From positions 85,499 to 149,498 of IMG/VR virus record IMGVR_UViG_3300042908_000680: 64,000 nucleotides of DNA. One strand, written 5' to 3'. The DNA comes from a virus. The notes beneath the pieces were generated by a model, which made no database searches, was not told the DNA's origin, and was given only the letters and a program-made list of their open reading frames with translations. This document shows, one piece after another, positions 1 through 64,000 of the stretch (positions are counted from its first letter, which is position 1; each line of letters starts with the position of its first letter). The position numbers and the translations under genes are program-made.

Positions 1-3000
1 TGATAATTATATACAAAAAAAACCACAACAGTATAAAATATATGATATAAAGTTTGAAGATCCTAGTGGTAATTTAATAATTCAATATGAAGATATGTTC
101 ATCCGTGGCGATACTTACTATACTACCTATTTATCTAAACCGTTAGTTAATAATCTATTGCTACCAACTTGGGATAGCAAATATCCATTAATGGATGCTG
201 CCGGTTCTTATAGTATTACTTTAAATATATCATACGATTGTAATACTTATCCATTTACCAGCAATTTTGATCCCGGTTACGAGCAAACATGTATAATTAA
301 TTCAACTAATCTAAGCCCCAATCCGTTCATTAGTTTGAATATGTCCGCTCTTGAGATTGGAAATAGCGGTGGAGTTGGCATCCTTCGTGATAGTTATCTA
401 AACTTTTATTCTAAAGTAAGAGATAAGTCTGAGCGAGAAAAGAGAACACTACTTCCAACTGAGTTATTGACATATAGTTTTAATAATGGAATTTACCCAC
501 AAGCCAGTAGCGTTTGGCGTTCAACTACAAATAATATAAACTATGATAACACTGCATCTTCTGGTGCTTCTCATTTACTAAATAAAATTAGAAATGATTT
601 AACTGGAGACTATATTACTGTAATAAACTCTTCACCAGTTTCAGACAGTGGAAGAATAGTATTAAAGTTCAACACAAAGCCCGATAAAGAAGCATATGAC
701 AATTATATAGATGGGGCATTTGCTTTTGGTGGCAGTAAAGAGTTTAATGATGCCAAACTAGTAAATTACTTAGATAATGATAATTTCTTTGACATAGAGA
801 GCTTAGAACTAAAAGTAATTGCTAAAAAAGCTACTGGCACTCCAGACTATACAATAGATGTTGTTGGATATAGTGATGACAAATTATTGAATGTTACACC
901 AGCAATTGGTGGATTCTTGCAAAATAGCGGGGCTTTAGTTTTTGATACTAATTCAGTGCCAGATATTTCTGGATATAACTATAAGACATTTGGTATTTCT
1001 GATAGTAGCCTTTCAGATCAATCCGAGTACTTCCAGAAAGACGCTTCACCCAACGGTGATCACTATATACTTAATAACGCACCGTTAGTAAATAGTACAT
1101 CATTCCAAGAGTATATTATACCATTAGATATTTATCAAAATCCTTATGATCTTGGATATAAAAAATATTCTATTAGTTCTCTTTTTGAAAATCTATATTT
1201 AGATATTTGCCCTATTCCTAGCGGAGCATCTATTTGTAGTGTTAAACTAGTTGTATATTATAAGCCAGCTAATGCTCTTGCAATGCATACCCTTGGTAGC
1301 CCAGTAGATAAGAGTGCTGTACGAAAAAGTATTACACTTTTACCATCATCCAACGAGAACGGAACGCAGGTAAATACTAACGTAAAACTTAGTGGCATAT
1401 TGACAGGATTGACAACCCCAGAATATATAAAATCTAATTATTCCAGAAGATGGAGAGGTAATGATGGTAGGATTTTATCTGGTGGAGATTTTATGCCAGA
1501 GGCTTTTGATTTTTCTTTCAATCATAAACAAGCAATAAATCCATTCCTAACATCATACATAGATTTTAAGAATGTGGATGGGGATAATATTCTATCATCA
1601 AGCGGTACTGTTGTAGGTCAAGCAGATCAATATTTTAATATTTTATCTAATTTTGGATGGAGATATTCTTCTAATCAGCTTTTTACTCTTACTCCAACTC
1701 CATATAAATCCATATCTTGGAGAAATAATGTATTTGATGCATTTGATAGGGCGGCTAGAATTTCTTCAGATGATAGATTAATTATTAATACATTAAATAA
1801 TGATTCATTTACTAATTATGGAAATATATCTAAAAGTTTTGGTTTTGCTTTATTTATTAGATTTACTCCAGATCAATCATCTGATTCATTAATAAACAAT
1901 AATCTTATTTTTTCATATGAAAATTCTACTACTTGGTCAATGGTGTTCATATGCGAAAATGGCATTCTAAAACTAAAAATTAAAAATGCTGATAACAGTG
2001 TCACTACACTCAGCGACACCAGAAGTATACTGGAGTATCAATTCCCTTTTTCTGTATTAATTACTTATAATGATGATAATACATATAAATTTAAATTATA
2101 CACAGATAACGAATTATTCAGTTTATTTAATAACTTAAGGGCGGTTTCACCCCCACAAACCTCTTTGAAACTATTGAGCAACCCATCTTTATATATTGGT
2201 TATTCATCTACTTACTCGGGACTTTCATCTCTACCAATGTTTTTACATGAAGTGGGGATATCTAATGGTAGATGTAATATAGCAGAATATATTAATGAAA
2301 ATATACTATCAAATCAAACAACAGCATCAAATGTCTTTTCTTCTCATAGAATGCATTTTAATAGCCTATCTTCCAAAAATATAAGATCAAATCAATACAC
2401 TTATGTTGATGATGACATTTCGCTATGGCATCTTGGAGATTTCAAAGTATGTCAATTTTCTCCAGACTTTGATTTTTTTACTCAAAGGCATGGAATAGAT
2501 TTTTTAAGTTTTGACTTAAAACATCATGGTTCTGGATATAGTCAAGCTACTAATTTACCATTACCATCTAATATTAATATTTCTGGTGTAGCATATCACA
2601 CTCAACTAGAAAATGATTTTTTAAGATTCAATCTATCTAATATTCCCACCATTGATAAAGATAGATTTTATGCCGTTGCCCCTAGAATATCTAAAACATT
2701 ACCAAGGGGTTATAAATTTAATCAAGATGCCATTTATGTTGATACTATTGTAGAGCATGAAACAAATGATAGTATGATATGGTCAAACGGAAAGATCGGC
2801 CCCAAGCTAATTGTTAGTTTATACGCTAAGACTCAAGACAGTGCCGACAGACCAAGCAAATCATTTGGTTTAATAAATAGGTCAACTCATTATCTAGAAC
2901 CATCTGGATGTATACGAAAACTTACTAGTAAATTTTCTTTTGAAGATTTATTAGATGACTCAGAACCTTGGGCTTTATTTGATAAAGAATCATACCTCAA

Positions 3001-6000
3001 AGAATTTAAAGAAAAATATTTTTCTCAAGATATAGATGATATGTTCTTGCAATATGATTTAGTATATCCATCTGGAAGACCATTCTCCTCACTAATTAAA
3101 TTGCATAGTTCAAATGTTCGACTAGATGATGCTATATATATTAGCGAAAAATCAAATAGTCAGCTAAATCTAATTACAAGTGGACAAAAATATCAACTTG
3201 CAAATCTAAACTTATTTGCTCCAGAAAATGGTCCAATAATTAATTCTTATGCTAATCTTTTTGTAAGTGGAGTTGGTCCATCTAGACAACAGGTAAGTTT
3301 TTATATTAATAGCAGTGGTTATCCATGCGATAGCCCATATTTAAATATGTATACTTTTACTGTTGGCTCTGCTACTACAGAAGATCAAGTTTTTGGTGGT
3401 ATGTTTGGCTCATCTCCAGTAAAGGGGTTAGGATTATCTGTTAGTGGTCAATTTATGACAGAAACTAGTATGCCCTTATTTACATATGGATCTGGATACT
3501 ATTCTGAATCATATGTTAATTTAAGTACTCTAGTAGAAGATGATATCGTTAAAAATGAATATATAAACTTGGCTATTCGTGGAATATCTAAGTCTCAAGA
3601 TTTTTACCCATATTCTAGTATGCCATTATATGTCTATGGACAAGAATTCTCAACTGAAATAAATAATTACGCCCCGTTATTCGTGTTGAGCGATGATCTT
3701 AGTAGAGTTGTAGATTCTGGATCTCTAAACTTACATACTTTAAATTATCCAATATCTGATTCTCTCGCCAATAGCAGTGCCTCTATTAGATGGACCAATA
3801 ACAATGTTGGTAAAAACATAACAGTTCAAGATAACAGCTATGCTTATGTTGATTCAGATGATAACATTCGCGGCGTTGATTTATTATGTTATGGAACTTG
3901 CTCATCTAATAATAGATGTTCAGAAGCAGTAGTAGATATTCACGGGGTTAAGTGGTATGAACCAGAAGTTTGTGTTGACGGAGGAATATTCCGAGCCAAG
4001 TCTACATATACAAATCTAACATATCCAAGCGGATCATTCAGACACACCATTAGCCAAAATGAAGCAACAAATATACTCACAGAAAATTTATTTGTACTTT
4101 CTACTGAAAATAATGATTTCATGTCTACGGAGTCATCTCTAAATTCAGTTGTTTATGATATTATGCCATATAGTGGTCATTTCTATGGCATTAGAAAATA
4201 TACTGGATTGGCCCCCAATCTTCCATATGCCATTAATATAACTGGCAAGTCGGGATCAACAGATGCTATAGACATACCAACAGAAATTGTTGAAGTAGAA
4301 TATAATAAAAATGAAACTAATCTAACATCAACAGATTATAGTGGATTTAGGTTACTATCTAGTGGCACTAAAACTGCTGGAGATGAGTTTGGAAAATCTA
4401 TTGCGTCTAAAGATAATTTATTAGCGATAGGATCACCAAAAAGATCAATAGTATATAATAGTGGCGTTGGGTCAAATCTAACACTACAAGAGGCTGGGAC
4501 CGTATTCGTATATAGAAGACAAGAAAGACCTAGTGGATATAATTGGCCTTTAGATAATTATAAGTCTCCTTGGATACTGGAAACCGCCCTAACATTACCA
4601 TCTGGTATGCTAAAGGATTACTATACTCAATCAGAACTAGATCTTGGTTTACCATATAACTTAAGACCAATCCAAACAAGCTGGTTTGTTGGTCAAGAAG
4701 GAAGACAATTTGGACACTCGCTAGACATTTCCGTAAATAAAAATGAAAAATCATTAGGTGAGAGTTCTCGTCAAATAATTGTTGTTGGTGGCCCAAGTGC
4801 TAAATGGACTCCTAGAGTATTTGATAATACTCCACCATCCGATGTCAATATTGGATTAATAGTTTTTACTGACGAGTTTACTCCTAGAATTCCAGCACCA
4901 CTTCCTAATCAGCCCTTTAGAACTATAGGGTATGAAGAAGTTCTTGAATCTATAAAAGACAAAGACATAATATTTAATTATTTTGGTAATCCAAGAATCA
5001 AATTTAATGTTAAACTAATGATTTGCCAGCCTATCGCAGATAGTCCAGATATTGTTTCGCCAAGTTTTCCAGATAAACCAGATTTTATGGTTTTAAATTC
5101 TATAGGTAGAAATTCTGGATATAAACCAAATGCTGCAAAAACAGAGGCCATTGTCAGTGGTATTAAAGACGCTTTCTTTGAAGCGTTCCCATATGATAAT
5201 AGTAAAATTCATAACAATATACCACCAATTATCGGTTTATATATAGATAACAGCAGTTCTTTGGGTAGAGAATCTTTAGAGCCAGCTATAGATGAATTTG
5301 TTAAGTTCTATAAAAAATATAGCTTTGACAATGGGCTTATAGATTTTAATAACGTAAGAGAGTCTGGACAAGTAATTGAATATATTCCAGACACTTACGA
5401 TGCTGAAAATTGGGTTCAAATGTCAACGACAATACTTTCCGAAGTTTTAGATACTGGCAATCTAGTATCAAATAATCAAGTTAGATTTTTAACTGGTAGT
5501 GTTGGAACATTTAATACTAATCTTGGTCCTTTTAACATTCCTCCAGAGAGTGGTGGAAAAGCATATATTTTTGAAAAAGAAAGTGGTAATTGGAATCTTA
5601 TACAAGAAATCAAATCGCCCAATATCACCTATTCAAATCCAGACCGCTTTGGACATGCTGTTAGTATAAGCGATGACGGAGAATTGGTAGTAATTGGTTC
5701 TCCATACATAAATCAAGCTGTTACAATGTACGAGAGGAAAGAAGAAGAAAGAGATAGATTTTATTCTTCACTTTATAGTTGGGTAAAAACTAATCGTCCA
5801 GATAAATACTCATCTGAAATATTAACATATGAAAACTCTTATGGTTTTTCTAAAGATCAGCAAGCTTTGTATTTATCTTTAGACAAAACTGACAAATTCA
5901 AATCTAGGGTTGATCTTGGTATACAAGAGTATCAAAATATCTATACTTTTGATTATAGTAATATGCAATCAAATGGAAGTTGGTCATTCATTCCTAACGT

Positions 6001-9000
6001 TGTCGCACCAATCTCACGATTAGGTTATAGTATTGATGTTAACGAGGATGGCAGCGTTGTAGTCGCTAGCGCACCAACAGATAGTTTAAATTTGTATAAT
6101 GATGCTGATGTTTATTATGTAAATGGTAGTAGAGGAGGAAAAACATTCAGAACAGGATATATCGACCCATCTGGTGTTTTAACCGGCACAGTAAAACCAG
6201 CTTGGTCATCTAGTGTTAATGCTGGATCAATCCATGTATTTGAATCACGTAAGTATTATCCACATAATCAAGTAATAGAATATGGGCGGTTTGGAAACTT
6301 ACATGAAATTGATAGCAATGATACTCCAGATTCTGGACATTTCCACTACTTAGCCGATATCTTTGAAGATAAAAACTTTATTAAGACAGAGTTTACTGAT
6401 TCTAAGATTCCAAAAGAAGCCGGTTTGGCATTTATTATAACGCCTGCTGTTGATGCCTTAAGTACTAGTGACGAGGTTTATAACAATATTTATAACTGGT
6501 TAGCACTTGGAGATAGAAACTTAGTATTAGTAGCAAACGATCCAATTTGGGAAGGTAATGGGAAATATAAGAATTCAAATGATATTCTTAATAAATTACT
6601 TGAAAGACTTAATTCTCGCATGAGGGTTGTTCCAGCAAGAAGCAAATATGAATCACTACCAGAAGGATATTCAACATTTAATAATGTTATTCCATCTTTT
6701 ATACCACAAGGTTCTACATCAACCTATGTTCAAAGAACTTCCCTGCGTGGTAGCGGTGTTGCTGATATTAAAGTTTATTATCCCGGTTATTACCAAGTTA
6801 TGCCATGTCAAAAAGTTACAGATTGTAGTCCAGACCCCGTTAAAATACAAATACAATCACGCTGCGAAATGCCCTTAATGCATTACGGTGATTTAAGATC
6901 GCAGTGGAATGCGTTGTGCTGTACAAATGGTGGAACATTAATATATGGTATTAACTGGCCATTTACATTTGGATCATACAAACCCGCGTGTGGTGATACA
7001 GAATTCCCAGACAATCCAATGGCTAATTTTGAGCCAATTCCATTATTAGCAGCAGCAGAAAAAGTAACTTATGATGTAAATTATCCAGCGGTTCCAGCAA
7101 GATATCAAAACTTCCCTATTTACGAAACAGTATATACAAGTACACCATATTATGTATTTGGTAGCCCGGTTAGTCAGGCTACAAATTTTGTATGGGACTC
7201 TGGAAATACTCCATCTAATTTATCTCTAAATGCTAGTAGTAGCATAAGCGAAGGAAGATTCTATAAGCCCGAAGAAGGCTTATTACAAGCAAAGGGTATT
7301 TCTAAAATAAGTATAACACCATATACCACTAAAGAAATTGTATCGGACAAAAATTATTTCTGCGTTGAGCATTCATATGCAAAAACTACATCTAAAATTA
7401 TAGTTCTTGCTGGCGTTGAAACAGAATCTAGAGCCGCATTGTACAGTGGCCAAGGTGATCAAAATGTTAAATTTTATACTAATTTAGTCTCTAAAAATCC
7501 AACAATTAAGGGTTATTCTGATATTGCTCAACTTGGTGGCTGGACAGGACGAACAAGTTTCACTGATGGATATGCTAGTTCATTATTAAAAACTGTGTTT
7601 AGAAATGGAAATGAAGTAGTAGAAGACGTTGATACATCCTTCACATCAATAGATAGAATCTATCTTACCAATGTGTTTAATGTGGCTTGGGTTGCCAATA
7701 TAATTAGTCAGCCATCTCAATCCGAAATTAACGATATTAAAACTTGGCTATCTTATGGTGATAAAAAACTCATTATAACCTGTGGTAATGATATCAATAG
7801 TGTAAAGAATGCACAAGAATTATGTTCTAAGCTTGGAGTATATGTTGAGCCAGTTTTCCTACCATATTTGGATATGTACCCACAAATTAACTCTAGTTTT
7901 GAAATTAATGATATTCATCAAGCCGGTGGGAATTTTAGTAAAAATAAGATCGAATACTTCACTGCTGCAATACCTTTCTATCCACTCAAATTAACATCTA
8001 ATGGAATAGGAATAGCTTATTATTCTCAACCAATTTATGATGAAGTTCCAAAAACAAATACTAATATCTCTTGGGATATGAATGCTGGAGTGACCAAACT
8101 ATCTTTTCCAGTTATTCCTTGTTCTGGATACAAACTATTTATAACAACGTTATCTGAAACCTCAACAGAAATTGCGCCATTAGACATTGACATTGAAAAT
8201 GCCACATATCTCCCTAATTTACCATGCCCCATCGATTATACTTCATCTCAGGTAAATGAGTTAAATGTTGATGGAGAACTAATTTCTTACAAGTTAATTG
8301 GAAGTGGCGTTCCAACAATTAGGTGCGAAGGAACTACAACTAAAACAATTGATTTACAAGCGAGCGACAATGGAGATGATATAAATATTTATGTTTCTTG
8401 TGCTATTCAGAGGTTTGCGCTTAATTCTGAGTTTATTCCAAAAACAACAAAATTGATAGGTATATCTGGAGTATTAATTCCAGTATATCAATCTAATACA
8501 GTGATTGGATCACAAATTCCAACAAATCAATTTGAAACAGTAATGATTTCTGAAGAACAGCCAGCATTTACAGAAACTGTTCAATTGATTAGACCAATAA
8601 GTACAGATAATACTAAGTATTGTTCAGATAAGTGTTTAGCCGAAGGTCTTGGTGGTCAACTCATAGATGATGGTCCGGTCGTAGCAGCACAAGAAATAGA
8701 AATACTATCACCATTTAACGTTGGCGTTGCTAGATCAAGAATTACTGTTATAACAGACTCTAGTATATTGCAGGGTAGATATGTAGCAGATGAAGGTGGA
8801 GTAATACCAGTAGACACTCTTACATTTATCAGAAGCCTATATCCAGAAACAAACTTCCCCTCTACAACATATGGTAGACAATTTAATAAATATAAGAAGT
8901 TGATATCTCCAGAGCGAGGCAGTCCAAGTAAGTATTTTGGTCAAGGATCTTTAAGTGGCCTCAATGTCAATTTTGGAAATGCTGGTACAGTATCATTGTC

Positions 9001-10552
9001 AAATATTAATCAATATGAATCACAATATGATCCTAAATATGTAACTCGTCCAGATATTCCTTGGAAGGACGAAGTGGATGAAAAGAAGATACTTGAAATT
9101 AAAAATCAATTTATCAGCGGATTCTTAGATAGTCAAATATATAGTGCATCTACAGCTAGATTTAGTGGTATTGTAGATGGTGTTATGTATTCTGATGCTA
9201 CAATTGCTGGTGGATTACCGCAGTTATTAAAAGATAAAGGTTATGACTATTTAGATTTAGACAAGTTGCCATCTGGATATCGTGGTGATCTATTTGGATA
9301 CTCAGTATGCATAAGAGGAGAAAAAATTCTAGTTGGATCTCCATTCTCTGCTTTTGGTTCAGAAAGTATTACGCCTTGGTCGAGCGGTCTACAATTACAT
9401 CTTGGATATGACGGTGGTGCTGGTTCAGTTTATATGTTTGAAAAACCAAGTGGAGATGCTTGGACATGCTCTAGAAAATTTAGACCACAATCATTAATGG
9501 GACAACTAAGTGGAGTTAATACATTATCAGATCATTTTGGTCATTCTGTTGCTTTACAAAATGATACTATAGTTATCGGTTCTCCCAACCATGATTATGG
9601 AAATTACTATAGTGTTGTATTTAATAGCGGCTCATTTGCACGAAAGAATTTTAATCCACAGTTCGATATTCCAACTTATACATCTAATGATTTAGGATAT
9701 TCTGGAGTTAGAGCAACATTCAATACTGATGGTATTTATGGTAAGAATGCTGGCGCAATTTATGTTTATGAAAATAAGATTACTGATTGGGAAAACAAGA
9801 AACAGGGATGGAAGCTGATAGAAAAGATTTTACCATCTCCAAAGGTTCCAAGTGGATCTCTGTCAATTTCTGAAAGATTTGGTAGCAACGTATATTTGTC
9901 TAGACCATATAGAAGTGATGCTGACTATACAATACTTGTTGGATGTTATACCGCTTCTGGTGACGGGACACTAAATATCGGTGCAGCATATTCTAAGGAT
10001 ATAATGCTAAGAAAGCAGCGACCATCTCTTGCTAATTCCGGTACTTGGATAGATGCAAAAGTCTTTGGCGATAGATCGTCAGGTGATGATCATATAGTAA
10101 ACTTAAGATTTAGTAATAGTGGTAATAATATTCCATATTATGGTAGCGGTATAGTAGTTTCTAACTCAAATGGTGAAATTTTTATCGAAGTATCTGGACA
10201 AGATCCGGCGACAAAGGGGTTCATATCTCATAGACCATATATTGAGTCTATTATCGGACAGTACCAGTATGGTCAAATTCTAGAAAATGGTATGATATTG
10301 TTCTGCGATGGTCAAAACCCAGCACCAAGCTCACAAATCAACCTATTTATAGATGTTGAAAATTCAGCTTATGTGTATAATACATTAGGATTGTACGGTA
10401 GCGTCATGACAGATGTGGTTTCTACCTCTCCATCTGGACTAAATCTATTTATAGAAAGTCCTTCTGGACTCACATCTTCTTTAAATCTATTTGCACCTAG
10501 CGGGATAGGAAGTCTTAACGACAATCTTAACTTACAAGTAAGAGGGAAATAA
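1..10552 (+). CDS. Giant virion-type protein with FG-GAP propeller motifs (5' partial)
   Basis: The frame is open to the left edge of the window, so the ATG at 95 is probably internal and the gene is partial. Residues are counted from that ATG. Residues about 575-720 resemble a LamG/concanavalin-like lectin fold. Residues about 1020-1260 and the last 80 carry short repeats of the type LNLF-x-x-G, likely beta-structured. Seven FG-GAP-like motifs (RFGHAV/FGHSV followed by VIGSP) lie near residues 1430, 1538, 1850, 1975, 3065, 3147 and 3260. One contains a DxNxDG calcium loop (D1981 to G1986). A DNSSS motif (D1718), like the MIDAS of a vWA domain, lies between the second and third. Residues about 2105-2190 and 2515-2590 look like duplicated alpha/beta domains. 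The gene heads the structural block and its stop overlaps the next start (TAATG). A tail, fibre or adhesion role is inferred; no close homologue is recognised. Confidence 0.85.
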   Translation, partial: DNYIQKKPQQYKIYDIKFEDPSGNLIIQYEDMFIRGDTYYTTYLSKPLVNNLLLPTWDSKYPLMDAAGSYSITLNISYDCNTYPFTSNFDPGYEQTCIINSTNLSPNPFISLNMSALEIGNSGGVGILRDSYLNFYSKVRDKSEREKRTLLPTELLTYSFNNGIYPQASSVWRSTTNNINYDNTASSGASHLLNKIRNDLTGDYITVINSSPVSDSGRIVLKFNTKPDKEAYDNYIDGAFAFGGSKEFNDAKLVNYLDNDNFFDIESLELKVIAKKATGTPDYTIDVVGYSDDKLLNVTPAIGGFLQNSGALVFDTNSVPDISGYNYKTFGISDSSLSDQSEYFQKDASPNGDHYILNNAPLVNSTSFQEYIIPLDIYQNPYDLGYKKYSISSLFENLYLDICPIPSGASICSVKLVVYYKPANALAMHTLGSPVDKSAVRKSITLLPSSNENGTQVNTNVKLSGILTGLTTPEYIKSNYSRRWRGNDGRILSGGDFMPEAFDFSFNHKQAINPFLTSYIDFKNVDGDNILSSSGTVVGQADQYFNILSNFGWRYSSNQLFTLTPTPYKSISWRNNVFDAFDRAARISSDDRLIINTLNNDSFTNYGNISKSFGFALFIRFTPDQSSDSLINNNLIFSYENSTTWSMVFICENGILKLKIKNADNSVTTLSDTRSILEYQFPFSVLITYNDDNTYKFKLYTDNELFSLFNNLRAVSPPQTSLKLLSNPSLYIGYSSTYSGLSSLPMFLHEVGISNGRCNIAEYINENILSNQTTASNVFSSHRMHFNSLSSKNIRSNQYTYVDDDISLWHLGDFKVCQFSPDFDFFTQRHGIDFLSFDLKHHGSGYSQATNLPLPSNINISGVAYHTQLENDFLRFNLSNIPTIDKDRFYAVAPRISKTLPRGYKFNQDAIYVDTIVEHETNDSMIWSNGKIGPKLIVSLYAKTQDSADRPSKSFGLINRSTHYLEPSGCIRKLTSKFSFEDLLDDSEPWALFDKESYLKEFKEKYFSQDIDDMFLQYDLVYPSGRPFSSLIKLHSSNVRLDDAIYISEKSNSQLNLITSGQKYQLANLNLFAPENGPIINSYANLFVSGVGPSRQQVSFYINSSGYPCDSPYLNMYTFTVGSATTEDQVFGGMFGSSPVKGLGLSVSGQFMTETSMPLFTYGSGYYSESYVNLSTLVEDDIVKNEYINLAIRGISKSQDFYPYSSMPLYVYGQEFSTEINNYAPLFVLSDDLSRVVDSGSLNLHTLNYPISDSLANSSASIRWTNNNVGKNITVQDNSYAYVDSDDNIRGVDLLCYGTCSSNNRCSEAVVDIHGVKWYEPEVCVDGGIFRAKSTYTNLTYPSGSFRHTISQNEATNILTENLFVLSTENNDFMSTESSLNSVVYDIMPYSGHFYGIRKYTGLAPNLPYAINITGKSGSTDAIDIPTEIVEVEYNKNETNLTSTDYSGFRLLSSGTKTAGDEFGKSIASKDNLLAIGSPKRSIVYNSGVGSNLTLQEAGTVFVYRRQERPSGYNWPLDNYKSPWILETALTLPSGMLKDYYTQSELDLGLPYNLRPIQTSWFVGQEGRQFGHSLDISVNKNEKSLGESSRQIIVVGGPSAKWTPRVFDNTPPSDVNIGLIVFTDEFTPRIPAPLPNQPFRTIGYEEVLESIKDKDIIFNYFGNPRIKFNVKLMICQPIADSPDIVSPSFPDKPDFMVLNSIGRNSGYKPNAAKTEAIVSGIKDAFFEAFPYDNSKIHNNIPPIIGLYIDNSSSLGRESLEPAIDEFVKFYKKYSFDNGLIDFNNVRESGQVIEYIPDTYDAENWVQMSTTILSEVLDTGNLVSNNQVRFLTGSVGTFNTNLGPFNIPPESGGKAYIFEKESGNWNLIQEIKSPNITYSNPDRFGHAVSISDDGELVVIGSPYINQAVTMYERKEEERDRFYSSLYSWVKTNRPDKYSSEILTYENSYGFSKDQQALYLSLDKTDKFKSRVDLGIQEYQNIYTFDYSNMQSNGSWSFIPNVVAPISRLGYSIDVNEDGSVVVASAPTDSLNLYNDADVYYVNGSRGGKTFRTGYIDPSGVLTGTVKPAWSSSVNAGSIHVFESRKYYPHNQVIEYGRFGNLHEIDSNDTPDSGHFHYLADIFEDKNFIKTEFTDSKIPKEAGLAFIITPAVDALSTSDEVYNNIYNWLALGDRNLVLVANDPIWEGNGKYKNSNDILNKLLERLNSRMRVVPARSKYESLPEGYSTFNNVIPSFIPQGSTSTYVQRTSLRGSGVADIKVYYPGYYQVMPCQKVTDCSPDPVKIQIQSRCEMPLMHYGDLRSQWNALCCTNGGTLIYGINWPFTFGSYKPACGDTEFPDNPMANFEPIPLLAAAEKVTYDVNYPAVPARYQNFPIYETVYTSTPYYVFGSPVSQATNFVWDSGNTPSNLSLNASSSISEGRFYKPEEGLLQAKGISKISITPYTTKEIVSDKNYFCVEHSYAKTTSKIIVLAGVETESRAALYSGQGDQNVKFYTNLVSKNPTIKGYSDIAQLGGWTGRTSFTDGYASSLLKTVFRNGNEVVEDVDTSFTSIDRIYLTNVFNVAWVANIISQPSQSEINDIKTWLSYGDKKLIITCGNDINSVKNAQELCSKLGVYVEPVFLPYLDMYPQINSSFEINDIHQAGGNFSKNKIEYFTAAIPFYPLKLTSNGIGIAYYSQPIYDEVPKTNTNISWDMNAGVTKLSFPVIPCSGYKLFITTLSETSTEIAPLDIDIENATYLPNLPCPIDYTSSQVNELNVDGELISYKLIGSGVPTIRCEGTTTKTIDLQASDNGDDINIYVSCAIQRFALNSEFIPKTTKLIGISGVLIPVYQSNTVIGSQIPTNQFETVMISEEQPAFTETVQLIRPISTDNTKYCSDKCLAEGLGGQLIDDGPVVAAQEIEILSPFNVGVARSRITVITDSSILQGRYVADEGGVIPVDTLTFIRSLYPETNFPSTTYGRQFNKYKKLISPERGSPSKYFGQGSLSGLNVNFGNAGTVSLSNINQYESQYDPKYVTRPDIPWKDEVDEKKILEIKNQFISGFLDSQIYSASTARFSGIVDGVMYSDATIAGGLPQLLKDKGYDYLDLDKLPSGYRGDLFGYSVCIRGEKILVGSPFSAFGSESITPWSSGLQLHLGYDGGAGSVYMFEKPSGDAWTCSRKFRPQSLMGQLSGVNTLSDHFGHSVALQNDTIVIGSPNHDYGNYYSVVFNSGSFARKNFNPQFDIPTYTSNDLGYSGVRATFNTDGIYGKNAGAIYVYENKITDWENKKQGWKLIEKILPSPKVPSGSLSISERFGSNVYLSRPYRSDADYTILVGCYTASGDGTLNIGAAYSKDIMLRKQRPSLANSGTWIDAKVFGDRSSGDDHIVNLRFSNSGNNIPYYGSGIVVSNSNGEIFIEVSGQDPATKGFISHRPYIESIIGQYQYGQILENGMILFCDGQNPAPSSQINLFIDVENSAYVYNTLGLYGSVMTDVVSTSPSGLNLFIESPSGLTSSLNLFAPSGIGSLNDNLNLQVRGK

Positions 10553-12357
10553 TGCTATCTATTGAATATTCTCCGGGTAGTGCTGCAGTTTTAAGACCCA
10601 CGCCATTTATTTCTATTACTCAAAATGCAATTAGAAATAAAACCGGTATGCTTGGTAGTTATTATGATATAACTCTTAATGGCACTATTTTGTCTGATGA
10701 AGGATCGCCTTTTTATACTAATGGTGCTTCCGTCACTCCTGATGGATTCAAATCTGATTATGCAAGACCAGCACATGAATCGGTAGGTATTGGTAACGCT
10801 ATGGCATCTATAGTCCATAAGCAAAATTTGATTAGAGAATTATTCAAAAAAGATGGTCAAAGATTTGAATTGTTACCAGTAAAGGTTGATGCTGATGTTT
10901 CAAACGATGGCACTGGCCCAGAAACACCAGTACTAATTTTTCATCCAACAGTTCAATCTATTAATTTTGAAGAAGGTTTGTACATAAATACTTGTAAGTA
11001 TACTATTAACTTAAGGGCAGAAGTACTCTTAGATAAAGCTAATAAAATTATTTCTGACGGATTAGTGAACTCTACTCATACCCCAACAGGAACTGATGGT
11101 CAACCATATAGAAATAATGGGGGAGATAGATTAGACTTAGCTTCAGCATTAGCTGCCAGCGGTTTCATTGATGACTATAGCGAAAGCTGGTCTATTGATA
11201 CTGAAGAAGGTAGGGGGACAACAGATTCAACTACTGCTTTACCAACATCTATTAGAACTTATAGACTAACAAGAAATATAAGTGCTACCGGAAGAACGAT
11301 GTATTACCCTAACGGTGGTGTTATTAAAAGAAAAGAAGCTTGGGAACAAGCTAAGAATTATATATATACAAGCGTTTTGAAAGATACTAATAATGTATCT
11401 ACTGATAACTCAACTGGATATGAACAATTCCCAGAGTATACTCTAGGACCATATTTTGGTAGTGGATATTTAAATATAGCAAAAGAAATTTGGGGTGGAT
11501 ATAATCATCTGCGCACGGAATCTATAGATGTTACAGCCGGGACATTCACCCTAACAGATACATGGCAATTATCTAGTGGATCTGCTTATGAGGACTATAA
11601 ACTTTCAGTTTCTAAAACATCTGAAGATCCTTGGACTAAAGTTTCGGTAGATGGAACAATTAAAGGTTTATCTAGCCAATCTGCTGGTGGAACTTTGTAT
11701 GGTGGATCTAATACAACCACTCCCATAGGTTTAGGTAATGGTAATATAAATACTCAGTATCAAAACGCTTTATATAAATTTAATCAATTAAGCAATAATG
11801 CTAATTATGGACCAACGTGCGCTTTTTACAAGCGTGCCAATTCTATAGTAAGTTCTAATTTGAGTCCAACCCCCATTTCAATATCTTTAAATAGTAATGA
11901 GTTCACTGGGGAAATAACTTATAATATTGAATATGACACAAGGCCAAAACCAAATGTAAGCGGTGTTTTATCTGAGTTTATAACTTGCAGTGATACATAT
12001 CCCGGTGATTCATTTGCAGTTATACCGGTTATTGGTAGGCAGACCGGACCCGTATTACAATACATAGGCGGAAGAACAGAATATCAACGTAGTTTAAGTA
12101 TAGAATTAACAATGGATCAATATTATGGATCGGGTGATGGCTCTTTGCAACAAAGGTATAGAAATTATGGTTCTTTATCTAAGCCAAGTTTAAATGAACC
12201 ATTCAGAAGCCAAATAAATGATGTGATAGGAGCTTATAGTCCTCTAAATGAAAATGGTATAAGAAAATATTTTATTAGCCCACCCACTGAAAGCTGGGAT
12301 GCAAGATCTGGAAGATATTCTCTTCAAATTAATTGGACATACGAGTTAAACAGATGA
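10552..12357 (+). CDS. Virion-type protein, unknown function (601 aa)
   Basis: The start overlaps the stop of the giant gene by one base (TAATG), which implies translational coupling. The protein has 601 residues, no signal peptide and no membrane segment, and is rich in Gly, Ser, Thr, Asn and aromatic residues, as is common in beta-rich tail or baseplate proteins. Residues about 120-160 and the last 25 residues both read as long beta strands ending in regular alternating segments (for example INLRAEVLL and SLQINWTYEL). This suggests two related beta domains. Its place between a giant fibre-like protein and a hub-like protein argues for a tail or baseplate component. I do not recognise the family. 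Confidence 0.8.
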   Translation: MLSIEYSPGSAAVLRPTPFISITQNAIRNKTGMLGSYYDITLNGTILSDEGSPFYTNGASVTPDGFKSDYARPAHESVGIGNAMASIVHKQNLIRELFKKDGQRFELLPVKVDADVSNDGTGPETPVLIFHPTVQSINFEEGLYINTCKYTINLRAEVLLDKANKIISDGLVNSTHTPTGTDGQPYRNNGGDRLDLASALAASGFIDDYSESWSIDTEEGRGTTDSTTALPTSIRTYRLTRNISATGRTMYYPNGGVIKRKEAWEQAKNYIYTSVLKDTNNVSTDNSTGYEQFPEYTLGPYFGSGYLNIAKEIWGGYNHLRTESIDVTAGTFTLTDTWQLSSGSAYEDYKLSVSKTSEDPWTKVSVDGTIKGLSSQSAGGTLYGGSNTTTPIGLGNGNINTQYQNALYKFNQLSNNANYGPTCAFYKRANSIVSSNLSPTPISISLNSNEFTGEITYNIEYDTRPKPNVSGVLSEFITCSDTYPGDSFAVIPVIGRQTGPVLQYIGGRTEYQRSLSIELTMDQYYGSGDGSLQQRYRNYGSLSKPSLNEPFRSQINDVIGAYSPLNENGIRKYFISPPTESWDARSGRYSLQINWTYELNR

Positions 12358-12788
12358 TGGCTACAAATTCAGAACTAAAAAATATTGAAGAAACTTTACC
12401 TGACAATGATCCTATGTTAAGTAGGGCAATAGTAAATTCCAATAATGCCACTACAACAACAACTACAGCAGGACCAGACGCTCCTAATCCAGTAAATGGT
12501 TCATTAAGTCCAAATTATTTAGTATTTGAAACGTATGGATTATCTAATGGAAAAGCTTCTTTATCAAACAGTATCACAGATTTTACTGCATATAATTCAT
12601 ATATACATCATCTTACGGTTGGTGGCGGTGGAGGTGCTGGAAATATTGCAAGAACTTTAGGTGCTGCTGGAATTAATAATGTTTCTGCTCCAGCTGGCGG
12701 TGGAACAAGAGTTAATGTCATGAGTAATATCGTTTTAGCATCTAACAGATTTGAAGTTTACAATAGAAGTTTTAGGAATTATTCATGA
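12354..12788 (+). CDS. Small Gly/Thr-rich virion-type protein
   Basis: The protein has 144 residues if translation starts at the ATGATG that overlaps the preceding stop (ATGA at 12354-12357). A longer version from 12333 would run back into the previous gene and is unlikely. The N-terminal third has a run of six threonines from a CTAC/ACAACA tract. Residues about 88-95 contain five consecutive glycines, as in flexible tail linkers. The next gene starts inside its stop codon (ATGA, 12785-12788). No domain is recognised; it is called structural only because of composition and operon position. Confidence 0.7.
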   Translation: MMATNSELKNIEETLPDNDPMLSRAIVNSNNATTTTTTAGPDAPNPVNGSLSPNYLVFETYGLSNGKASLSNSITDFTAYNSYIHHLTVGGGGGAGNIARTLGAAGINNVSAPAGGGTRVNVMSNIVLASNRFEVYNRSFRNYS

Positions 12789-15700
12789 CTACAACTACAC
12801 CTTCTCCATTATTGAGACAAATTACTCCTACGGTATATAATGGCATAAATGGAAATAGTGTTCTTCCAGCGTCTGGTTATTATGGTAATACTTGGCCTTC
12901 ATATGGTGAAACCGTTATACCTCAAGGTGTTGGCGGTGGCGGTTGGACAATAGACCCAACAACTCCAAATACATATGATAGAGGGTATCCACAGCAAACC
13001 TTTCTTGGTGCTTCTATTCGTAATTTTAGTATGAATGGTGGATTTGGTGATAGCAGTTCTACTTTATCTATAGATCTTGTTAATGATGAGTTTAATAATT
13101 CTGATAAAACTGCCCAAGGTCAGGGTGATGATGTTTATCATAGTGGTAATGGTGATAGATTTGTACCACCAATAGCTGGAACGCCGGTATATTTTAAATT
13201 TGGCCCTAATCTTGCTACGGTAGAACAAGCATATAGAAAAACTTTTGATAAAACTTATGGTTTCGATACTATAGGTACTAGAAGTGTTGATGGTGGTGGC
13301 AGTTTTGATAAAGATAATTTTACATCTTTAGGTCCAAATCAATATGTAGATCTAGAAAGTAAAAACATATATAATTTTACTTCATATATGAATAATACAC
13401 AATCTCGCGGAGCAGATCACATTGTTTTTGGTGGTATATTGCAATCATATATACAAAATCGTGGCCCCGGTGGAAATCCTTTATATTCTGTCCAAGTCAC
13501 TGACCCGAGAGAAATATTATCTAACGTTATATTAGTTCTAAATAATTATGTCGGTACTACATTCAACACGCAAAATGTATTTAATATTTATGGATTTTTA
13601 GAATATAATATGACACCCGCTCTTTCTGGTGTTTTAGAAGATCATTTTGGAAACTATAATATTCTTACTAAAAAAGTTAATCCAACCAATGGTTACATTT
13701 CTTATGGTGGATCTATAAATAATACAAGTCCAATGGATTGTTGGTTTAAAACAGGCGGTGGAATGTTTGGATCTACAGAGTCATCATTTCCTGTTACTGG
13801 AACCGGATTTTCAAGAAGAGGTCCGCAGGGAATACCATTTTATAGAATAAAGCAAGCATTAGGAACATTGATGTCTTTAGAATATACTCTTCCAACAGAG
13901 TATGAAAATATGGGTTTTGGCAAGGTTATTAATTTTAGAGGTTATAATTACGTTGTAGATTTCAGCGGATTGCCCAGCTTGCCACCCATGTATTTCCTAG
14001 ATTTTGATCAGATTAATTTGTTAGATTTAGCCTTAGAGATCTGTGATGTTACTAGTAGAGATTTATTTGTATCTTTACTACCTGTTATAAATCATCCTGC
14101 TTGTCAGTTTTTGTATGACAATCAAAACGCAGATCCTAAAAAACTAATTGCTGGCATTATAAGATTAGATAGCATAGATAGATCACATGCTCCAGTTTAT
14201 GGGGCTATAAAAACCTACATAGATAGTTTAGCATCTTCTGGAATATTAGTAGAAAATCAAGATGTTGGTTATGAGCTTTCTAATGTAACAACTGATAAGT
14301 TTGTTGTTGGCGCACAAGAAGTAGATATGTATTGTTTTTCAGCCAATGCTGATAGAGATTTTATAAATGCTAGAAATAGACGTAGTGGAGGCGAATCTGA
14401 CGAAGCAGATTGGCAGCAGTGGACATTAGAAAAACAATTAGAACAACAAGTATTGCCATACTATGGAACACTTGGGCAAAATGCTATCACTATTCCAAAA
14501 GGTTGGGGTGCTTATCAACAAATATTATTAGATACAACTGGCTTAAATGCAAATGGTGTTGGATCATATTACGTTGCTACAGAAATGGAATTAAGATGTG
14601 CATCAATTTCTTATGATTGTTGGAAAAATTTCTTACAACAATATAATGACACTTATTTAGAATCCATAGAGGGTGATGACGGTATTGAAGGATCAGCTTT
14701 AAATCAGACAGTATCTTTTGGTGGCGTTCCAGAACCAACAAATATATCTAATAAATATGCCGTTACGGTTCCAAGGTCAGTATTTGAAACATATTCTGAT
14801 ACACCGTTTGGAGCAGATAAATTACCTAAAAGTTCATGTAATCCACCATATGGATACCCGCTTTATTATAAGCGTATGACTAAACTAGGAATACCAGAGG
14901 GCGGTTTAACAAAACTGCAATCTAGGGTTACTAGCATGATTACCGGTGCTGCTACAATGCGTGATTCAAACGCTGATAACTATCAAGAAATTAGAAATAA
15001 TCAATTAAAAGAGTTAGAATATATTGCTGAAGAATATGGCACTTTGACACAAGCAGAAAAAAATTACTATGCTGCTATTAGTAAAGCTTTGATGTCGAGT
15101 AAGCCCGATATTGATTTATTAAACAGAGCAGAAGAAGCGTTGCATTCTATAGGTGCTACTCTTCCAAGATTAGCCAAAAAAGGAACAGAAAATGCCCTTA
15201 AGGTTTATGAATTTCTTAAAAAGGTGGCTGACGAAAATTTAGGCAAAAAGTTCTTGGTTAAAATACCAAATAAGGTTAACTTATTTCATGAAAACCAAAT
15301 CACTTGGAAGGGTGGCTCAACTGCCGGTGAATATGCAGTTGGACCATTTGGATTCAAGCCAAGACCATCAACATCTGGTATAGGTGATGAATTTTCTCCA
15401 GCATTTTTATCTCAATATCGAGGAGATAGAAATAGTAGTAAAAATATGATTAAGTATTTTCTTAACAGCGACATAGACGATAAACAGGCTAAATATAATG
15501 GAGCTTTAAAAACAAATTACAATCCTATTTCTGATAAGTATGAATTCAATTATACTCCAACAAATCTTGGTGGATATTTTCCATTTGATTTATATGCTAA
15601 TACTTTGACTATAGATCAAATATCAAGATTACCAGACAATGCTATACCCAAAGCTGTGAATCAAGCTTTAATACCACAAGATTTAACTAACTTTTTAGAT

Positions 15701-17473
15701 GAAAATGGTAGAATGTCCGCTTATGTTAGATTCGATAATAGTCAGCATTTAGCTTTGGGATCTATGAATTCTGAAGATTTTACACAGCAACTAATTACAC
15801 TACAGGGTATGGTTCCAGATTTATGCGAATTCTTAGACAATGTTGGTGAAGATAAATGGACAAGCTTTAATGAAGCAGACGCAGACAGGCCGGATAATAA
15901 TCCTCATGCCCCAAAACAGTGCGCGTTTGTTAAATGCAGTGTTGATGAAAAGTTTTACATGCCGCCAAAAATGATAACTAGCGGAATACAAACTTATGGA
16001 CAAGCTGAAGCAGGTGATTACAAAAAGAAAGTTTCAAGACCTAGAAAAATTTTTGTTCCATGCTCTGGCTTGAGTGGCACAGATTTAATACCCGGTACTG
16101 GTGTTTATATTGATAGTTTTAGGTATATAGAAAAAAATTATTATCCAAATACTAGCACTGGGCCAACTGCTAATAGGTTAATTTTTGGGAAAAAGTATGA
16201 ACCGGCACTTGGCAGTTATATAATTAAATCTGACATGGGAGATTTAGACACTAGTAATGTTTACGCTTTGATCACGCTGCCAAATAAAGTAATTCCAACA
16301 AAAGACGCTAGATATAGAGATTCTGTAAATCAAAAAGATAATACATATGACATTAAACATTATCTTACTGTTGACGTTGTTAAGGGTCTACCAGAATTTG
16401 AAGAACCGGCATTTGCAAAAGCTTCTGAAACAAATATTTTAGCTGGTGATTCTACTTGCTCTACTTATTCTGCCGAATCACGAAGTGTTGCTTGGTTAGC
16501 TGCTAAAAAAGCGAAATCATCTTTACAGTTTGGTTTTCCACAAAACATACAAATAACCGCACCTTCACCAGTATATCCAGATTTAGTAGTCATACCAATG
16601 ATATCTAACGAAAGATGTTATGGACCTTGGGTATCTTCTCAGGTTGACCCTCAAGGTTCAGCATACGTAAACATTGGCGGTAGAGTAGAGTTTATCAAAG
16701 ATGAAAACTTATCTCCTTGGAATTATGCCGGTTATGAATTAATGCACAGTGCCGGGATGCTCCAAGCTCAATTTTCAAATAGTTTGTTACTTTTCTCAGA
16801 GCGTGGAGGGTTTACTTATCCCGGTATGCCAACTGCCTCTTTATGTCAAGTTTTACTATCTGGCGGGCCGCTTATTACTAATGTTAGTGTAGATGTATCA
16901 GAGGGTGGTATAAAAACAACATACAAGATGGATCTATACACAGCTAGTTTTGGAAAGTTACAAAAACAAAAACAAGATATGATTTCTAAAATTAGTCGAG
17001 AGAAACAAAGATTAAGAGATGAAAGAAATTCTCTTATAAGGAAAGGGATAGGTAAGGGGCAAACAAGCTTGAATATAGTTGGATCTGTTAATTTATTTGG
17101 AAATAACGGAACAGTTCCCACTGCCCCAAGAGCTATGAATCATATAGTAGCATCTGTTGCAAGATATGAATCCCAATCTTATAGCTCTACTTTGGGTAAT
17201 GTCAACGGATTAGACAGTATTTATGCTGCCTCTATGCAAAATCAACAAGATATATTTGATACAGCAAATAAATTTGATAGTGATAATCAAAGACAAACAG
17301 CAGAATACAATGCGGGATCTGTTGCTTTTGACGAAATGTTTATCCCGTTTTCTAATGAGCCTTACCACCCCAATATGCCAAACGTTAAATATGTAGATTA
17401 TAGAGCTAATAATAGACTGTATGAAATTGGCGAAAATACTATTAATGACAACGATGTTACATCACCAACATAA
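12785..17473 (+). CDS. Probable baseplate-hub/tail-tip-like protein (1562 aa)
   Basis: Translationally coupled to the previous gene by ATGA. Residues about 75-260 have the pattern seen at the start of phage hub or late-control D proteins: a strand-rich region with AGTPVYFKFG, then FGGILQSYIQNRG, then YSVQVTDPREIL. These match the ligand-like beta-barrel that describes attachment of one tail module to another. The middle is a mix of helical and beta regions; a helical stretch lies at about 710-800. A basic coiled coil (KLQKQKQDM to RDERNSL) lies near residues 1388-1425. It starts with a short threonine run (MTTTTPSP), like the gene before it. The hub assignment is an inference from these patterns and from position; the remaining 1,200 residues are unassigned. 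Confidence 0.8.
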   Translation: MTTTTPSPLLRQITPTVYNGINGNSVLPASGYYGNTWPSYGETVIPQGVGGGGWTIDPTTPNTYDRGYPQQTFLGASIRNFSMNGGFGDSSSTLSIDLVNDEFNNSDKTAQGQGDDVYHSGNGDRFVPPIAGTPVYFKFGPNLATVEQAYRKTFDKTYGFDTIGTRSVDGGGSFDKDNFTSLGPNQYVDLESKNIYNFTSYMNNTQSRGADHIVFGGILQSYIQNRGPGGNPLYSVQVTDPREILSNVILVLNNYVGTTFNTQNVFNIYGFLEYNMTPALSGVLEDHFGNYNILTKKVNPTNGYISYGGSINNTSPMDCWFKTGGGMFGSTESSFPVTGTGFSRRGPQGIPFYRIKQALGTLMSLEYTLPTEYENMGFGKVINFRGYNYVVDFSGLPSLPPMYFLDFDQINLLDLALEICDVTSRDLFVSLLPVINHPACQFLYDNQNADPKKLIAGIIRLDSIDRSHAPVYGAIKTYIDSLASSGILVENQDVGYELSNVTTDKFVVGAQEVDMYCFSANADRDFINARNRRSGGESDEADWQQWTLEKQLEQQVLPYYGTLGQNAITIPKGWGAYQQILLDTTGLNANGVGSYYVATEMELRCASISYDCWKNFLQQYNDTYLESIEGDDGIEGSALNQTVSFGGVPEPTNISNKYAVTVPRSVFETYSDTPFGADKLPKSSCNPPYGYPLYYKRMTKLGIPEGGLTKLQSRVTSMITGAATMRDSNADNYQEIRNNQLKELEYIAEEYGTLTQAEKNYYAAISKALMSSKPDIDLLNRAEEALHSIGATLPRLAKKGTENALKVYEFLKKVADENLGKKFLVKIPNKVNLFHENQITWKGGSTAGEYAVGPFGFKPRPSTSGIGDEFSPAFLSQYRGDRNSSKNMIKYFLNSDIDDKQAKYNGALKTNYNPISDKYEFNYTPTNLGGYFPFDLYANTLTIDQISRLPDNAIPKAVNQALIPQDLTNFLDENGRMSAYVRFDNSQHLALGSMNSEDFTQQLITLQGMVPDLCEFLDNVGEDKWTSFNEADADRPDNNPHAPKQCAFVKCSVDEKFYMPPKMITSGIQTYGQAEAGDYKKKVSRPRKIFVPCSGLSGTDLIPGTGVYIDSFRYIEKNYYPNTSTGPTANRLIFGKKYEPALGSYIIKSDMGDLDTSNVYALITLPNKVIPTKDARYRDSVNQKDNTYDIKHYLTVDVVKGLPEFEEPAFAKASETNILAGDSTCSTYSAESRSVAWLAAKKAKSSLQFGFPQNIQITAPSPVYPDLVVIPMISNERCYGPWVSSQVDPQGSAYVNIGGRVEFIKDENLSPWNYAGYELMHSAGMLQAQFSNSLLLFSERGGFTYPGMPTASLCQVLLSGGPLITNVSVDVSEGGIKTTYKMDLYTASFGKLQKQKQDMISKISREKQRLRDERNSLIRKGIGKGQTSLNIVGSVNLFGNNGTVPTAPRAMNHIVASVARYESQSYSSTLGNVNGLDSIYAASMQNQQDIFDTANKFDSDNQRQTAEYNAGSVAFDEMFIPFSNEPYHPNMPNVKYVDYRANNRLYEIGENTINDNDVTSPT

Positions 17474-17486
17474 ATAGGAACAAATT

Positions 17487-20400
17487 ATGGGACAATTTGG
17501 AAGACCGGGAATGCCAGTTGCTGTAAGTTATCATTCTTACATAGCTGAAGAAAAAACCCTCCAGAATATAGGACTAGCTTCATATACTAGAAATTCTTTA
17601 GCAAGATTTGGAAAAGAAAAAAAGAATGGAGCTGAAAGTACAAACAAAGATATACTTGAATATTTCGGTGGATCAATACCAACCGATAAACTCCTTGGAG
17701 ATAATGCAACTTTATCCATATTGAAATTTGATAAAGACAATAAAAGATATACATTGAGAACCTCTACTGGAGATGGTGAAGATAGTTTATGGTACACACC
17801 TAGTGGAAATGTTAGTAACTTAAAAAAGTTTCAAGAGGACTTTGACTTATGGCAAAAGGGGTTTATAACAAGCGATTCTGAAAAATATAAACTAAGTTAC
17901 GTTTGGACCAACATACAAACTAGTTTTTCTGGTTGTATAACATTTACAGCTGATTATAATGTTTTGACATGTTCTAAAAGCGGTTTGATAAAAATATATT
18001 TTCAATCAGCCGGTAGAGCGACAGCAGATAGAGGCGTTGCACAACAGACATCAAATGTTTTAGCTGGGCCTCCAACTAGGGCAACTGGAGGAAAGTGGGC
18101 TTACGCCCCAACTCAAAGCACTGGACCGGGACAATATACCCCAGTATTACCCGGTGGTAGCAATAATCCTCAAAATACAGTAGCCGGAAAAATGAGAATG
18201 AGCTACGACCCGTCAACTGGCCAGTGGGAATCTGGAACTCAGCAAATGTTGTTTAGATTATTAACAGATTTAGATGGAGTTCCAATAGCGGATTTACCAG
18301 ACGATGTTGATGAAAGGGACATAGATGATTTTTACTCTGGTGGATTAGCATCTACTTTCACAACTGGTAGTGGAATGGCTGTTAGTGTAGAAAATGGAAA
18401 TCCTTATCTATTTGGACCAAATACCGTAGGATGTGCTTCATCTCCAAAAGAAAAAGTATTGATGGTAAATAGAACTCCTAGAAATTATGTCAAGGGAGAA
18501 ATCGTACTAGCAAGTCTTATTAATGGTGAGTGGATTCCTATGGGTTTTGGTATACCAACCACAGCATCCAAAAGACTAGAAGTAGAGTGGTCACAAATTC
18601 AAAAATACATTGTGAATGCAAACTCATTTTTTAGAGACATGGCAAACTCTAGATATATTACCCATCAAGATTATGAAAATTATTTAAGAACCAAGTTCTA
18701 TCATGGATTAAGTTCTGCTACTACTAAAAATGCCTCAGATAATGCTAAAATAAATATATTTGGTCTTGATAGCGGCATTATGGATCCACAAGGTAATATT
18801 AACTTAGCTAGTTATAATATAAATAACTACGAAAATATTAATATGAAAGACCTTGTTCCTAGTACTGGATATTTAACATCTTTTGATGCAGATCTAATAA
18901 GAACAACTTTGGGTGGTAACTCTGAAAGAGATTATCTATTTAGAACAAACATTAGCAAAACTCCCGCCGATGACTTAGATTCTAGTTTACCTTATTATGC
19001 CAATACCCCTTTTAATTGGGGGTTATTCTTTAGAGAGGGGTATACTCGTTCTAGTGTTGCAAAGTTCAAATCCAATGATGGTAAATCTATTACTAGCTAC
19101 GGAGCAGCATCAATTTATACTAGCGAAAAGATTAGCTTACAGGGTAAAGATTTACCAACACCAATGTTTGATATATCAGATAGTAATTTATATCATATGC
19201 CAGCTCAAATGGCATTAAGTTCTTCTGGAAATCCAACGATTGATTTTACTAGTATGTGGTCAGTTCATAGTCAAGTCGGTTCTAATTTTGTTTCTGCTCT
19301 ATATAATTATGTAAGTAATTACAAAGCGGGTGGTAGCTATTTAAGAAATCCAGATAATATTGATGTTTATGCTTTAAAACCAGCAAGTTCAACATCTGTA
19401 CAGTTTTCTCCACTACCACTAGAGTTAGCTTTGTCCGACTTACAACTCCCTAAAGATGGTATTAGTTATTTTCAAAATGGATATGCTTCTCTAAAAGCAG
19501 AATTAGAGACTATATTTCAAAGTGTTTTTGGAATTGCGGATTATACAAGTGATAAATTATTATCTAAATTCTGGACAAGGAATAAATTATCTGCCAGAAA
19601 AGATCTTGGTAGCAATGTATATAGCAGAATTGGCTTGTCTAGCGACAAACTACTGAATGTAACAAATGGAAAAATAGAAACTCCACCATTCAATGAACCA
19701 ATAGGTGGACCAAATTTAATTCCTCCAGCAAATGGTGCGAAAGAAAAGTCTAATATAGCTGGAATTGTTGGTGCTAAAGCCACCTTTAATCTAGCTAATG
19801 GTGGAATAATTTCACTAGATACCAGTTCTTATTTTGGATTAAAAGCTTATCAAATGACCGTTGGTGGTGGGGGCGACTTTGCAACTACTATCATTGGCGG
19901 GATAATAGCATTTGGCCAAGATTTAACTGGCAAGAGAACAGATCTATCTATTAAGCAGTGGGGTGCTAATCAAGATGGTGATCCAAAGTCATTAGGAACA
20001 ACGGCCTTATTTTGTAAAGTATATGATCATTGTCCCAATACAGTATTTGACGCTAGATATTTTTCACCAATACAATTGAATCCAAATAATGATACTGTTG
20101 ATTTTAAAGAACCTTCACTCGGCGTTGGATCAATAGTTAGTAAAACAACTAATATTACTATGGAAAATAACACTTGTAGAAGAGGAATGTTGTTAACGGG
20201 TGGAGATGGCTTTAGATATCTTAAAAAGACAATAGGTATAAATCCTGCCTCTTTTGAAGTTATAAAAGCTGGAGAAGATTATAGTGCTGGAAATACATTT
20301 ACTTTTGGTGGTGGTAAAAATCCAGCAGTAATAAAATTAACAAAAAACGGACCACTATCAACAAATATTGGTGACTATGAAATTATTTCTTATGGAGAAT

Positions 20401-20765
20401 ATACTGAATCCACGTTTAACGATGCTCTTATTGGAACTGCTAATAAGGGAGATGCGGAGAGCTTTGGAGTTGGCGGCAGCGTTAAAATTACAACAGGTAA
20501 AATATATCAAACAATCAAAGAAGATAAGCTGGAATATTATGGAATGCATATGTTAACACCCCCTAGCAACAAGGGTGCTGGAGATGACGGCGGATATGTT
20601 CATAGTGCTAAAAGTACTACAATCACCGTTAATAAAAACTCAACAGGAAAGTATGATATATTCTTCTTCTTTGTAAACGATATTCTTCATACTCTAACTG
20701 GGCCAGATTATGTGAGCAATTTATCGCTATCAAATTACGTAAATCTAGATATAAGTGCAAACTAA
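17487..20765 (+). CDS. Virion-type protein, unknown function (1092 aa)
   Basis: It starts 13 bases after the hub-like gene, with AGGA just upstream of the ATG. The N-terminal 60 residues are charged and may dock to a partner. Residues about 130-180 are beta-rich (SGCITFTADYN, SGLIKIYFQSAG). A Gly/Pro/Thr-rich linker follows at about 190-240, and residues about 330-360 read as a small beta barrel (VKGEIVLASLINGEWIPMGFG). The C-terminal half has more beta and glycine-rich segments. No enzyme motif, signal peptide or membrane helix is seen. Its location directly after a hub-like gene suggests a spike, hub-associated or distal tail component. The family is not recognised. Confidence 0.8.
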   Translation: MGQFGRPGMPVAVSYHSYIAEEKTLQNIGLASYTRNSLARFGKEKKNGAESTNKDILEYFGGSIPTDKLLGDNATLSILKFDKDNKRYTLRTSTGDGEDSLWYTPSGNVSNLKKFQEDFDLWQKGFITSDSEKYKLSYVWTNIQTSFSGCITFTADYNVLTCSKSGLIKIYFQSAGRATADRGVAQQTSNVLAGPPTRATGGKWAYAPTQSTGPGQYTPVLPGGSNNPQNTVAGKMRMSYDPSTGQWESGTQQMLFRLLTDLDGVPIADLPDDVDERDIDDFYSGGLASTFTTGSGMAVSVENGNPYLFGPNTVGCASSPKEKVLMVNRTPRNYVKGEIVLASLINGEWIPMGFGIPTTASKRLEVEWSQIQKYIVNANSFFRDMANSRYITHQDYENYLRTKFYHGLSSATTKNASDNAKINIFGLDSGIMDPQGNINLASYNINNYENINMKDLVPSTGYLTSFDADLIRTTLGGNSERDYLFRTNISKTPADDLDSSLPYYANTPFNWGLFFREGYTRSSVAKFKSNDGKSITSYGAASIYTSEKISLQGKDLPTPMFDISDSNLYHMPAQMALSSSGNPTIDFTSMWSVHSQVGSNFVSALYNYVSNYKAGGSYLRNPDNIDVYALKPASSTSVQFSPLPLELALSDLQLPKDGISYFQNGYASLKAELETIFQSVFGIADYTSDKLLSKFWTRNKLSARKDLGSNVYSRIGLSSDKLLNVTNGKIETPPFNEPIGGPNLIPPANGAKEKSNIAGIVGAKATFNLANGGIISLDTSSYFGLKAYQMTVGGGGDFATTIIGGIIAFGQDLTGKRTDLSIKQWGANQDGDPKSLGTTALFCKVYDHCPNTVFDARYFSPIQLNPNNDTVDFKEPSLGVGSIVSKTTNITMENNTCRRGMLLTGGDGFRYLKKTIGINPASFEVIKAGEDYSAGNTFTFGGGKNPAVIKLTKNGPLSTNIGDYEIISYGEYTESTFNDALIGTANKGDAESFGVGGSVKITTGKIYQTIKEDKLEYYGMHMLTPPSNKGAGDDGGYVHSAKSTTITVNKNSTGKYDIFFFFVNDILHTLTGPDYVSNLSLSNYVNLDISAN

Positions 20766-20773
20766 TAAAAGTG

Positions 20774-20811
20774 TATAATACAGTATAACCCACAAATACA
20801 GGGAGATTTTT
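20774..20811 (+). promoter_or_regulatory. Possible promoter and ribosome binding site before the 242-aa structural gene
   Basis: TATAAT occurs at 20774-20779 in the 46-base gap, and a GGGAG Shine-Dalgarno sequence lies 6-10 bases before the ATG at 20812. There is no good -35 match 17 bases upstream, so either a phage-modified polymerase or an activator would be needed, or the TATAAT is chance in AT-rich DNA. The strong ribosome binding site fits a highly translated virion gene. Confidence 0.35.
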
Positions 20812-21540
20812 ATGGCTGAAATCAAATTCTATGCTAATGTTTTGGGTGATACAAATGCCACCCTAATAGAACACACTCTCGGATCGGGATTGGGTTTCTA
20901 TGGTTCTGCATTCGGAGTTTCTGTACCGGTAGGCTCACAGCAAAGATCAACATACGTTACAGACGCCAATGGGGCATCTCAAGGTGTTCAGCTTAATAAT
21001 ACCGCTATGGATACTAGTGGTACTATTCTTGCGAAAGGAACAGTAGCCATAAATGGTAGCACACCAATAGATTTAGATAAATTACCTAACTATTTATGTC
21101 CTCTAAATCTAAGATTTACTCACTCTACTCCAGTAAGAGTTCAGAACTGCAAGCTCCGCATATTTGATAGAAATGACATTTCTAAGCCAGCCAGTGGAGT
21201 TTCGACTTATGTTTATGAGGCTAGACACCCTTCTAATTCTCAGGTTGTAACTAGTTTAGGCTTTAGAGCAAGTAAAGATACTACAGCAAGTGCAGGATTT
21301 AAATGGACTGAATTTGATCCCACTCTAGCTCAACTAGATTTACCATTAACAAACTCTCCCGGTATGAGTGGTTTAAATACAGATACCACAGATACAGATA
21401 CGACACTTGGATATGCTTCAAGAAGTGGTATATCTTTAACTTCAACCAGACACGATTGGTATGTTGCTCTTAGTTCTGAACCTCAGAGCATTGGCAGCAA
21501 GACCAACTACGGGTTATATTTTACAGTAGAATATATATGA
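20812..21540 (+). CDS. Structural protein, unknown function (242 aa)
   Basis: This is the last plus-strand gene, separated from the preceding operon by 46 bases and carrying its own strong ribosome binding site. The 242-residue product has no signal peptide or membrane helix. It is rich in Ser, Thr and Gly, with regular beta-strand periodicity (LNLRFTHSTPVRVQNCKLRIFD) and a run of TDT repeats near residue 195. It ends GLYFTVEYI, a typical beta-strand finish for virion proteins. Separate expression signals suggest it may be needed in more copies than the upstream tail genes. The family is not recognised. Confidence 0.75.
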   Translation: MAEIKFYANVLGDTNATLIEHTLGSGLGFYGSAFGVSVPVGSQQRSTYVTDANGASQGVQLNNTAMDTSGTILAKGTVAINGSTPIDLDKLPNYLCPLNLRFTHSTPVRVQNCKLRIFDRNDISKPASGVSTYVYEARHPSNSQVVTSLGFRASKDTTASAGFKWTEFDPTLAQLDLPLTNSPGMSGLNTDTTDTDTTLGYASRSGISLTSTRHDWYVALSSEPQSIGSKTNYGLYFTVEYI

Positions 21541-21563
21541 AAAAAGGGGCGGTTTCCCGCCCC
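21540..21563 (-). terminator. Rho-independent terminator at the convergent junction
   Basis: A 7-bp all-GC stem (GGGGCGG/CCGCCCC, 21546-21552 with 21557-21563) closes a four-base loop that reads GAAA (GNRA type) in the minus-strand RNA, followed by six T on that strand. This is a canonical terminator for the long leftward transcription unit. The stop codon of the plus-strand 242-aa gene lies within the A/T tract. Plus-strand transcripts would make the same hairpin but lack a U tract, so termination in that direction would be weaker. Confidence 0.9.
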
Positions 21564-21570
21564 CCAATCA

Positions 21571-21852
21571 TCAGTAATTCCAGCACCTATGTCTGTGTCT
21601 TACGACCGGCATAGGTGTTGTTGTATAGTAAGGATATCCCCAATAAATTCTTTGATCAATAATTGGTTGAGGATAAACTACTATTGGCACAGGAACCGTA
21701 ACTATTAACTGCGGTGCTTGGTACACCATAGTTTGGATAACCACCGGTTGCTGAACAACAGGAACCGGTTGTGGTACAATGTAAACTGGATAATTAGCAA
21801 ATCCCTCATTTGATATCCCTATCAGCATAAATAGTATTGCTAAACATCTCAT
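21571..21852 (-). CDS. Small secreted Pro/Val/Tyr-rich protein
   Basis: The start at 21852 gives a 93-residue protein and an ATGA overlap with the zinc-ribbon gene; an upstream in-frame start at 21888 would put charged residues before the signal. Residues 1-19 are a clear signal peptide (basic start, CLAILFMLIGI core, GFA before the mature NYPVY). The mature part is a low-complexity series of Pro-Val, Gln-Pro and Tyr-Pro units, ending in a His/Arg/Cys-rich tail. This composition suits an extended, cell-surface or periplasmic peptide. It is the last gene before the terminator. No function is recognised. Confidence 0.7.
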   Translation of the reverse strand: MRCLAILFMLIGISNEGFANYPVYIVPQPVPVVQQPVVIQTMVYQAPQLIVTVPVPIVVYPQPIIDQRIYWGYPYYTTTPMPVVRHRHRCWNY

Positions 21853-22184
21853 TCTGCCTTCTCCGTCTTTGGATTCCACTTGACCCAACCGTTATCGGAA
21901 AGCCAGTTACCTTCATTGTCCTTACGCTTTGGAAATAGACCGCCACCCTTCTTATGGACACCGAATGATAGTCTAGCACCACACTTCATACAGCGAAGTT
22001 CATAGTACTGGTTATCATCAACGGTACGAACCACAAATCGAATATCATCAGATCCACACTTGCCACATGTGGTTTCCTCAAATACTTCTTGGAATCTACT
22101 TAATTCATTAAATAGATCCTTCTGTGATTCACCTTCTATTTCTGCCTGTAGTCTGCCATTCTTTGTTGTATATAGAATCTTCAT
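21849..22184 (-). CDS. Zinc-ribbon protein (111 aa)
   Basis: A four-cysteine zinc ribbon is formed by C40-x2-C43 and C65-x2-C68 (TTCGKCGS and LRCMKCGA). The N-terminal 35 residues are an acidic, partly helical segment, and the tail is Trp-rich and basic. It overlaps the probable annealing-protein gene by ATGA, so the two are probably co-translated. Small zinc-ribbon proteins of this form are often found beside phage recombination genes; a single-stranded nucleic acid or protein-docking role is an inference. Confidence 0.75.
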   Translation of the reverse strand: MKILYTTKNGRLQAEIEGESQKDLFNELSRFQEVFEETTCGKCGSDDIRFVVRTVDDNQYYELRCMKCGARLSFGVHKKGGGLFPKRKDNEGNWLSDNGWVKWNPKTEKAE

Positions 22185-22936
22185 TTACGCCACTCCTGTT
22201 TATAGCCTATAATATCTTGTGGAATTGAACTCTTATCACGCTGATAATCGTTTAGTGAATCAATAATTTCACTAGCGATCTTCTTAGAAACCTTCTTACC
22301 GCTATCAACACTAAAACGTGCAAATAGCTTTTCTCCATCAATATTGAGTTGCTTGCACTTTACATCAATAAAGTTGTATTGTGCATCACTCATTCTACTC
22401 TGATCGTCATACTCACCCTCACTAGCATTCTTAGTATTAGAAATATCCCTGACGATCTTTGCTGTATCCTTCTTAGTTAATTCTTCGGCAGCAACACCCT
22501 TAATCTTTAGTGCCTTACGCAAAGCTCTTGCTTCTGCTCTAGTGCTAGCAATAGCCACCGCAAAGGCACAGAACATATCATCAGTATTGCCCTCCCAAGA
22601 ATCTGCCACTTCTGCATATCTCATACCATTTGCAAATTCTACACTAAATATAACGGTTGCTCTACCGTGATGATCTTCTCTTTGAACTGGAAAGACCTGT
22701 GTTGGGCCACTAAACATAATTGGACCCAGCACAAGCTCTGCTACACGCCTCAAACCAGCAACCAGAGGATGACCATCAACCATCTCTGACTCAGTAAATA
22801 GAGTCATAGCATAATCGTGCCACTCTGGGGAAAGCATGGATGGAACATCTGACATTATAACGTCCTTAACTGATGTGTTTGTGTTACTAGGCGACGATAA
22901 TACTACTTCTTCAAAAATACTTTCAATATTGCTCAT
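22181..22936 (-). CDS. Probable single-strand DNA annealing protein (Rad52/Erf-like superfamily)
   Basis: The 251-residue protein has a beta-rich core at about 75-115 (ATVIFSVEFANGMRYAEVADS) followed by a helix with alternating Ala and Arg (AVAIASTRAEARALRKALK, about 126-144). That strand-helix pattern is the signature seen in Rad52, Erf and related phage annealing proteins. The C-terminal region after residue 165 is a separate helical domain that could bind partners such as SSB. Gene neighbours are a zinc ribbon and an endonuclease, and RecA and SSB are encoded elsewhere in the unit. Function would be strand annealing during recombination and repair. The family call is from pattern recognition only. 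Confidence 0.55.
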   Translation of the reverse strand: MSNIESIFEEVVLSSPSNTNTSVKDVIMSDVPSMLSPEWHDYAMTLFTESEMVDGHPLVAGLRRVAELVLGPIMFSGPTQVFPVQREDHHGRATVIFSVEFANGMRYAEVADSWEGNTDDMFCAFAVAIASTRAEARALRKALKIKGVAAEELTKKDTAKIVRDISNTKNASEGEYDDQSRMSDAQYNFIDVKCKQLNIDGEKLFARFSVDSGKKVSKKIASEIIDSLNDYQRDKSSIPQDIIGYKQEWRK

Positions 22937-23700
22937 ATTTCAATCTCTATATACCTTTCTGATTTTGGAGGGAACGACTCCTTTATTTTACTCAAGCATT
23001 TCAAAATGTCAAGTCTCAACTTCTCCTTATCGGCTAAACAAACCGAGTCAGATAAGTTTTTTATTCTCAAAATAACCATCCCTTTGCTTAGGATAAGACC
23101 GCTCTTTTGAGTATCGGCTTTTATTTGCTTTTGAAGCTTCTCTTCTCCCCATATTGGCAAGAAGTGAGATGGGCCGTCTACTTCTATTATAGTCTTGATC
23201 GATGGAACGTACATGTCAAGTTCCATGTCATGATTTTGGATAAGGTGCTTTTTATGATATTCAACACTATATCCCGCTTTAGTTATTTCTTCATATAAAA
23301 ACTTCTCTAATTTAGATCCTTCCTTGCCAGCAATTTGAATACTCTTAATAGCAGCACTCATCATCTTGTCCTTTTCAACGTCTGATAATTCTTCCCATCT
23401 TTTCTTAGATTGGGATACTCTTGACTCATATATCTCGTCAGACATATCATCCCAATACTTTTTAAGTCCAGAACTAATCTTGAGTTTTTCTTCTTTAGTT
23501 CTTATTTTCCCACTAGTAGGATGAGTAGCTGTGCCGCTCTCTATAGCGTTCTTTTGTGCTTCGCTCTTAGTTTTAAGATTAACACCACTTTTGATAAGAA
23601 TACGTCTTATACGATTGGGATAAGTATTTAACTCTTCCGCAATCTCATAAGTACTCTTATGCTGTTTGGTATACATTGTTATTATTTGATTTGTGTTCAT
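22933..23700 (-). CDS. Homing-type endonuclease: HTH and NUMOD-like repeats plus PD-(D/E)XK domain
   Basis: Residues about 10-38 form a helix-turn-helix (YEIAEELNTYPNRIRRIL). Residues about 64-125 hold two NUMOD3-like DNA-binding repeats (TKEEKLKIS, then ESRVSQSKKRWEEL). Residues about 135-225 form a Vsr/EDxHD-like PD-(D/E)XK nuclease: ELDMYVPS followed by IIEVDGPSHF, then a KADTQKSGLI helix and a VILRIKN strand. The start at 23700 has GGAG seven bases upstream. The gene overlaps its upstream neighbour by 44 bases and its downstream neighbour by four, as expected for an intruding selfish gene. It would nick or cut near its own insertion site. It sits exactly where the glycan island meets the recombination genes. 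Confidence 0.75.
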   Translation of the reverse strand: MNTNQIITMYTKQHKSTYEIAEELNTYPNRIRRILIKSGVNLKTKSEAQKNAIESGTATHPTSGKIRTKEEKLKISSGLKKYWDDMSDEIYESRVSQSKKRWEELSDVEKDKMMSAAIKSIQIAGKEGSKLEKFLYEEITKAGYSVEYHKKHLIQNHDMELDMYVPSIKTIIEVDGPSHFLPIWGEEKLQKQIKADTQKSGLILSKGMVILRIKNLSDSVCLADKEKLRLDILKCLSKIKESFPPKSERYIEIEI

Positions 23701-24145
23701 CTTTGCACTCCGATAATAGGTCTACGATATTTTCAAAATTTTCTGAGACTCCAACGGGCTTCTTGCCGGTTAGTCTATATATTTCTTTTTGGTCTTTTTC
23801 TGATCTACAAATAATTTTTACTTCGTTTCTTGTAGACATTACCAAGTTTAATACATTCTTTTCTTGTTGCCACCCATGATAATAAAATATGTTGATATTG
23901 TTTACTATGTTCAAAGCGGTGTTTAAGGCATTTAAAGATGTAACTACCAGATTACCATTAAAACTCCACAAATCTGTAGAGTTGAACATCCCACACCTTG
24001 TATTATTTGGATTAAAAGCGATGTCATCATAAAATATACTAATATCATGAACTAGTTTATTAGATATATTGTCATCTACTAATTTGCTTACACTATTGAG
24101 TTGTTCGGTGTCCATCAAGTTACTTATATATATTCCTAAATTCAT
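23657..24145 (-). CDS. Unknown protein at the end of the glycan island (162 aa)
   Basis: No family is recognised. The protein has no signal peptide or membrane helix and shows alternating beta and alpha segments (NLGIYISNL, INIFYYHGW, EVKIICRSE), which suggests a Rossmann-like fold. The last residues are low-complexity (KSNNNNVYQTA) and are encoded within the 44-base overlap with the endonuclease gene, so the C-terminus may have been changed by that insertion. It directly follows the GT-D-like gene and may belong to the same glycan pathway. Confidence 0.6.
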   Translation of the reverse strand: MNLGIYISNLMDTEQLNSVSKLVDDNISNKLVHDISIFYDDIAFNPNNTRCGMFNSTDLWSFNGNLVVTSLNALNTALNIVNNINIFYYHGWQQEKNVLNLVMSTRNEVKIICRSEKDQKEIYRLTGKKPVGVSENFENIVDLLSECKDEHKSNNNNVYQTA

Positions 24146-24146
24146 A

Positions 24147-24869
24147 TTATTTTCCCCAAGAACATGTTAGATTTGAAAAAATATTGTTTCCCATATAATA
24201 ATGTCGCTCAAATCCAGCAGATTGTAGGAATGGATTGAGAGTTGAACCTATGTCTAAATAAGTGTGTTCGTCGCAATATTTTGTTAATTCGTGACATAGT
24301 ATATTACCAAAAGGACCACAACAAAACAAGAAAAGCACATTTTTTTCTGTTAGCTTAGATATCATTTCTTTAGCGGATGATATTGCGTCCCAATTATATG
24401 CCCAAGCATTATTCTCAACACGAAATACAACGTGTGGTCTAAATGGCAACCTCTCTATGTTAGCATTTTTATTACAAAATAATACTACTGGACGCTCCTT
24501 ATATAGAGGCAATATATTGCTTACATAATAATTGTAATTACTATTTACCCACAAGTTAGCCCAAGTCAAATGATCATCATCTTGACCAGAAAAATCATAC
24601 ATCTCATTAAATGTTTCAGTTCCCTGACAGCAAGGGCAGGATATTCCAACATAATAGTTGGGATGTTTATAATGAAATGAATCTATCAGTGCTTGTCTTT
24701 TGTTTTGATCTTCTGGATCGTCTGGATTAAACCAAAACTCACCATTGTTTATTGGTTTGTTTTGCATAACTGCCCATTCGCCATCAGCGTACTTTGAAAA
24801 GCTAAAGTTTTCTTCATTTAATAACTTTTCTCTAAAGAGCATTATATCCTGACGGAATATTTTTGTCAT
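24147..24869 (-). CDS. GT-D-type glycosyltransferase-like protein (DUF1792-like)
   Basis: Residues about 22-34 (FSFSKYADGEWAV) match the conserved DGE motif of GT-D-fold glycosyltransferases, usually written RFGDGE. Residues about 178-210 (NVLFLFCCGPFGNILCHEL, then TYLDIGS) match the GPxxxxL and DIG motifs near the end of the same family. Length (240 aa) fits. The enzyme would add a hexose to a glycan acceptor. A CPCCQG cluster near residue 78 is unusual and may bind metal. ATGA overlap links it to the epimerase gene upstream. Confidence 0.6.
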   Translation of the reverse strand: MTKIFRQDIMLFREKLLNEENFSFSKYADGEWAVMQNKPINNGEFWFNPDDPEDQNKRQALIDSFHYKHPNYYVGISCPCCQGTETFNEMYDFSGQDDDHLTWANLWVNSNYNYYVSNILPLYKERPVVLFCNKNANIERLPFRPHVVFRVENNAWAYNWDAISSAKEMISKLTEKNVLFLFCCGPFGNILCHELTKYCDEHTYLDIGSTLNPFLQSAGFERHYYMGNNIFSNLTCSWGK

Positions 24870-25861
24870 AATTTCTCCAATATCTCAAGTATCTTTTGAC
24901 TAGACTTTCCATCTCCATAGGGACATCTACTATTTACCAATTCCATTGTTATGGTGCTGAAAATCTCAAATAGCATATCTGGAAATGGACATAACCATGA
25001 AAATATATATTCCCCTTCAATTCGCTCCGTTGTTGTTCTACATACTATACATTTCTTTTTTAAGAATGAAGATTCCTCTTGTAACCCTCCGCTATCAGTT
25101 ATAACAAGTCCGCATCTAGACAAATAATTTTTACATTGTTCATGTGTTATTGGATCTATTACTTTGACATTTTTTAATATACTTTTATGTTTTTGTATTT
25201 CTGGATTAAGATGCATTGGGAAAACAAACTTAAGATTTGGATTATTAATTGCTAAGTCATTTATAGATTTAAACCATTTGTCCATTATTGGTAAGTTCTC
25301 TCGCCTGTGCATAGTAATAAAAACCAAATTGCTTATCGTCGGAACTACATCTAAAAGATTATCTAATACAGTGTTACCAATGACATAAGCTTTGCTATTA
25401 TTACTCATAACATGTCTTAAGTTTTCTTTAGACTGACTAGTTGGGCATAGGTGAATATCTGCCATAGCACCTATTGATATTCTATTAAATTCTTCTGGAT
25501 ATGGATTTTCTTTGTCCCAGCTTCTAAGTCCAGCCTCTAGGTGTATGATCTTTAATTTTCTATGGAATGAGGCCAAAGCTAAAGCAAATGCTGATGTTGT
25601 GTCACCTTGAACCATAACGTGGGTTATCTTATCTGTATATTTATCAATTTCTGATAGAATACTAGTTACTATAGAATCTAATCTATTAGTTCCATTGCTA
25701 ATATTTAAATATGAAACTTTATATTTTTTTACAGAATTATCTATCAAAGACCCGTGCTGCCCAGTGCATAGGATTTTAAATGGTATTTTCCCATTTATTT
25801 TTTCTATTACTGGCTTGATTTTTATCCACTCTGGACGAGTCCCAAATCCTATTAATATCAT
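24866..25861 (-). CDS. wecB: UDP-N-acetylglucosamine 2-epimerase
   Basis: The sequence follows the WecB/MnaA family throughout: FGTRPEWIK at 6-14, GQHG at 34-37, QGDTTSAFA (D87), HLEAGLRS (E109), PYPEEFNR at 120-127, MHRREN (H185) and TDSGGLQEES near 255. These are the substrate-binding and catalytic residues. The enzyme interconverts UDP-GlcNAc and UDP-ManNAc in the cytoplasm and supplies an activated sugar for glycan synthesis. At 331 residues it is somewhat shorter than bacterial forms of about 370. ATGA overlaps on both sides place it in a tightly coupled glycosyltransferase operon. Confidence 0.9.
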   Translation of the reverse strand: MILIGFGTRPEWIKIKPVIEKINGKIPFKILCTGQHGSLIDNSVKKYKVSYLNISNGTNRLDSIVTSILSEIDKYTDKITHVMVQGDTTSAFALALASFHRKLKIIHLEAGLRSWDKENPYPEEFNRISIGAMADIHLCPTSQSKENLRHVMSNNSKAYVIGNTVLDNLLDVVPTISNLVFITMHRRENLPIMDKWFKSINDLAINNPNLKFVFPMHLNPEIQKHKSILKNVKVIDPITHEQCKNYLSRCGLVITDSGGLQEESSFLKKKCIVCRTTTERIEGEYIFSWLCPFPDMLFEIFSTITMELVNSRCPYGDGKSSQKILEILEKL

Positions 25862-26598
25862 TCTGAATCCTTTGCTAATTCATATCCCTGAGAAAGCATA
25901 AAGTTCCAATAACTATTTGCCTGCATATGACCAGACGATGTTCTTGAAGTAGCAACCATGTCTTCACCATATTTGCTAGGATTCGTGGATGCCCATAAGT
26001 TTGGATCTTCTTCTGGCTGTGGTGGTATGTAAGAGTATAGTCCTAATCTTTTTTGCAAAACGTAGGAAAAGTGCATATCCTCACCTCCAGAAATAAGTTG
26101 AACATTTGGCATATCTAACCAATAAAATCTAAGCCAATCTTTTTCAAAGAACCATGAATGACCTATTATATCAACTCTTTTTATTTCTTTATTTCCCTTA
26201 CCAACGCCTTCGTATTTACAACCGGGATAATTAGCATAATCGCTATCAGTAAATCTTACTCCTCGACCACCTATTAATCCATTAGTGGTCTGAGACACAT
26301 TGAGACAATGTTCCACCCATTTCTTCCCCGGTATAGTATCATCATCAATCATACAAATATACTTAGTATTTGCATTCAAAGCAAAAGCAAATCTAGCCCA
26401 TACGCCAAGGTTCTCGTTACAAAAAGCAGTAGTGCATTGAGATAGAATTTCTGATGGAAATAGGTTGAATGTTTCCTCATTATAATTGCCCCAGAACATT
26501 ATTTGAATGTCTTTGTGAGTTTGATTCTTTATAGCATCATATTGCTCTCTCAAAGCCTGCGGTCTTCTATAACCGTTAAGTATGACTGTTACGCTCAT
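25858..26598 (-). CDS. Family 2 glycosyltransferase
   Basis: GT-A fold: an N-terminal strand (VTVILNGYRRPQ) is followed by a nucleotide-binding region and an IDDDTIPG motif (D85-D87) that coordinates the metal and sugar nucleotide. A later SGGEDMHFSY segment near residue 168 corresponds to the catalytic ED region. The 246-residue length fits a single-domain enzyme. It probably transfers a sugar from a nucleotide donor; donor and acceptor are unknown. The start overlaps the upstream stop by ATGA. Confidence 0.8.
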   Translation of the reverse strand: MSVTVILNGYRRPQALREQYDAIKNQTHKDIQIMFWGNYNEETFNLFPSEILSQCTTAFCNENLGVWARFAFALNANTKYICMIDDDTIPGKKWVEHCLNVSQTTNGLIGGRGVRFTDSDYANYPGCKYEGVGKGNKEIKRVDIIGHSWFFEKDWLRFYWLDMPNVQLISGGEDMHFSYVLQKRLGLYSYIPPQPEEDPNLWASTNPSKYGEDMVATSRTSSGHMQANSYWNFMLSQGYELAKDSE

Positions 26599-27404
26599 GA
26601 TTTGTTTATTTCATCCTCCATCTTATTGGCTAAATCTGATAAAGATAGTTGTGATAACAGCGACTTTACCCTGTGCAAACATGTATGTTTATTTTTAACA
26701 GAGGATAGTAGTTTTTGCCCTTTAAATATATTATCTATCTTATCTAAGTCATTGGAGTCTTTTGTATCGAATATAACCTTTGTTCCACTATATATAGCAT
26801 TAAAAGATAGCTGAGATCCAACATAAAGGCTATTTTTAAAAACTATCTCATCATAGTTATCAAAGATATTATTCAATAATGTAATGGGTAAAAACATATC
26901 GACATATTGTGACACTTCTTGGTTTATAGTTGCATAGTGGTATGTTCCATCAAGATCTACAATTTCTTCTTGCTTATTGACAAAAATTAATTTATTAATA
27001 GAGTACTGCTTGGTGTCATTTTTTAGAAAGGTGTCGGCTCCCGATAAGATCCTAAAATACTTAGCATTATCTACCTTGATGTCATTAAAACCAAAGAAAA
27101 TAGGTGTTATATTTTGTGATAATAGGGCAGAGCAAACGCCATTTATACTATCTAATTTAGTCCAATTTGTATTGATGACGGTCTGTACTTTCTTGTTATC
27201 ACTCAAGTAAGAAGCAATATCTTTGGTGATGTGAGCTAGGTGGGTTATAAAAATATCGGGGTTAACTGCATCAAAGTTGTCATATGCACTTTGATTATTG
27301 TTAAACATCTCAGAGCTTACACCCTCTAGCAAATTTAATCCACCATTGAAATAATAAGGCTCAGTATTCCAAGGGTTGCTGTAATTAGATATTAAAAATT
27401 TCAT
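26595..27404 (-). CDS. Glycan-island protein, possible GT-B-like (269 aa)
   Basis: The 269-residue protein alternates hydrophobic strands and helices (PDIFITHLAHI, VQTVINTNW, ITPIFFGFND) like a Rossmann fold. A late segment (NSLYVGSQLSFNAIYSGTKVIFD) resembles the region of GT-B enzymes where the donor nucleotide is held and a second Rossmann domain begins. No glycosyltransferase catalytic motif can be confirmed, so this is a contextual call. It overlaps the nucleotidyltransferase-like gene upstream by 20 bases and the GT2 gene downstream by four. Confidence 0.55.
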   Translation of the reverse strand: MKFLISNYSNPWNTEPYYFNGGLNLLEGVSSEMFNNNQSAYDNFDAVNPDIFITHLAHITKDIASYLSDNKKVQTVINTNWTKLDSINGVCSALLSQNITPIFFGFNDIKVDNAKYFRILSGADTFLKNDTKQYSINKLIFVNKQEEIVDLDGTYHYATINQEVSQYVDMFLPITLLNNIFDNYDEIVFKNSLYVGSQLSFNAIYSGTKVIFDTKDSNDLDKIDNIFKGQKLLSSVKNKHTCLHRVKSLLSQLSLSDLANKMEDEINKS

Positions 27405-28155
27405 GGTTGTCCTTTATGTTATGATATGTCTTAATGTTGCTTATTTTATAAATTGGAAACTTGTTCTCTACGCAAAGAATTTCATATTTATTCTTTAAAA
27501 GATCGTTCATAGCCTCAAAGATAAACTTCTTTTTGCTCTCGTCATTATTTAAAAATTTTCTTATATTCTCTATTGCGTCTATTCCATTTATATATATTAG
27601 TTCCGACCAAGTTCTATAAGCACCAAATGAAAAGTGTTGTGCTTTGTTTTCAGAATTGATATTTATACCAACTTCTAAATTTTCAGACGGGTGTTTTTCT
27701 ATCAAAGCGCATATTTTACTCGTATCTATATTGATAAGAGTTTTCTTATGAATCAATAGGCTCCCGTCCAATATTAATATTTTGTCATTAAGAGTATTGT
27801 TTATAGCTAACCTAGCACCCTCACATGAGTTGCAAGAGTTAAATATTTGGTTTTCGACTAACCTTATATTTATGTTCTTATATTTTGATCTAACATATTT
27901 GTATATTTTTTCTGAATCAAATCCGACACATAGTATTATCTCGTAGTTTGAAAAAGTCTTTTTTATAGCATCTATTTGTAAATCGATCAGACATTTGTTG
28001 TTTATGCTAACTAATGACGTTGGACCATAAGACTTCATTCTATATCCCGGTAAGTCGCATAAAATGACTATGCTTATCAAGTCTGCTTGTACTTTATCTT
28101 CTTTTATTGGAACAGTTTTTATCTTGTTGTTCTTTTTTGTTCTTGTTTTAGACAT
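27385..28155 (-). CDS. Sugar-nucleotidyltransferase-like protein with altered active site
   Basis: The start at 28155 (one base after the upstream stop, GAG nearby) is preferred over 28191, which overlaps the upstream gene and lacks a ribosome binding site. After a basic N-terminal tail, residues about 26-52 follow the opening of NTP-transferase (GlmU/RmlA/MobA-type) domains: ISIVILCDLPGYRM, then GPTSLVSINNK. The usual GxGTRM loop is changed, and the lysine of the PKSL motif is replaced by threonine (T46), so activity is uncertain. ILILDGSLLI near residue 120 matches the metal-binding LxGD region. It may activate a sugar for the neighbouring transferases or be a non-catalytic relative. Confidence 0.6.
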   Translation of the reverse strand: MSKTRTKKNNKIKTVPIKEDKVQADLISIVILCDLPGYRMKSYGPTSLVSINNKCLIDLQIDAIKKTFSNYEIILCVGFDSEKIYKYVRSKYKNINIRLVENQIFNSCNSCEGARLAINNTLNDKILILDGSLLIHKKTLINIDTSKICALIEKHPSENLEVGININSENKAQHFSFGAYRTWSELIYINGIDAIENIRKFLNNDESKKKFIFEAMNDLLKNKYEILCVENKFPIYKISNIKTYHNIKDNHEIFNI

Positions 28156-28156
28156 C

Positions 28157-28891
28157 TTAAAGCTCAATGTATAAATTTTCTTTTTTAGCATCTTCTATCA
28201 TAATGGCAATATTATTTTCATATTCTGAATATAGATTTTGATATATAATTCTACAGGCTGTATTAGATATTGTGAGCTTATTATCATCCTTACACAAAAT
28301 AAATCTTTTTAGATCATCATTCACTAATTTATCAACACTAGTAATGAAATCAGAAAAATTATCTATGTTGTTTTTATTTAATATCAAGTGAAATGAATTC
28401 CTAGATTTTGATAGGAATGAATGTATATAATCTGTCTTGTCGAAGTAAACTGATAAGCTAGTATTAGGATAATTGGCATGAATACTTATTGTTTCTTCTT
28501 TTTGAGTTTTATCGCAAGTATAAGATTGAAAAAGAGATATTACGTATTTTTTTTGAGGATAATCTAATTTGCCAATTTCTTCTATAATTTTATCCCTATA
28601 CTGATTGTCTATATCATCACAATCTATTAATATATCAAAACTAAGACAAGACTCTTTCTTGGCTTTAGTTACGTCTTTTACCCCATCATTCCACTTTATA
28701 TTTCTATAGAGATTACATAGCCTATTTATTACATAAAACTCTTTTGAATCATCATAGGCTTCTATAACTAAATCTCCAAATTTGGAAACTCTGTTATCTT
28801 CACACCCAACCTGTGTGTTATCTTCGTAGATAGCAAATACACAATTTTTACAACTGGTTTGCTTAGTTGGATCGGGAGGCATGTAATTCAT
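28157..28891 (-). CDS. Cys-cluster protein of the glycan island (244 aa)
   Basis: The N-terminal 65 residues hold four cysteines in the order C14-x2-C17, C30 and C59 (SCKNCVFA, VGCEDNR, RLCNLYR), a pattern that can bind zinc or an iron-sulphur cluster. The middle (SFDILIDCDD and KKYVISLFQS) looks like a degraded GT-A type nucleotide-binding fold without a clear DxD. AAGGA lies upstream of the start at 28891. The gene overlaps the truncated methyltransferase gene by 29 bases. Its function is unknown; position argues for glycan or surface modification. Confidence 0.6.
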   Translation of the reverse strand: MNYMPPDPTKQTSCKNCVFAIYEDNTQVGCEDNRVSKFGDLVIEAYDDSKEFYVINRLCNLYRNIKWNDGVKDVTKAKKESCLSFDILIDCDDIDNQYRDKIIEEIGKLDYPQKKYVISLFQSYTCDKTQKEETISIHANYPNTSLSVYFDKTDYIHSFLSKSRNSFHLILNKNNIDNFSDFITSVDKLVNDDLKRFILCKDDNKLTISNTACRIIYQNLYSEYENNIAIMIEDAKKENLYIEL

Positions 28892-29279
28892 ATACTGATC
28901 CTTTCAAAGTAACTTTTTCTATGGCAAGACCTAAAGATGACAATTTATTGCACAATTCTTTAGAATCATATATACCATTTTTGCTAAAAACAACTTCATT
29001 ATATGTTTTTGCGTCTATAACTCTATTTATCAAATCTCTACTAATACAATTAACATCTATACCACTGATTACAACTTTGCCATTTCTTCTAAGAATACGC
29101 CTAACAGAATTTAATAGATTGTCTAGTGACTTATATGATACGCTCTCTATAGATCCTATCATTAATATTGATGATACCGAATTATCTGGAACATCTACAT
29201 TTAAAACTTCATTATCTAAAAATGCTGGATTGTATCCATCTATACAATCTTTTATGTCTGTTAATATCTGTAATTTCAT
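28863..29279 (-). CDS. Truncated class I SAM methyltransferase-like protein
   Basis: The 138-residue protein reads as the second half of a class I SAM-dependent methyltransferase. VPDNSVSSILMIGS is the motif II acidic strand region, followed by a helix and RILRRNGKVVISG, the characteristic post-motif strand. The N-terminal glycine-rich SAM-binding loop (motif I) is missing, so the protein may be inactive or need a partner. It overlaps the upstream GT4 gene by ATGA. Confidence 0.55.
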   Translation of the reverse strand: MKLQILTDIKDCIDGYNPAFLDNEVLNVDVPDNSVSSILMIGSIESVSYKSLDNLLNSVRRILRRNGKVVISGIDVNCISRDLINRVIDAKTYNEVVFSKNGIYDSKELCNKLSSLGLAIEKVTLKGSVYELHASRSN

Positions 29280-30268
29280 GTGTTTGATACCTCGTATACA
29301 TTGTCAAATATTGAATTCCACGTACTAATAAACCCTTCCTCTGAAAACATGTCTATTATAGTTTGTCTGGCATTTTGCCCAAGAGTTTTTCTTACCCCCT
29401 CATCATTTATAATATGCTGTAAGTAGTATCTTAATTCTTTTTCGTCATTAGAAATATATCCATTTTCTCCATGTTTTATTATTTCTGGTATCATTCCGGT
29501 TGCTGTTGATACTACCGCACAACCACAAGCCATAGCCTCTAAAAGTGAGGTTGGTATTGGGCTTAACGTGGAACTATTAAAATATACTGAACAAGAATTA
29601 TATTCATCAACAAGTTCTTCGATTGATTTTGCTGGTTCTGATAGACCCTTAGTATCTCCTACAACTCGCGTTTCTAGACCACTTGTGACACGTTTCCACC
29701 CAGAGTAATTTAAGCAATAATCACGATTTATAAAATCATTGGCTACTGTTAGTATGGTTGGGTTTTTTGGTTTATCACTTGGGGCAAATGCTTTAGTATC
29801 TACCCCATGACTCACTATTATACCATCTACTCCCCAAGCTTTTCTAGAAAAATCTGATATAAATACATTTAAATCTCCACGCATATTACGCATTTGTTCT
29901 AATTGATCTTTGGAAATGGTTTGCGGTGTTGGCATAGTATGTTCTAAGCATATTATCGGAAGACTAAGTTGTTGATTTATATTCTCAGCTACTTGAAATT
30001 GTCCAAATTTACTTTGCACTAATATAAAATCATAATTTAAATAATCGCACAGCTGACCTTCTGGAAGTATATGATAATTTGACGGGACTTCAGTTTGTTC
30101 AGCGTTCCATTTTTTAGCATTATTGATATTTAATGAATAAAAATTATGCCCAGTTTTGCATAGTTCGCTTTCGTATCTTTCGTGAGTAGGAAAAGTGAGT
30201 ATATTATACTTTTCTGGCTTTTCCTTATTTGTTATACTAATTAGTCTGTCTACTGTATTATTGTACAT
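29276..30268 (-). CDS. Family 4 glycosyltransferase
   Basis: GT-B fold, 330 residues. The C-terminal donor-binding domain is clear: ILTVANDFINRDY near 175, then SSTLSPIPTSLLEAMACGCAVVST near 230-253, with the ExxxxxxCG(C/T)PVV pattern of GT4 enzymes, and a final helix QNARQTIIDMFS. IVSHGVDTKAF matches the linker strand at the domain boundary. It transfers sugar from a nucleotide donor with retention of configuration. It overlaps the next GT4 gene upstream by 11 bases. Confidence 0.85.
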   Translation of the reverse strand: MYNNTVDRLISITNKEKPEKYNILTFPTHERYESELCKTGHNFYSLNINNAKKWNAEQTEVPSNYHILPEGQLCDYLNYDFILVQSKFGQFQVAENINQQLSLPIICLEHTMPTPQTISKDQLEQMRNMRGDLNVFISDFSRKAWGVDGIIVSHGVDTKAFAPSDKPKNPTILTVANDFINRDYCLNYSGWKRVTSGLETRVVGDTKGLSEPAKSIEELVDEYNSCSVYFNSSTLSPIPTSLLEAMACGCAVVSTATGMIPEIIKHGENGYISNDEKELRYYLQHIINDEGVRKTLGQNARQTIIDMFSEEGFISTWNSIFDNVYEVSNT

Positions 30269-31379
30269 CTAGCAATCCCCTCATTAGATTTCCTACATTT
30301 TCATATGAAAACTCTTCTGCGTCCTTAAGACCTCTGGTTCTATCAATTAAGTCTTTATTATCGTAATAGTATCTCATAGCAGATTTTACTTCTTCTTCGT
30401 CTGGAACAAACCAAGACTCTCTACCAGTAAATATATTATTGAAAGCTGGATCAGAATGTTCGCAAACTCCACTCACACCACTTATCAATGTGCCAGAACT
30501 CTTATCTTTTATAAATTCTTTTGGACCACCTTCGTTTCCACAGATTGGAGTTTTTCCAAAACACATAGCATCAAAAGCTGGTATTGACCAACCCTCACCG
30601 TGAGTTGTGTTAACTAAACAGTCACATGAATTATGTAGTGCGTCAATCTCTTCCGCTGTCATATCTTTTGGAATAATTATTTCTTCGTGATAATCTTCTA
30701 CTTTAGGATATATTCTTAAAGTTTTCTTGATTGAGTCGCAAATGTCTTTTACGTGTTTATTTAGTTCTGGTGGATGTATTCCAAACTTTTTGACCTTTAG
30801 TACTAGTGACGCTGGTTCGTATCTATGAAATTCACTATGAAAACATTTAATAATTGACTCTATATTCTTTCTCTCGTTTAAATCTGCTATATAATAAAAC
30901 TTAAATGTACTATTTTTCTCCCCAAAGTTTATTCTGGTACTAGTCTTATTTTTATATCTTGAGAGGTCAAATGCATATGGTACATATTTTAGGCAAGAAT
31001 TATCAAACCCGTCTTTTGTGAAGCTACTTATTAGAGTTTTATTTGGTAGCCATACTTCATCAACCAGCTTTAGACTAGATAGCCAGTTATTATATTTTAA
31101 TGTATTAGACTCACCTATATAACAAGCTATATTTTTCTTAAATTTTGAAGTCCCGACTATATGGTGAGGCAAAACGTGCTGTATACAAATGTCGATATTG
31201 TTTAGGGGTTTTTTTTCTAACTCCAAAATTCTATTTGGAATTTCAGCACTTTTAGATGTTAGCTTTATATTTCTACATGTAACATCAATACCGACTGAAT
31301 CCATAGCCAACATCAAATCTATGGCGGCTTTTGACCAACCGCTGCCTTCTTTATAATGTCCTATATAAAGTATTCTCAC
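30258..31379 (-). CDS. Family 4 glycosyltransferase with GTG start
   Basis: GT-B fold enzyme of 373 residues. The N-terminus (RILYIGHYKEGSGWSKAAIDL) is the acceptor-side Rossmann strand and loop, and the C-terminal part has TTHGEGWSIPAFDAMCFGKT with the EGWSxPxxEAM-like donor motif. FKFYYIADLNERKN near 185 is the start of the second Rossmann domain. The start codon is GTG one base after the TAA of the upstream FkbM gene. This and the neighbouring GT4 enzyme may act in sequence on the same glycan. Confidence 0.85.
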   Translation of the reverse strand: MRILYIGHYKEGSGWSKAAIDLMLAMDSVGIDVTCRNIKLTSKSAEIPNRILELEKKPLNNIDICIQHVLPHHIVGTSKFKKNIACYIGESNTLKYNNWLSSLKLVDEVWLPNKTLISSFTKDGFDNSCLKYVPYAFDLSRYKNKTSTRINFGEKNSTFKFYYIADLNERKNIESIIKCFHSEFHRYEPASLVLKVKKFGIHPPELNKHVKDICDSIKKTLRIYPKVEDYHEEIIIPKDMTAEEIDALHNSCDCLVNTTHGEGWSIPAFDAMCFGKTPICGNEGGPKEFIKDKSSGTLISGVSGVCEHSDPAFNNIFTGRESWFVPDEEEVKSAMRYYYDNKDLIDRTRGLKDAEEFSYENVGNLMRGLLDVQ

Positions 31380-31380
31380 T

Positions 31381-32061
31381 TTATGACTCCAATCTTACAA
31401 ACAATGAATCCCCATTCAAACCGTATATTTGATATTCTCTAGACTTTTCTGTTAAACCTATACTTTCAAGAAATAATTTTATTACTGTGAAATCAGTCTC
31501 TCCATCGTATAAAACTCTGTTTGTTGACCACTCCAATGTCATTGCTTTTGTAGTATTAAGTAGATTTTTGCATCCATTTAATACGTTCATTTCTGCCCCT
31601 TGAACATCCATAAAAAGAGCATCTATAGATGATATATTATTTGATTTGCAAAAATGTTCTAAAGTGATAGCATCCACAACTATTTCTTGTGTAACTTCCT
31701 TGATATTGTATATATTCTTTAAACCGTCACCGGGCTTTTTGATAGATCCACATCCAGTAAATTGCATATTAGATCCTTCAAATGTAGCACTATCTGGAAT
31801 TTTTTCTATATCACAAAATCTATTAAATGTGATTGTTCCGTTTTCATCAGTTACCGCCAAATTGAACACAAACACATTCTTATATTGTTCACACTTTTTT
31901 TTGCATATATCATAATTGAATGGATCTGCCTCAAAAGCATAGATATTTGCTTCTGGCCAATATTTTACTATATCGTCAATATCATAACCGCGATGTGCGC
32001 CTATTTCAAAAATATTAGTTATTTTGTCATGAGTTTGTTTAATTTCATCTAAAAATAGCAT
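31381..32061 (-). CDS. FkbM-family methyltransferase
   Basis: SAM-binding motif I is FEIGAHRGYD near residues 18-27, followed by IYAFEADPFNYDIC, the acidic residue that binds the SAM ribose. ALFMDVQGAEMNVLNG near 148-163 is the FkbM hallmark. Such enzymes O-methylate sugars or polyketides. It sits between GT4 and a second FkbM gene and overlaps that gene by 17 bases, so methylation of a phage-made or host glycan is likely. Confidence 0.85.
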   Translation of the reverse strand: MLFLDEIKQTHDKITNIFEIGAHRGYDIDDIVKYWPEANIYAFEADPFNYDICKKKCEQYKNVFVFNLAVTDENGTITFNRFCDIEKIPDSATFEGSNMQFTGCGSIKKPGDGLKNIYNIKEVTQEIVVDAITLEHFCKSNNISSIDALFMDVQGAEMNVLNGCKNLLNTTKAMTLEWSTNRVLYDGETDFTVIKLFLESIGLTEKSREYQIYGLNGDSLFVRLES

Positions 32062-32689
32062 TTATTACCTCTTTACAATTTATGTTTTCTGCTTCTAAAT
32101 ATTTATATTTTTCATATATGTTTTGATTTACATACCAATCTTCCACTGGTCCGTAACCATCTAATATAACATTGCCCCAAAGTATTCTATAGCCCCAATC
32201 TTGCAATTTTGATCTATACTCTTTGTATTCTTTTACTATTTTATTTTTATGTTCTACTGAATGATCTTGGTTACATTCTGAAAATGACTGAAATAGGTTA
32301 TGCTCTAGTGTTAGCACCTTGAACTTATATTTTTCAAAATTAAAATCATTGAACACCTTGAACTGAACATCATCTACATCTAAGGATAGATAGTCTATTT
32401 CTTCTGGGCAATTATTAGACTCCAATATTGTATTTATGTTCACAAAGTTTAAATCAGCAAGAATGCATTTTGCTTTTCTAGAACCCTCTACTGATTTTAT
32501 ATAGTTTTGATCATAATCTATTGCTAGACCTTGCCATCCACGACTCTCAAAAAAATATGTATTACTATAAAAGCCGGGACTATATAGTGGTAATCCACCG
32601 GTTCCAGCACCTATATCAACAAAATAACCTTTGTCTATATCTAACAGCCTGTCTACAAAAAGGTCTTGATATGTCTGTGCATTATACAT
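32045..32689 (-). CDS. FkbM-like methyltransferase (second copy)
   Basis: The 214-residue protein has motif I GYFVDIGAGTGG at about 21-32 and IDYLSLDVDDVQFKV at about 98-112, equivalent to the DVxGxE hallmark of FkbM proteins but with DDVQ in place of GxE. The first 20 residues (YNAQTYQDLFVDRLL) match the usual SQxxQDxFV start of the family. Its start overlaps the stop of the 555-aa glycosyltransferase by one base (TAATG). It is only distantly similar to its neighbour, so the pair is unlikely to be a recent duplication. Confidence 0.75.
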   Translation of the reverse strand: MYNAQTYQDLFVDRLLDIDKGYFVDIGAGTGGLPLYSPGFYSNTYFFESRGWQGLAIDYDQNYIKSVEGSRKAKCILADLNFVNINTILESNNCPEEIDYLSLDVDDVQFKVFNDFNFEKYKFKVLTLEHNLFQSFSECNQDHSVEHKNKIVKEYKEYRSKLQDWGYRILWGNVILDGYGPVEDWYVNQNIYEKYKYLEAENINCKEVINAIFR

Positions 32690-34356
32690 TACATGCCCCT
32701 AGCTTTCAACATTTCAAGTCTTTTGTTTTCCCAGAAATTTCTTCTATTGCAAAGATATACCATTTGATCATATGCTATATCAAAATCAAATGGGTTTCTT
32801 GTTTGTTTTCCATCAAATACAGCAGAACTTTCATTAAAATACATTCCACCGGTAGTTGCCATAGAGTTTCTATACATCAAATCTCTGACTAATCTAGACT
32901 CTAAGTAAGAACTTGCTTTTTCTGGCTCACATAAAACTTCCGAGATTAACCACCTAGATATATCTTGATGGCTAACATTATCTGGCAACTTGTCGGGTTT
33001 TGGTTGAGAGTCTTTTATTCTAGGTGGTTGTCTCCAAGAATCAAAAGTCTCTGAGATTTCAATGCTATCAAAGTAGTTTTCCCAAGCCTTACCACTCTTG
33101 TCCCACTGGTAGTGTTTTAAAAAAGCCTGTCTTGTATCAAATCCAAGCCTTCTTCTTATACTAACTGGTTGTTCAAAAAACTCTTTGAATTTTTTTGCTG
33201 CTAATATATTGTCTGGAACCGCCCTAAAACATCCAGTTTCAAGTTCTTTATATAACGCTTTTGGAGTCAGAGGAGTACCACCTAGATTTCTTACTACACT
33301 TTCCATAGCAGAATAATCTGTAGCCATCACTGGCACTCCACATGCTGCGGCTTCTACTTGTGGTAAACCAAACCCTTCGCAGTTAGCATATTGAACATAT
33401 AGGTCAAATAAGTTTATTATCTTAGAAAGATCTTCATATTCTACGCCGTGCTTTACGTTTGATAGTGATGCCCCAAATTGTCCAGTGTAAGGGGATTGTG
33501 CAATAGCACCCTTAAATAGTGATGGAAATGGTTTTCCGGTTTGACCACAGATATATGTAAAATATACCTTAGATGATAATTGATATTGTTGTAATAGTTC
33601 TGGAATGTCCCAACCCAAATCTGGATAACTTGTGTGACAGTACAAATAATAATCAGAACTGTCTTCAACACTATCTAGCAAAAGTCTAAAAGCTTGAAAT
33701 AGATCTGGATATAATTTTCGTCGCTGATTTCTCATGACGGTTCCAATGATCTTAGCTTCTGGATTAATTCCCATCGATGCTCTAAGTCCAGCCTTATCCT
33801 CTATGGGTTGGTATGCACCATGTGCTGACGGTGGAGAAATACCAATATAGTTTATCTTATCACCAGATTGTTGCTTTAATACTTCTCCAGCCCATTCTGA
33901 ATATGTTAAACAGGCATCTGCTGATTTATAAGTTGCAACCCACTGTCTAGCTTGTGGTCTAGCATCAACTGTTGGCATTATGCACCATTTAAAATATGGT
34001 CTAAATGGTGATCGTTCTGCAAAATCTAACATCCAAAAGTCTCGTATATCGCAAACAACGTCTGGTAAAAAGTCTAAACACACATGCTCAAACATCATTT
34101 CACCAAATTGTGCGGTTGGATGCTGTGCATATTGACTTTTTTCTTCTTCTGAACAAGTGGAGTCTGGAACTACTCCATAGAATTTCCAAGGTATATTTTT
34201 TGCTCTAGGGTCATTACGCTCCCCATAGGAAGCCATTTCAGCTATCTCGTACTTGCCGGTACTATTTAGATAGTTTAATATTTCTCTGGTATACGTTGCA
34301 TAACCAGTATTTAAAAACGTAGCTTCGCTACAAAATAATATTCTTGGTTTTCTCAT
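32689..34356 (-). CDS. Large family 4 glycosyltransferase (555 aa)
   Basis: GT-B enzyme: the N-terminal domain opens with RILFCSEATFLNTGYATYTREI, and the donor domain has IIGTVMRNQRRKLYPDLFQAF near 207-227 and YANCEGFGLPQVEAAACGVPV near 332-352, the EGFGLPxxEAxACGxPV motif of GT4. About 130 extra residues follow the glycosyltransferase core, with no recognised domain. The start overlaps the SSB stop (TGATG). It is the first glycan gene after SSB. Confidence 0.85.
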   Translation of the reverse strand: MRKPRILFCSEATFLNTGYATYTREILNYLNSTGKYEIAEMASYGERNDPRAKNIPWKFYGVVPDSTCSEEEKSQYAQHPTAQFGEMMFEHVCLDFLPDVVCDIRDFWMLDFAERSPFRPYFKWCIMPTVDARPQARQWVATYKSADACLTYSEWAGEVLKQQSGDKINYIGISPPSAHGAYQPIEDKAGLRASMGINPEAKIIGTVMRNQRRKLYPDLFQAFRLLLDSVEDSSDYYLYCHTSYPDLGWDIPELLQQYQLSSKVYFTYICGQTGKPFPSLFKGAIAQSPYTGQFGASLSNVKHGVEYEDLSKIINLFDLYVQYANCEGFGLPQVEAAACGVPVMATDYSAMESVVRNLGGTPLTPKALYKELETGCFRAVPDNILAAKKFKEFFEQPVSIRRRLGFDTRQAFLKHYQWDKSGKAWENYFDSIEISETFDSWRQPPRIKDSQPKPDKLPDNVSHQDISRWLISEVLCEPEKASSYLESRLVRDLMYRNSMATTGGMYFNESSAVFDGKQTRNPFDFDIAYDQMVYLCNRRNFWENKRLEMLKARGM

Positions 34357-34667
34357 CAGTCTTCAAAGTCCTTGTGGCAGAAATCAAACTCGTTAATTCT
34401 AAAAACAATGTCTTCATTATCTTTTTCTGGATTTTTAGCAGAGGCATGAACAACTAACTTAGTGCCTTGTGTGGCATACTTCTCTAAAGTCTCAGCACCA
34501 GTGTGCCAAGCTTCACAATGTATATATGTTGGAATTCTATTCTTTTCACCGGTTTTTGTTTTGCGATAAGTATATATCACCATAACAAATTCGGCCAAAA
34601 CTACATCTCCAACCATAGAGATTCTTGGGTTTTCCACCAAGTATCCCGTAAAAGAACACATATTCAT
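34356..34667 (-). CDS. ssb: Single-stranded DNA-binding protein
   Basis: The 103-residue protein follows the OB fold of bacterial SSB: FTGYLVENPRI at the start, AEFVMVIYTYRK in the middle, THCEAW-type strand (IHCEAWHTGAETLEKYATQGT), then VVHASAKN and VFRINEFDF. It ends DFED, a short acidic tail rather than the DDDIPF of bacterial SSB, so partner binding may differ. It protects single-stranded DNA during replication and recombination. GAGGAG lies just upstream of the start, and a possible promoter precedes it. Confidence 0.8.
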   Translation of the reverse strand: MNMCSFTGYLVENPRISMVGDVVLAEFVMVIYTYRKTKTGEKNRIPTYIHCEAWHTGAETLEKYATQGTKLVVHASAKNPEKDNEDIVFRINEFDFCHKDFED

Positions 34668-34687
34668 CCTATTCTCCTCATCTTAAT

Positions 34688-34716
34688 ATATTAGCAGCGA
34701 CTGATTAAAAAAACAA
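34688..34716 (-). promoter_or_regulatory. Possible sigma-70-type promoter before ssb and the glycan operon
   Basis: On the minus strand TTGTTT (34711-34716) and TAATAT (34688-34693) are separated by exactly 17 bases, in the 52-base gap between the polymerase C-terminal gene and ssb. Both hexamers match the consensus at four of six positions. The site would allow separate expression of ssb and the glycan genes. In DNA this AT-rich, a chance match is possible. Confidence 0.4.
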
Positions 34717-34719
34717 CCG

Positions 34720-36291
34720 TTAAATTTCGTGAATCTTATCTACTATAAATGACGTATCTTTATCACTTACTGACCCACAGAAAATTAAGTTGTTTCCTTC
34801 ATATAGAATATATTTATACTTTTCACGGGTCTTTGGAAATACTATAACACTATCTAATATGCATGTATCGTCTTCTATGGTCAGGAATGACATGACTTGA
34901 CCTTTAGATTCACCTTTATTAATTGTGTAATCTGATAGTCTTTGGATATTAGCCACTATGCACATATCTTTACCCTTCTTGCCGTTTATTATTTCTTTGC
35001 AAGTAGTATTTGCGGCAGAAGTGTCAGAAGTCTCAACCTTTGTCATTGTAACTGGACATCCTAGAAATTTGACCTCTTGATCTATAATCCAAGTCGGATC
35101 ATCTTCTAGATCATAGGGTGGACTTACTAATAGTTGTATCTCATTTTCTATAGCCTGCTTCCTGTCAGCTTTGCTAGTTCCACCACCCTCTTTTTTAGTC
35201 GGTGCTAAATCTCTTAAGCAATCTACAAAAGAATCCCACCTTTTATCATTGTAATGATTTAATATCCATGTTTGCTCTGCTTTGGTCAGAGTCCTATAAA
35301 TTTCATAATCATAAAGGGCTTTGTTTCTAGTAACATTGCCCTTAAAATTTCTAAAGAATCCTATCGAAGCTAAAGCCTTGAATGCAGTAGAGCTAATATT
35401 TGATCCTATGAAAAGTAAGATTTCAAGCCAAGTAAATTCCTTTACTGGTTTACTCAAAGTCTTTTCAGCTTCATTTATAGTTTCTATTAACTTATCTCCG
35501 GTCGCACCCGTTAGTGACTTTACATCCTTAATACCAAAGTATATCTTACCACGCTTAATATTGAATTTTCTTTCAAAGTTAGTTAAGCTTGGAGTTCTTG
35601 TCTCAATATCAAATAGTTTTGCCTCAGATATCAATTCATAAACTTCTTGATGAGGGTCTTGCTTTTCATTTGCGTAAAACAGGTAAGACAAAAAGAATTC
35701 CTTGGTATTATGAGCTTTGAAATATGCACTCCAGTAAGAACATACAGCATATGAAACACTATGAGATTTATTGAATGCGTACCTAGATGATTTTTCAATC
35801 CATCCGAAGATTTCTTCTGCGTTCTCTTTACTTACGATTCCAACACGTTCTGCTCCCGCTATGAATGATTTTTTGACTTCGTTCATAAGATCGGCCTTCT
35901 TCTTTCCAATGGCCTTACGAAGAACGTCTGCCTCTTGTAGATTGAAGCCAGCAATTTTCTCAGCTATACGCATAGACTGCTCTTGATATACAAGTACACC
36001 ATATGTTGGCTTTAAAATATCTTCTAATGCAGGATGAAGATATGTTACTTCTTCTCTGCCATGCTTACGATCTACATAGTGCTGGGTCATACTTTTACCA
36101 TCTACAATTGCTTTCAAAGTTCCCGGCCTAATAATAGCAATGAGTGCTGATAATTCTTCAATATTAGTTGGTGCTAACTTTTTAGACCATGATTTTCCAA
36201 GGTTACTTTCTAATTGAAAGATTCCCTTGGTCTTGCCTTCTGCGAACAGTTGCCAAGTTGCTTTATCATTATAGTCTAAATTATTTAACAT
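34720..36291 (-). CDS. dnaE: DNA polymerase III alpha, C-terminal part (fingers and OB)
   Basis: The 523-residue protein starts at the fingers of a DnaE-type polymerase: GIFQLES at 23-29, EELSALIAIIRPG, YGVLVYQEQSMRIA at 97-110, RKAIGKKKADLM, then SSRYAFNKSHSVSYA near 168-182. All match bacterial DnaE. The last 100 residues form the OB domain (GQVMSFLTIEDDT). The palm with its catalytic aspartates is on a separate gene at 37146-38768. The start at 36291 with GGAAA upstream is preferred; 36321 would overlap the exonuclease gene by 41 bases. No intein-like sequence is seen at the ends. The two parts should assemble into one replicase. Confidence 0.85.
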   Translation of the reverse strand: MLNNLDYNDKATWQLFAEGKTKGIFQLESNLGKSWSKKLAPTNIEELSALIAIIRPGTLKAIVDGKSMTQHYVDRKHGREEVTYLHPALEDILKPTYGVLVYQEQSMRIAEKIAGFNLQEADVLRKAIGKKKADLMNEVKKSFIAGAERVGIVSKENAEEIFGWIEKSSRYAFNKSHSVSYAVCSYWSAYFKAHNTKEFFLSYLFYANEKQDPHQEVYELISEAKLFDIETRTPSLTNFERKFNIKRGKIYFGIKDVKSLTGATGDKLIETINEAEKTLSKPVKEFTWLEILLFIGSNISSTAFKALASIGFFRNFKGNVTRNKALYDYEIYRTLTKAEQTWILNHYNDKRWDSFVDCLRDLAPTKKEGGGTSKADRKQAIENEIQLLVSPPYDLEDDPTWIIDQEVKFLGCPVTMTKVETSDTSAANTTCKEIINGKKGKDMCIVANIQRLSDYTINKGESKGQVMSFLTIEDDTCILDSVIVFPKTREKYKYILYEGNNLIFCGSVSDKDTSFIVDKIHEI

Positions 36292-36961
36292 ACAAATTTC
36301 CGTCAGCAAACGCCTTGTCAAAATTCATGTTCTGATATACCGCACGATGGGTTTTCATCAATTTAATAAATATATTAGCTTCGTCCTTAACGTCTTGCAA
36401 AGCGTCGTGAGCATTATCAAAACTAAGACCCATTCTCTCACGCAATGAATCCATACTTATAGATCTAACACTGGGATCGCTTTCAGTCCAAGCAAATACA
36501 CTATCCATGATATCTATCTTATAGACTCTACTGAATAGTTTTTGCTGCTCTCTCTCTTTGTCCCAAGGTCCAAAATCTCTACATAGTCTGTTTATTATGT
36601 GCATATCGAAGCCAATTATATTAAAACCAACAGGGATAGGATTAAAAAATGGTTCACCCTTCCAGTTGTATTGATCAACAAATTTTGTAAATTTATTCCA
36701 TACGGACTTTAAGGATGGTGCTAATTCTAATTGCTCCCTTGTCTTCTTTGTTATCTTTAGAGCTTCATCTTGTATGGGGTCAAATCCAGCCGCTATAGCT
36801 TTTTCATCATCAAAAATGGGCTTAATTTCACTGTTGAATTGCCCCTTCATCTGCAATGTTCTTCCATCTAAGGCAATAGCGGCGATTTGTGTTGGTTGAG
36901 TACGATGTGGATTGCGTGATCCTGTTTCAAAGTCGAACACGACAAAATCTCTTGTAGCCAT
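36281..36961 (-). CDS. dnaQ: DnaQ-like 3'-5' exonuclease (proofreading)
   Basis: DEDDh exonuclease: Exo I is FDFETGS with D10 and E12, Exo II is GFNIIGFDMHIINRL near 114-128, and Exo III is NAHDALQDV with H185 and D190. The 226-residue length fits the epsilon subunit of Pol III or a related proofreader. It lies between the two halves of the polymerase gene and overlaps the C-terminal half by 11 bases, so it is produced with it. It probably removes misinserted bases for this replicase. Confidence 0.85.
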   Translation of the reverse strand: MATRDFVVFDFETGSRNPHRTQPTQIAAIALDGRTLQMKGQFNSEIKPIFDDEKAIAAGFDPIQDEALKITKKTREQLELAPSLKSVWNKFTKFVDQYNWKGEPFFNPIPVGFNIIGFDMHIINRLCRDFGPWDKEREQQKLFSRVYKIDIMDSVFAWTESDPSVRSISMDSLRERMGLSFDNAHDALQDVKDEANIFIKLMKTHRAVYQNMNFDKAFADGNLYVK

Positions 36962-36966
36962 ATTGT

Positions 36967-37149
36967 TTATCCTATCTTTCTATCCGAATGTGTTAATGTT
37001 TTATATATATTTGATTTTTTATTTTGTAATACAATAGCTTCGCAAAAATCTAAAAATTCCTTCTCATTCATATTTCCTTTCATGATATTAATACGCTTAT
37101 GCAGCCATTGTAAGTTACCCTCAATATACCCTTTAATGGCTAATATCAA
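36967..37149 (-). CDS. Small HNH-like C-terminal fragment (60 aa)
   Basis: The ORF begins at a TTG overlapping the TGA of the polymerase N-terminal gene, with GGTGA just upstream. Residues about 6-40 (KGYIEGNLQWLHKRINIM, then EKEFLDFCEAIV) resemble the C-terminal end of a family of small phage HNH proteins in which a GYxxGNxQxxxxxxN segment follows the catalytic part. The expected N-terminal HNH half is not present in front. It is therefore best read as a remnant, though the overlap could still allow translation. It sits at the polymerase split point. Confidence 0.4.
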   Translation of the reverse strand: MILAIKGYIEGNLQWLHKRINIMKGNMNEKEFLDFCEAIVLQNKKSNIYKTLTHSDRKIG

Positions 37150-38768
37150 TCTTTGTCACCTATCAAACTTGATATATACATAATTTTATCCAGCAAATTA
37201 ATTCCTAGAACATCAAACTTTACATGGCCTAATGCTTCTAAGTCTGCCATTTCAAGTCCAGCCACCTTTTCTGACGAGCCTTTTTGTTTTACCATTGGGC
37301 ATACCTTTTGAAGTGGCTCTGCTGAAATTACCACACCGGCAGCGTGTTTGCCTTGAGTTTTAAATGTTCCCTCTATCTGAATAGCTTGTTCAAAATATTC
37401 AGCATACTCTCCCTCAAGTTTTCCATCTTCTGATATTCTACAGAAATCTCTTAGATCCTCAGAGTTATTAATCAAAGCCCACTTAATAATAGATCGATCT
37501 TCATCATCCATTTCTGCTAATTGATCTGAGATTCTTGCTTCGTCTGGTATACAGTTACTTATAGCATTCATTTCAGAGAATGAGCAAGCCTCATTAACAC
37601 GTAAAACTTCCTTAATAGCACTCTTTCCTTGAAGTCTTCCAAACGTTAACATTTGACTAACTCGACTATTTCCATACTTATCTTTTAGATATGCAATAAT
37701 TTCATCACGCTTAGTACCGGGAACGTCTATATCAATATCTGGTAGAGATATATGATCAGCACTGTTTCTTCCAGCGTTATAAAATCGTGCAAATAGAAGG
37801 TCAAACTCTATTGGGTCAATCTTTGTTATACTAATTAAATATGAGATTAAACATCCTGCGGCAGATCCTCTGCCGGGACCAGATAGCCAACCCATATCAT
37901 TAACGTGCTTGATAATATCACGAACAATAAGAAAATATCCGAATAGATTAGCATCTTTAATAACATCAAACTCTTCCTTGAATCTACTCAAATACTTCTG
38001 CTTATCTTCTTCGTTTGATACCTTGTTTTGATCTATTAATATTTTCTTCCAGCCAATACGACATAGTTCCTTGAGATAATCTTCTTCTGATGCCCCTTTT
38101 GGACATTCAAATTTAGGCAACATTGGCTTGCTGAGAATATCGTAGTCTTCACACTGGTCATAAATCTCTTTTAGTTTAGATGAGTCTAAGCCCTTAGATT
38201 CGTCTTTGTCTTTAACGTAGAAAGAGTCTTGCATAAAATATACCAATTTATCCATATGCTCTTGGGGATATTTTGAGTCTACATTTATACCACCGCTGTT
38301 GTCTGGCCTAATGCATTTCTTTATTTTTGGTAGCGTAGTCTTCATATCAGAACATAATAATATTCTGTGAAGTTTGGCATCTTCCCTATTTGTATAATAA
38401 CTAATAGGCATTGATTCAGTAGGAGCATTATAGACACTAATCAAATTTTTACTGATATTTGTGTTGTCATATTGCTCTGGTAATTTACCATTTTCATCTA
38501 GTGATGAAACCATCTCAATTAACTCGTACCACCCATCTTTATTCTTAGCAAAAAGTGTAGCAAAATCAAATGAGCATCCAATGATGGGCTTTATACCCTG
38601 TTTTTTGCAGGCTTTATAAAAAGCAACTGCACCAGATAATGTTTTATAATCACAAATACCACATGCTGGATATCCATTATACTTACATTTTTTAGCCAAT
38701 TCTTCTGGCTTTGAATAACCTTTGAGCAAACTGTAATGGGTATAATTCTTCAACGGGAACCAGTTCAT
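37146..38768 (-). CDS. dnaE: DNA polymerase III alpha, N-terminal part (PHP and palm)
   Basis: The 540-residue protein holds the PHP domain (1-270) and palm of a DnaE polymerase. GPGRGSAAG lies at 297-305, PDIDID at 343-348 gives catalytic D344 and D346, KHAAGVV lies at 474-480, and HVKFDVLG gives the third catalytic aspartate D519. It ends 21 residues later, just before the fingers; the fingers are on the 34720-36291 gene. The PHP metal ligands are altered (HSDYS is NYTHYS, and TDH is CDY), so PHP nuclease activity is unlikely. A consensus promoter lies 37 bases upstream. Confidence 0.9.
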   Translation of the reverse strand: MNWFPLKNYTHYSLLKGYSKPEELAKKCKYNGYPACGICDYKTLSGAVAFYKACKKQGIKPIIGCSFDFATLFAKNKDGWYELIEMVSSLDENGKLPEQYDNTNISKNLISVYNAPTESMPISYYTNREDAKLHRILLCSDMKTTLPKIKKCIRPDNSGGINVDSKYPQEHMDKLVYFMQDSFYVKDKDESKGLDSSKLKEIYDQCEDYDILSKPMLPKFECPKGASEEDYLKELCRIGWKKILIDQNKVSNEEDKQKYLSRFKEEFDVIKDANLFGYFLIVRDIIKHVNDMGWLSGPGRGSAAGCLISYLISITKIDPIEFDLLFARFYNAGRNSADHISLPDIDIDVPGTKRDEIIAYLKDKYGNSRVSQMLTFGRLQGKSAIKEVLRVNEACSFSEMNAISNCIPDEARISDQLAEMDDEDRSIIKWALINNSEDLRDFCRISEDGKLEGEYAEYFEQAIQIEGTFKTQGKHAAGVVISAEPLQKVCPMVKQKGSSEKVAGLEMADLEALGHVKFDVLGINLLDKIMYISSLIGDKD

Positions 38769-38804
38769 ATATTTCCTTATTCAAAATCAAGAGATCAACA
38801 ATTT

Positions 38805-38833
38805 ATTATACCGCCTTGGGGGCCATAAGTCAA
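38805..38833 (-). promoter_or_regulatory. Consensus sigma-70-type promoter for the polymerase genes
   Basis: On the minus strand TTGACT (38828-38833) is followed after exactly 17 bases by TATAAT (38805-38810), giving 11 of 12 consensus positions. The polymerase ATG is 37 bases past the -10. This is the best promoter in the window and suggests use of the host's vegetative RNA polymerase for DNA replication genes. The -35 hexamer forms the loop of the hairpin at 38817-38844. Confidence 0.8.
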
Positions 38834-38844
38834 TATGACCCCCA
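38817..38844 (-). other. Hairpin with the -35 hexamer in its loop
   Basis: An 11-bp stem (38817-38827 with 38834-38844), with one G-U pair in the leftward RNA, closes a six-base loop TTGACT. It lies 12 bases after the modular head-type gene. There is no U tract after it, so it is not a standard intrinsic terminator. It may mark the 3' end of the upstream transcript and separate that transcript from the polymerase promoter. Confidence 0.6.
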
Positions 38845-38856
38845 TTCAAAATTTAA

Positions 38857-39840
38857 TTACCAACTCTTACACGCCCAATATCGACTTTTCCACTTTGGAC
38901 CCGGATTATCACAATTGTGTCTAGCTCTGAAACTCTTACGTCTTTCTGGAATGTTTTTCTTAATTGTCATATTTGGATCGCCAAATCTAACAATAACAAC
39001 ATTTCCACTCTCATTTTTGACGTATACTGCAAACTTTTTAGGACCATTAGAAGTTCTAAATGGTTTATTAAGAGTAACTTTTCTTCCTTGGTACTCGCTG
39101 CCTTCACCCATATACATTAAGACTCTGCCATCTTTTTCGTAATAGCCTTTGCGTCTGTATGTATAAACTTCTCCAGTTTTTGTATCTTGATATTCATATG
39201 AACCTTCTGTTTCTTCTTCATCGTCGGTATATTCATCTTCGTATTTCCCCGGTTCATAGTATTTAACGAAATCATATACATTTTGTATATAAATTTCTGC
39301 TTTGGAAATCATATCCTTAGTCCAATCTTGGAATTCTACTGATAATTGCATAACTTTTAATTTTGTGACTATTTCCATAAGCTGATCGTGCATTTTTTGT
39401 ATTTGCTCAAGAGCCATTTCATCACCACCATCAGATTGAGCTTTTTTCCAAGCTTCTGGATCTGGACGATCTTTGTCGCCCCTTTTTGCTGGCTTGTAGT
39501 TTTTACCTTCACGTTCTTTTTTCTTACGTATATTTTCCCATAAGCCGGGTTTTTCTGCTGCAATATCATACTCTTCTACTTCTTCGCCAAAGTCTTCATA
39601 CTCTGCTTGAGTTGGGATATAAAAATTTTCTTCTGTGATTTCTTCTTCGTATCCGTAATTTTCCATTTGCAATTTAAAATCAGCCGCTTCTACGCACCCA
39701 CAATCTGCGGTAGCTTGACCAATACAAATTGCCACTCTTTGAGAATTATCTGGATATTCTTTTTTCATAGTATCGCTGCCCATGCATCGTGCTACGAACT
39801 TGTCTTTATCTTCATCTTTATTTCTTTTAGGAAGTGGCAT
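38857..39840 (-). CDS. Modular head-type phage protein (three short conserved modules)
   Basis: The start at 39840 has GGAG seven bases upstream; the TTG at 39852 is less likely. Three modules known from diverse phage proteins are joined. First, residues about 15-42 (FVARCMGS, then KKEYPDNSQRVAICIGQA). Second, about 98-125 (GLWENIRKKKEREG, then KPAKRGDKDRPDP). Third, the last 65 residues (KFAVYVKNESGNVVIVRFGD, then RRKSFRARHNCDNPG and YWACKSW). Between them are acidic linkers and a helical segment. Such modules are often found in head or prohead proteins and near polymerase genes. The cysteines and histidine of the last module may bind metal. Function is unknown. Confidence 0.65.
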   Translation of the reverse strand: MPLPKRNKDEDKDKFVARCMGSDTMKKEYPDNSQRVAICIGQATADCGCVEAADFKLQMENYGYEEEITEENFYIPTQAEYEDFGEEVEEYDIAAEKPGLWENIRKKKEREGKNYKPAKRGDKDRPDPEAWKKAQSDGGDEMALEQIQKMHDQLMEIVTKLKVMQLSVEFQDWTKDMISKAEIYIQNVYDFVKYYEPGKYEDEYTDDEEETEGSYEYQDTKTGEVYTYRRKGYYEKDGRVLMYMGEGSEYQGRKVTLNKPFRTSNGPKKFAVYVKNESGNVVIVRFGDPNMTIKKNIPERRKSFRARHNCDNPGPKWKSRYWACKSW

Positions 39841-40699
39841 AATTGTCTCCAAGTATTAGTTTTTTAGCGTCATTAAAAATATTATCTAAGCTTTCTCTGG
39901 GTATTCTATTTCTAAAATAGTTGTAAGCACCCAACACCATTATGTCATTTGGATCTTTAGTTATTTCTAGCCATCCAACGAAATAATTCCAAACCCTGTC
40001 CTCTAAGACTAGTCTATATTTAACACCTTCTGGTCTACCAAATCTATGTAACCATCCTAGTTGTGGTAAGCATATTGCCCGTCCACCATTTCTTCTAAAT
40101 TTTTCGTGTATATATCCTTCTTCTCCACCAAATCCTTTGAAGTGCTTATTAAAGCCTAGCCAGTTTTTTGTCTCGCATGAAAAAAGTCCAAGCCCCATCA
40201 TTGGTATATCAAAAGGTTCTCCCTTTTCGTAAGCTTCTGTATTTGTCCCCCATGTTCCAAACATATCTCCACGCCAAGCGGGATCAAATTGAGTTGAATA
40301 ACTAACTTGATCATCATATATCATTGGTCCTTGTATTATATCTTTACAGTCTGGATTACTTTCATAATATTTTAATAGTGATTCTATTGCACCGGGCTTG
40401 ATTAAAACGTGGCAGTCAATAGATATTGTATATTTACCAGACGAGTTAGAAAATATTTCATTTCTTACTGCTGTACTAGCCTTTTCTTCATATGGTATAT
40501 ATTTTACGTGATTTCTAAGCCACCCCGATACGTCTTTAACAGCCTGCCCGTGCTTTCCTGTTGGATTATTGTCTATAATTATTATCTCATAGTCAATATT
40601 TTTTAGTATCTCTTGGTACATTACTAACGATTGAGTGGTAAAATACACCCCATCAAAATCGTCATATGTAGCCATTCCTATTGTAAGTAATTTATCCAT
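39827..40699 (-). CDS. Family 2 glycosyltransferase outside the main glycan island
   Basis: GT-A fold of 290 residues: LTIGMATYDDFDGVYFTTQSL at the start, YEIIIIDNNPTG near 37-48, then ISIDCHVLIKPG where the usual DxD is DCH (D95, H97). GFGGEEGYIHEKFRRNGGRA near 195-214 matches the catalytic E/D region and GWLHRFGRP follows. It resembles GalNAc or chondroitin-type transferases. It is surrounded by replication genes, 5 kb from the other glycan genes, which suggests a separate acquisition. Confidence 0.8.
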   Translation of the reverse strand: MDKLLTIGMATYDDFDGVYFTTQSLVMYQEILKNIDYEIIIIDNNPTGKHGQAVKDVSGWLRNHVKYIPYEEKASTAVRNEIFSNSSGKYTISIDCHVLIKPGAIESLLKYYESNPDCKDIIQGPMIYDDQVSYSTQFDPAWRGDMFGTWGTNTEAYEKGEPFDIPMMGLGLFSCETKNWLGFNKHFKGFGGEEGYIHEKFRRNGGRAICLPQLGWLHRFGRPEGVKYRLVLEDRVWNYFVGWLEITKDPNDIMVLGAYNYFRNRIPRESLDNIFNDAKKLILGDNYATS

Positions 40700-40710
40700 A
40701 TCTCATTTCC

Positions 40711-41730
40711 TTAACCGGGAGCAGAATAGAATCCAATATCAAACCCTGACCTTGTGCAATCTTTTATGGTTTGATCCATACCCTTAGTTTTTATGCTATT
40801 CTCTATATATATACACATGTTCTGGTCGGTTTCGGGCCACTTATTCTTGCAATAGTGGCACAATTTAGTGCATTTCCAGTTCTCTCTATTGGGCGAAATT
40901 GGCTGTGGTTTTTCATTCTTTTTTATGTCTAGAAACCTTTCCTTTAGCATCTCCAAGAACCTTTTTTCATCAGCTTTATCAAAACACATCGAAAATGGAC
41001 CACCATCCTTAATAAAAAAGATACTCATTATTGACTGCTTGTACTGTGGGAAAAGCTTAGAAATTGCATAATTATATAGCAATAACTGAGGATCTGAACA
41101 TAACTTACCATATGTCTTTTCCTCACCAGTAGCCCAATCTAGCCTGCGACCTGTCTTCCAATCTATTACTTCGATAATGCCTTCTTCTGTTTCTGTAACT
41201 AGGTCAATTGTACCCTTAATAGCAAGTTGCCCCTTAACTTTTTGACCATTTACTTCATACTCGTAAAACGCCCAATCTTCATCAATTGGTATATCAAAAT
41301 GAGGCTCTGCCGCAACTATTTTTCTTAGTCTGGGATCAAACTGACCATCATTATACTTTAGGGTATCCCAAACAAGCTTTAAGCACAAATCTTTATCGCC
41401 CTTAGTAAAAGTATGCTTAGAGCCGCCGGTATAGAAATCAAAACTTCTAGATAATAACTTGTCAACTAATGTGTCTGTTAACAATTCATTCTTTTTAATA
41501 GACACTGTTTTTAAAGCATCATCTTCTATTGATAAAGTTAACTTCTTGGGATTGTCTTGTTGGTACTTTTTAAGTTGGGCTAGCGTTTCCATGACCTTAT
41601 GAACAATAGTGCCTAATTCCGCTTTTTTGCCACTATCTGGTTGATGCCCAAGTACATATGTTATGAAATACTGCATCTGACAATATGCATAATTATTATA
41701 ACTAGATGATCGTATGTAAGTTACTAGCAT
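40711..41730 (-). CDS. Cas4/RecB-like PD-(D/E)XK exonuclease with Fe-S cysteines
   Basis: The RecB-type nuclease motifs are clear: H44 in AELGTIVHKVME, D176 in IKGTIDLV, D190 and K192 in EVIDWKTGR, and Q215 in DPQLLLYNYA. C17 (YCQMQYFITYV) plus C291, C294 and C306 near the C-terminus match the four-cysteine iron-sulphur arrangement of Cas4 and AddB proteins. At 339 residues it is longer than Cas4. It would process DNA ends for recombination or replication. No CRISPR array or cas1 is in the window. The ATG directly follows the kinase stop. Confidence 0.85.
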   Translation of the reverse strand: MLVTYIRSSSYNNYAYCQMQYFITYVLGHQPDSGKKAELGTIVHKVMETLAQLKKYQQDNPKKLTLSIEDDALKTVSIKKNELLTDTLVDKLLSRSFDFYTGGSKHTFTKGDKDLCLKLVWDTLKYNDGQFDPRLRKIVAAEPHFDIPIDEDWAFYEYEVNGQKVKGQLAIKGTIDLVTETEEGIIEVIDWKTGRRLDWATGEEKTYGKLCSDPQLLLYNYAISKLFPQYKQSIMSIFFIKDGGPFSMCFDKADEKRFLEMLKERFLDIKKNEKPQPISPNRENWKCTKLCHYCKNKWPETDQNMCIYIENSIKTKGMDQTIKDCTRSGFDIGFYSAPG

Positions 41731-42471
41731 TTAAAATCTCCAAAAGGTATTATTCTTGAGTTCGTCACATAGAACTTCTAGTGTCATATTATGATTATCA
41801 ATCACTGTATCAAAATTGTGCCAGTCAAATTTATCGCTATCTAATGATGACTCTGACTCAGAATCACTACTGAACATATTCCTAGTTAATCTGATGACAA
41901 TTCCACCATTGTCTTTTATAGCTTTAACTTCGTTGGGGAATCTAACATCTGGAACGATAGCCAACTGAGAATCTTCATCTAATATTTTATTTATTGTGGC
42001 ATGTACCCAAGCATCTGATTTGACTCGTCTTATTATCTTAGTCCCAAAGTACTCTAAAAACTCTCTATGAGTCATGCTTCCAGCTTTATTTGTTTCTGTT
42101 GGCATTTCTTCCCATAGGAAGGGTGTATATTCATTCTTTTGGTCATCACTACCATATACGTTCTTAGAATTAAGTCCGAATAGATTGACTGACATATCCT
42201 TTAAGTAATCTGCGAAATGGTATACTTTGATATAAGGCCACAATTCTCTTTGTGCATACTCAACAAAAATTGAGTCTTTTCTGGTAACGTCGAATATTCC
42301 ATATCCACTTGTGCCAGTTATATCCTGAGTATTTATTAACAAGTTGCCATCATCGCTAATAGCAAAGTCATTAATCATGGACCTTTCTTTTAGCACTTGA
42401 CCATTAATATAATTTGCTACAGTATTTTTACCAGACTGTTTTCTACCAGAAATACCAATGATTTTAACCAT
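41731..42471 (-). CDS. Deoxynucleoside monophosphate kinase (T4 gp1-like)
   Basis: The P-loop is GISGRKQSGKNT at 6-17. A lid or substrate region follows with YHFADYLKDMSVNLFGL near 95-111, and REFLEYFGTKIIRR near 136-149 is typical of T4 gp1-type dNMP kinases. VPDVRFPNEVKAIKDNGG near 173-190 is also conserved in that family. It phosphorylates dNMPs to dNDPs in the cytoplasm and works with the ribonucleotide reductase and dUTPase encoded downstream on the operon. The start overlaps the primase gene by eight bases. Confidence 0.8.
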   Translation of the reverse strand: MVKIIGISGRKQSGKNTVANYINGQVLKERSMINDFAISDDGNLLINTQDITGTSGYGIFDVTRKDSIFVEYAQRELWPYIKVYHFADYLKDMSVNLFGLNSKNVYGSDDQKNEYTPFLWEEMPTETNKAGSMTHREFLEYFGTKIIRRVKSDAWVHATINKILDEDSQLAIVPDVRFPNEVKAIKDNGGIVIRLTRNMFSSDSESESSLDSDKFDWHNFDTVIDNHNMTLEVLCDELKNNTFWRF

Positions 42472-43504
42472 TTATTGTTCCCTTAACCTGTGGTATGATA
42501 ATATTCTTTATTTGTTCAACTCTCATCTCGCCAACGTCCTTTGTTGGTATCTTAGGGAAAGATAACTTATACATTCTACCCAATTGTCTCTGGAGTTGAA
42601 CTTTTGCCTCTCGACCGGCTTGATCGTTGTCTAGTAAGACTATTATATGCGTTAGAGGCATTTTAGACAGTTTTAGTTCTTGTTCTTTGCTAAGACTCCT
42701 ACCAAAAATACTCATTGATTGATTGATACCAGCTTCATATAATCTCCAAACATCACCCTGTCCTTCTACTAGAAATAGTGACGAGGTTTGTTTAACACTT
42801 TCTATGGCACGATGATAGTTATAGAAGAAGTATCTCTTATCAAACCCCTTTGGATCTAGAAGAAATTTTGGACTTCTATATTCCTTTATAGATCTTGCTA
42901 TACAGGCTATTACTTTATCACCGGTATCATTATGAATGGGTACTACTGATCTTTCATATAGTTTAGATCCACGATCATAACAATCTCCAACATCAAAATG
43001 AATTAAAGTTTCTGGCTTAAATCCTCTTGATATGAAATATTGTGAAGGTGTTTTTACGCACTCTTCTATTTCAATGGCTGGATAGTTATCGTCTAGTTTA
43101 ATACTAGAGTTTATTGTATTTACTAGTTTGTTGAAGTCATCTTCTTTTACTGGTTCTTTTACAATGGGCTTTTGAGATGAACTTCTACCCTTTTTAATAC
43201 CTAGAAAATCACATGCCCATTTTAGAGCATCAGAAAATTCAGCTTCTATTCCACTCTCTTTTGAAAGCGATCCTCTTATAACTCCAAATATATCATTTCT
43301 GTATTGTTGCTGACAATCTCTAGTCCAGCACTTCCATATGCCTTTATCTTTAGAGAATGAGAATGCTCTTGGGTTGTCGCTGCCTTCATGGACAGGGCAA
43401 TTACAATAGATGTTATCTCCCAAAACTTCGTATTTCATACCTAGTTTTGAGAATACTTCTTCTGACTGCTCGTTAAGACTATTCTTGATCTTCTGCAAGT
43501 CCAT
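42464..43504 (-). CDS. DNA primase (zinc-binding domain plus TOPRIM)
   Basis: The N-terminal zinc-binding motif is CHC2-like: C36-x2-H39 then C59-x4-C64 (CPVHEGSDN, WKCWTRDC). The TOPRIM domain follows: VEGQGDVWRLYEAG with E247 and IIVLLDNDQAGREA with D292 and D294. At 346 residues it is a compact phage primase without a helicase domain; the helicase is on the next gene upstream. It makes RNA primers at the fork. Overlap with the helicase gene is 26 bases. Confidence 0.85.
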   Translation of the reverse strand: MDLQKIKNSLNEQSEEVFSKLGMKYEVLGDNIYCNCPVHEGSDNPRAFSFSKDKGIWKCWTRDCQQQYRNDIFGVIRGSLSKESGIEAEFSDALKWACDFLGIKKGRSSSQKPIVKEPVKEDDFNKLVNTINSSIKLDDNYPAIEIEECVKTPSQYFISRGFKPETLIHFDVGDCYDRGSKLYERSVVPIHNDTGDKVIACIARSIKEYRSPKFLLDPKGFDKRYFFYNYHRAIESVKQTSSLFLVEGQGDVWRLYEAGINQSMSIFGRSLSKEQELKLSKMPLTHIIVLLDNDQAGREAKVQLQRQLGRMYKLSFPKIPTKDVGEMRVEQIKNIIIPQVKGTING

Positions 43505-44945
43505 TAATTTTTAGCTTATCTAATGTGTTCTGGTCTACCATACCAGTGTCTCCAACTGGTTGGTTCTTAAATTCATTACGTGTCTTTAGTTCTCGCAGCT
43601 TTGCATGAGATCCCTGCATTACCATATTGATATAATCACCATCGTCCAAACCTCCACCGTGTCTTGAAACAATTGGCACAAGCTTTCTATTGCCAGCGTT
43701 TGGCCCATCTTCTGCTAGTTCTTCTGGAGATTTGATTTTGAATATGCTGAATGATGTACATAGCCAAATTAATCTATCTGATCCAGAAACAGCGTCTGTA
43801 CTTTCTTTTGTTATGCCATCACGGTTCAATTGTACAAAGGACAAGCATGGTATGTCAAGCTTGACGCAAAGATTATGTAGGGATGTAATCTGAAAGCCAA
43901 GTGCTTGGTATTCTTGTATATTATTAGTAATAGAAGTAGATGACATTAACTTAAGATAATCATATATAATAAGACAGTTATTTGTCTTGCCATTATCCCC
44001 CATCTTCACTTCTTGCATAACCCAACGCTTAATTAGGTTAAGTATTTGTTCAAATGGTTTTCCAGCAACGCTAACATAACTATAAGGTATAGACTCAATC
44101 TTCTTAATTGCTTCCATTACCTTGCGTCGTTTTTCTTCATCTTCCGTAAACTTACCAGTGGCTACTTCATTAATTGGAACTCCACTAATATTTGCTAATA
44201 GTCTATTTAAATGATCTTCCTTACTCATTTCAGTATCTAACATCAATACTGGAACTCCACCAGAAGATACATTTAATGCTACATTATCAGCGAACACGCT
44301 TTTCCCAACTTTGGGTCGTGCTGATATTAAATCAACACACTTCCTTCGCAATCCACCGCCAATTGCTTCATCATACTTGTTGAAGCCGGTTGGAATGCCT
44401 ATAATGTCACATTTATTTTCTTCTAGAAACTGTATATAATCTTTGGCATCCTTGCCAATCTTTTCTGGAAGATCGCCGCTATCATCTTCCCTTAAGAAAT
44501 CAGTAACTGGATTCTCCAGTATTTGTATAATCTCATTTATAGACTCAGCACCAGTAACACTATCTACATCTTTATGAATTTTTGCAGTAAGACCTTTTAT
44601 CTTACGTGCAAATTCAAACTTCTTCATCTGTATTGCAAAGCTAAACACATTATCTTTGTTGATTGGGAAGTCCATTAAAGACTTAATATACTTCAACTCT
44701 TGATCTGTGTTTATGCTTTCAGAAAGATTCAACTGATCTGCTGCCGACAGTATTGATGGTATATCTACTTTCTGATCGTTGAGAATAACCTTTTCAATGC
44801 ACTTAAACAATATCTGATTATTCAAATGTCCGAAAGTATCTTGACTCACTACGTCAGATATAGCTACATATCCATCTATACCGTGCTGCAATAGTCCAGC
44901 TAAAACGGCTCTTTCTGATCCAATATCAGTTAGTTTAACTTCCAT
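43479..44945 (-). CDS. dnaB: DnaB-like replicative helicase
   Basis: The start at 44945 (one base after the upstream stop) gives 488 residues beginning MEVKLTDIGSERAVLAGLL, a typical DnaB N-terminal domain. Walker A is ARPKVGKS at about 209-216; the Walker B strand is CLIIYDYLKL near 326. LDTEMSKEDHLNR and SFVQLNRDG are conserved RecA-fold segments of DnaB. It unwinds DNA ahead of the Pol III-type replicase, with the primase gene overlapping its end. No loader gene is evident. Confidence 0.9.
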   Translation of the reverse strand: MEVKLTDIGSERAVLAGLLQHGIDGYVAISDVVSQDTFGHLNNQILFKCIEKVILNDQKVDIPSILSAADQLNLSESINTDQELKYIKSLMDFPINKDNVFSFAIQMKKFEFARKIKGLTAKIHKDVDSVTGAESINEIIQILENPVTDFLREDDSGDLPEKIGKDAKDYIQFLEENKCDIIGIPTGFNKYDEAIGGGLRRKCVDLISARPKVGKSVFADNVALNVSSGGVPVLMLDTEMSKEDHLNRLLANISGVPINEVATGKFTEDEEKRRKVMEAIKKIESIPYSYVSVAGKPFEQILNLIKRWVMQEVKMGDNGKTNNCLIIYDYLKLMSSTSITNNIQEYQALGFQITSLHNLCVKLDIPCLSFVQLNRDGITKESTDAVSGSDRLIWLCTSFSIFKIKSPEELAEDGPNAGNRKLVPIVSRHGGGLDDGDYINMVMQGSHAKLRELKTRNEFKNQPVGDTGMVDQNTLDKLKINGLAEDQE

Positions 44946-44946
44946 A

Positions 44947-45363
44947 TTATTTGCCGGTGCATCGATTGCAACGGTAGTAATCTCCATGAACAAACTTGGG
45001 ATCTTCCTTGAACGACTTTCCACAAACATGGCATTCTACTTCTACCTTTTTGTATGGCTCACGGCGGCGAGGAGTCCTGTCAAATTGTGGGGTTTCTACT
45101 TCCCTAAATTCGCCTGTATCTTTCCATTCATTCTTTCTGGCTCTCACGGCTTCTTTTCTCCTAGTATTATTACTATCCTGCTTAAACATTGTAAAATCTT
45201 CATTCACACTTGCAGGCGGTGTGGAAGATTGTATTTTCTTTATGCTTTCTTTTTTTACTTCTTTTGGAACACTGGCTACAGTTGGACTATCACCAACTAG
45301 TGCTTTTAGTAAAGCTTGCTTTTGCTCATCGTTAAGCATGTTTATAAAATCGTTCATACTCAT
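44947..45363 (-). CDS. Zinc-finger protein upstream of the helicase (138 aa)
   Basis: The C-terminal 30 residues form a four-cysteine zinc finger: C111-x2-C114 and C132-x2-C135 (ECHVCGKSFKE, YRCNRCTGK). The first 25 residues form an amphipathic helix (NMLNDEQKQALLKALVG) and a long charged, probably disordered linker lies between. The gene is one base from the helicase start and ATGA-coupled to the gene before it. A role as helicase accessory or single-stranded DNA-binding factor is possible but rests on position only. Confidence 0.6.
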   Translation of the reverse strand: MSMNDFINMLNDEQKQALLKALVGDSPTVASVPKEVKKESIKKIQSSTPPASVNEDFTMFKQDSNNTRRKEAVRARKNEWKDTGEFREVETPQFDRTPRRREPYKKVEVECHVCGKSFKEDPKFVHGDYYRCNRCTGK

Positions 45364-45839
45364 GATCGTTTACCTTTCTCAAGTAGTATATCAGCTTTTC
45401 TCTTTAGTTCAAATACTTTACCATCTAATGATTGTAGCCTAGCCTCTGCTACTTCTCTCATATTTTCTAGCGATGCAGCATATGAATTACTATTAGCTAA
45501 TATATGTTTCTTAGATTCGTGCTTAGTATACTGACCAAACTCTTGACTATTCTTAACAATTAGCTTTTCCATTTGATCATTGCACCAGTTCAATGCCACT
45601 TTATTCTTACTTATTTCATCTTGAATATAGGTAGCGTAACCATATAAAAGATATGCGGCATCAAATAGTTCTGTTTGTGTTAACTTCCTAAGTTGATCAG
45701 ATGACATATCTGCTACAAATAAGTATTCTTCTCTAAAAGAAGAAAACTTTGTATTACTCAAATTTATATAGTCATTGATTGATGCTATATATTCTGCTAA
45801 CTTGTCAGATGCCTTTAATTCTTTGTCGCCACTCATCAT
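45360..45839 (-). CDS. Helical protein of the recombination block, unknown function (159 aa)
   Basis: Nearly all-helical and charged, with no membrane segment. Residues about 40-100 and 115-155 look like coiled-coil or helical bundle (FDAAYLLYGYATYIQDEI and LENMREVAEARLQSLDGKVF). It starts at ATGATG within the end of the Vsr-like gene (35-base overlap). It lies between recA and dnaB, where other phages encode recombination mediators or loaders, but no sequence evidence links it to either. Confidence 0.6.
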   Translation of the reverse strand: MMSGDKELKASDKLAEYIASINDYINLSNTKFSSFREEYLFVADMSSDQLRKLTQTELFDAAYLLYGYATYIQDEISKNKVALNWCNDQMEKLIVKNSQEFGQYTKHESKKHILANSNSYAASLENMREVAEARLQSLDGKVFELKRKADILLEKGKRS

Positions 45840-46227
45840 CGCTTTCTGAATATTTTAGGGTTATTAGTTCAATTCCATTCAACTCACACCAGTTTATCTT
45901 ATCATCGTCACGAACTTGACCTTTTATGAAGTCTGCTTTGCTCCTATGAAAGAATGGATTGTACTCATAGTGCTGCTCTCCATGAACCTCAACCCCTAGT
46001 TTAATAGAAGGAATGTAAAAGTCAAGGTACAGTACAGATTTTCTATGTAAGGCTGTGCTTCCCGGTAACTTTACTTCTTCTAATATTCTATAACTATTGT
46101 ATATTTCTTTTAGCAGGTTTCTAGCCCGAATATGATATTTAGATCGCTTACGTTTGTCATCATTAAAAACATCATATCCAGTTAGATTCCACGTATATTC
46201 CTTACCATTGATACCGGTAACTTTCAA
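45805..46227 (-). CDS. Vsr/DUF559-like PD-(D/E)XK nuclease (140 aa)
   Basis: The core is YLDFYIPSIKLGVEVHGEQH near residues 67-86, in which the aspartate and glutamate fit the catalytic D and E of a Vsr-like nuclease, followed by a helix (KGQVRDDDKINWCEL) and the strand GIELITLKYSE. Size and pattern are close to Vsr-type endonucleases. It has no N-terminal DNA-binding module, unlike the related gene at 22933. The start overlaps the recA stop by ATGA, so it is produced with RecA. It may nick DNA for repair or be a reduced homing enzyme. Confidence 0.7.
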   Translation of the reverse strand: MKVTGINGKEYTWNLTGYDVFNDDKRKRSKYHIRARNLLKEIYNSYRILEEVKLPGSTALHRKSVLYLDFYIPSIKLGVEVHGEQHYEYNPFFHRSKADFIKGQVRDDDKINWCELNGIELITLKYSESDDEWRQRIKGI

Positions 46228-47330
46228 TGAAGCTCCTTTATCTTGTCATAAAGAAATGACGAAATTGCTAGATTACTATTTAAAAATTCAGCTACATTAT
46301 TCACCCCTTGGAACTTAAAGAACCTTTCTATTTCATCTGGAGTCTTACCCACTTGGTTTTCTTCTAAAGTTTTGGTAACAATGGGATTTTCCGGTTCATC
46401 TACTGCACACTGTATGGTATACCAAGCACCAGCCGCCTTGATAAGCCTAAACTCACAGGCAATCTGAATTATCTCTTGTACCTCATCAACGCCAACCCCA
46501 TACTTAATCCAACTTTCTGCTGTACTATTTGGCCTACCACCAGCAGTTGATGTTTTTATTACCCAGTTGGCTATTTGACCAACATGAACACCAGTGTCCT
46601 TTGGTACTTGCCACTTCCCGCGATGTGTGATAACCATATTTGTACCGGCTTGATATTGTAACATGTTTCCACAATCTGCCATCTTTTGTGGTGCATATGG
46701 AGATCCGCCAGTATTAGCAATATTATGAGTGATACAAATTAATATAGTCTTATTCTTCATGAGCGTACCGCTGATACGCTTGAAAAACATGGAGAGTAAT
46801 CTTGGCAAAGCATTTCTTACACCAGTTCTAACTTCTCCCTCTAATTCACACGCTGGAACCATGTTAGATAGTGAGTCTGTGATGATAACACAGCCGGGAT
46901 CATTATTAATATAAAACTCAATAATGTTTAAGAAGTCTTCAGCAGATAGAACTCTCTCGTCGGTTGATTCTATAATAATAATGTTGTCTGGCTCTAAACC
47001 TCTAATACCATCAAAGTTTTGCTTAGATAGTCTACCCTCTGTGTTTATATAAATAATTCTCTTACTGAGCTTTTGGCACTTAGCAGCAAAATGCAGTGCT
47101 GTGGTGGTCTTTCCACTTTTTGGATCTCCTGTCATTACTACAACAGACCCCTCTCTTAGCCCACCGCCAAGAGCAATATCTAATGCTGGAGATATACCTA
47201 TAACTCCAAGGTTATTTATATTTTGAAGAACTTCTGTTCCACTCCTAACAACATCACCATATTTGCTAACTATTGAATTGCTAACTGCATCTTCCGAAAA
47301 CTTACCTGTTATCTTCTTGGCTTTACTCAT
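46224..47330 (-). CDS. recA: RecA/UvsX-like recombinase
   Basis: Walker A is GDPKSGKTT at 68-76, following ALDIALGGGLREGSVVVM, a typical RecA opening. YINTEGR near 94-100, VIITDSLSNM (D152, Walker B) and ICITHNI, with GGSPYAPQKMADCGN, match the RecA core. The 368-residue protein lacks a clear RecA C-terminal domain and is closer in size to UvsX. It drives homologous strand exchange in the cytoplasm. GAGGAA precedes the start. The Vsr-like nuclease gene overlaps its end. Confidence 0.85.
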   Translation of the reverse strand: MSKAKKITGKFSEDAVSNSIVSKYGDVVRSGTEVLQNINNLGVIGISPALDIALGGGLREGSVVVMTGDPKSGKTTTALHFAAKCQKLSKRIIYINTEGRLSKQNFDGIRGLEPDNIIIIESTDERVLSAEDFLNIIEFYINNDPGCVIITDSLSNMVPACELEGEVRTGVRNALPRLLSMFFKRISGTLMKNKTILICITHNIANTGGSPYAPQKMADCGNMLQYQAGTNMVITHRGKWQVPKDTGVHVGQIANWVIKTSTAGGRPNSTAESWIKYGVGVDEVQEIIQIACEFRLIKAAGAWYTIQCAVDEPENPIVTKTLEENQVGKTPDEIERFFKFQGVNNVAEFLNSNLAISSFLYDKIKELH

Positions 47331-47337
47331 AAGTTCC

Positions 47338-47940
47338 TCAAGTGAATAATTTCATAACAAATTGTGCCTTTTGATAATCTTCGGCATCTCTACATAATAT
47401 GCCAAGACCTCTATGTGTTCTTTCTCCGCTTCTGTCTTTACAGTCTATAATACCATGATACCCCAAAGAAGTCCACTCGTCAAATGCCCATTTTGGACCT
47501 TCACAGTACTGAGATGAATTTGATACATCGTGCAATAATATACATTTAGGCATGTAATTTTTTAGTATTTTAGTTTCAGCTTGAACAGCATTTAATGTAT
47601 GATCACCATCTAATAATATAATAGATTCTGAGTTTATTTCTTTGTCAATAGCAGACAAGCTAGATTCTTGATATAATGTTAAATTTAATAAACCACTAGC
47701 TTGTTCACGTATTTTTAAAACCGGATCAGTAAAATGCAAATCTATCAAAACACACTTATTACCAGACTCTTCACAAGCCCTCACTATACACGAAGTTGAT
47801 ACTCCATAGCAAGAGCCAACTTCTATAAAATTAGAAAATTTATTTACACTTTTGATAAAGTATTCTATTATATTGGCATGTCTAATATCCATTGACATTG
47901 TATTGTTTAGATAGGGTTCAATAATATTGTGATACTTCAT
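47338..47940 (-). CDS. Class I SAM methyltransferase (Methyltransf_24-like)
   Basis: Motif I is FIEVGSCYGVSTSCIV near residues 38-53; CVLIDLHFTDP is the acidic ribose-binding strand; IILLDGDHTLNAVQAE near 107-122 is the DGDH signature of Methyltransf_24 proteins; CILLHDVS follows. These enzymes often modify sugars or small molecules linked to glycan genes. Here it stands apart, between recA and a gene of unknown function, with AAGGAA before its start. Confidence 0.75.
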   Translation of the reverse strand: MKYHNIIEPYLNNTMSMDIRHANIIEYFIKSVNKFSNFIEVGSCYGVSTSCIVRACEESGNKCVLIDLHFTDPVLKIREQASGLLNLTLYQESSLSAIDKEINSESIILLDGDHTLNAVQAETKILKNYMPKCILLHDVSNSSQYCEGPKWAFDEWTSLGYHGIIDCKDRSGERTHRGLGILCRDAEDYQKAQFVMKLFT

Positions 47941-48455
47941 AAGTTCCTTAATTTATTAATATTTTTCTTGTTTGAACCAAAAGATGCTGCTCTAGAAGAT
48001 AAAGTCTGTGATTCTACATGTGCTTCTAAGTTTATTTTTAGTTTTTCTTTCTCTTCATCAATTTTTTGTTGATGTTTTGCAATTACTTTTTCTGCTTCTG
48101 GACTAATCTTATACCCTCGCCCATTTTGAACACCAAGTACCAGTAGCCTATCAAAGTCTTTAGATTTTATAGCTTGCAATATAGCTTCTTCACTATATTT
48201 CTTTCTAAGTTGGACGGCAGCACCGTGCTGTTTCTTCCACAGCCAATGTAGGGGATCTCCTTTAGTCCAAAACTTATATGATGGTTTCCCCAAGTTCAAT
48301 TTCTCAGACCTTCTCAAAACTATATATTCTGCAACGTATGCTTCAAAAGTACAATATTCACCAGTGTGGATATGCTTATACTTATGAGTTTCAGACCACT
48401 GCTTTTGATAATCTTGATTAAAAAGGTCAGGCTTCTCTTTTTTCGGTGTAGTCAT
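47937..48455 (-). CDS. Conserved-looking phage protein, unknown function (172 aa)
   Basis: The first half has several tryptophans and aromatic residues in polar surroundings (QKQWSETHKYKHIHTGEYC, KFWTKGDPLHWLWKKQHG), which is typical of a small globular DNA-associated protein. Residues about 120-150 form a charged helix (EKVIAKHQQKIDEEKEKL). No catalytic motif or signal is seen. It overlaps the methyltransferase gene by ATGA and the next gene upstream by 29 bases. Function is unknown. Confidence 0.6.
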   Translation of the reverse strand: MTTPKKEKPDLFNQDYQKQWSETHKYKHIHTGEYCTFEAYVAEYIVLRRSEKLNLGKPSYKFWTKGDPLHWLWKKQHGAAVQLRKKYSEEAILQAIKSKDFDRLLVLGVQNGRGYKISPEAEKVIAKHQQKIDEEKEKLKINLEAHVESQTLSSRAASFGSNKKNINKLRNL

Positions 48456-48861
48456 ATATTAATGCTTCCTCAAAACAGTTTTCAATTTTATCTTCATCTT
48501 CTAATTCTTTAATCAATTCTGGAATAACCCAAATAGTTTTCTTAACAATATTATTATATAACATACCAATAGTAAATGTTTGGCGTGTTGACTGACCGAA
48601 TGATCCTATTATGGATCGCGTTAAGTATACACCATCTGAATCTAGCGTGTCAACCTCTATAGAGTGAGATCGGTACTGTAGCCCAACTTTCTTAATTGAT
48701 AATTTGTTTTCTTGACAATATATTTTTAATTCAAACCAATCTGAATAATCTATTAGATATATTTCTAAATCATTAGATAAGATCGCTCTTATCCAAGTAT
48801 TATACTTATCTTTTTTATATTCTTCTAGCCAATCTTTATATGATGTTATGAAATTTTTCAT
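48427..48861 (-). CDS. Unknown protein of the replication block (144 aa)
   Basis: The start at 48861 gives an ATGA overlap with the HTH gene; 48879 would overlap by 22 bases. The protein is acidic and mixed alpha/beta (NDLEIYLIDYSDWFELKIY, KTIWVIPELIKELEDEDK). It has no cysteines paired in a motif, no signal peptide and no membrane helix. It ends in a charged tail. No family recognised; position suggests an early or middle phage function. Confidence 0.6.
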   Translation of the reverse strand: MKNFITSYKDWLEEYKKDKYNTWIRAILSNDLEIYLIDYSDWFELKIYCQENKLSIKKVGLQYRSHSIEVDTLDSDGVYLTRSIIGSFGQSTRQTFTIGMLYNNIVKKTIWVIPELIKELEDEDKIENCFEEALIYDYTEKREA

Positions 48862-49142
48862 CTGATCTTGGTTACACAATCGTGCTTTTTGGGGGTAATT
48901 TTTTTGTTTTCATCTATCATTGTAGATGCACTTTCTGTCATGATTGTAGCACCATTCTGACGAGCAAATTGCTGATCAATTAATGTCCTTGGTGCTTCAA
49001 CCTTACTCTTTTTTATATATTTCTCTATAGCCCCAACCGCTCTATCTAAATCTGTAGCTATCTGCTCCATCGACTGTCCAGATTTAAATTTTTCTTCAAC
49101 ATAAAAAGCTTCTGCTTTTCCAAGTGGTCCTGTTTTAGCCAT
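48858..49142 (-). CDS. Small helix-turn-helix protein (94 aa)
   Basis: Residues about 10-43 look like a helix-turn-helix (FYVEEKFKSGQSMEQIATDL, then AVGAIEKYIKKSK), of the type found in terminase small subunits, sigma-like region 4 or recombinase N-termini. The rest is polar and unstructured. It may be a small regulator or DNA-binding accessory protein. It overlaps the gene upstream by eight bases. Confidence 0.6.
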   Translation of the reverse strand: MAKTGPLGKAEAFYVEEKFKSGQSMEQIATDLDRAVGAIEKYIKKSKVEAPRTLIDQQFARQNGATIMTESASTMIDENKKITPKKHDCVTKIR

Positions 49143-49482
49143 TAATAAAACTCCTTTGCGCTCTTGTCATATATAATGAGTTCTTACTTTTCAAATATGA
49201 AACATAATAGTCATATGTTTGCTTACTGACTGTCTTGTATTCTAGCCTTAGATTTGATTCTCTATGGCTATCAGCACCGTATGGATCATATGGTTGACTA
49301 TTAAATACAAGGATGACATATTTCATTTGGATTCGCCCATCACCAATATCTGCGGTGATCATCTTTGCGAAAACCCTTTCATATTCATCAACAATTTGCA
49401 TTCCTATCTTGTTGATAGAAACTTCATTAATTTCTTTCTTATCAATATTTTCAACACTATCTGATGAGCTAATAAACTTCAT
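49135..49482 (-). CDS. Unknown protein of the nucleotide/replication block (115 aa)
   Basis: A 115-residue soluble protein. After an acidic start, residues about 25-65 form alternating strands and helices (MQIVDEYERVFAKMI, MKYVILVFNSQPYDPYG) and the end is basic and helical (YDYYVSYLKSKNSLYMTRAQR). Length and composition are normal for small phage accessory proteins. ATGA couples it to the zinc-ribbon gene upstream. No function recognised. Confidence 0.55.
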   Translation of the reverse strand: MKFISSSDSVENIDKKEINEVSINKIGMQIVDEYERVFAKMITADIGDGRIQMKYVILVFNSQPYDPYGADSHRESNLRLEYKTVSKQTYDYYVSYLKSKNSLYMTRAQRSFING

Positions 49483-49829
49483 TTTTCACCTGTCATTATA
49501 TATTTAGTTCTTTGAGTTTCTGACATTTTATTTATTTCTTTTTTAGAGGCAGACCCCAATGAAGAAAAGTGCGAGTCATTACCCACACTCTTCTTCGATT
49601 GGGCTTCTATCTCAGACTTCTCGTAGTGACCTTTTTTAGACCAATTTCTATCCGCGAGACTTCCAATAGTCTTAGGTTCTGACATAAAAGAAGCTATCCC
49701 ACCATATATTACCCTTCTCAGACCTTCTTTTCCACAATTTGTGCATTGAGTCAAAGCATCATCTTTTATAGATTGGTAAACGTCCTTCATTTCATGCGAA
49801 CATTCATCACAAACGTAGTCATATAGCAT
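49479..49829 (-). CDS. FmdB-type zinc-ribbon protein
   Basis: The N-terminal 40 residues match FmdB-type zinc ribbons: YDYVCDECSHEMKD with C7 and C10, then QCTNCGKEGLRRV with C29 and C32. The remainder is polar and likely disordered, ending in a basic helix. Such proteins are common small phage genes of uncertain role, possibly transcriptional. It lies seven bases after phoH. Confidence 0.65.
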   Translation of the reverse strand: MLYDYVCDECSHEMKDVYQSIKDDALTQCTNCGKEGLRRVIYGGIASFMSEPKTIGSLADRNWSKKGHYEKSEIEAQSKKSVGNDSHFSSLGSASKKEINKMSETQRTKYIMTGEK

Positions 49830-49836
49830 TTTTTCC

Positions 49837-50529
49837 TCAAGATTCTAGAGCGTGTAAAACCGCTCCTAATATTCCATTTCTTTGTATATCTTGATAACCT
49901 AAACCGCAAATACCAATACCATTAATATTACTTAATTTATCTATGCATTCTAATAATCCATTACCACGATACAAGTCTGTTTGTTTTGTATCGCCATTGA
50001 TCATAACCTTAGAATTCTCGCCCATTCTTGTTATAAACATTTTGATCTGCTCTAATGTGCAATTTTGGGCTTCGTCTAAAATCATATATGCATTATGGAA
50101 TGTTGATCCTCTCATTGTTTCTAACGGCTCAAATCTTATTCTTCTAGTATTATAGTACAAGCCAAACTTATCTCTGCCTAGAAAATACTTAAGATTTTCT
50201 TCCATAGGCTGTAAGTATGGTTTAATCTTGTCCCCAAGTTCTCCCGGTAAAGAGCCAATATCTTTACCAGTGCAAACTAAAGGTCTTGTTACTATAATGG
50301 ATTCTATCTTATCCTTCATAAGATGTTCAGCAGCTATACCGGCAGCAATAAAAGATTTGCCAGTACCAGATGGGCCAGTGCAAAAAATAATATCATTCTC
50401 AACAATAGATAAGATATATTCTTTTTGATTGTCCGTTTTAGCTATTAAAACATTTTCTTTAGGAGTTTGCTTTTTATTTTTTTTGTTGTTATTATTCTTT
50501 CTCGGATTGTTATTTGCCGCTGCTGCCAA
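49837..50529 (-). CDS. phoH: PhoH-like ATPase with TTG start
   Basis: Walker A is GPSGTGKS at 52-59; MILDEAQN gives Walker B D152 and E153; TRPLVCTGKDIGSLPGEL and GDTKQTDL are PhoH hallmarks. The first 22 residues are a basic Ala/Asn/Lys-rich tail. No ATG occurs before Walker A, so the start must be non-ATG; TTG at 50529 has GGGGAG nine bases upstream and overlaps the dUTPase gene by 20 bases. PhoH proteins are RNA-related ATPases often carried by marine and freshwater phages. Confidence 0.85.
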   Translation of the reverse strand: MAAAANNNPRKNNNNKKNKKQTPKENVLIAKTDNQKEYILSIVENDIIFCTGPSGTGKSFIAAGIAAEHLMKDKIESIIVTRPLVCTGKDIGSLPGELGDKIKPYLQPMEENLKYFLGRDKFGLYYNTRRIRFEPLETMRGSTFHNAYMILDEAQNCTLEQIKMFITRMGENSKVMINGDTKQTDLYRGNGLLECIDKLSNINGIGICGLGYQDIQRNGILGAVLHALES

Positions 50530-50929
50530 AGCCGTTGTCTCCCCGTTGCGAGGAACCTAACGTTTCATGGACCTCCATACTTACGCGAGGAACCTCTTGG
50601 AATATAATCTGAGCGATTCTATCCCCGGTATTTATACCTACAACTTCGTCAGAAGTGTTGTATAAGCATACCATTATTTCTCCTCTATATCCGCTATCCA
50701 CTACCCCTGCTAAAACATCAATACCTTGTTTAACTGACAAGCCCGATCTGGGCCAAATTAAACCGGCTAGATGATCTGGCATTTGTATTGCTATCCCCGT
50801 TCTGACAGTCTTACGTTGTTTTGGTGGTATGACGGTATCAAGTACTGAGTATAAGTCAAATCCTGCGTCATTTATGTTAGCCTTTGTTGGAACTTTGGCA
50901 TTATTATCAAGTAATTGAACAGAAATCAT
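50510..50929 (-). CDS. dut: dUTPase
   Basis: All five dUTPase motifs are present in the 139-residue protein: DAGFDLYS at 21-28, WPRSGLSVKQGI at 59-70, GVVDSGYRGEI at 75-85 (D78), NTGDRIAQIIF at 100-110 and RGDNGFGSSG at 129-138. It hydrolyses dUTP to dUMP, keeping uracil out of DNA and feeding thymidylate synthesis. It acts as a trimer in the cytoplasm. ATGA couples it to nrdB upstream. Confidence 0.95.
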   Translation of the reverse strand: MISVQLLDNNAKVPTKANINDAGFDLYSVLDTVIPPKQRKTVRTGIAIQMPDHLAGLIWPRSGLSVKQGIDVLAGVVDSGYRGEIMVCLYNTSDEVVGINTGDRIAQIIFQEVPRVSMEVHETLGSSQRGDNGFGSSGK

Positions 50930-52005
50930 AGATCAAATCCTCCTAGGTCAACGTCCTCTAAGTCATTCTTACTAGCACCAATTTTATATGAAGTAATTTC
51001 ATGCTCTTGTGGTGCAACTTGTACCGATTCACTATTCATCCAAGGGTCAGTCCATCCAGATATTGGGTTTCTACAACCCTTATCGTATGGTAGTCCTATG
51101 TTCTTTCTTCTGGTCATACACAGCCAATCAATATATTCAGCCATAACTTTTTCATTCAAACCAATGATTGATCCATCTTTAAATAGGTATTCTGACCATG
51201 CCTTTTCTTCATTTGCTGCGGATTCAAACATTGCTACAGCTTCTTCTTGGCATTCTTCTGCTATCTTTACAAATCCCTCTTCTGGAACATTGTGAAGAAT
51301 CTTGATAATTTCTTGAGTATTATAAAGATGTAATGCCTCATCGCGTTTTATTAGCTTAATAATGTCTGCATTCCCAATCATTTTCTTATTTTCTGCAAAC
51401 GCGAATGCAGAGATAAATGAAACATAAAATCTAACCGCTTCAAGTATGTTAACGCTAATGAGAGTTAGGTAAATCTGCTTTTTTATATCTTTAACTTTGC
51501 CGGAATGACCTACTTCTCGTAAAGCGTTATATTCTTTTATTGCTACATTAGCTCGTTTGAGAATTTCTTTGTCTGTTAAACAGCTATCTAATATTTCACT
51601 AGGATTATTATATACGTTCTTAATGATATATGTATAGCTGTAACTATGAATTTGTTCGAAAAATTGCCAAACATTCATACAAGCTTCTAATTCTGGATTA
51701 GAAACATACTGATTGAAGCTTGGAACACCCCTACAAATAACTGAATCAAGCATAGTTTGATATTTAAGATTAGATGTGAAAATAAATCTTTCATTCTCAC
51801 TCATAATATCATCATTTTTGAAGTCATTACGATCTTTCTTCAGTTCTATTTCTTCTGGACGCCAAAAGAATTCAATTTGTTTCTTATATAAATCAAAAAA
51901 TACTGGATATTTAAATTTATCATATCTCTGTAATGATAAGTTTTCGCCTAAAAATAATGGTTGCTTCAAGTAGTCAACGTTTTTAGTATTTAATATTGTT
52001 TTCAT
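50926..52005 (-). CDS. nrdB: Ribonucleotide reductase class I small subunit
   Basis: The 359-residue protein has the NrdB metal site: D87 in KYQTMLDSVICRG, E117 and H120 in WQFFEQIHSYSYTYII, and later EAVRFYVSFISAFAFAE and RDEALHL. Y124 is in the place of the radical tyrosine (E. coli Y122), so this looks like a standard tyrosyl-radical enzyme. It works with NrdA to make dNDPs. The gene is separated from nrdA by an HNH gene whose end it overlaps by 23 bases. Confidence 0.95.
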   Translation of the reverse strand: MKTILNTKNVDYLKQPLFLGENLSLQRYDKFKYPVFFDLYKKQIEFFWRPEEIELKKDRNDFKNDDIMSENERFIFTSNLKYQTMLDSVICRGVPSFNQYVSNPELEACMNVWQFFEQIHSYSYTYIIKNVYNNPSEILDSCLTDKEILKRANVAIKEYNALREVGHSGKVKDIKKQIYLTLISVNILEAVRFYVSFISAFAFAENKKMIGNADIIKLIKRDEALHLYNTQEIIKILHNVPEEGFVKIAEECQEEAVAMFESAANEEKAWSEYLFKDGSIIGLNEKVMAEYIDWLCMTRRKNIGLPYDKGCRNPISGWTDPWMNSESVQVAPQEHEITSYKIGASKNDLEDVDLGGFDL

Positions 52006-52453
52006 GTTCCAATCTTCTTTCTATAGCTTTATTTATATCATCAAAAAAGCCTAACTCTTTGCGTTTACCATTAATTTGTATTCTTACTTGCCACTTTTTT
52101 CTTATTTTATTCCAAGAAATACCTCTATACCCACTAGTTGAATCTTTTCTAACATGTGAATTACTTTGATTAATTTCTTGTGTGACATCTCGTAAATTAT
52201 TAATACAATTATTCTGTTTATTTCTATCAATGTGATCTATTTGATTTTTAGGCCATTCATCATAATACAAATACCATGCCAATCTGTGTGCTTTATATCT
52301 TTTATATCCTACTGATATTACTATATACCCCTTATTATCAATAGTACCTGCGATATCTCCCGCCTTTGTATATCCCAAATTAGGATTTATTTTCCAGAAT
52401 ATATTTCCAGTGTTGGGGTCATATAATAACATTTCTTTTAAATTATATTGCAC
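51983..52453 (-). CDS. HNH-AP2 homing endonuclease between nrdA and nrdB
   Basis: Counted from a GTG start at 52453, which has GAGGGTGG upstream and overlaps the end of nrdA by 11 bases, the protein has 156 residues. LKEMLLYDPNTGNIFW is the usual family opening; YKAHRLAWYLYYDEWP then QIDHIDRNKQNNCINNLR give the HNH motif; SGYRGISWNKIRKKWQVRI near the end is an AP2 DNA-binding domain. A longer ORF from 52501 would run deep into nrdA. Freestanding endonucleases in the nrdA-nrdB junction are also known in T4-type phages (MobE). Confidence 0.85.
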   Translation of the reverse strand: MQYNLKEMLLYDPNTGNIFWKINPNLGYTKAGDIAGTIDNKGYIVISVGYKRYKAHRLAWYLYYDEWPKNQIDHIDRNKQNNCINNLRDVTQEINQSNSHVRKDSTSGYRGISWNKIRKKWQVRIQINGKRKELGFFDDINKAIERRLEHENNIKY

Positions 52454-54677
52454 AAGAACCACCCTCACAGGTAGATAACAAATCTTTTTCAGTATTACCA
52501 TCAGAATCTGGCGTATTGCAATAATAAAAGTTCTTTACACCATATTTATACCCCTGTATCTGATCTTTGATTAAAATACTCAAAGGAATATTGCCGTCAG
52601 GATAATGGGAATAATTATAGTATAAATTAACACTTATACTCATATCAACAAATTTTTGTAACACTGCACAAATATTTAATATTGCTTTGTTGTTTGGCAT
52701 TTCCCACGCTAAAGTATAGTAATTTTTACGAGAAGCATAATTTGGCACTAATTGCTTTAGGATGCCGTTCTTAGCCTTTTTATAAGACATGAGGCTACGG
52801 ACAGGTTCAATTCCATTTGTGCTGTTCTGGATGACGCTAGAGGACTCACAGGGCATTATAGCAGTCAGAGTAGAGTGTCTTAGACCATGAATTTTGATCC
52901 TAGCTCTCAAACCCTCCCAATCCATAATATACTCTGGCTTAACCAGTTCGTCAACTGTTTTTTTGTACCAATCGATTGGAAGCAATCCGCGAGAATATTT
53001 AGTCTCATTAAATTTATTACATGGACCCTTGAGTTCAGCAAGTTTGCAGGACTCATTTAGTAAGTACCACTGAATTTTTTCCATGATTTCATGAACTAAT
53101 CTTAATGTTTCGGCATCATCATATTTTAGCTTGTGCTTTGCTAAAAATGCAGCAAAATTAGTAATACCAATTCCAAGTGATCTACGATTCTTTGTAAAGT
53201 TTTCACCAGCCGCTACTGGATAATCTTGATAATCAATAATAGATTCTAAAGACTTTACAGCAATAGAGCAAGCTTTTTCTATGTCCTTGTTATCTTCCAG
53301 TTCAAGTAGGTTTAATGCTGACAGAATACAAATACCAATTTCGCCCTCTTTGTCATCTATAGATGATATTGGTTTAGTTGGATGGATAATTTCTTGACAT
53401 AGATTACTCATGTAAACTGGGGCATCCCATGATCCATGCTCATTAGCATTATCAATATTCATAACATAAATGCGACCAGTTTCTAATCTCTCTTTGGTAA
53501 AAATTTCAGCAAGCTTTCTTGCATTAATTTTCTTCTTCATCTTTACGTAGCGAGCGTTTTCATATTTTTCATATAGCTTTTTGAAGTCTTCATTATTGTT
53601 CATAGAACTATAAAGACCACCAGTTTCATGAGGACTCATTAGTGTAATGTCTTCATTTTTAATTAAACGCTCATAGAATAACTTGTTAAACTGAACAGAA
53701 TAATCTAGCTTTCTTACTCTATTATCGTCAGTTCCCGCGTTATTCTTTAATGTCATTACATCTTCAATTTCATAGTGCCAAAATGGAATATGCACAGTAG
53801 CAGAACCACCACGAATACCATTCTGACTTGTTGCTTTAACCGTTGACTCAAATATCTTTAAGTATGGGATAAGACCAGTATGAATTACTTCGCCGCCCCT
53901 AATGCTAGAGTTAATTGGGCGAATGCGGCCAATATTTAAACCAATGCCAGCCCTTCTTGCAGTATACTTTCCAACAGCGTGTACGCTTGAAAATATAGAA
54001 TCAAGATCATCTTCAACGTCTACTAGAACACAGCTAGCAAACTGTTTGATTTTAGTTCTTACGCCAGCCATGATTGGAGTTGGAAGATTAATCTTGAATG
54101 TAGAGAAACATTCATATGCTTCTTCTACTTCTTCTACGGTATCAAATAAAGACATAGCGATTGCTATATAAGCAAACTGTGGTGTTTCATACATTTGTCC
54201 GGTAGACCTATTTTTGATAAGATACTTATCTATCATTTGCTGTAATCCAGCATAAGTATACAAATAATCTCTATCATGATCAACAAACTTCTCAATCTGA
54301 TCTATTTGTTCTTTACTCCACTTTGATAGTAGAGTATCGTCATATATTTCAGCTTTTACGTTACTAGATATATGAGACAACAAACTTGGTGGAGCATCAT
54401 GGTTTTCCCAAAGATCTTTTCTGAGAGACATATTCAATAGTCTAGATGCAACATATTGATAGTTTGGCTTGCTGGGAGAAGTTAGATCGTTAGCAGACTT
54501 GATTAAGATTTGATGGATTTCTTCTGTGGTTATTCCATCTTTTAAAGAGAGGTTAGCATTCATCTCTATATCTGACCAAGAAACGTTAGCGATGTCTTTT
54601 ATCGCCCACTCTACAACTTTATGAATCTTCTCAACTGTATAGACTTCGAAACTACCGTTCCTTTTTTGAACGCGCAT
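52443..54677 (-). CDS. nrdA: Ribonucleotide reductase class I large subunit
   Basis: An ATP-cone is at the N-terminus (KRNGSFEVYTVEKIHKVV). C216 (FASCVLV) and C450 (IGICILSA) form the redox pair; N425, C427 and E429 (MSNLCQEI) are the catalytic triad with the thiyl cysteine; Y718 and Y719 belong to the radical transfer path; C737 and C742 (CEGGSC) are the C-terminal shuttle cysteines. At 744 residues it is complete. It reduces NDPs to dNDPs with NrdB. Strong GAGGGG precedes the start. Confidence 0.95.
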   Translation of the reverse strand: MRVQKRNGSFEVYTVEKIHKVVEWAIKDIANVSWSDIEMNANLSLKDGITTEEIHQILIKSANDLTSPSKPNYQYVASRLLNMSLRKDLWENHDAPPSLLSHISSNVKAEIYDDTLLSKWSKEQIDQIEKFVDHDRDYLYTYAGLQQMIDKYLIKNRSTGQMYETPQFAYIAIAMSLFDTVEEVEEAYECFSTFKINLPTPIMAGVRTKIKQFASCVLVDVEDDLDSIFSSVHAVGKYTARRAGIGLNIGRIRPINSSIRGGEVIHTGLIPYLKIFESTVKATSQNGIRGGSATVHIPFWHYEIEDVMTLKNNAGTDDNRVRKLDYSVQFNKLFYERLIKNEDITLMSPHETGGLYSSMNNNEDFKKLYEKYENARYVKMKKKINARKLAEIFTKERLETGRIYVMNIDNANEHGSWDAPVYMSNLCQEIIHPTKPISSIDDKEGEIGICILSALNLLELEDNKDIEKACSIAVKSLESIIDYQDYPVAAGENFTKNRRSLGIGITNFAAFLAKHKLKYDDAETLRLVHEIMEKIQWYLLNESCKLAELKGPCNKFNETKYSRGLLPIDWYKKTVDELVKPEYIMDWEGLRARIKIHGLRHSTLTAIMPCESSSVIQNSTNGIEPVRSLMSYKKAKNGILKQLVPNYASRKNYYTLAWEMPNNKAILNICAVLQKFVDMSISVNLYYNYSHYPDGNIPLSILIKDQIQGYKYGVKNFYYCNTPDSDGNTEKDLLSTCEGGSCAI

Positions 54678-54703
54678 AATCCCCTCTTTCTTTTAATCAA
54701 CTA

Positions 54704-55342
54704 TCAATATTCGTTAAAAAGTTTTCTGAACAATCTTTCAAGTATAAACTTTAATATAACGGGCAAAACAACATAGATTAGCAAGAATGTTAGCACAACT
54801 GATCCATGCATTACTTCTGGATCTTGTTTTATATTAGACATTACGAAGTCTTTGCAATCTCTTTTTAGTTGCCTCTTGCTATATTTGTCACACTCCGCAA
54901 AGTTCATTCCGCCTTGGCTAGCTATTGTAGCCCATTCGTTGCCATACTGCAAACATTTTTTGGCTAAAAAGTTTCTTTCTTCGTCTGCGTATTCAGCATC
55001 AATCTGAGCTTCTATATCGCTTGTGTCGAAAGAACTACCAAACAGAGTTTCTGAGTTTTCATCATATGAAAACTTGATATCTGGAAGGTATCTCAGCTTT
55101 AGTGTACCACCATCTTTACCCAAAGTCAAGCCCTGCACGTAAGCACTCAGCTTTATGTACTTTTGCCAAGTGACCTTTGGGAGAGATTCAGTAAATGAAA
55201 GAATGATATTTTCAGAGGTATCTTTTATGACTTTAATATCTAATGGCTGTGGGAAACTTATATTTAGATTTTTAATGTCATAACCATTTTTTGAAAAGAT
55301 GAAATCAACAATTTGTTTAATTTGTAAAATTGGTATTGCCAT
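54704..55342 (-). CDS. C-terminally membrane-anchored protein, unknown function
   Basis: A soluble part of about 180 residues is followed by one strongly hydrophobic segment near 183-203 (VVLTFLLIYVVLPVILKFIL) and a short basic tail. There is no N-terminal signal peptide, so it would be tail-anchored in the inner membrane. The soluble domain has beta-rich (GGTLKLRYLPDIKFSY) and helical parts, with three cysteines. It forms a cluster with three other membrane or lipid-anchored genes upstream. A role in lysis or envelope modification is suggested by context. Confidence 0.6.
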   Translation of the reverse strand: MAIPILQIKQIVDFIFSKNGYDIKNLNISFPQPLDIKVIKDTSENIILSFTESLPKVTWQKYIKLSAYVQGLTLGKDGGTLKLRYLPDIKFSYDENSETLFGSSFDTSDIEAQIDAEYADEERNFLAKKCLQYGNEWATIASQGGMNFAECDKYSKRQLKRDCKDFVMSNIKQDPEVMHGSVVLTFLLIYVVLPVILKFILERLFRKLFNEY

Positions 55343-55345
55343 ATG

Positions 55346-55813
55346 TTAATTCTTCTGTATTAGTGACCAAGCCAAGCCCATAAATCTATCTGAGATTTTA
55401 TTTTTTTCTTCGTCTGTTAGTTTATGATTATCATCACCACCAGCAGCAGAAGTAATTAAATCTATGATAGCAACGTCTAAATCTTTGTACTTATCGTTCA
55501 TGGACCCCTCAAAGAATCCATTTGCAGATAATGCTAGCACATCATTTACTTGTTGTAACTGAGCGTCATAGGTTTTTACCCTACTAGCAAACTCTTGACT
55601 ATATATAGCCATTTTTGCTCTATCTGTTGGATCAGTTATTAATGTCGATATTGGCTTAACTAATTCTATAATTTCGTCGCTGGGGCGATCAATATTTAGA
55701 ATAGCAACATCGGGCTTTGGAAAAACTGGAATTAAATTTAATACCGGTTTGTATAAAGCAAAACCTAGTAATACTAGTGCTATAAGATTTCTAACCTTAA
55801 GAAACTTTTCCAT
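55346..55813 (-). CDS. Membrane-anchored helical protein, unknown function
   Basis: The start at 55813 has GAGGA before it; 55825 is a TTG. After a short basic start, a single hydrophobic segment lies at about 10-25 (LIALVLLGFALYKPVL) and the rest is a soluble, mostly helical domain with acidic patches. It overlaps the gene upstream by 17 bases. Together with its neighbours it forms a set of envelope proteins located between nrdA and the fibre-protease cassettes. Function unknown. Confidence 0.6.
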   Translation of the reverse strand: MEKFLKVRNLIALVLLGFALYKPVLNLIPVFPKPDVAILNIDRPSDEIIELVKPISTLITDPTDRAKMAIYSQEFASRVKTYDAQLQQVNDVLALSANGFFEGSMNDKYKDLDVAIIDLITSAAGGDDNHKLTDEEKNKISDRFMGLAWSLIQKN

Positions 55814-56072
55814 CGTTGTCCTCAATTACTTTGTTTAATAGTGGAAATACTTCGTCTAATTTTTCAGACGCTACGGTTAAATGGTATTCATCGCATTTAT
55901 TTTTTAGCTGATACCATAAACTAACTATTTCCAAAAATCCCTCTTCTTTGTTCTCTACAACTTTGACTTTAGACTTAGCAAATAATCTAGATACCCAGTA
56001 TGGAATATCTACAAAGTTAGTTGCTAATATAAGTAAAGCAATTACAATCAACCAAACATTCCACGATTCCAT
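55797..56072 (-). CDS. Small single-pass membrane protein (91 aa)
   Basis: A hydrophobic helix spans about residues 5-22 (NVWLIVIALLILATNFVDI), followed by a charged soluble helical domain (LWYQLKNKCDEYHLTVASEKL). GAGGT precedes the start. The topology is like that of some i-spanins, but no coiled coil or proline pattern supports that call. It lies four bases after the lipoprotein gene, which is compatible with a paired function in the envelope. Confidence 0.6.
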   Translation of the reverse strand: MESWNVWLIVIALLILATNFVDIPYWVSRLFAKSKVKVVENKEEGFLEIVSLWYQLKNKCDEYHLTVASEKLDEVFPLLNKVIEDNDGKVS

Positions 56073-56076
56073 CTTA

Positions 56077-56382
56077 TTACCTCTTTAAATTAGTGGTCTT
56101 TGCATGAAATGGGCATACTGTTTTATGACCATCTCCTTGAACTATTATTCCTGTGCCTTTGCAAATGCATTTTGCTGGATCTGGATCAACATCCACAACC
56201 GGCTGTGGTTTTGGATCTACCTTAAAAACCTCTTTTTCTGCATTGTCAAAAGCCGCCTTACACTTCTCTTGCCACTCCGTTACGTAAGAAGAGTACATAT
56301 TTGTTATATCTTCTGGATTGACAGAAAACATATTATTTGAGCATCCAGTTACTAATAATACTGATAGTATATATTTATTCAT
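56077..56382 (-). CDS. Lipoprotein with CxCxGxG cluster (101 aa)
   Basis: The signal has a lipobox ending VTGC at residue 14 (KYILSVLLVTGCSNN), so the mature protein should be lipid-modified. The C-terminal region has CICKGTG and later HKTVCPFH, a half DnaJ-type zinc-binding pattern. Length and lipid anchoring fit an o-spanin-like or other outer-membrane protein. It lies upstream of the three membrane proteins. Confidence 0.65.
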   Translation of the reverse strand: MNKYILSVLLVTGCSNNMFSVNPEDITNMYSSYVTEWQEKCKAAFDNAEKEVFKVDPKPQPVVDVDPDPAKCICKGTGIIVQGDGHKTVCPFHAKTTNLKR

Positions 56383-56390
56383 TGTAAGTC

Positions 56391-57689
56391 CTAGTATAAA
56401 GTAAATGAGGATAGGTCGATAGTTGTTATCGTATATGAATTACCAGATCTATTATTTCTTGTCCAAAGTAGATTCATATTAGTATTTAATGTACTTATAA
56501 AATTACTATAGAATGGTCCACTGTCTGGTCCGGTCCATGTTATTATCAAAACCAATTGATTATTGATGATTAAAAATGATGGGTTGCCACTATCTCCACC
56601 TATTATTGATTCATGAAATAATATTCTATTTGGGTATGTATTATAATAACTATTATTGGGATCAAGATAATTTTGTGTTGGTTGCTGTGTATATGCGGAA
56701 CTGCCCGTTGGGTCCACGTATAGAAATTCTTTTACTAAAGCTTTTTCTTCTTGATCTAAAGATAGCATTGGAAGTCTGTAGATGGTATAAGTACCACTTT
56801 TATTTCTATAAATTGTAGGTAAATATATAGACCAATTAGAAGGAAGTAATTTGGCAAAACTAATGGAATTTGGTACGTCAGAATCTAAAAGTCCCAAATA
56901 AATATCAGTAGTTAATGTTGGTATTTTATCTATTAATGTTCTTTCTATAACAACATTATTGCTGGTGATAAATCTAACTTTAGCCCCTATATCCATTTCA
57001 TAGTGAGTTGCAAAAACTAAATGGCTTGGACTAATAAGAGTTCCGGCCCTAGTATTTGATCCAGTTGTATTCCAAGGACTTATGCAAGTTAAATCTAAAT
57101 CATAAGCCCAACAATTAGTATTTCTAACGTATGTAGAAGTTGAATGGTCTTGAGTACTATAAATGTTCTTTGCTATAGTTGGGTTTTTATTTAATAGTCT
57201 ATTATCGACATTATCAGAACAATTTTTTGCCAAGCTTCCAGATGTAAACTCACAAAAAGCATCTATTTGTCCACCTATATTACAATTGACATTTACTTCT
57301 GCAATGTTAAAATCAGATGTATTTATTCCACTTGCTATAATTTTTACTGCTCTTTTAGAAGTGCTTCCCGTTGGCACTCCAGAACATATATAGTTGTTAG
57401 GATTTAAATTTGATAAAATACTGTTATCTGTACTATATACAGTAACTGATATATCATCTTGTTTATATAATATTATATTAAAATCAGTTATAGTAGATGA
57501 ATTAGTAGATCTGAATACTGTAGCGTCATAATTCGTAGTATAGCCAGAGCCAGTAGAAACTAATATCCTATCTTGGGGCTGTGCTGTGATTTTTACTCTA
57601 TCTCCACCAATATCTGGTTTTTTAAACAGATAAGATGAATTCTCAGATATAGAACCACAATTGAGAGGTATATTTTGAGCTTCTATCAT
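56391..57689 (-). CDS. Chymotrypsin-like serine protease, cassette B
   Basis: A trypsin-fold protease of 432 residues. The triad is readable: H229 in LVFATHYEM, D262 in TTDIYLGLL and S367 in GGDSGNPSF, all in normal order and spacing. The first 190 residues are a separate beta-rich domain. It has no signal peptide, so it is probably part of the virion or an intracellular processing enzyme. It starts within the stop codon of the fibre gene (TAATG). Its paralogue at 59003-60211 has the same arrangement, and both C-termini end TTIDLSSF. A role in host surface or fibre processing is inferred. Confidence 0.75.
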   Translation of the reverse strand: MIEAQNIPLNCGSISENSSYLFKKPDIGGDRVKITAQPQDRILVSTGSGYTTNYDATVFRSTNSSTITDFNIILYKQDDISVTVYSTDNSILSNLNPNNYICSGVPTGSTSKRAVKIIASGINTSDFNIAEVNVNCNIGGQIDAFCEFTSGSLAKNCSDNVDNRLLNKNPTIAKNIYSTQDHSTSTYVRNTNCWAYDLDLTCISPWNTTGSNTRAGTLISPSHLVFATHYEMDIGAKVRFITSNNVVIERTLIDKIPTLTTDIYLGLLDSDVPNSISFAKLLPSNWSIYLPTIYRNKSGTYTIYRLPMLSLDQEEKALVKEFLYVDPTGSSAYTQQPTQNYLDPNNSYYNTYPNRILFHESIIGGDSGNPSFLIINNQLVLIITWTGPDSGPFYSNFISTLNTNMNLLWTRNNRSGNSYTITTIDLSSFTLY

Positions 57690-58993
57690 TATGGTGTTCC
57701 ATAGCTAGCTTGACAGTAATTTACTGCCGCTACCCATCTAATATTTTTAGTTGCTAATCCAGTAACTCTAATAGACAATCCTCCATTTGTAGCATCTGCT
57801 GCTACGCTGGCTAAAGCCGAAGTCATACCAGCATCTTTCCAGCTTGTTTCAGTGGGTGTTCCAATCAAAGCGGTAGTACTAGCACCAACCCCTCTTTTAA
57901 TACCTCCAACAAAATTCCATACGGCTGAAGAAGTATCCGTGTCATTATAAGCACTAATTTGTATGTTAAAATTTACCGTAGTTTTATCTGGTAAAAATAT
58001 AAAATTTCTTGAAATTGTGTTATTTGGCGATGTCACTAAAGATGCAGATCCATTTGCCGTTAAAATCACATTTGATGTATTACTTGATGTTTCAATTCTT
58101 AGCACTATAGTTGATAGCTGTGCATCTCCCGCAGAAGAGAAACTACCACCGGCTTGCGCCACTTCTCCAAACAAAGTAGTTTTTGCAGATCGACCACCTA
58201 AAATAGATGAATATACTCCGCTAGTAATATTGTTTTGACCGGCAATAATGCTAGAAGATTCAGCAATTGCTGTGTTTGTATATCCATTTCCAATAAAGGT
58301 GTAGTCTGAAATAGTAGAATTACCAAAACCATTTATAATAGCAGAATAATTTCCTCTATTATTATTAAAAAATCCATTACATATCAAACCAAAGTCAGCG
58401 GATGTTACAGTATTTCTTTGACCATTAATTATGGTAGCGCGATTAGAGCTTGATGTTCCAGCAGTATTTCTATCTCCATTAAGAATAGATGTATAAACAC
58501 CGCTACCAACACAGCCATTACCAGATAAAATTGTTATATAATAACCACTTGCAGTACAAGTATTAGCGTGATAAATACCATTATAGTTAAAACTTGAACC
58601 AAGCAGTGATGAAATTATTGAGTTTCCTGATCCCAAGCATAGATTTCCGCTTCCTAATATATTGTTAAATTTTGTAGTATTATTACCAGAGATTTCAACT
58701 ATTGGGGATGAGATTACTATTCCGCCAACTATAGATCCATCACCAACATATAGTTTTTTAGTATCGGTTGTCCATAACGGTTCTGCTACCGATGGAGTTA
58801 CCAATAGTCTTTCTGAATCAAGACCCTGCTTTAATTGCAAAGTTGCAGCTTGATTTAGTACAGAACTTCTTAATGTGCTGGCAGAAACTTTTTTTGTTAT
58901 TGCTTGATCATTTGGGCTATCCACCATAACAAAAAGATCATCATCTGTTACAGATGATACTGATGGTAACTGCGTTATTTTTACAACACCCAT
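57689..58993 (-). CDS. Tail fibre with Mtd_N-like stem and YadA-head-like repeats, cassette B
   Basis: The N-terminus (VVKITQLPSVSSVTDDDLFV) and residues about 50-90 (LQLKQGLDSERLLVTPS, then TDTKKLYVGDGSIVGG) match the Mtd_N-like attachment module of phage fibres. From about 140 to 275 there are repeats of about 14-20 residues of the form SxxINGxxN (for example RATIINGQRNTVTSADFG), as in YadA or haemagglutinin heads. These are trimeric beta-rolls in other proteins. AGGAG lies just before the start, in the same sequence context as its paralogue's. Probably a receptor-binding fibre. Confidence 0.8.
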   Translation of the reverse strand: MGVVKITQLPSVSSVTDDDLFVMVDSPNDQAITKKVSASTLRSSVLNQAATLQLKQGLDSERLLVTPSVAEPLWTTDTKKLYVGDGSIVGGIVISSPIVEISGNNTTKFNNILGSGNLCLGSGNSIISSLLGSSFNYNGIYHANTCTASGYYITILSGNGCVGSGVYTSILNGDRNTAGTSSSNRATIINGQRNTVTSADFGLICNGFFNNNRGNYSAIINGFGNSTISDYTFIGNGYTNTAIAESSSIIAGQNNITSGVYSSILGGRSAKTTLFGEVAQAGGSFSSAGDAQLSTIVLRIETSSNTSNVILTANGSASLVTSPNNTISRNFIFLPDKTTVNFNIQISAYNDTDTSSAVWNFVGGIKRGVGASTTALIGTPTETSWKDAGMTSALASVAADATNGGLSIRVTGLATKNIRWVAAVNYCQASYGTP

Positions 58994-59002
58994 ATTAAAC
59001 TC

Positions 59003-60211
59003 CTAATAAGATAAAAAAGATGAAAGATCTATTGTAGTCAATTGATACCCACCGCCAAGCTGAGACATCATTTGATTTATTGCATCTTTTTCTAATGATG
59101 TAAAGCTTCCAGATCCACCTATCCCCCAAGTAGTAACAAATATGAGTACTAATTCATTATTTATCAAAAGAAATGCCGGACTACCAGAATCTCCAGTATA
59201 TAGCTCTCTAAAAAATGGTCTACGTATAGAAGTTAGTTCTTGACCTATACATTTTGCTATAGAAGATAACTGATATAGGTTTGTGACGCTTACATATTCT
59301 GACTGATCCACTATTATAACCGGTATTTCTATTCCACGCTTAATATTTGGCAGATATTTTCCAAAGTCAATTGGAAGAATTTTTGTAAATAAAATTGTAT
59401 TTGGAAGATCTGAATCCAATAAACCCACTTGTATATCATTGAACTTACTTGTAGAATTATAATTTGGATGAGTAATAATACCCGTGATAGTTCTAGTTAT
59501 TGATACATTATTATTTGTTACAAATCTTATAGTTGATCCACTTGCAATAGGATAGTGGGCAGCAAACATTACATGCCTAGGGCTTATCAAAACGCCCGCC
59601 CTGTTTGCTATTCCGTAGGAATTCCATGGGCTGATGCATGTAAAATCAACATTTTTAAATACAAAAGAAGAATTTCTAGTGTAAATATTATTTGCGTGAT
59701 TTTGAATAGAGTATACTTGCTGTGAAGAGGTTGGTGATATTCCAGATATTTTTAAATCTACTTGATCTGTTATATGACTTGATAAACTATTATTCACAAA
59801 AGACAAAAAGGTATCTTGATTTGATGTACTACCAATTGGAGAATATTGTATATTGATATTAACATATTGATTAGATCCATCATCAAAAGATAGTTCTAAT
59901 ATATCATTTCCTACTGATATTCCAGAACATTGCAGATTATTAACAAGAACATTATTTGAATAGTTTTTTATAGATATTATTTTTTTACTAGATGATTCAA
60001 AGATAAAATCTCTGATTCCAGATGAACTAGATACTCTATATATATTTGTATCTTTGTCAATTATGGAACCCGAAGATGATGGCGAAATGGGCCTAAAATA
60101 ACTACTATATTCCAACCTTGAAGATAAATTGGGTTTACTAAATGTCCAAGATGGAGGATTATTAGTAGATCCACAGTTTATCGGAACGCCTTTTGCTTGT
60201 AAAATAGACAT
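59003..60211 (-). CDS. Chymotrypsin-like serine protease, cassette A
   Basis: A paralogue of the protease at 56391. With the start at 60211 (one base after the fibre stop; matching the paralogue's start), it has 402 residues with H219 in VMFAAHYPI, D259 in FNDIQVGLL and S342 in TGDSGSPAF. The N-terminal 190 residues are a beta-rich domain related to its paralogue's (KGVPINCGS against QNIPLNCGS). No signal peptide is present. It is paired with the LRR fibre upstream. It may trim or activate the fibre or digest host surface proteins; neither is proven. Confidence 0.75.
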   Translation of the reverse strand: MSILQAKGVPINCGSTNNPPSWTFSKPNLSSRLEYSSYFRPISPSSSGSIIDKDTNIYRVSSSSGIRDFIFESSSKKIISIKNYSNNVLVNNLQCSGISVGNDILELSFDDGSNQYVNINIQYSPIGSTSNQDTFLSFVNNSLSSHITDQVDLKISGISPTSSQQVYSIQNHANNIYTRNSSFVFKNVDFTCISPWNSYGIANRAGVLISPRHVMFAAHYPIASGSTIRFVTNNNVSITRTITGIITHPNYNSTSKFNDIQVGLLDSDLPNTILFTKILPIDFGKYLPNIKRGIEIPVIIVDQSEYVSVTNLYQLSSIAKCIGQELTSIRRPFFRELYTGDSGSPAFLLINNELVLIFVTTWGIGGSGSFTSLEKDAINQMMSQLGGGYQLTTIDLSSFLSY

Positions 60212-60212
60212 A

Positions 60213-61541
60213 TTATGTAGTTGTTGTATCAACGATGTAGTTTTTGGCAGTTGCTATACTAGTATTATGTGTGCTAATACCCGGATTCCCATATACATAA
60301 ATAGTTTTTGATGTTGCCGCCGTTGGTAAAAGATTGTAAATATTATTTAACTGTGCCGCTGAAAATTGACAATTTTTGAATGAAAAATTGCCATATGAAT
60401 TGTTAAAATTTATTTGAGAAAGATTTGTACATCCATCTAAAACAAATGTACCGGGTGATATAATTGATGGAGAAAAAGTAATTGATTGTAGCGTTGTTGA
60501 ATTTGTTAAGTTTAAATTATTGATTTTATTATTGCTAAAATTTAAAGATGTTATTTTTGCACCCTCAAATGCTAACCAACTTAAGTTAATGTTACTAGAT
60601 AAATCTATAGATGACAGATTGGTATTACCAATAAATAAACTTGATAAATTAGTACAATTTTTAAGATTTAATTTTGATAATGATGCGTTGTAAGTAAGAT
60701 ATACTGTTGTAAGACCAGAGGCGTTAGAAAAGTCTACCCATTGTAAATTATCATTTCCATTCATGTTACAATATGTGACGGTTGGAATTTTTATCCACTC
60801 TAAATTTGATACCACATTTCCATTTATTTGTATTCCACTGACATTATTTTTTAGATGAATATATTTTACTGTATCATTACTATCAATTGATATACCTGTC
60901 AAAGATGTCATTTCTTCAAAGTTAATCTCAAAATTTTTAGAACTAGCACTACTGGAAAAGTTTATTATGTTACCAGATTGAGCAGCATTACCAGATGAGC
61001 AACTCCAATAGTATAATTCTTTTATTGAATTTTTAGCATATATTCCAGTATTTGAAGAATTAAGTGCAATTGAAGCTGTTATAGAACTGCTTGGATTTCC
61101 ATTTCCAAAAACTCTAACATCACCACTTGGTGTTTGTACAGCTAAATACCCAGTTGATGTATTAAATGTTGCTGAGTGTGATGATGAACTACTATTGCTT
61201 TTTATTCTCATCATCCCACTAGGTATACATAATGGACTTGGATATATTGGGCCAGTGTATACTGGATATCCACCTTGAGTATATCCATCTCCTATATATA
61301 GATTAGATTTATTTGTAGAAAATACTGGTTCACCAAGAGAAGGAATAACTGATAATAATTCAGATTCAAGTCCCTGTCTAAGTTGTAATGCCGCTGGCTG
61401 GCTTAATAAAGAATTTCTTAGTAAACTTGCAGATATTCTTTTTGTTACAGCATTGCCGCTTGGATCATCTAATATCAGCAATAAATCATCATCAGTAACA
61501 GATGATCCAGATGGTAATTGATTGATTCTTATTATACCCAT
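60213..61541 (-). CDS. Tail fibre with Mtd_N-like stem and leucine-rich repeats, cassette A
   Basis: The N-terminal 95 residues are clearly related to those of the fibre at 57689 (IIRINQLPSGSSVTDDDLL, then LQLRQGLESELLSVIPS and NLYIGDGYTQGG). From about residue 195 to 400 the protein has leucine-rich repeats of about 20 residues (LSKLNLKNCTNLSSLFI, SSIDLSSNINLSWLAFEGA). LRR proteins form curved binding surfaces, so this is a candidate receptor-binding domain different from its sister fibre. AGGAG stands before the ATG in the same sequence as for its paralogue. Confidence 0.85.
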   Translation of the reverse strand: MGIIRINQLPSGSSVTDDDLLLILDDPSGNAVTKRISASLLRNSLLSQPAALQLRQGLESELLSVIPSLGEPVFSTNKSNLYIGDGYTQGGYPVYTGPIYPSPLCIPSGMMRIKSNSSSSSHSATFNTSTGYLAVQTPSGDVRVFGNGNPSSSITASIALNSSNTGIYAKNSIKELYYWSCSSGNAAQSGNIINFSSSASSKNFEINFEEMTSLTGISIDSNDTVKYIHLKNNVSGIQINGNVVSNLEWIKIPTVTYCNMNGNDNLQWVDFSNASGLTTVYLTYNASLSKLNLKNCTNLSSLFIGNTNLSSIDLSSNINLSWLAFEGAKITSLNFSNNKINNLNLTNSTTLQSITFSPSIISPGTFVLDGCTNLSQINFNNSYGNFSFKNCQFSAAQLNNIYNLLPTAATSKTIYVYGNPGISTHNTSIATAKNYIVDTTTT

Positions 61542-61542
61542 A

Positions 61543-61791
61543 TTAAACTCCTAATATACCAGAAGCACCAGTTGTATAATAAGTAACATTATCAAATCTA
61601 TTAGTTAATCTACTAGCATTAGCGGTATACGAATAAGACTTTTCATATTCAAAAGGGCTAATTAAAGCTTGATAGTTACCACTACCACTAATAGGTCTTC
61701 CAAACCAACAATATACAACGGCTGAACCATTTTGAATTGTTTCTCTACCAGAAACCACATTGGTAATTACATCGGTTGTTGAGATTGGCAT
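61543..61791 (-). CDS. Small fibre-associated protein, unknown (82 aa)
   Basis: An 82-residue soluble, beta-rich protein that begins MPISTTDVITNVVSG and has several aromatic residues in the second half (YEKSYSYTANASRL). It sits directly before the LRR fibre (one base gap) and after the papain-like protease, with GGGG before the start. It could be a fibre chaperone or connector. No family recognised. Confidence 0.6.
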   Translation of the reverse strand: MPISTTDVITNVVSGRETIQNGSAVVYCWFGRPISGSGNYQALISPFEYEKSYSYTANASRLTNRFDNVTYYTTGASGILGV

Positions 61792-61807
61792 TTTTTACCC
61801 CTTGTTG

Positions 61808-62725
61808 TTAAAATTGATCTTTTAATGTCCAAACTACTTTTCTTGGAGGAAAACCGTCTACATCACTAAATACCCAAGAGCCATTTTGTGCCAACATTTC
61901 TGCTGCATCTCGCTCTCTTATCCAGAAACTTCCATCTGGTTGATCTAAACGCTTCTCGCCATTATTCCAAACTCCCCAAGAGTTTTGGACTAAGAATAGT
62001 GTTTCATTATAAATTTCATGAGTATCATCCATCCCAATCCAAGCCATCGCGTGACCCCATGATCCAGATCGGGCGGCAATACCATTCTTATCTCTTCTAG
62101 AACTAAATCCAGAATTACTGCATACACTAATAGAATAACCATTGGCTATTGCATCTCTGGCTTGATCTATTGTGTTAATTAAGCTGATGGTCTTAACTTG
62201 ATGTTTCTTCGCCGCCTTTACTAATTCTTCTGGAACACCAGTTCTGCCCCACTTACCACCAATAGCACTATATGTTGAAAGATCATAATCTCCGTACTTT
62301 TGACGAAGTAATATTCCTCCATTTTGGTGGACGAATTTAGCAGCACCACCACAAGTCATACCTTCACCGCCGTGTCCGCGTGAACCATAAATACCTTCAG
62401 TAGCACCACGGGCCACAAACTCTTCTCGTTGCCCATTTATAATTTCACAACTGCGTGTAATATCTACGCTATTTCGCGTTGCATGTGAAACACAATCTCC
62501 TTGGACTTGCCTTTCTGATGGACCAAAAGAGGGATCAAACTTCAAGAGAGACTTAAACGGTAGGGATAGTTTTCCTTTTCCAGTACCATATAAATCATGT
62601 GCTGCCACACCGAATAGTGGATGTGGCAGTTCTCCTAAGAGCTTGTCCAACTCTTTTGGGTCACAGTATGATCCTACAAAGCCATCTTTATAGGCTTTTA
62701 ATAAATCTTTCGGTGTCTTGAACAT
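61808..62725 (-). CDS. Papain-like (C1) cysteine protease
   Basis: The C1 signature is visible: QVQGDCVSHA has the catalytic cysteine C78 in the bacterial GxCxxHA form; GSWGHAMAW has H225; LVQNSWGVWN has N248. The ATG at 62725 overlaps the holin TGA by one base; a GTG three bases earlier would add one residue. No signal peptide is seen. It lies between the holin-like gene and the fibre cassettes, so it may act as a virion maturation protease, a lysis enzyme or a weapon against host proteins. Papain-like enzymes are uncommon in phages. Confidence 0.8.
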   Translation of the reverse strand: MFKTPKDLLKAYKDGFVGSYCDPKELDKLLGELPHPLFGVAAHDLYGTGKGKLSLPFKSLLKFDPSFGPSERQVQGDCVSHATRNSVDITRSCEIINGQREEFVARGATEGIYGSRGHGGEGMTCGGAAKFVHQNGGILLRQKYGDYDLSTYSAIGGKWGRTGVPEELVKAAKKHQVKTISLINTIDQARDAIANGYSISVCSNSGFSSRRDKNGIAARSGSWGHAMAWIGMDDTHEIYNETLFLVQNSWGVWNNGEKRLDQPDGSFWIRERDAAEMLAQNGSWVFSDVDGFPPRKVVWTLKDQF

Positions 62726-62946
62726 CACTTTGAGTTATCCTTTGCCCACTTAACTATTGTGTTAATTAATACCACTGTAACAGGCACAATTAGTGCTGTC
62801 ATGCTACCAAGATCAAGCTTAGTTAGATTTTCGCCAATATATGTTAATAGTGCGGCTAAACCAACTAATGCTGCGTTCTTACCAACTGAAATAAGATCAG
62901 TTGTATTTAATGAGAATGCTTTGGAACCTACTTTTAGATCTAACAT
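62725..62946 (-). CDS. Holin-like membrane protein (73 aa)
   Basis: Two hydrophobic helices (about 24-38 and 47-65) are separated by a short charged turn (GENLTKLDLG), and the C-terminus is basic (KWAKDNSK). Size and topology fit a class II holin, which would form membrane lesions at lysis. GGAGA precedes the start. It overlaps the papain-like gene by one base and follows the PAS membrane gene by one. Confidence 0.6.
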   Translation of the reverse strand: MLDLKVGSKAFSLNTTDLISVGKNAALVGLAALLTYIGENLTKLDLGSMTALIVPVTVVLINTIVKWAKDNSK

Positions 62947-62947
62947 C

Positions 62948-63541
62948 TTATATCTCCTTGAGTTGAGAAATGCTTATTAAAAATCCACCATGCTCCTTGT
63001 CATTTATCCTATATGGAAATCCCATCATTTTGACTATCTTATCATCTACTGTTTGTACTGTTTTGACTAATTTTCTATTCATTTTTAAGCAAGATTTCAA
63101 TTCATCAAAAAGATCTTCTCTATCTTCTTCTTTTACATAATTGAGCCAATCATAACCCTCTACACTATTAACAACATCTTGTGTTAATTCATAAAAATTA
63201 TTGTTGGTCCAAGTTAGTCTACCATGATCGTCTGTTTCAAATAATGCTGCATCATTATAATGAAGTGCAGCTTTTGTTCTTTGTTCTATAACTTTTTGTC
63301 TTTTTTCCATTCTATTAACGGTGGATCTTAAATCTACAATAGCATCTTTTAAACTATTTCCACCATTAGTTGTTAGTTCTTTTTTGATTGTTTCTAATGA
63401 TCTGCCAACTTCTTCTTGACCTTTAACAAATTTAATTGCTGGTCTTATTACCTTAACCCACATTAAGCTAAAAAATGTGCCTAGACCACCTATAATACTA
63501 AATATAAAGGTGATATGTTCTGGACTTTTTATGTCTAGCAT
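62948..63541 (-). CDS. Membrane-anchored PAS-domain protein
   Basis: The start at 63541 has GGGGG just upstream; an ATG at 63553 has no ribosome binding site. A single membrane helix spans about 9-31, a coiled coil about 41-90, and a PAS fold about 92-197 (AALFETDDHGRLTWTNNNFY, then YDWLNYVKEEDREDLFDEL). This is the topology of a signalling sensor, but there is no histidine kinase, GGDEF or other output domain. It lies immediately upstream of the holin gene. It may sense the state of the cell and act on the membrane, for example on the holin; that is inferred. Confidence 0.7.
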   Translation of the reverse strand: MLDIKSPEHITFIFSIIGGLGTFFSLMWVKVIRPAIKFVKGQEEVGRSLETIKKELTTNGGNSLKDAIVDLRSTVNRMEKRQKVIEQRTKAALHYNDAALFETDDHGRLTWTNNNFYELTQDVVNSVEGYDWLNYVKEEDREDLFDELKSCLKMNRKLVKTVQTVDDKIVKMMGFPYRINDKEHGGFLISISQLKEI

Positions 63542-63562
63542 AATTGCCCCCATAGGAAAAAG

Positions 63563-63599
63563 GAGAATAAAGTGCCTTAAGATTTCTCAAAAGGCACTT
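63563..63599 (-). terminator. Probable terminator after the right-edge gene
   Basis: A perfect 9-bp stem (63570-63578 with 63591-63599) closes a 12-base loop that can form a small GA-GAAA-TC helix. In the minus-strand RNA it is followed by UUUAUU, then a pyrimidine-rich stretch. It lies 15 bases after the end of the gene at the right edge and 22 bases before the PAS protein start. It probably ends the transcript of that gene. Confidence 0.7.
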
Positions 63600-63614
63600 A
63601 TATCCTACTAATTA

Positions 63615-64000
63615 TTAAAGATTAATGCCAGATTCTGCTGCATCCTTGGCCTTGTAGGCAACATTACGAGTTGGTAAAGCTGCTCCAAATCTGTATGTAA
63701 GTTCACCGGGAACTGCTCTATTAGTACTTGCAGCATCATCAATAGCTGGGAAGTTACCGCTGGTAGCTCTATAAGTTATAGCAGTGCCAGCACCAGTACC
63801 TCTAGTGAGGCCGGGGAAATTACCACTAGATGGAGTTGCAAGAACATTGAATGCTCTTGTAGCATATGAACCAAACTGAGTAGTCTTTAGATTCTTATTA
63901 ATAACAGCTTCTGTAGCACCGCCGGGAACATTTAGAAGCGTAGTAGCAGAACCATTGATACTGGAAGCATTGTCTCCAGCACCAATCATTAGGAAATTAG
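63615..64000 (-). CDS. Virion-type protein, C-terminal part (partial at right edge)
   Basis: The frame is open to the window edge beyond the ATG at 63989, so this is the C-terminal part of a longer gene. The 128 visible residues are rich in Ala, Gly, Thr and Ser, with two SGNFP segments about 25 residues apart and no enzyme motif. Composition suggests a structural protein, such as a decoration or tail component. It is followed by a terminator. Confidence 0.65.
   Translation of the reverse strand, partial: NFLMIGAGDNASSINGSATTLLNVPGGATEAVINKNLKTTQFGSYATRAFNVLATPSSGNFPGLTRGTGAGTAITYRATSGNFPAIDDAASTNRAVPGELTYRFGAALPTRNVAYKAKDAAESGINL

What the first reader, a model, noticed from the sequence alone, without database searches (positions are those of the whole stretch)
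62725..63541. Membrane PAS sensor directly upstream of a holin-like gene
The 197-residue protein has a membrane helix, a coiled coil and a PAS domain but no output domain, and it is one base from the holin-like gene. PAS domains sense redox state, oxygen, light or small ligands. A sensor embedded in the membrane next to a pore former could set lysis timing by the energy or redox state of the cell. This would be a new kind of lysis control.
Basis: inference. Interest (0 to 1): 0.75.

Follow-up and report, generated by a model that had tools for sequence, protein, structure and literature searches.

The report
PAS-tailed phage lysis membrane protein
A family of uncultured viruses of bacteria carries a small membrane protein with a PAS domain (a fold that often senses small molecules) beside a likely pore-forming protein; its membrane half matches a family found in the lysis genes of other phages, so these viruses may let a sensor domain influence when they burst the cell, which nobody has tested.

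Summary
On the minus strand, 63541-62948 encodes a 197-aa protein with one N-terminal membrane helix, long helices and a PAS domain. One base later comes a 73-aa protein with two membrane helices (62946-62725). PAS is supported by AlphaFold2 (pLDDT 84.5), Foldseek (272 PDB hits at E<=1e-3; the 50 listed are overwhelmingly PAS/LOV) and Pfam matches in relatives. Of 89 distinct PAS relatives, 78 are followed by the same two-helix family. That adjacency is weak evidence, because the surrounding block is equally syntenic.

The stronger evidence is that the N-terminal half (membrane helix plus an 'ELxPNGGxSxKDxVxRIE' motif) belongs to a phage family, phrog_9869/phrog_15431 (the latter labelled lysis/holin). 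In Streptomyces, Thermobifida, Arthrobacter and Glutamicibacter phages it sits beside endolysin and holin genes without a PAS. Unrelated PAS-bearing versions also lie beside lysozyme or spanin genes. Topology is N-out/C-in in 65/65, so the PAS is cytoplasmic.

Best reading: this is not a sensor beside a holin but a one-helix lysis protein, LysF1b-like in anatomy, with a PAS tail, paired with a two-helix LysF1a-like partner. The PAS may sense a signal or only drive dimerisation. No ligand is identified and there is no experimental evidence.

The parts
62948..63541 (-). 197-aa N-out/C-in bitopic membrane protein with C-terminal PAS domain
   Evidence: ORF; AlphaFold2 pLDDT 84.5; Foldseek PAS; 90 distinct homologues
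63452..63514 (-). membrane helix, about residues 10-30
   Evidence: hydropathy; mean 3.6 K/R after and 0.3 before, C-side richer in 65/65 sequences
63344..63379 (-). ELTTNGGNSLKD motif (residues 55-66), hallmark of the phrog_9869-type lysis-cassette module
   Evidence: N59, G61, S63, K65, D66 invariant in 65 sequences; phrog_9869 matched by 39/65 members
62963..63253 (-). PAS domain, about residues 97-193, predicted cytoplasmic
63089..63091 (-). Cys151 on the long PAS helix, invariant 65/65; role unknown
62725..62946 (-). 73-aa two-helix N-in/C-in holin-like protein
   Evidence: follows the PAS gene in 78/89 distinct loci
61808..62728 (-). 306-aa papain-like (C1) protein, candidate lytic enzyme, start overlaps the 73-aa gene by 4 bases
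   Evidence: PF00112 E 0.0016, below cut-off; follows in 56/67 loci; no match to five endolysin families in this record and three relatives

Best explanation
The 197-aa protein is a one-membrane-helix lysis-cassette protein (N outside, C inside) of the phrog_9869/phrog_15431 kind. Its cytoplasmic tail has been extended by helices and a PAS domain. It works with the adjacent two-helix N-in/C-in protein as a lysis pair, comparable in anatomy to LysF1b/LysF1a of mycobacteriophages. The pair accumulates in the inner membrane and opens it late in infection, probably to release the downstream papain-like enzyme or an unrecognised endolysin. The PAS tail controls assembly or triggering, by dimerising and possibly by binding a cytoplasmic ligand. 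Shown here: fold, predicted topology, family membership of the N-terminal half, genomic context. Inferred: a role in lysis, physical pairing, control by the PAS, and any ligand.
For: PAS fold. N-out/C-in charge pattern in 65/65. The two-helix partner follows in 78/89 distinct loci, usually 1-2 bases apart. The N-terminal module matches phrog_9869 in 39/65 members and phrog_15431 (lysis, holin) in 8/65. Short PAS-free versions sit beside endolysin or holin genes in phages mu1/6, TurkishDelight, P1312, Sonali, BV-113 and ct2KA10, and in contigs L191/L196. PAS-bearing versions in unrelated genomes lie near Phage_lysozyme (L182), NlpC/P60 (L178) and Rz-like spanins (L216, L205). Profile comparison of the window clade with these remote PAS proteins: 100% probability, E 9e-50 over 189 columns (the two alignments share the window and L047 sequences, so this is not fully independent). 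Genetics of a LysF1a/LysF1b pair with the same predicted topologies: PMC13056207.
Against: No experiment. The 73-aa protein matches no holin family. The window protein alone matches phrog_9869 only at E 0.04. In-clade adjacency is confounded by synteny of the whole block. Some remote PAS versions (L176, L179, L181, L222) are not beside recognisable lysis genes. No canonical endolysin was found, so the downstream enzyme is a guess. Homology to LysF1b itself was not tested.
Confidence: 0.6

Rival explanations
1. The PAS is only a structural dimerisation module. It helps the one-helix lysis protein oligomerise or reach a critical concentration and senses nothing.
For: PAS domains are common dimerisers (established knowledge). 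No recognisable cofactor signature: Trp132 sits at the LOV-cysteine position and no conserved His was seen within the PAS. PAS-free versions of the module exist, as do other one-helix proteins in the same slot in L133, L150, L154, L156.
Against: Several PAS-core positions are strictly invariant, including an unexplained Cys151. A simple helix would suffice for dimerisation.
Confidence: 0.35
2. The protein has no role in lysis. It is a membrane-tethered host-takeover, exclusion or assembly factor that lies next to a small membrane protein only because the whole late-gene block is conserved.
For: Upstream genes are as syntenic as the two-helix gene (66/67, 63/67, 62/67 loci). Relatives L176, L179, L181 and L222 lie next to other genes.
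Against: The N-terminal module and the PAS versions recur beside lysis genes in unrelated genomes. In L077 the two-helix gene is replaced by an unrelated 60-aa membrane protein in the same place.
Confidence: 0.2
3. One reading: an independent redox or energy sensor acting on a separate holin.
For: PAS fold; adjacency; holins generally respond to membrane energisation (established knowledge).
Against: The membrane half is itself of a family labelled holin/lysis. No haem, flavin-adduct or other redox signature was recognised.
Confidence: 0.12
4. It is a spanin or a T4 T-like class III holin.
For: One helix plus soluble domain; weak BFVD structural matches to Proteus phage holins (E 0.007 and 0.017).
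Against: Opposite predicted topology (against PMC11413866). No profile similarity to T4 T (hhalign probability 0.2%).
Confidence: 0.04

Closest known systems
LysF1b/LysF1a pair of mycobacteriophages Girr and NormanBulbieJr (PMC13056207)
   Same: One-helix N-out/C-in protein adjacent to a small two-helix N-in/C-in protein; basic residues after the membrane helix; lysis cassette
   Different: Reverse gene order; LysF1b is 124 aa with a charged helical tail and no reported PAS; sequence homology not tested here
phrog_9869 / phrog_15431 lysis-cassette membrane proteins (e.g. Streptomyces phage mu1/6 gp52, Thermobifida P1312_040)
   Same: N-terminal helix and PNxGxS[LIM][KR]DxVxRIE motif
   Different: End at or shortly after the motif and lack the PAS
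XhlA/XhlB of Bacillus prophage PBSX (PMC5589764)
   Same: A membrane protein required together with a holin (paper)
   Different: XhlA has its membrane helix at the C terminus (own knowledge) and no PAS; no homology tested
T4 holin T (PMC11413866)
   Same: One helix plus a soluble regulatory domain
   Different: T is N-in/C-out with a periplasmic domain; no detectable similarity
VqmA-phi of phage VP882 (PMC12802170)
   Same: Phage PAS ligand-binding domain feeding into a lysis decision
   Different: A soluble transcription factor acting on lysis-lysogeny, not a membrane lysis protein

Membership tests
PAS domain superfamily | b-b-a-a-a-b-b-b fold with five-stranded sheet | tested here: met
   AlphaFold2 and Foldseek
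PAS domain superfamily | Pfam PAS score above curated cut-off | tested here: inconclusive
   Window protein below (17.4 against 22.1 bits); remote relatives clearly above
PAS sensor | bound ligand or cofactor | not testable with these tools
   Only residue conservation was examined
phrog_9869/phrog_15431 lysis membrane proteins | N-terminal helix plus PNxGxSxKD motif, profile match | tested here: met
   39/65 members phrog_9869 (best 5.5e-5), 8/65 phrog_15431 (best 0.0021) at E<=0.1; weak for the window protein alone
phrog_9869/phrog_15431 lysis membrane proteins | location in a lysis cassette | tested here: inconclusive
   Two-helix holin-like partner adjacent, but no confirmed endolysin
LysF1b-like | single helix, N-out/C-in, paired with a two-helix N-in/C-in protein | tested here: met
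   charge pattern and hydropathy
LysF1b-like | sequence homology to LysF1b | not tested
   Girr and NormanBulbieJr sequences not retrieved
LysF1b-like | lysis defect on deletion | not testable with these tools
   needs a phage experiment
T4 T-type class III holin | N-in/C-out topology | tested here: not met
   K/R excess after the helix in 65/65
Inner-membrane spanin (Rz) | periplasmic coiled coil (N-in/C-out) | tested here: not met
   predicted N-out/C-in
Class II holin (73-aa partner) | two membrane helices, N-in/C-in, small size | tested here: met
Class II holin (73-aa partner) | match to a known holin family | tested here: not met
   (best phrog_4237 holin, E 0.29, one member)

The most novel reading that the evidence does not exclude
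The PAS tail binds a cytoplasmic metabolite or responds to redox state, and that binding gates assembly or triggering of the lysis proteins: a ligand-gated lysis clock, arising in several unrelated phage lineages.
Probability: 0.28. Interest if true: 0.85.

Novelty: new variant of a known kind. Interest (0 to 1): 0.58.

Why it matters
Holin timing is usually described as set by membrane accumulation, with antiholins as the known regulators; a PAS domain attached to a lysis membrane protein would be a direct route for a cytoplasmic signal. The architecture recurs in many uncultured phages and in several unrelated genomic contexts. In the searches made here no paper linked PAS domains to phage lysis membrane proteins (open-access text only). 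It is directly testable in laboratory strains by swapping or deleting the PAS tail.

Tried and rejected
In-clade adjacency as proof: rejected, because the upstream genes are equally syntenic. T4 T-type holin, suggested by weak BFVD hits: profile comparison found nothing and topology is opposite. Spanin: opposite topology. Direct matches in cultured phages by tblastn with four PAS proteins (window, L047, L176, L187): nothing meaningful; only the short PAS-free module finds isolates. PDB sequence searches gave no PAS match by sequence worth using. First AlphaFold2 run on 11 closely related sequences was poor (pLDDT 54). Counting endolysin domains near short modules by Pfam gave only 2 CHAP among 49 ORFs because many contigs are short.

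Full report
Place. The window is the last 64 kb of a 149,498-bp IMG/VR virus record. All genes discussed are on the minus strand.

Observation. The 197-aa ORF 63541-62948 is followed after one base by a 73-aa ORF 62946-62725, whose end overlaps the start of a 306-aa papain-like protein (62728-61808).

PAS identity. The window protein alone scores below Pfam cut-offs (PAS_10 17.3-17.4 against 22.1 bits). Across an 11-member alignment PAS is hit in all 11 members at E<=1 (best PAS_9 9.4e-6). AlphaFold2 with 65 homologues gives mean pLDDT 84.5 and the PAS order of strands and helices at residues 99-193; Foldseek finds 272 PDB matches at E<=1e-3, and the 50 listed are overwhelmingly PAS/LOV chains such as NifL, FixL, CPS_1291 and ARNT. 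Very remote relatives score far above cut-off (L176 PAS_3 1.4e-13, L178 2.9e-12), and the two alignments match by profile comparison at E 9e-50 (they share the window and L047 sequences).

Topology. In all 65 aligned sequences the flank after the membrane helix has more K/R than the flank before it (mean 3.6 against 0.3). The positive-inside rule gives N-out/C-in, so the helices and PAS are predicted cytoplasmic. In the model the NGG motif is a short turn between helices 7-56 and 64-94. The two-helix protein has basic ends and an acidic loop, fitting N-in/C-in.

Conserved adjacency and its limit. Profile-guided scans gave 90 distinct PAS proteins. Of 89 with sequence downstream, 77 are followed by the two-helix family by script, and L169 makes 78 by eye. 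The commonest spacings are 1 and 2 bases. Within the window's own clade the only exception is L077, where an unrelated 60-aa membrane protein stands in its place. However, five or six upstream genes are about equally syntenic, so this adjacency alone does not show a functional link.

Independent contexts. A profile of the two-helix protein reached more distant viruses. In L133, L150, L154 and L156 the slot between the upstream structural-type gene and the two-helix gene holds a different one-helix protein (103-184 aa, helical by eye) without a PAS (L133 has one extra gene in between). Scans with divergent PAS proteins recovered many short (53-113 aa) proteins with only the membrane helix and the motif ELKPNGGSSIKDQVNRLE. 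In L191 and L196 the neighbour is a PHROG endolysin (6e-63 and 1e-24; CHAP in L191), with a 60-74-aa small membrane-type ORF between endolysin and module in L191, L194 and L198. The same module lies beside lysis genes in phage records: mu1/6 (endolysin gp50, holin gp51, module gp52), TurkishDelight (endolysin 35, small membrane-type 36, module 37), Thermobifida P1312 (module 040 annotated 'CreC', amidase 041), Arthrobacter Sonali (module 22, lysin A 23, membrane protein 24), Glutamicibacter BV-113 and ct2KA10 (endolysin assigned by eye in these two). These proteins match phrog_9869 (2e-32 for mu1/6) and phrog_15431, 'holin' (1.3e-10 for P1312); 39/65 and 8/65 members of the window's PAS family match the same two PHROGs at E<=0.1. 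The holin label is the PHROG annotation, not a test.

PAS versions elsewhere. TM-motif-PAS proteins in unrelated genomes lie near Phage_lysozyme (L182), NlpC/P60 (L178, which could also be a tail enzyme), and immediately after an Rz-like spanin lipoprotein (L216) or just downstream of an Rz-like protein (L205, an Acidobacteria assembly). Others (L176, L179, L181, L222) are not beside recognisable lysis genes.

Mechanism. The best fit is a one-helix lysis protein with a PAS tail, paired with a two-helix protein. Pollenz et al. 2026 (PMC13056207) show for mycobacteriophages that a one-helix N-out/C-in protein (LysF1b) and a two-helix N-in/C-in protein (LysF1a) are both needed for efficient lysis, that LysF1b behaves as a putative holin, and that about 80% of M. 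smegmatis phages encode a LysF1b-like protein. The anatomy here is the same with a PAS added; whether they are homologous was not tested. What the PAS does is open. Trp132 occupies the position of the LOV adduct cysteine and no His is conserved within the PAS; Ser150-Cys151 are invariant in 65/65. The reading of these positions rests on general PAS knowledge.

Lytic enzyme. Amidase_2, Phage_lysozyme, CHAP, Peptidase_M15_4 and SLT are absent from this record and three relatives of 159-167 kb (records may be incomplete). The papain-like protein that follows in 56/67 loci is a candidate; Cys, His and Asn of a papain-type triad look conserved by eye.

Novelty. No paper found in the open-access library links PAS to holins or lysis membrane proteins. 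VqmA-phi of VP882 is a phage PAS receptor in a lysis decision, but a transcription factor. I file this as a new variant of a known kind.

Noticed in passing
L033/L035 and L040 (relatives of window 61808-62728): The papain-like protein is interrupted by what looks like an intein starting at its catalytic Cys (QGDC), in two divergent lineages; identified by eye only.
   Followed up: no
window 56077-56382; L047, L202, L169: A small lipoprotein with a conserved CxCxGTGxIxxGDGHxTxCPxH motif; in some relatives the motif protein carries a thioredoxin-like domain.
   Followed up: no
window 56391-57689 and 59003-60232: Two proteins with trypsin-like GDSGxP motifs among tail-fibre-like genes next to the papain-like gene; this stretch is variable between relatives.
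   Followed up: no
L201 and L202: Two different members of this virus clade sit on contigs binned in one SAR202 (Chloroflexota) assembly; a host hint or a binning error.
   Followed up: no
KT021004 P1312_040 (L210): Lysis-cassette membrane protein annotated as 'sensory protein kinase CreC', apparently a misannotation.
   Followed up: partly
L002 4751-5230 and relatives (upstream of the PAS gene; beyond the window's end): A roughly 159-aa protein resembling a small sigma-like factor lies two genes upstream of the PAS gene in 63/67 loci; assignment by eye.
   Followed up: no
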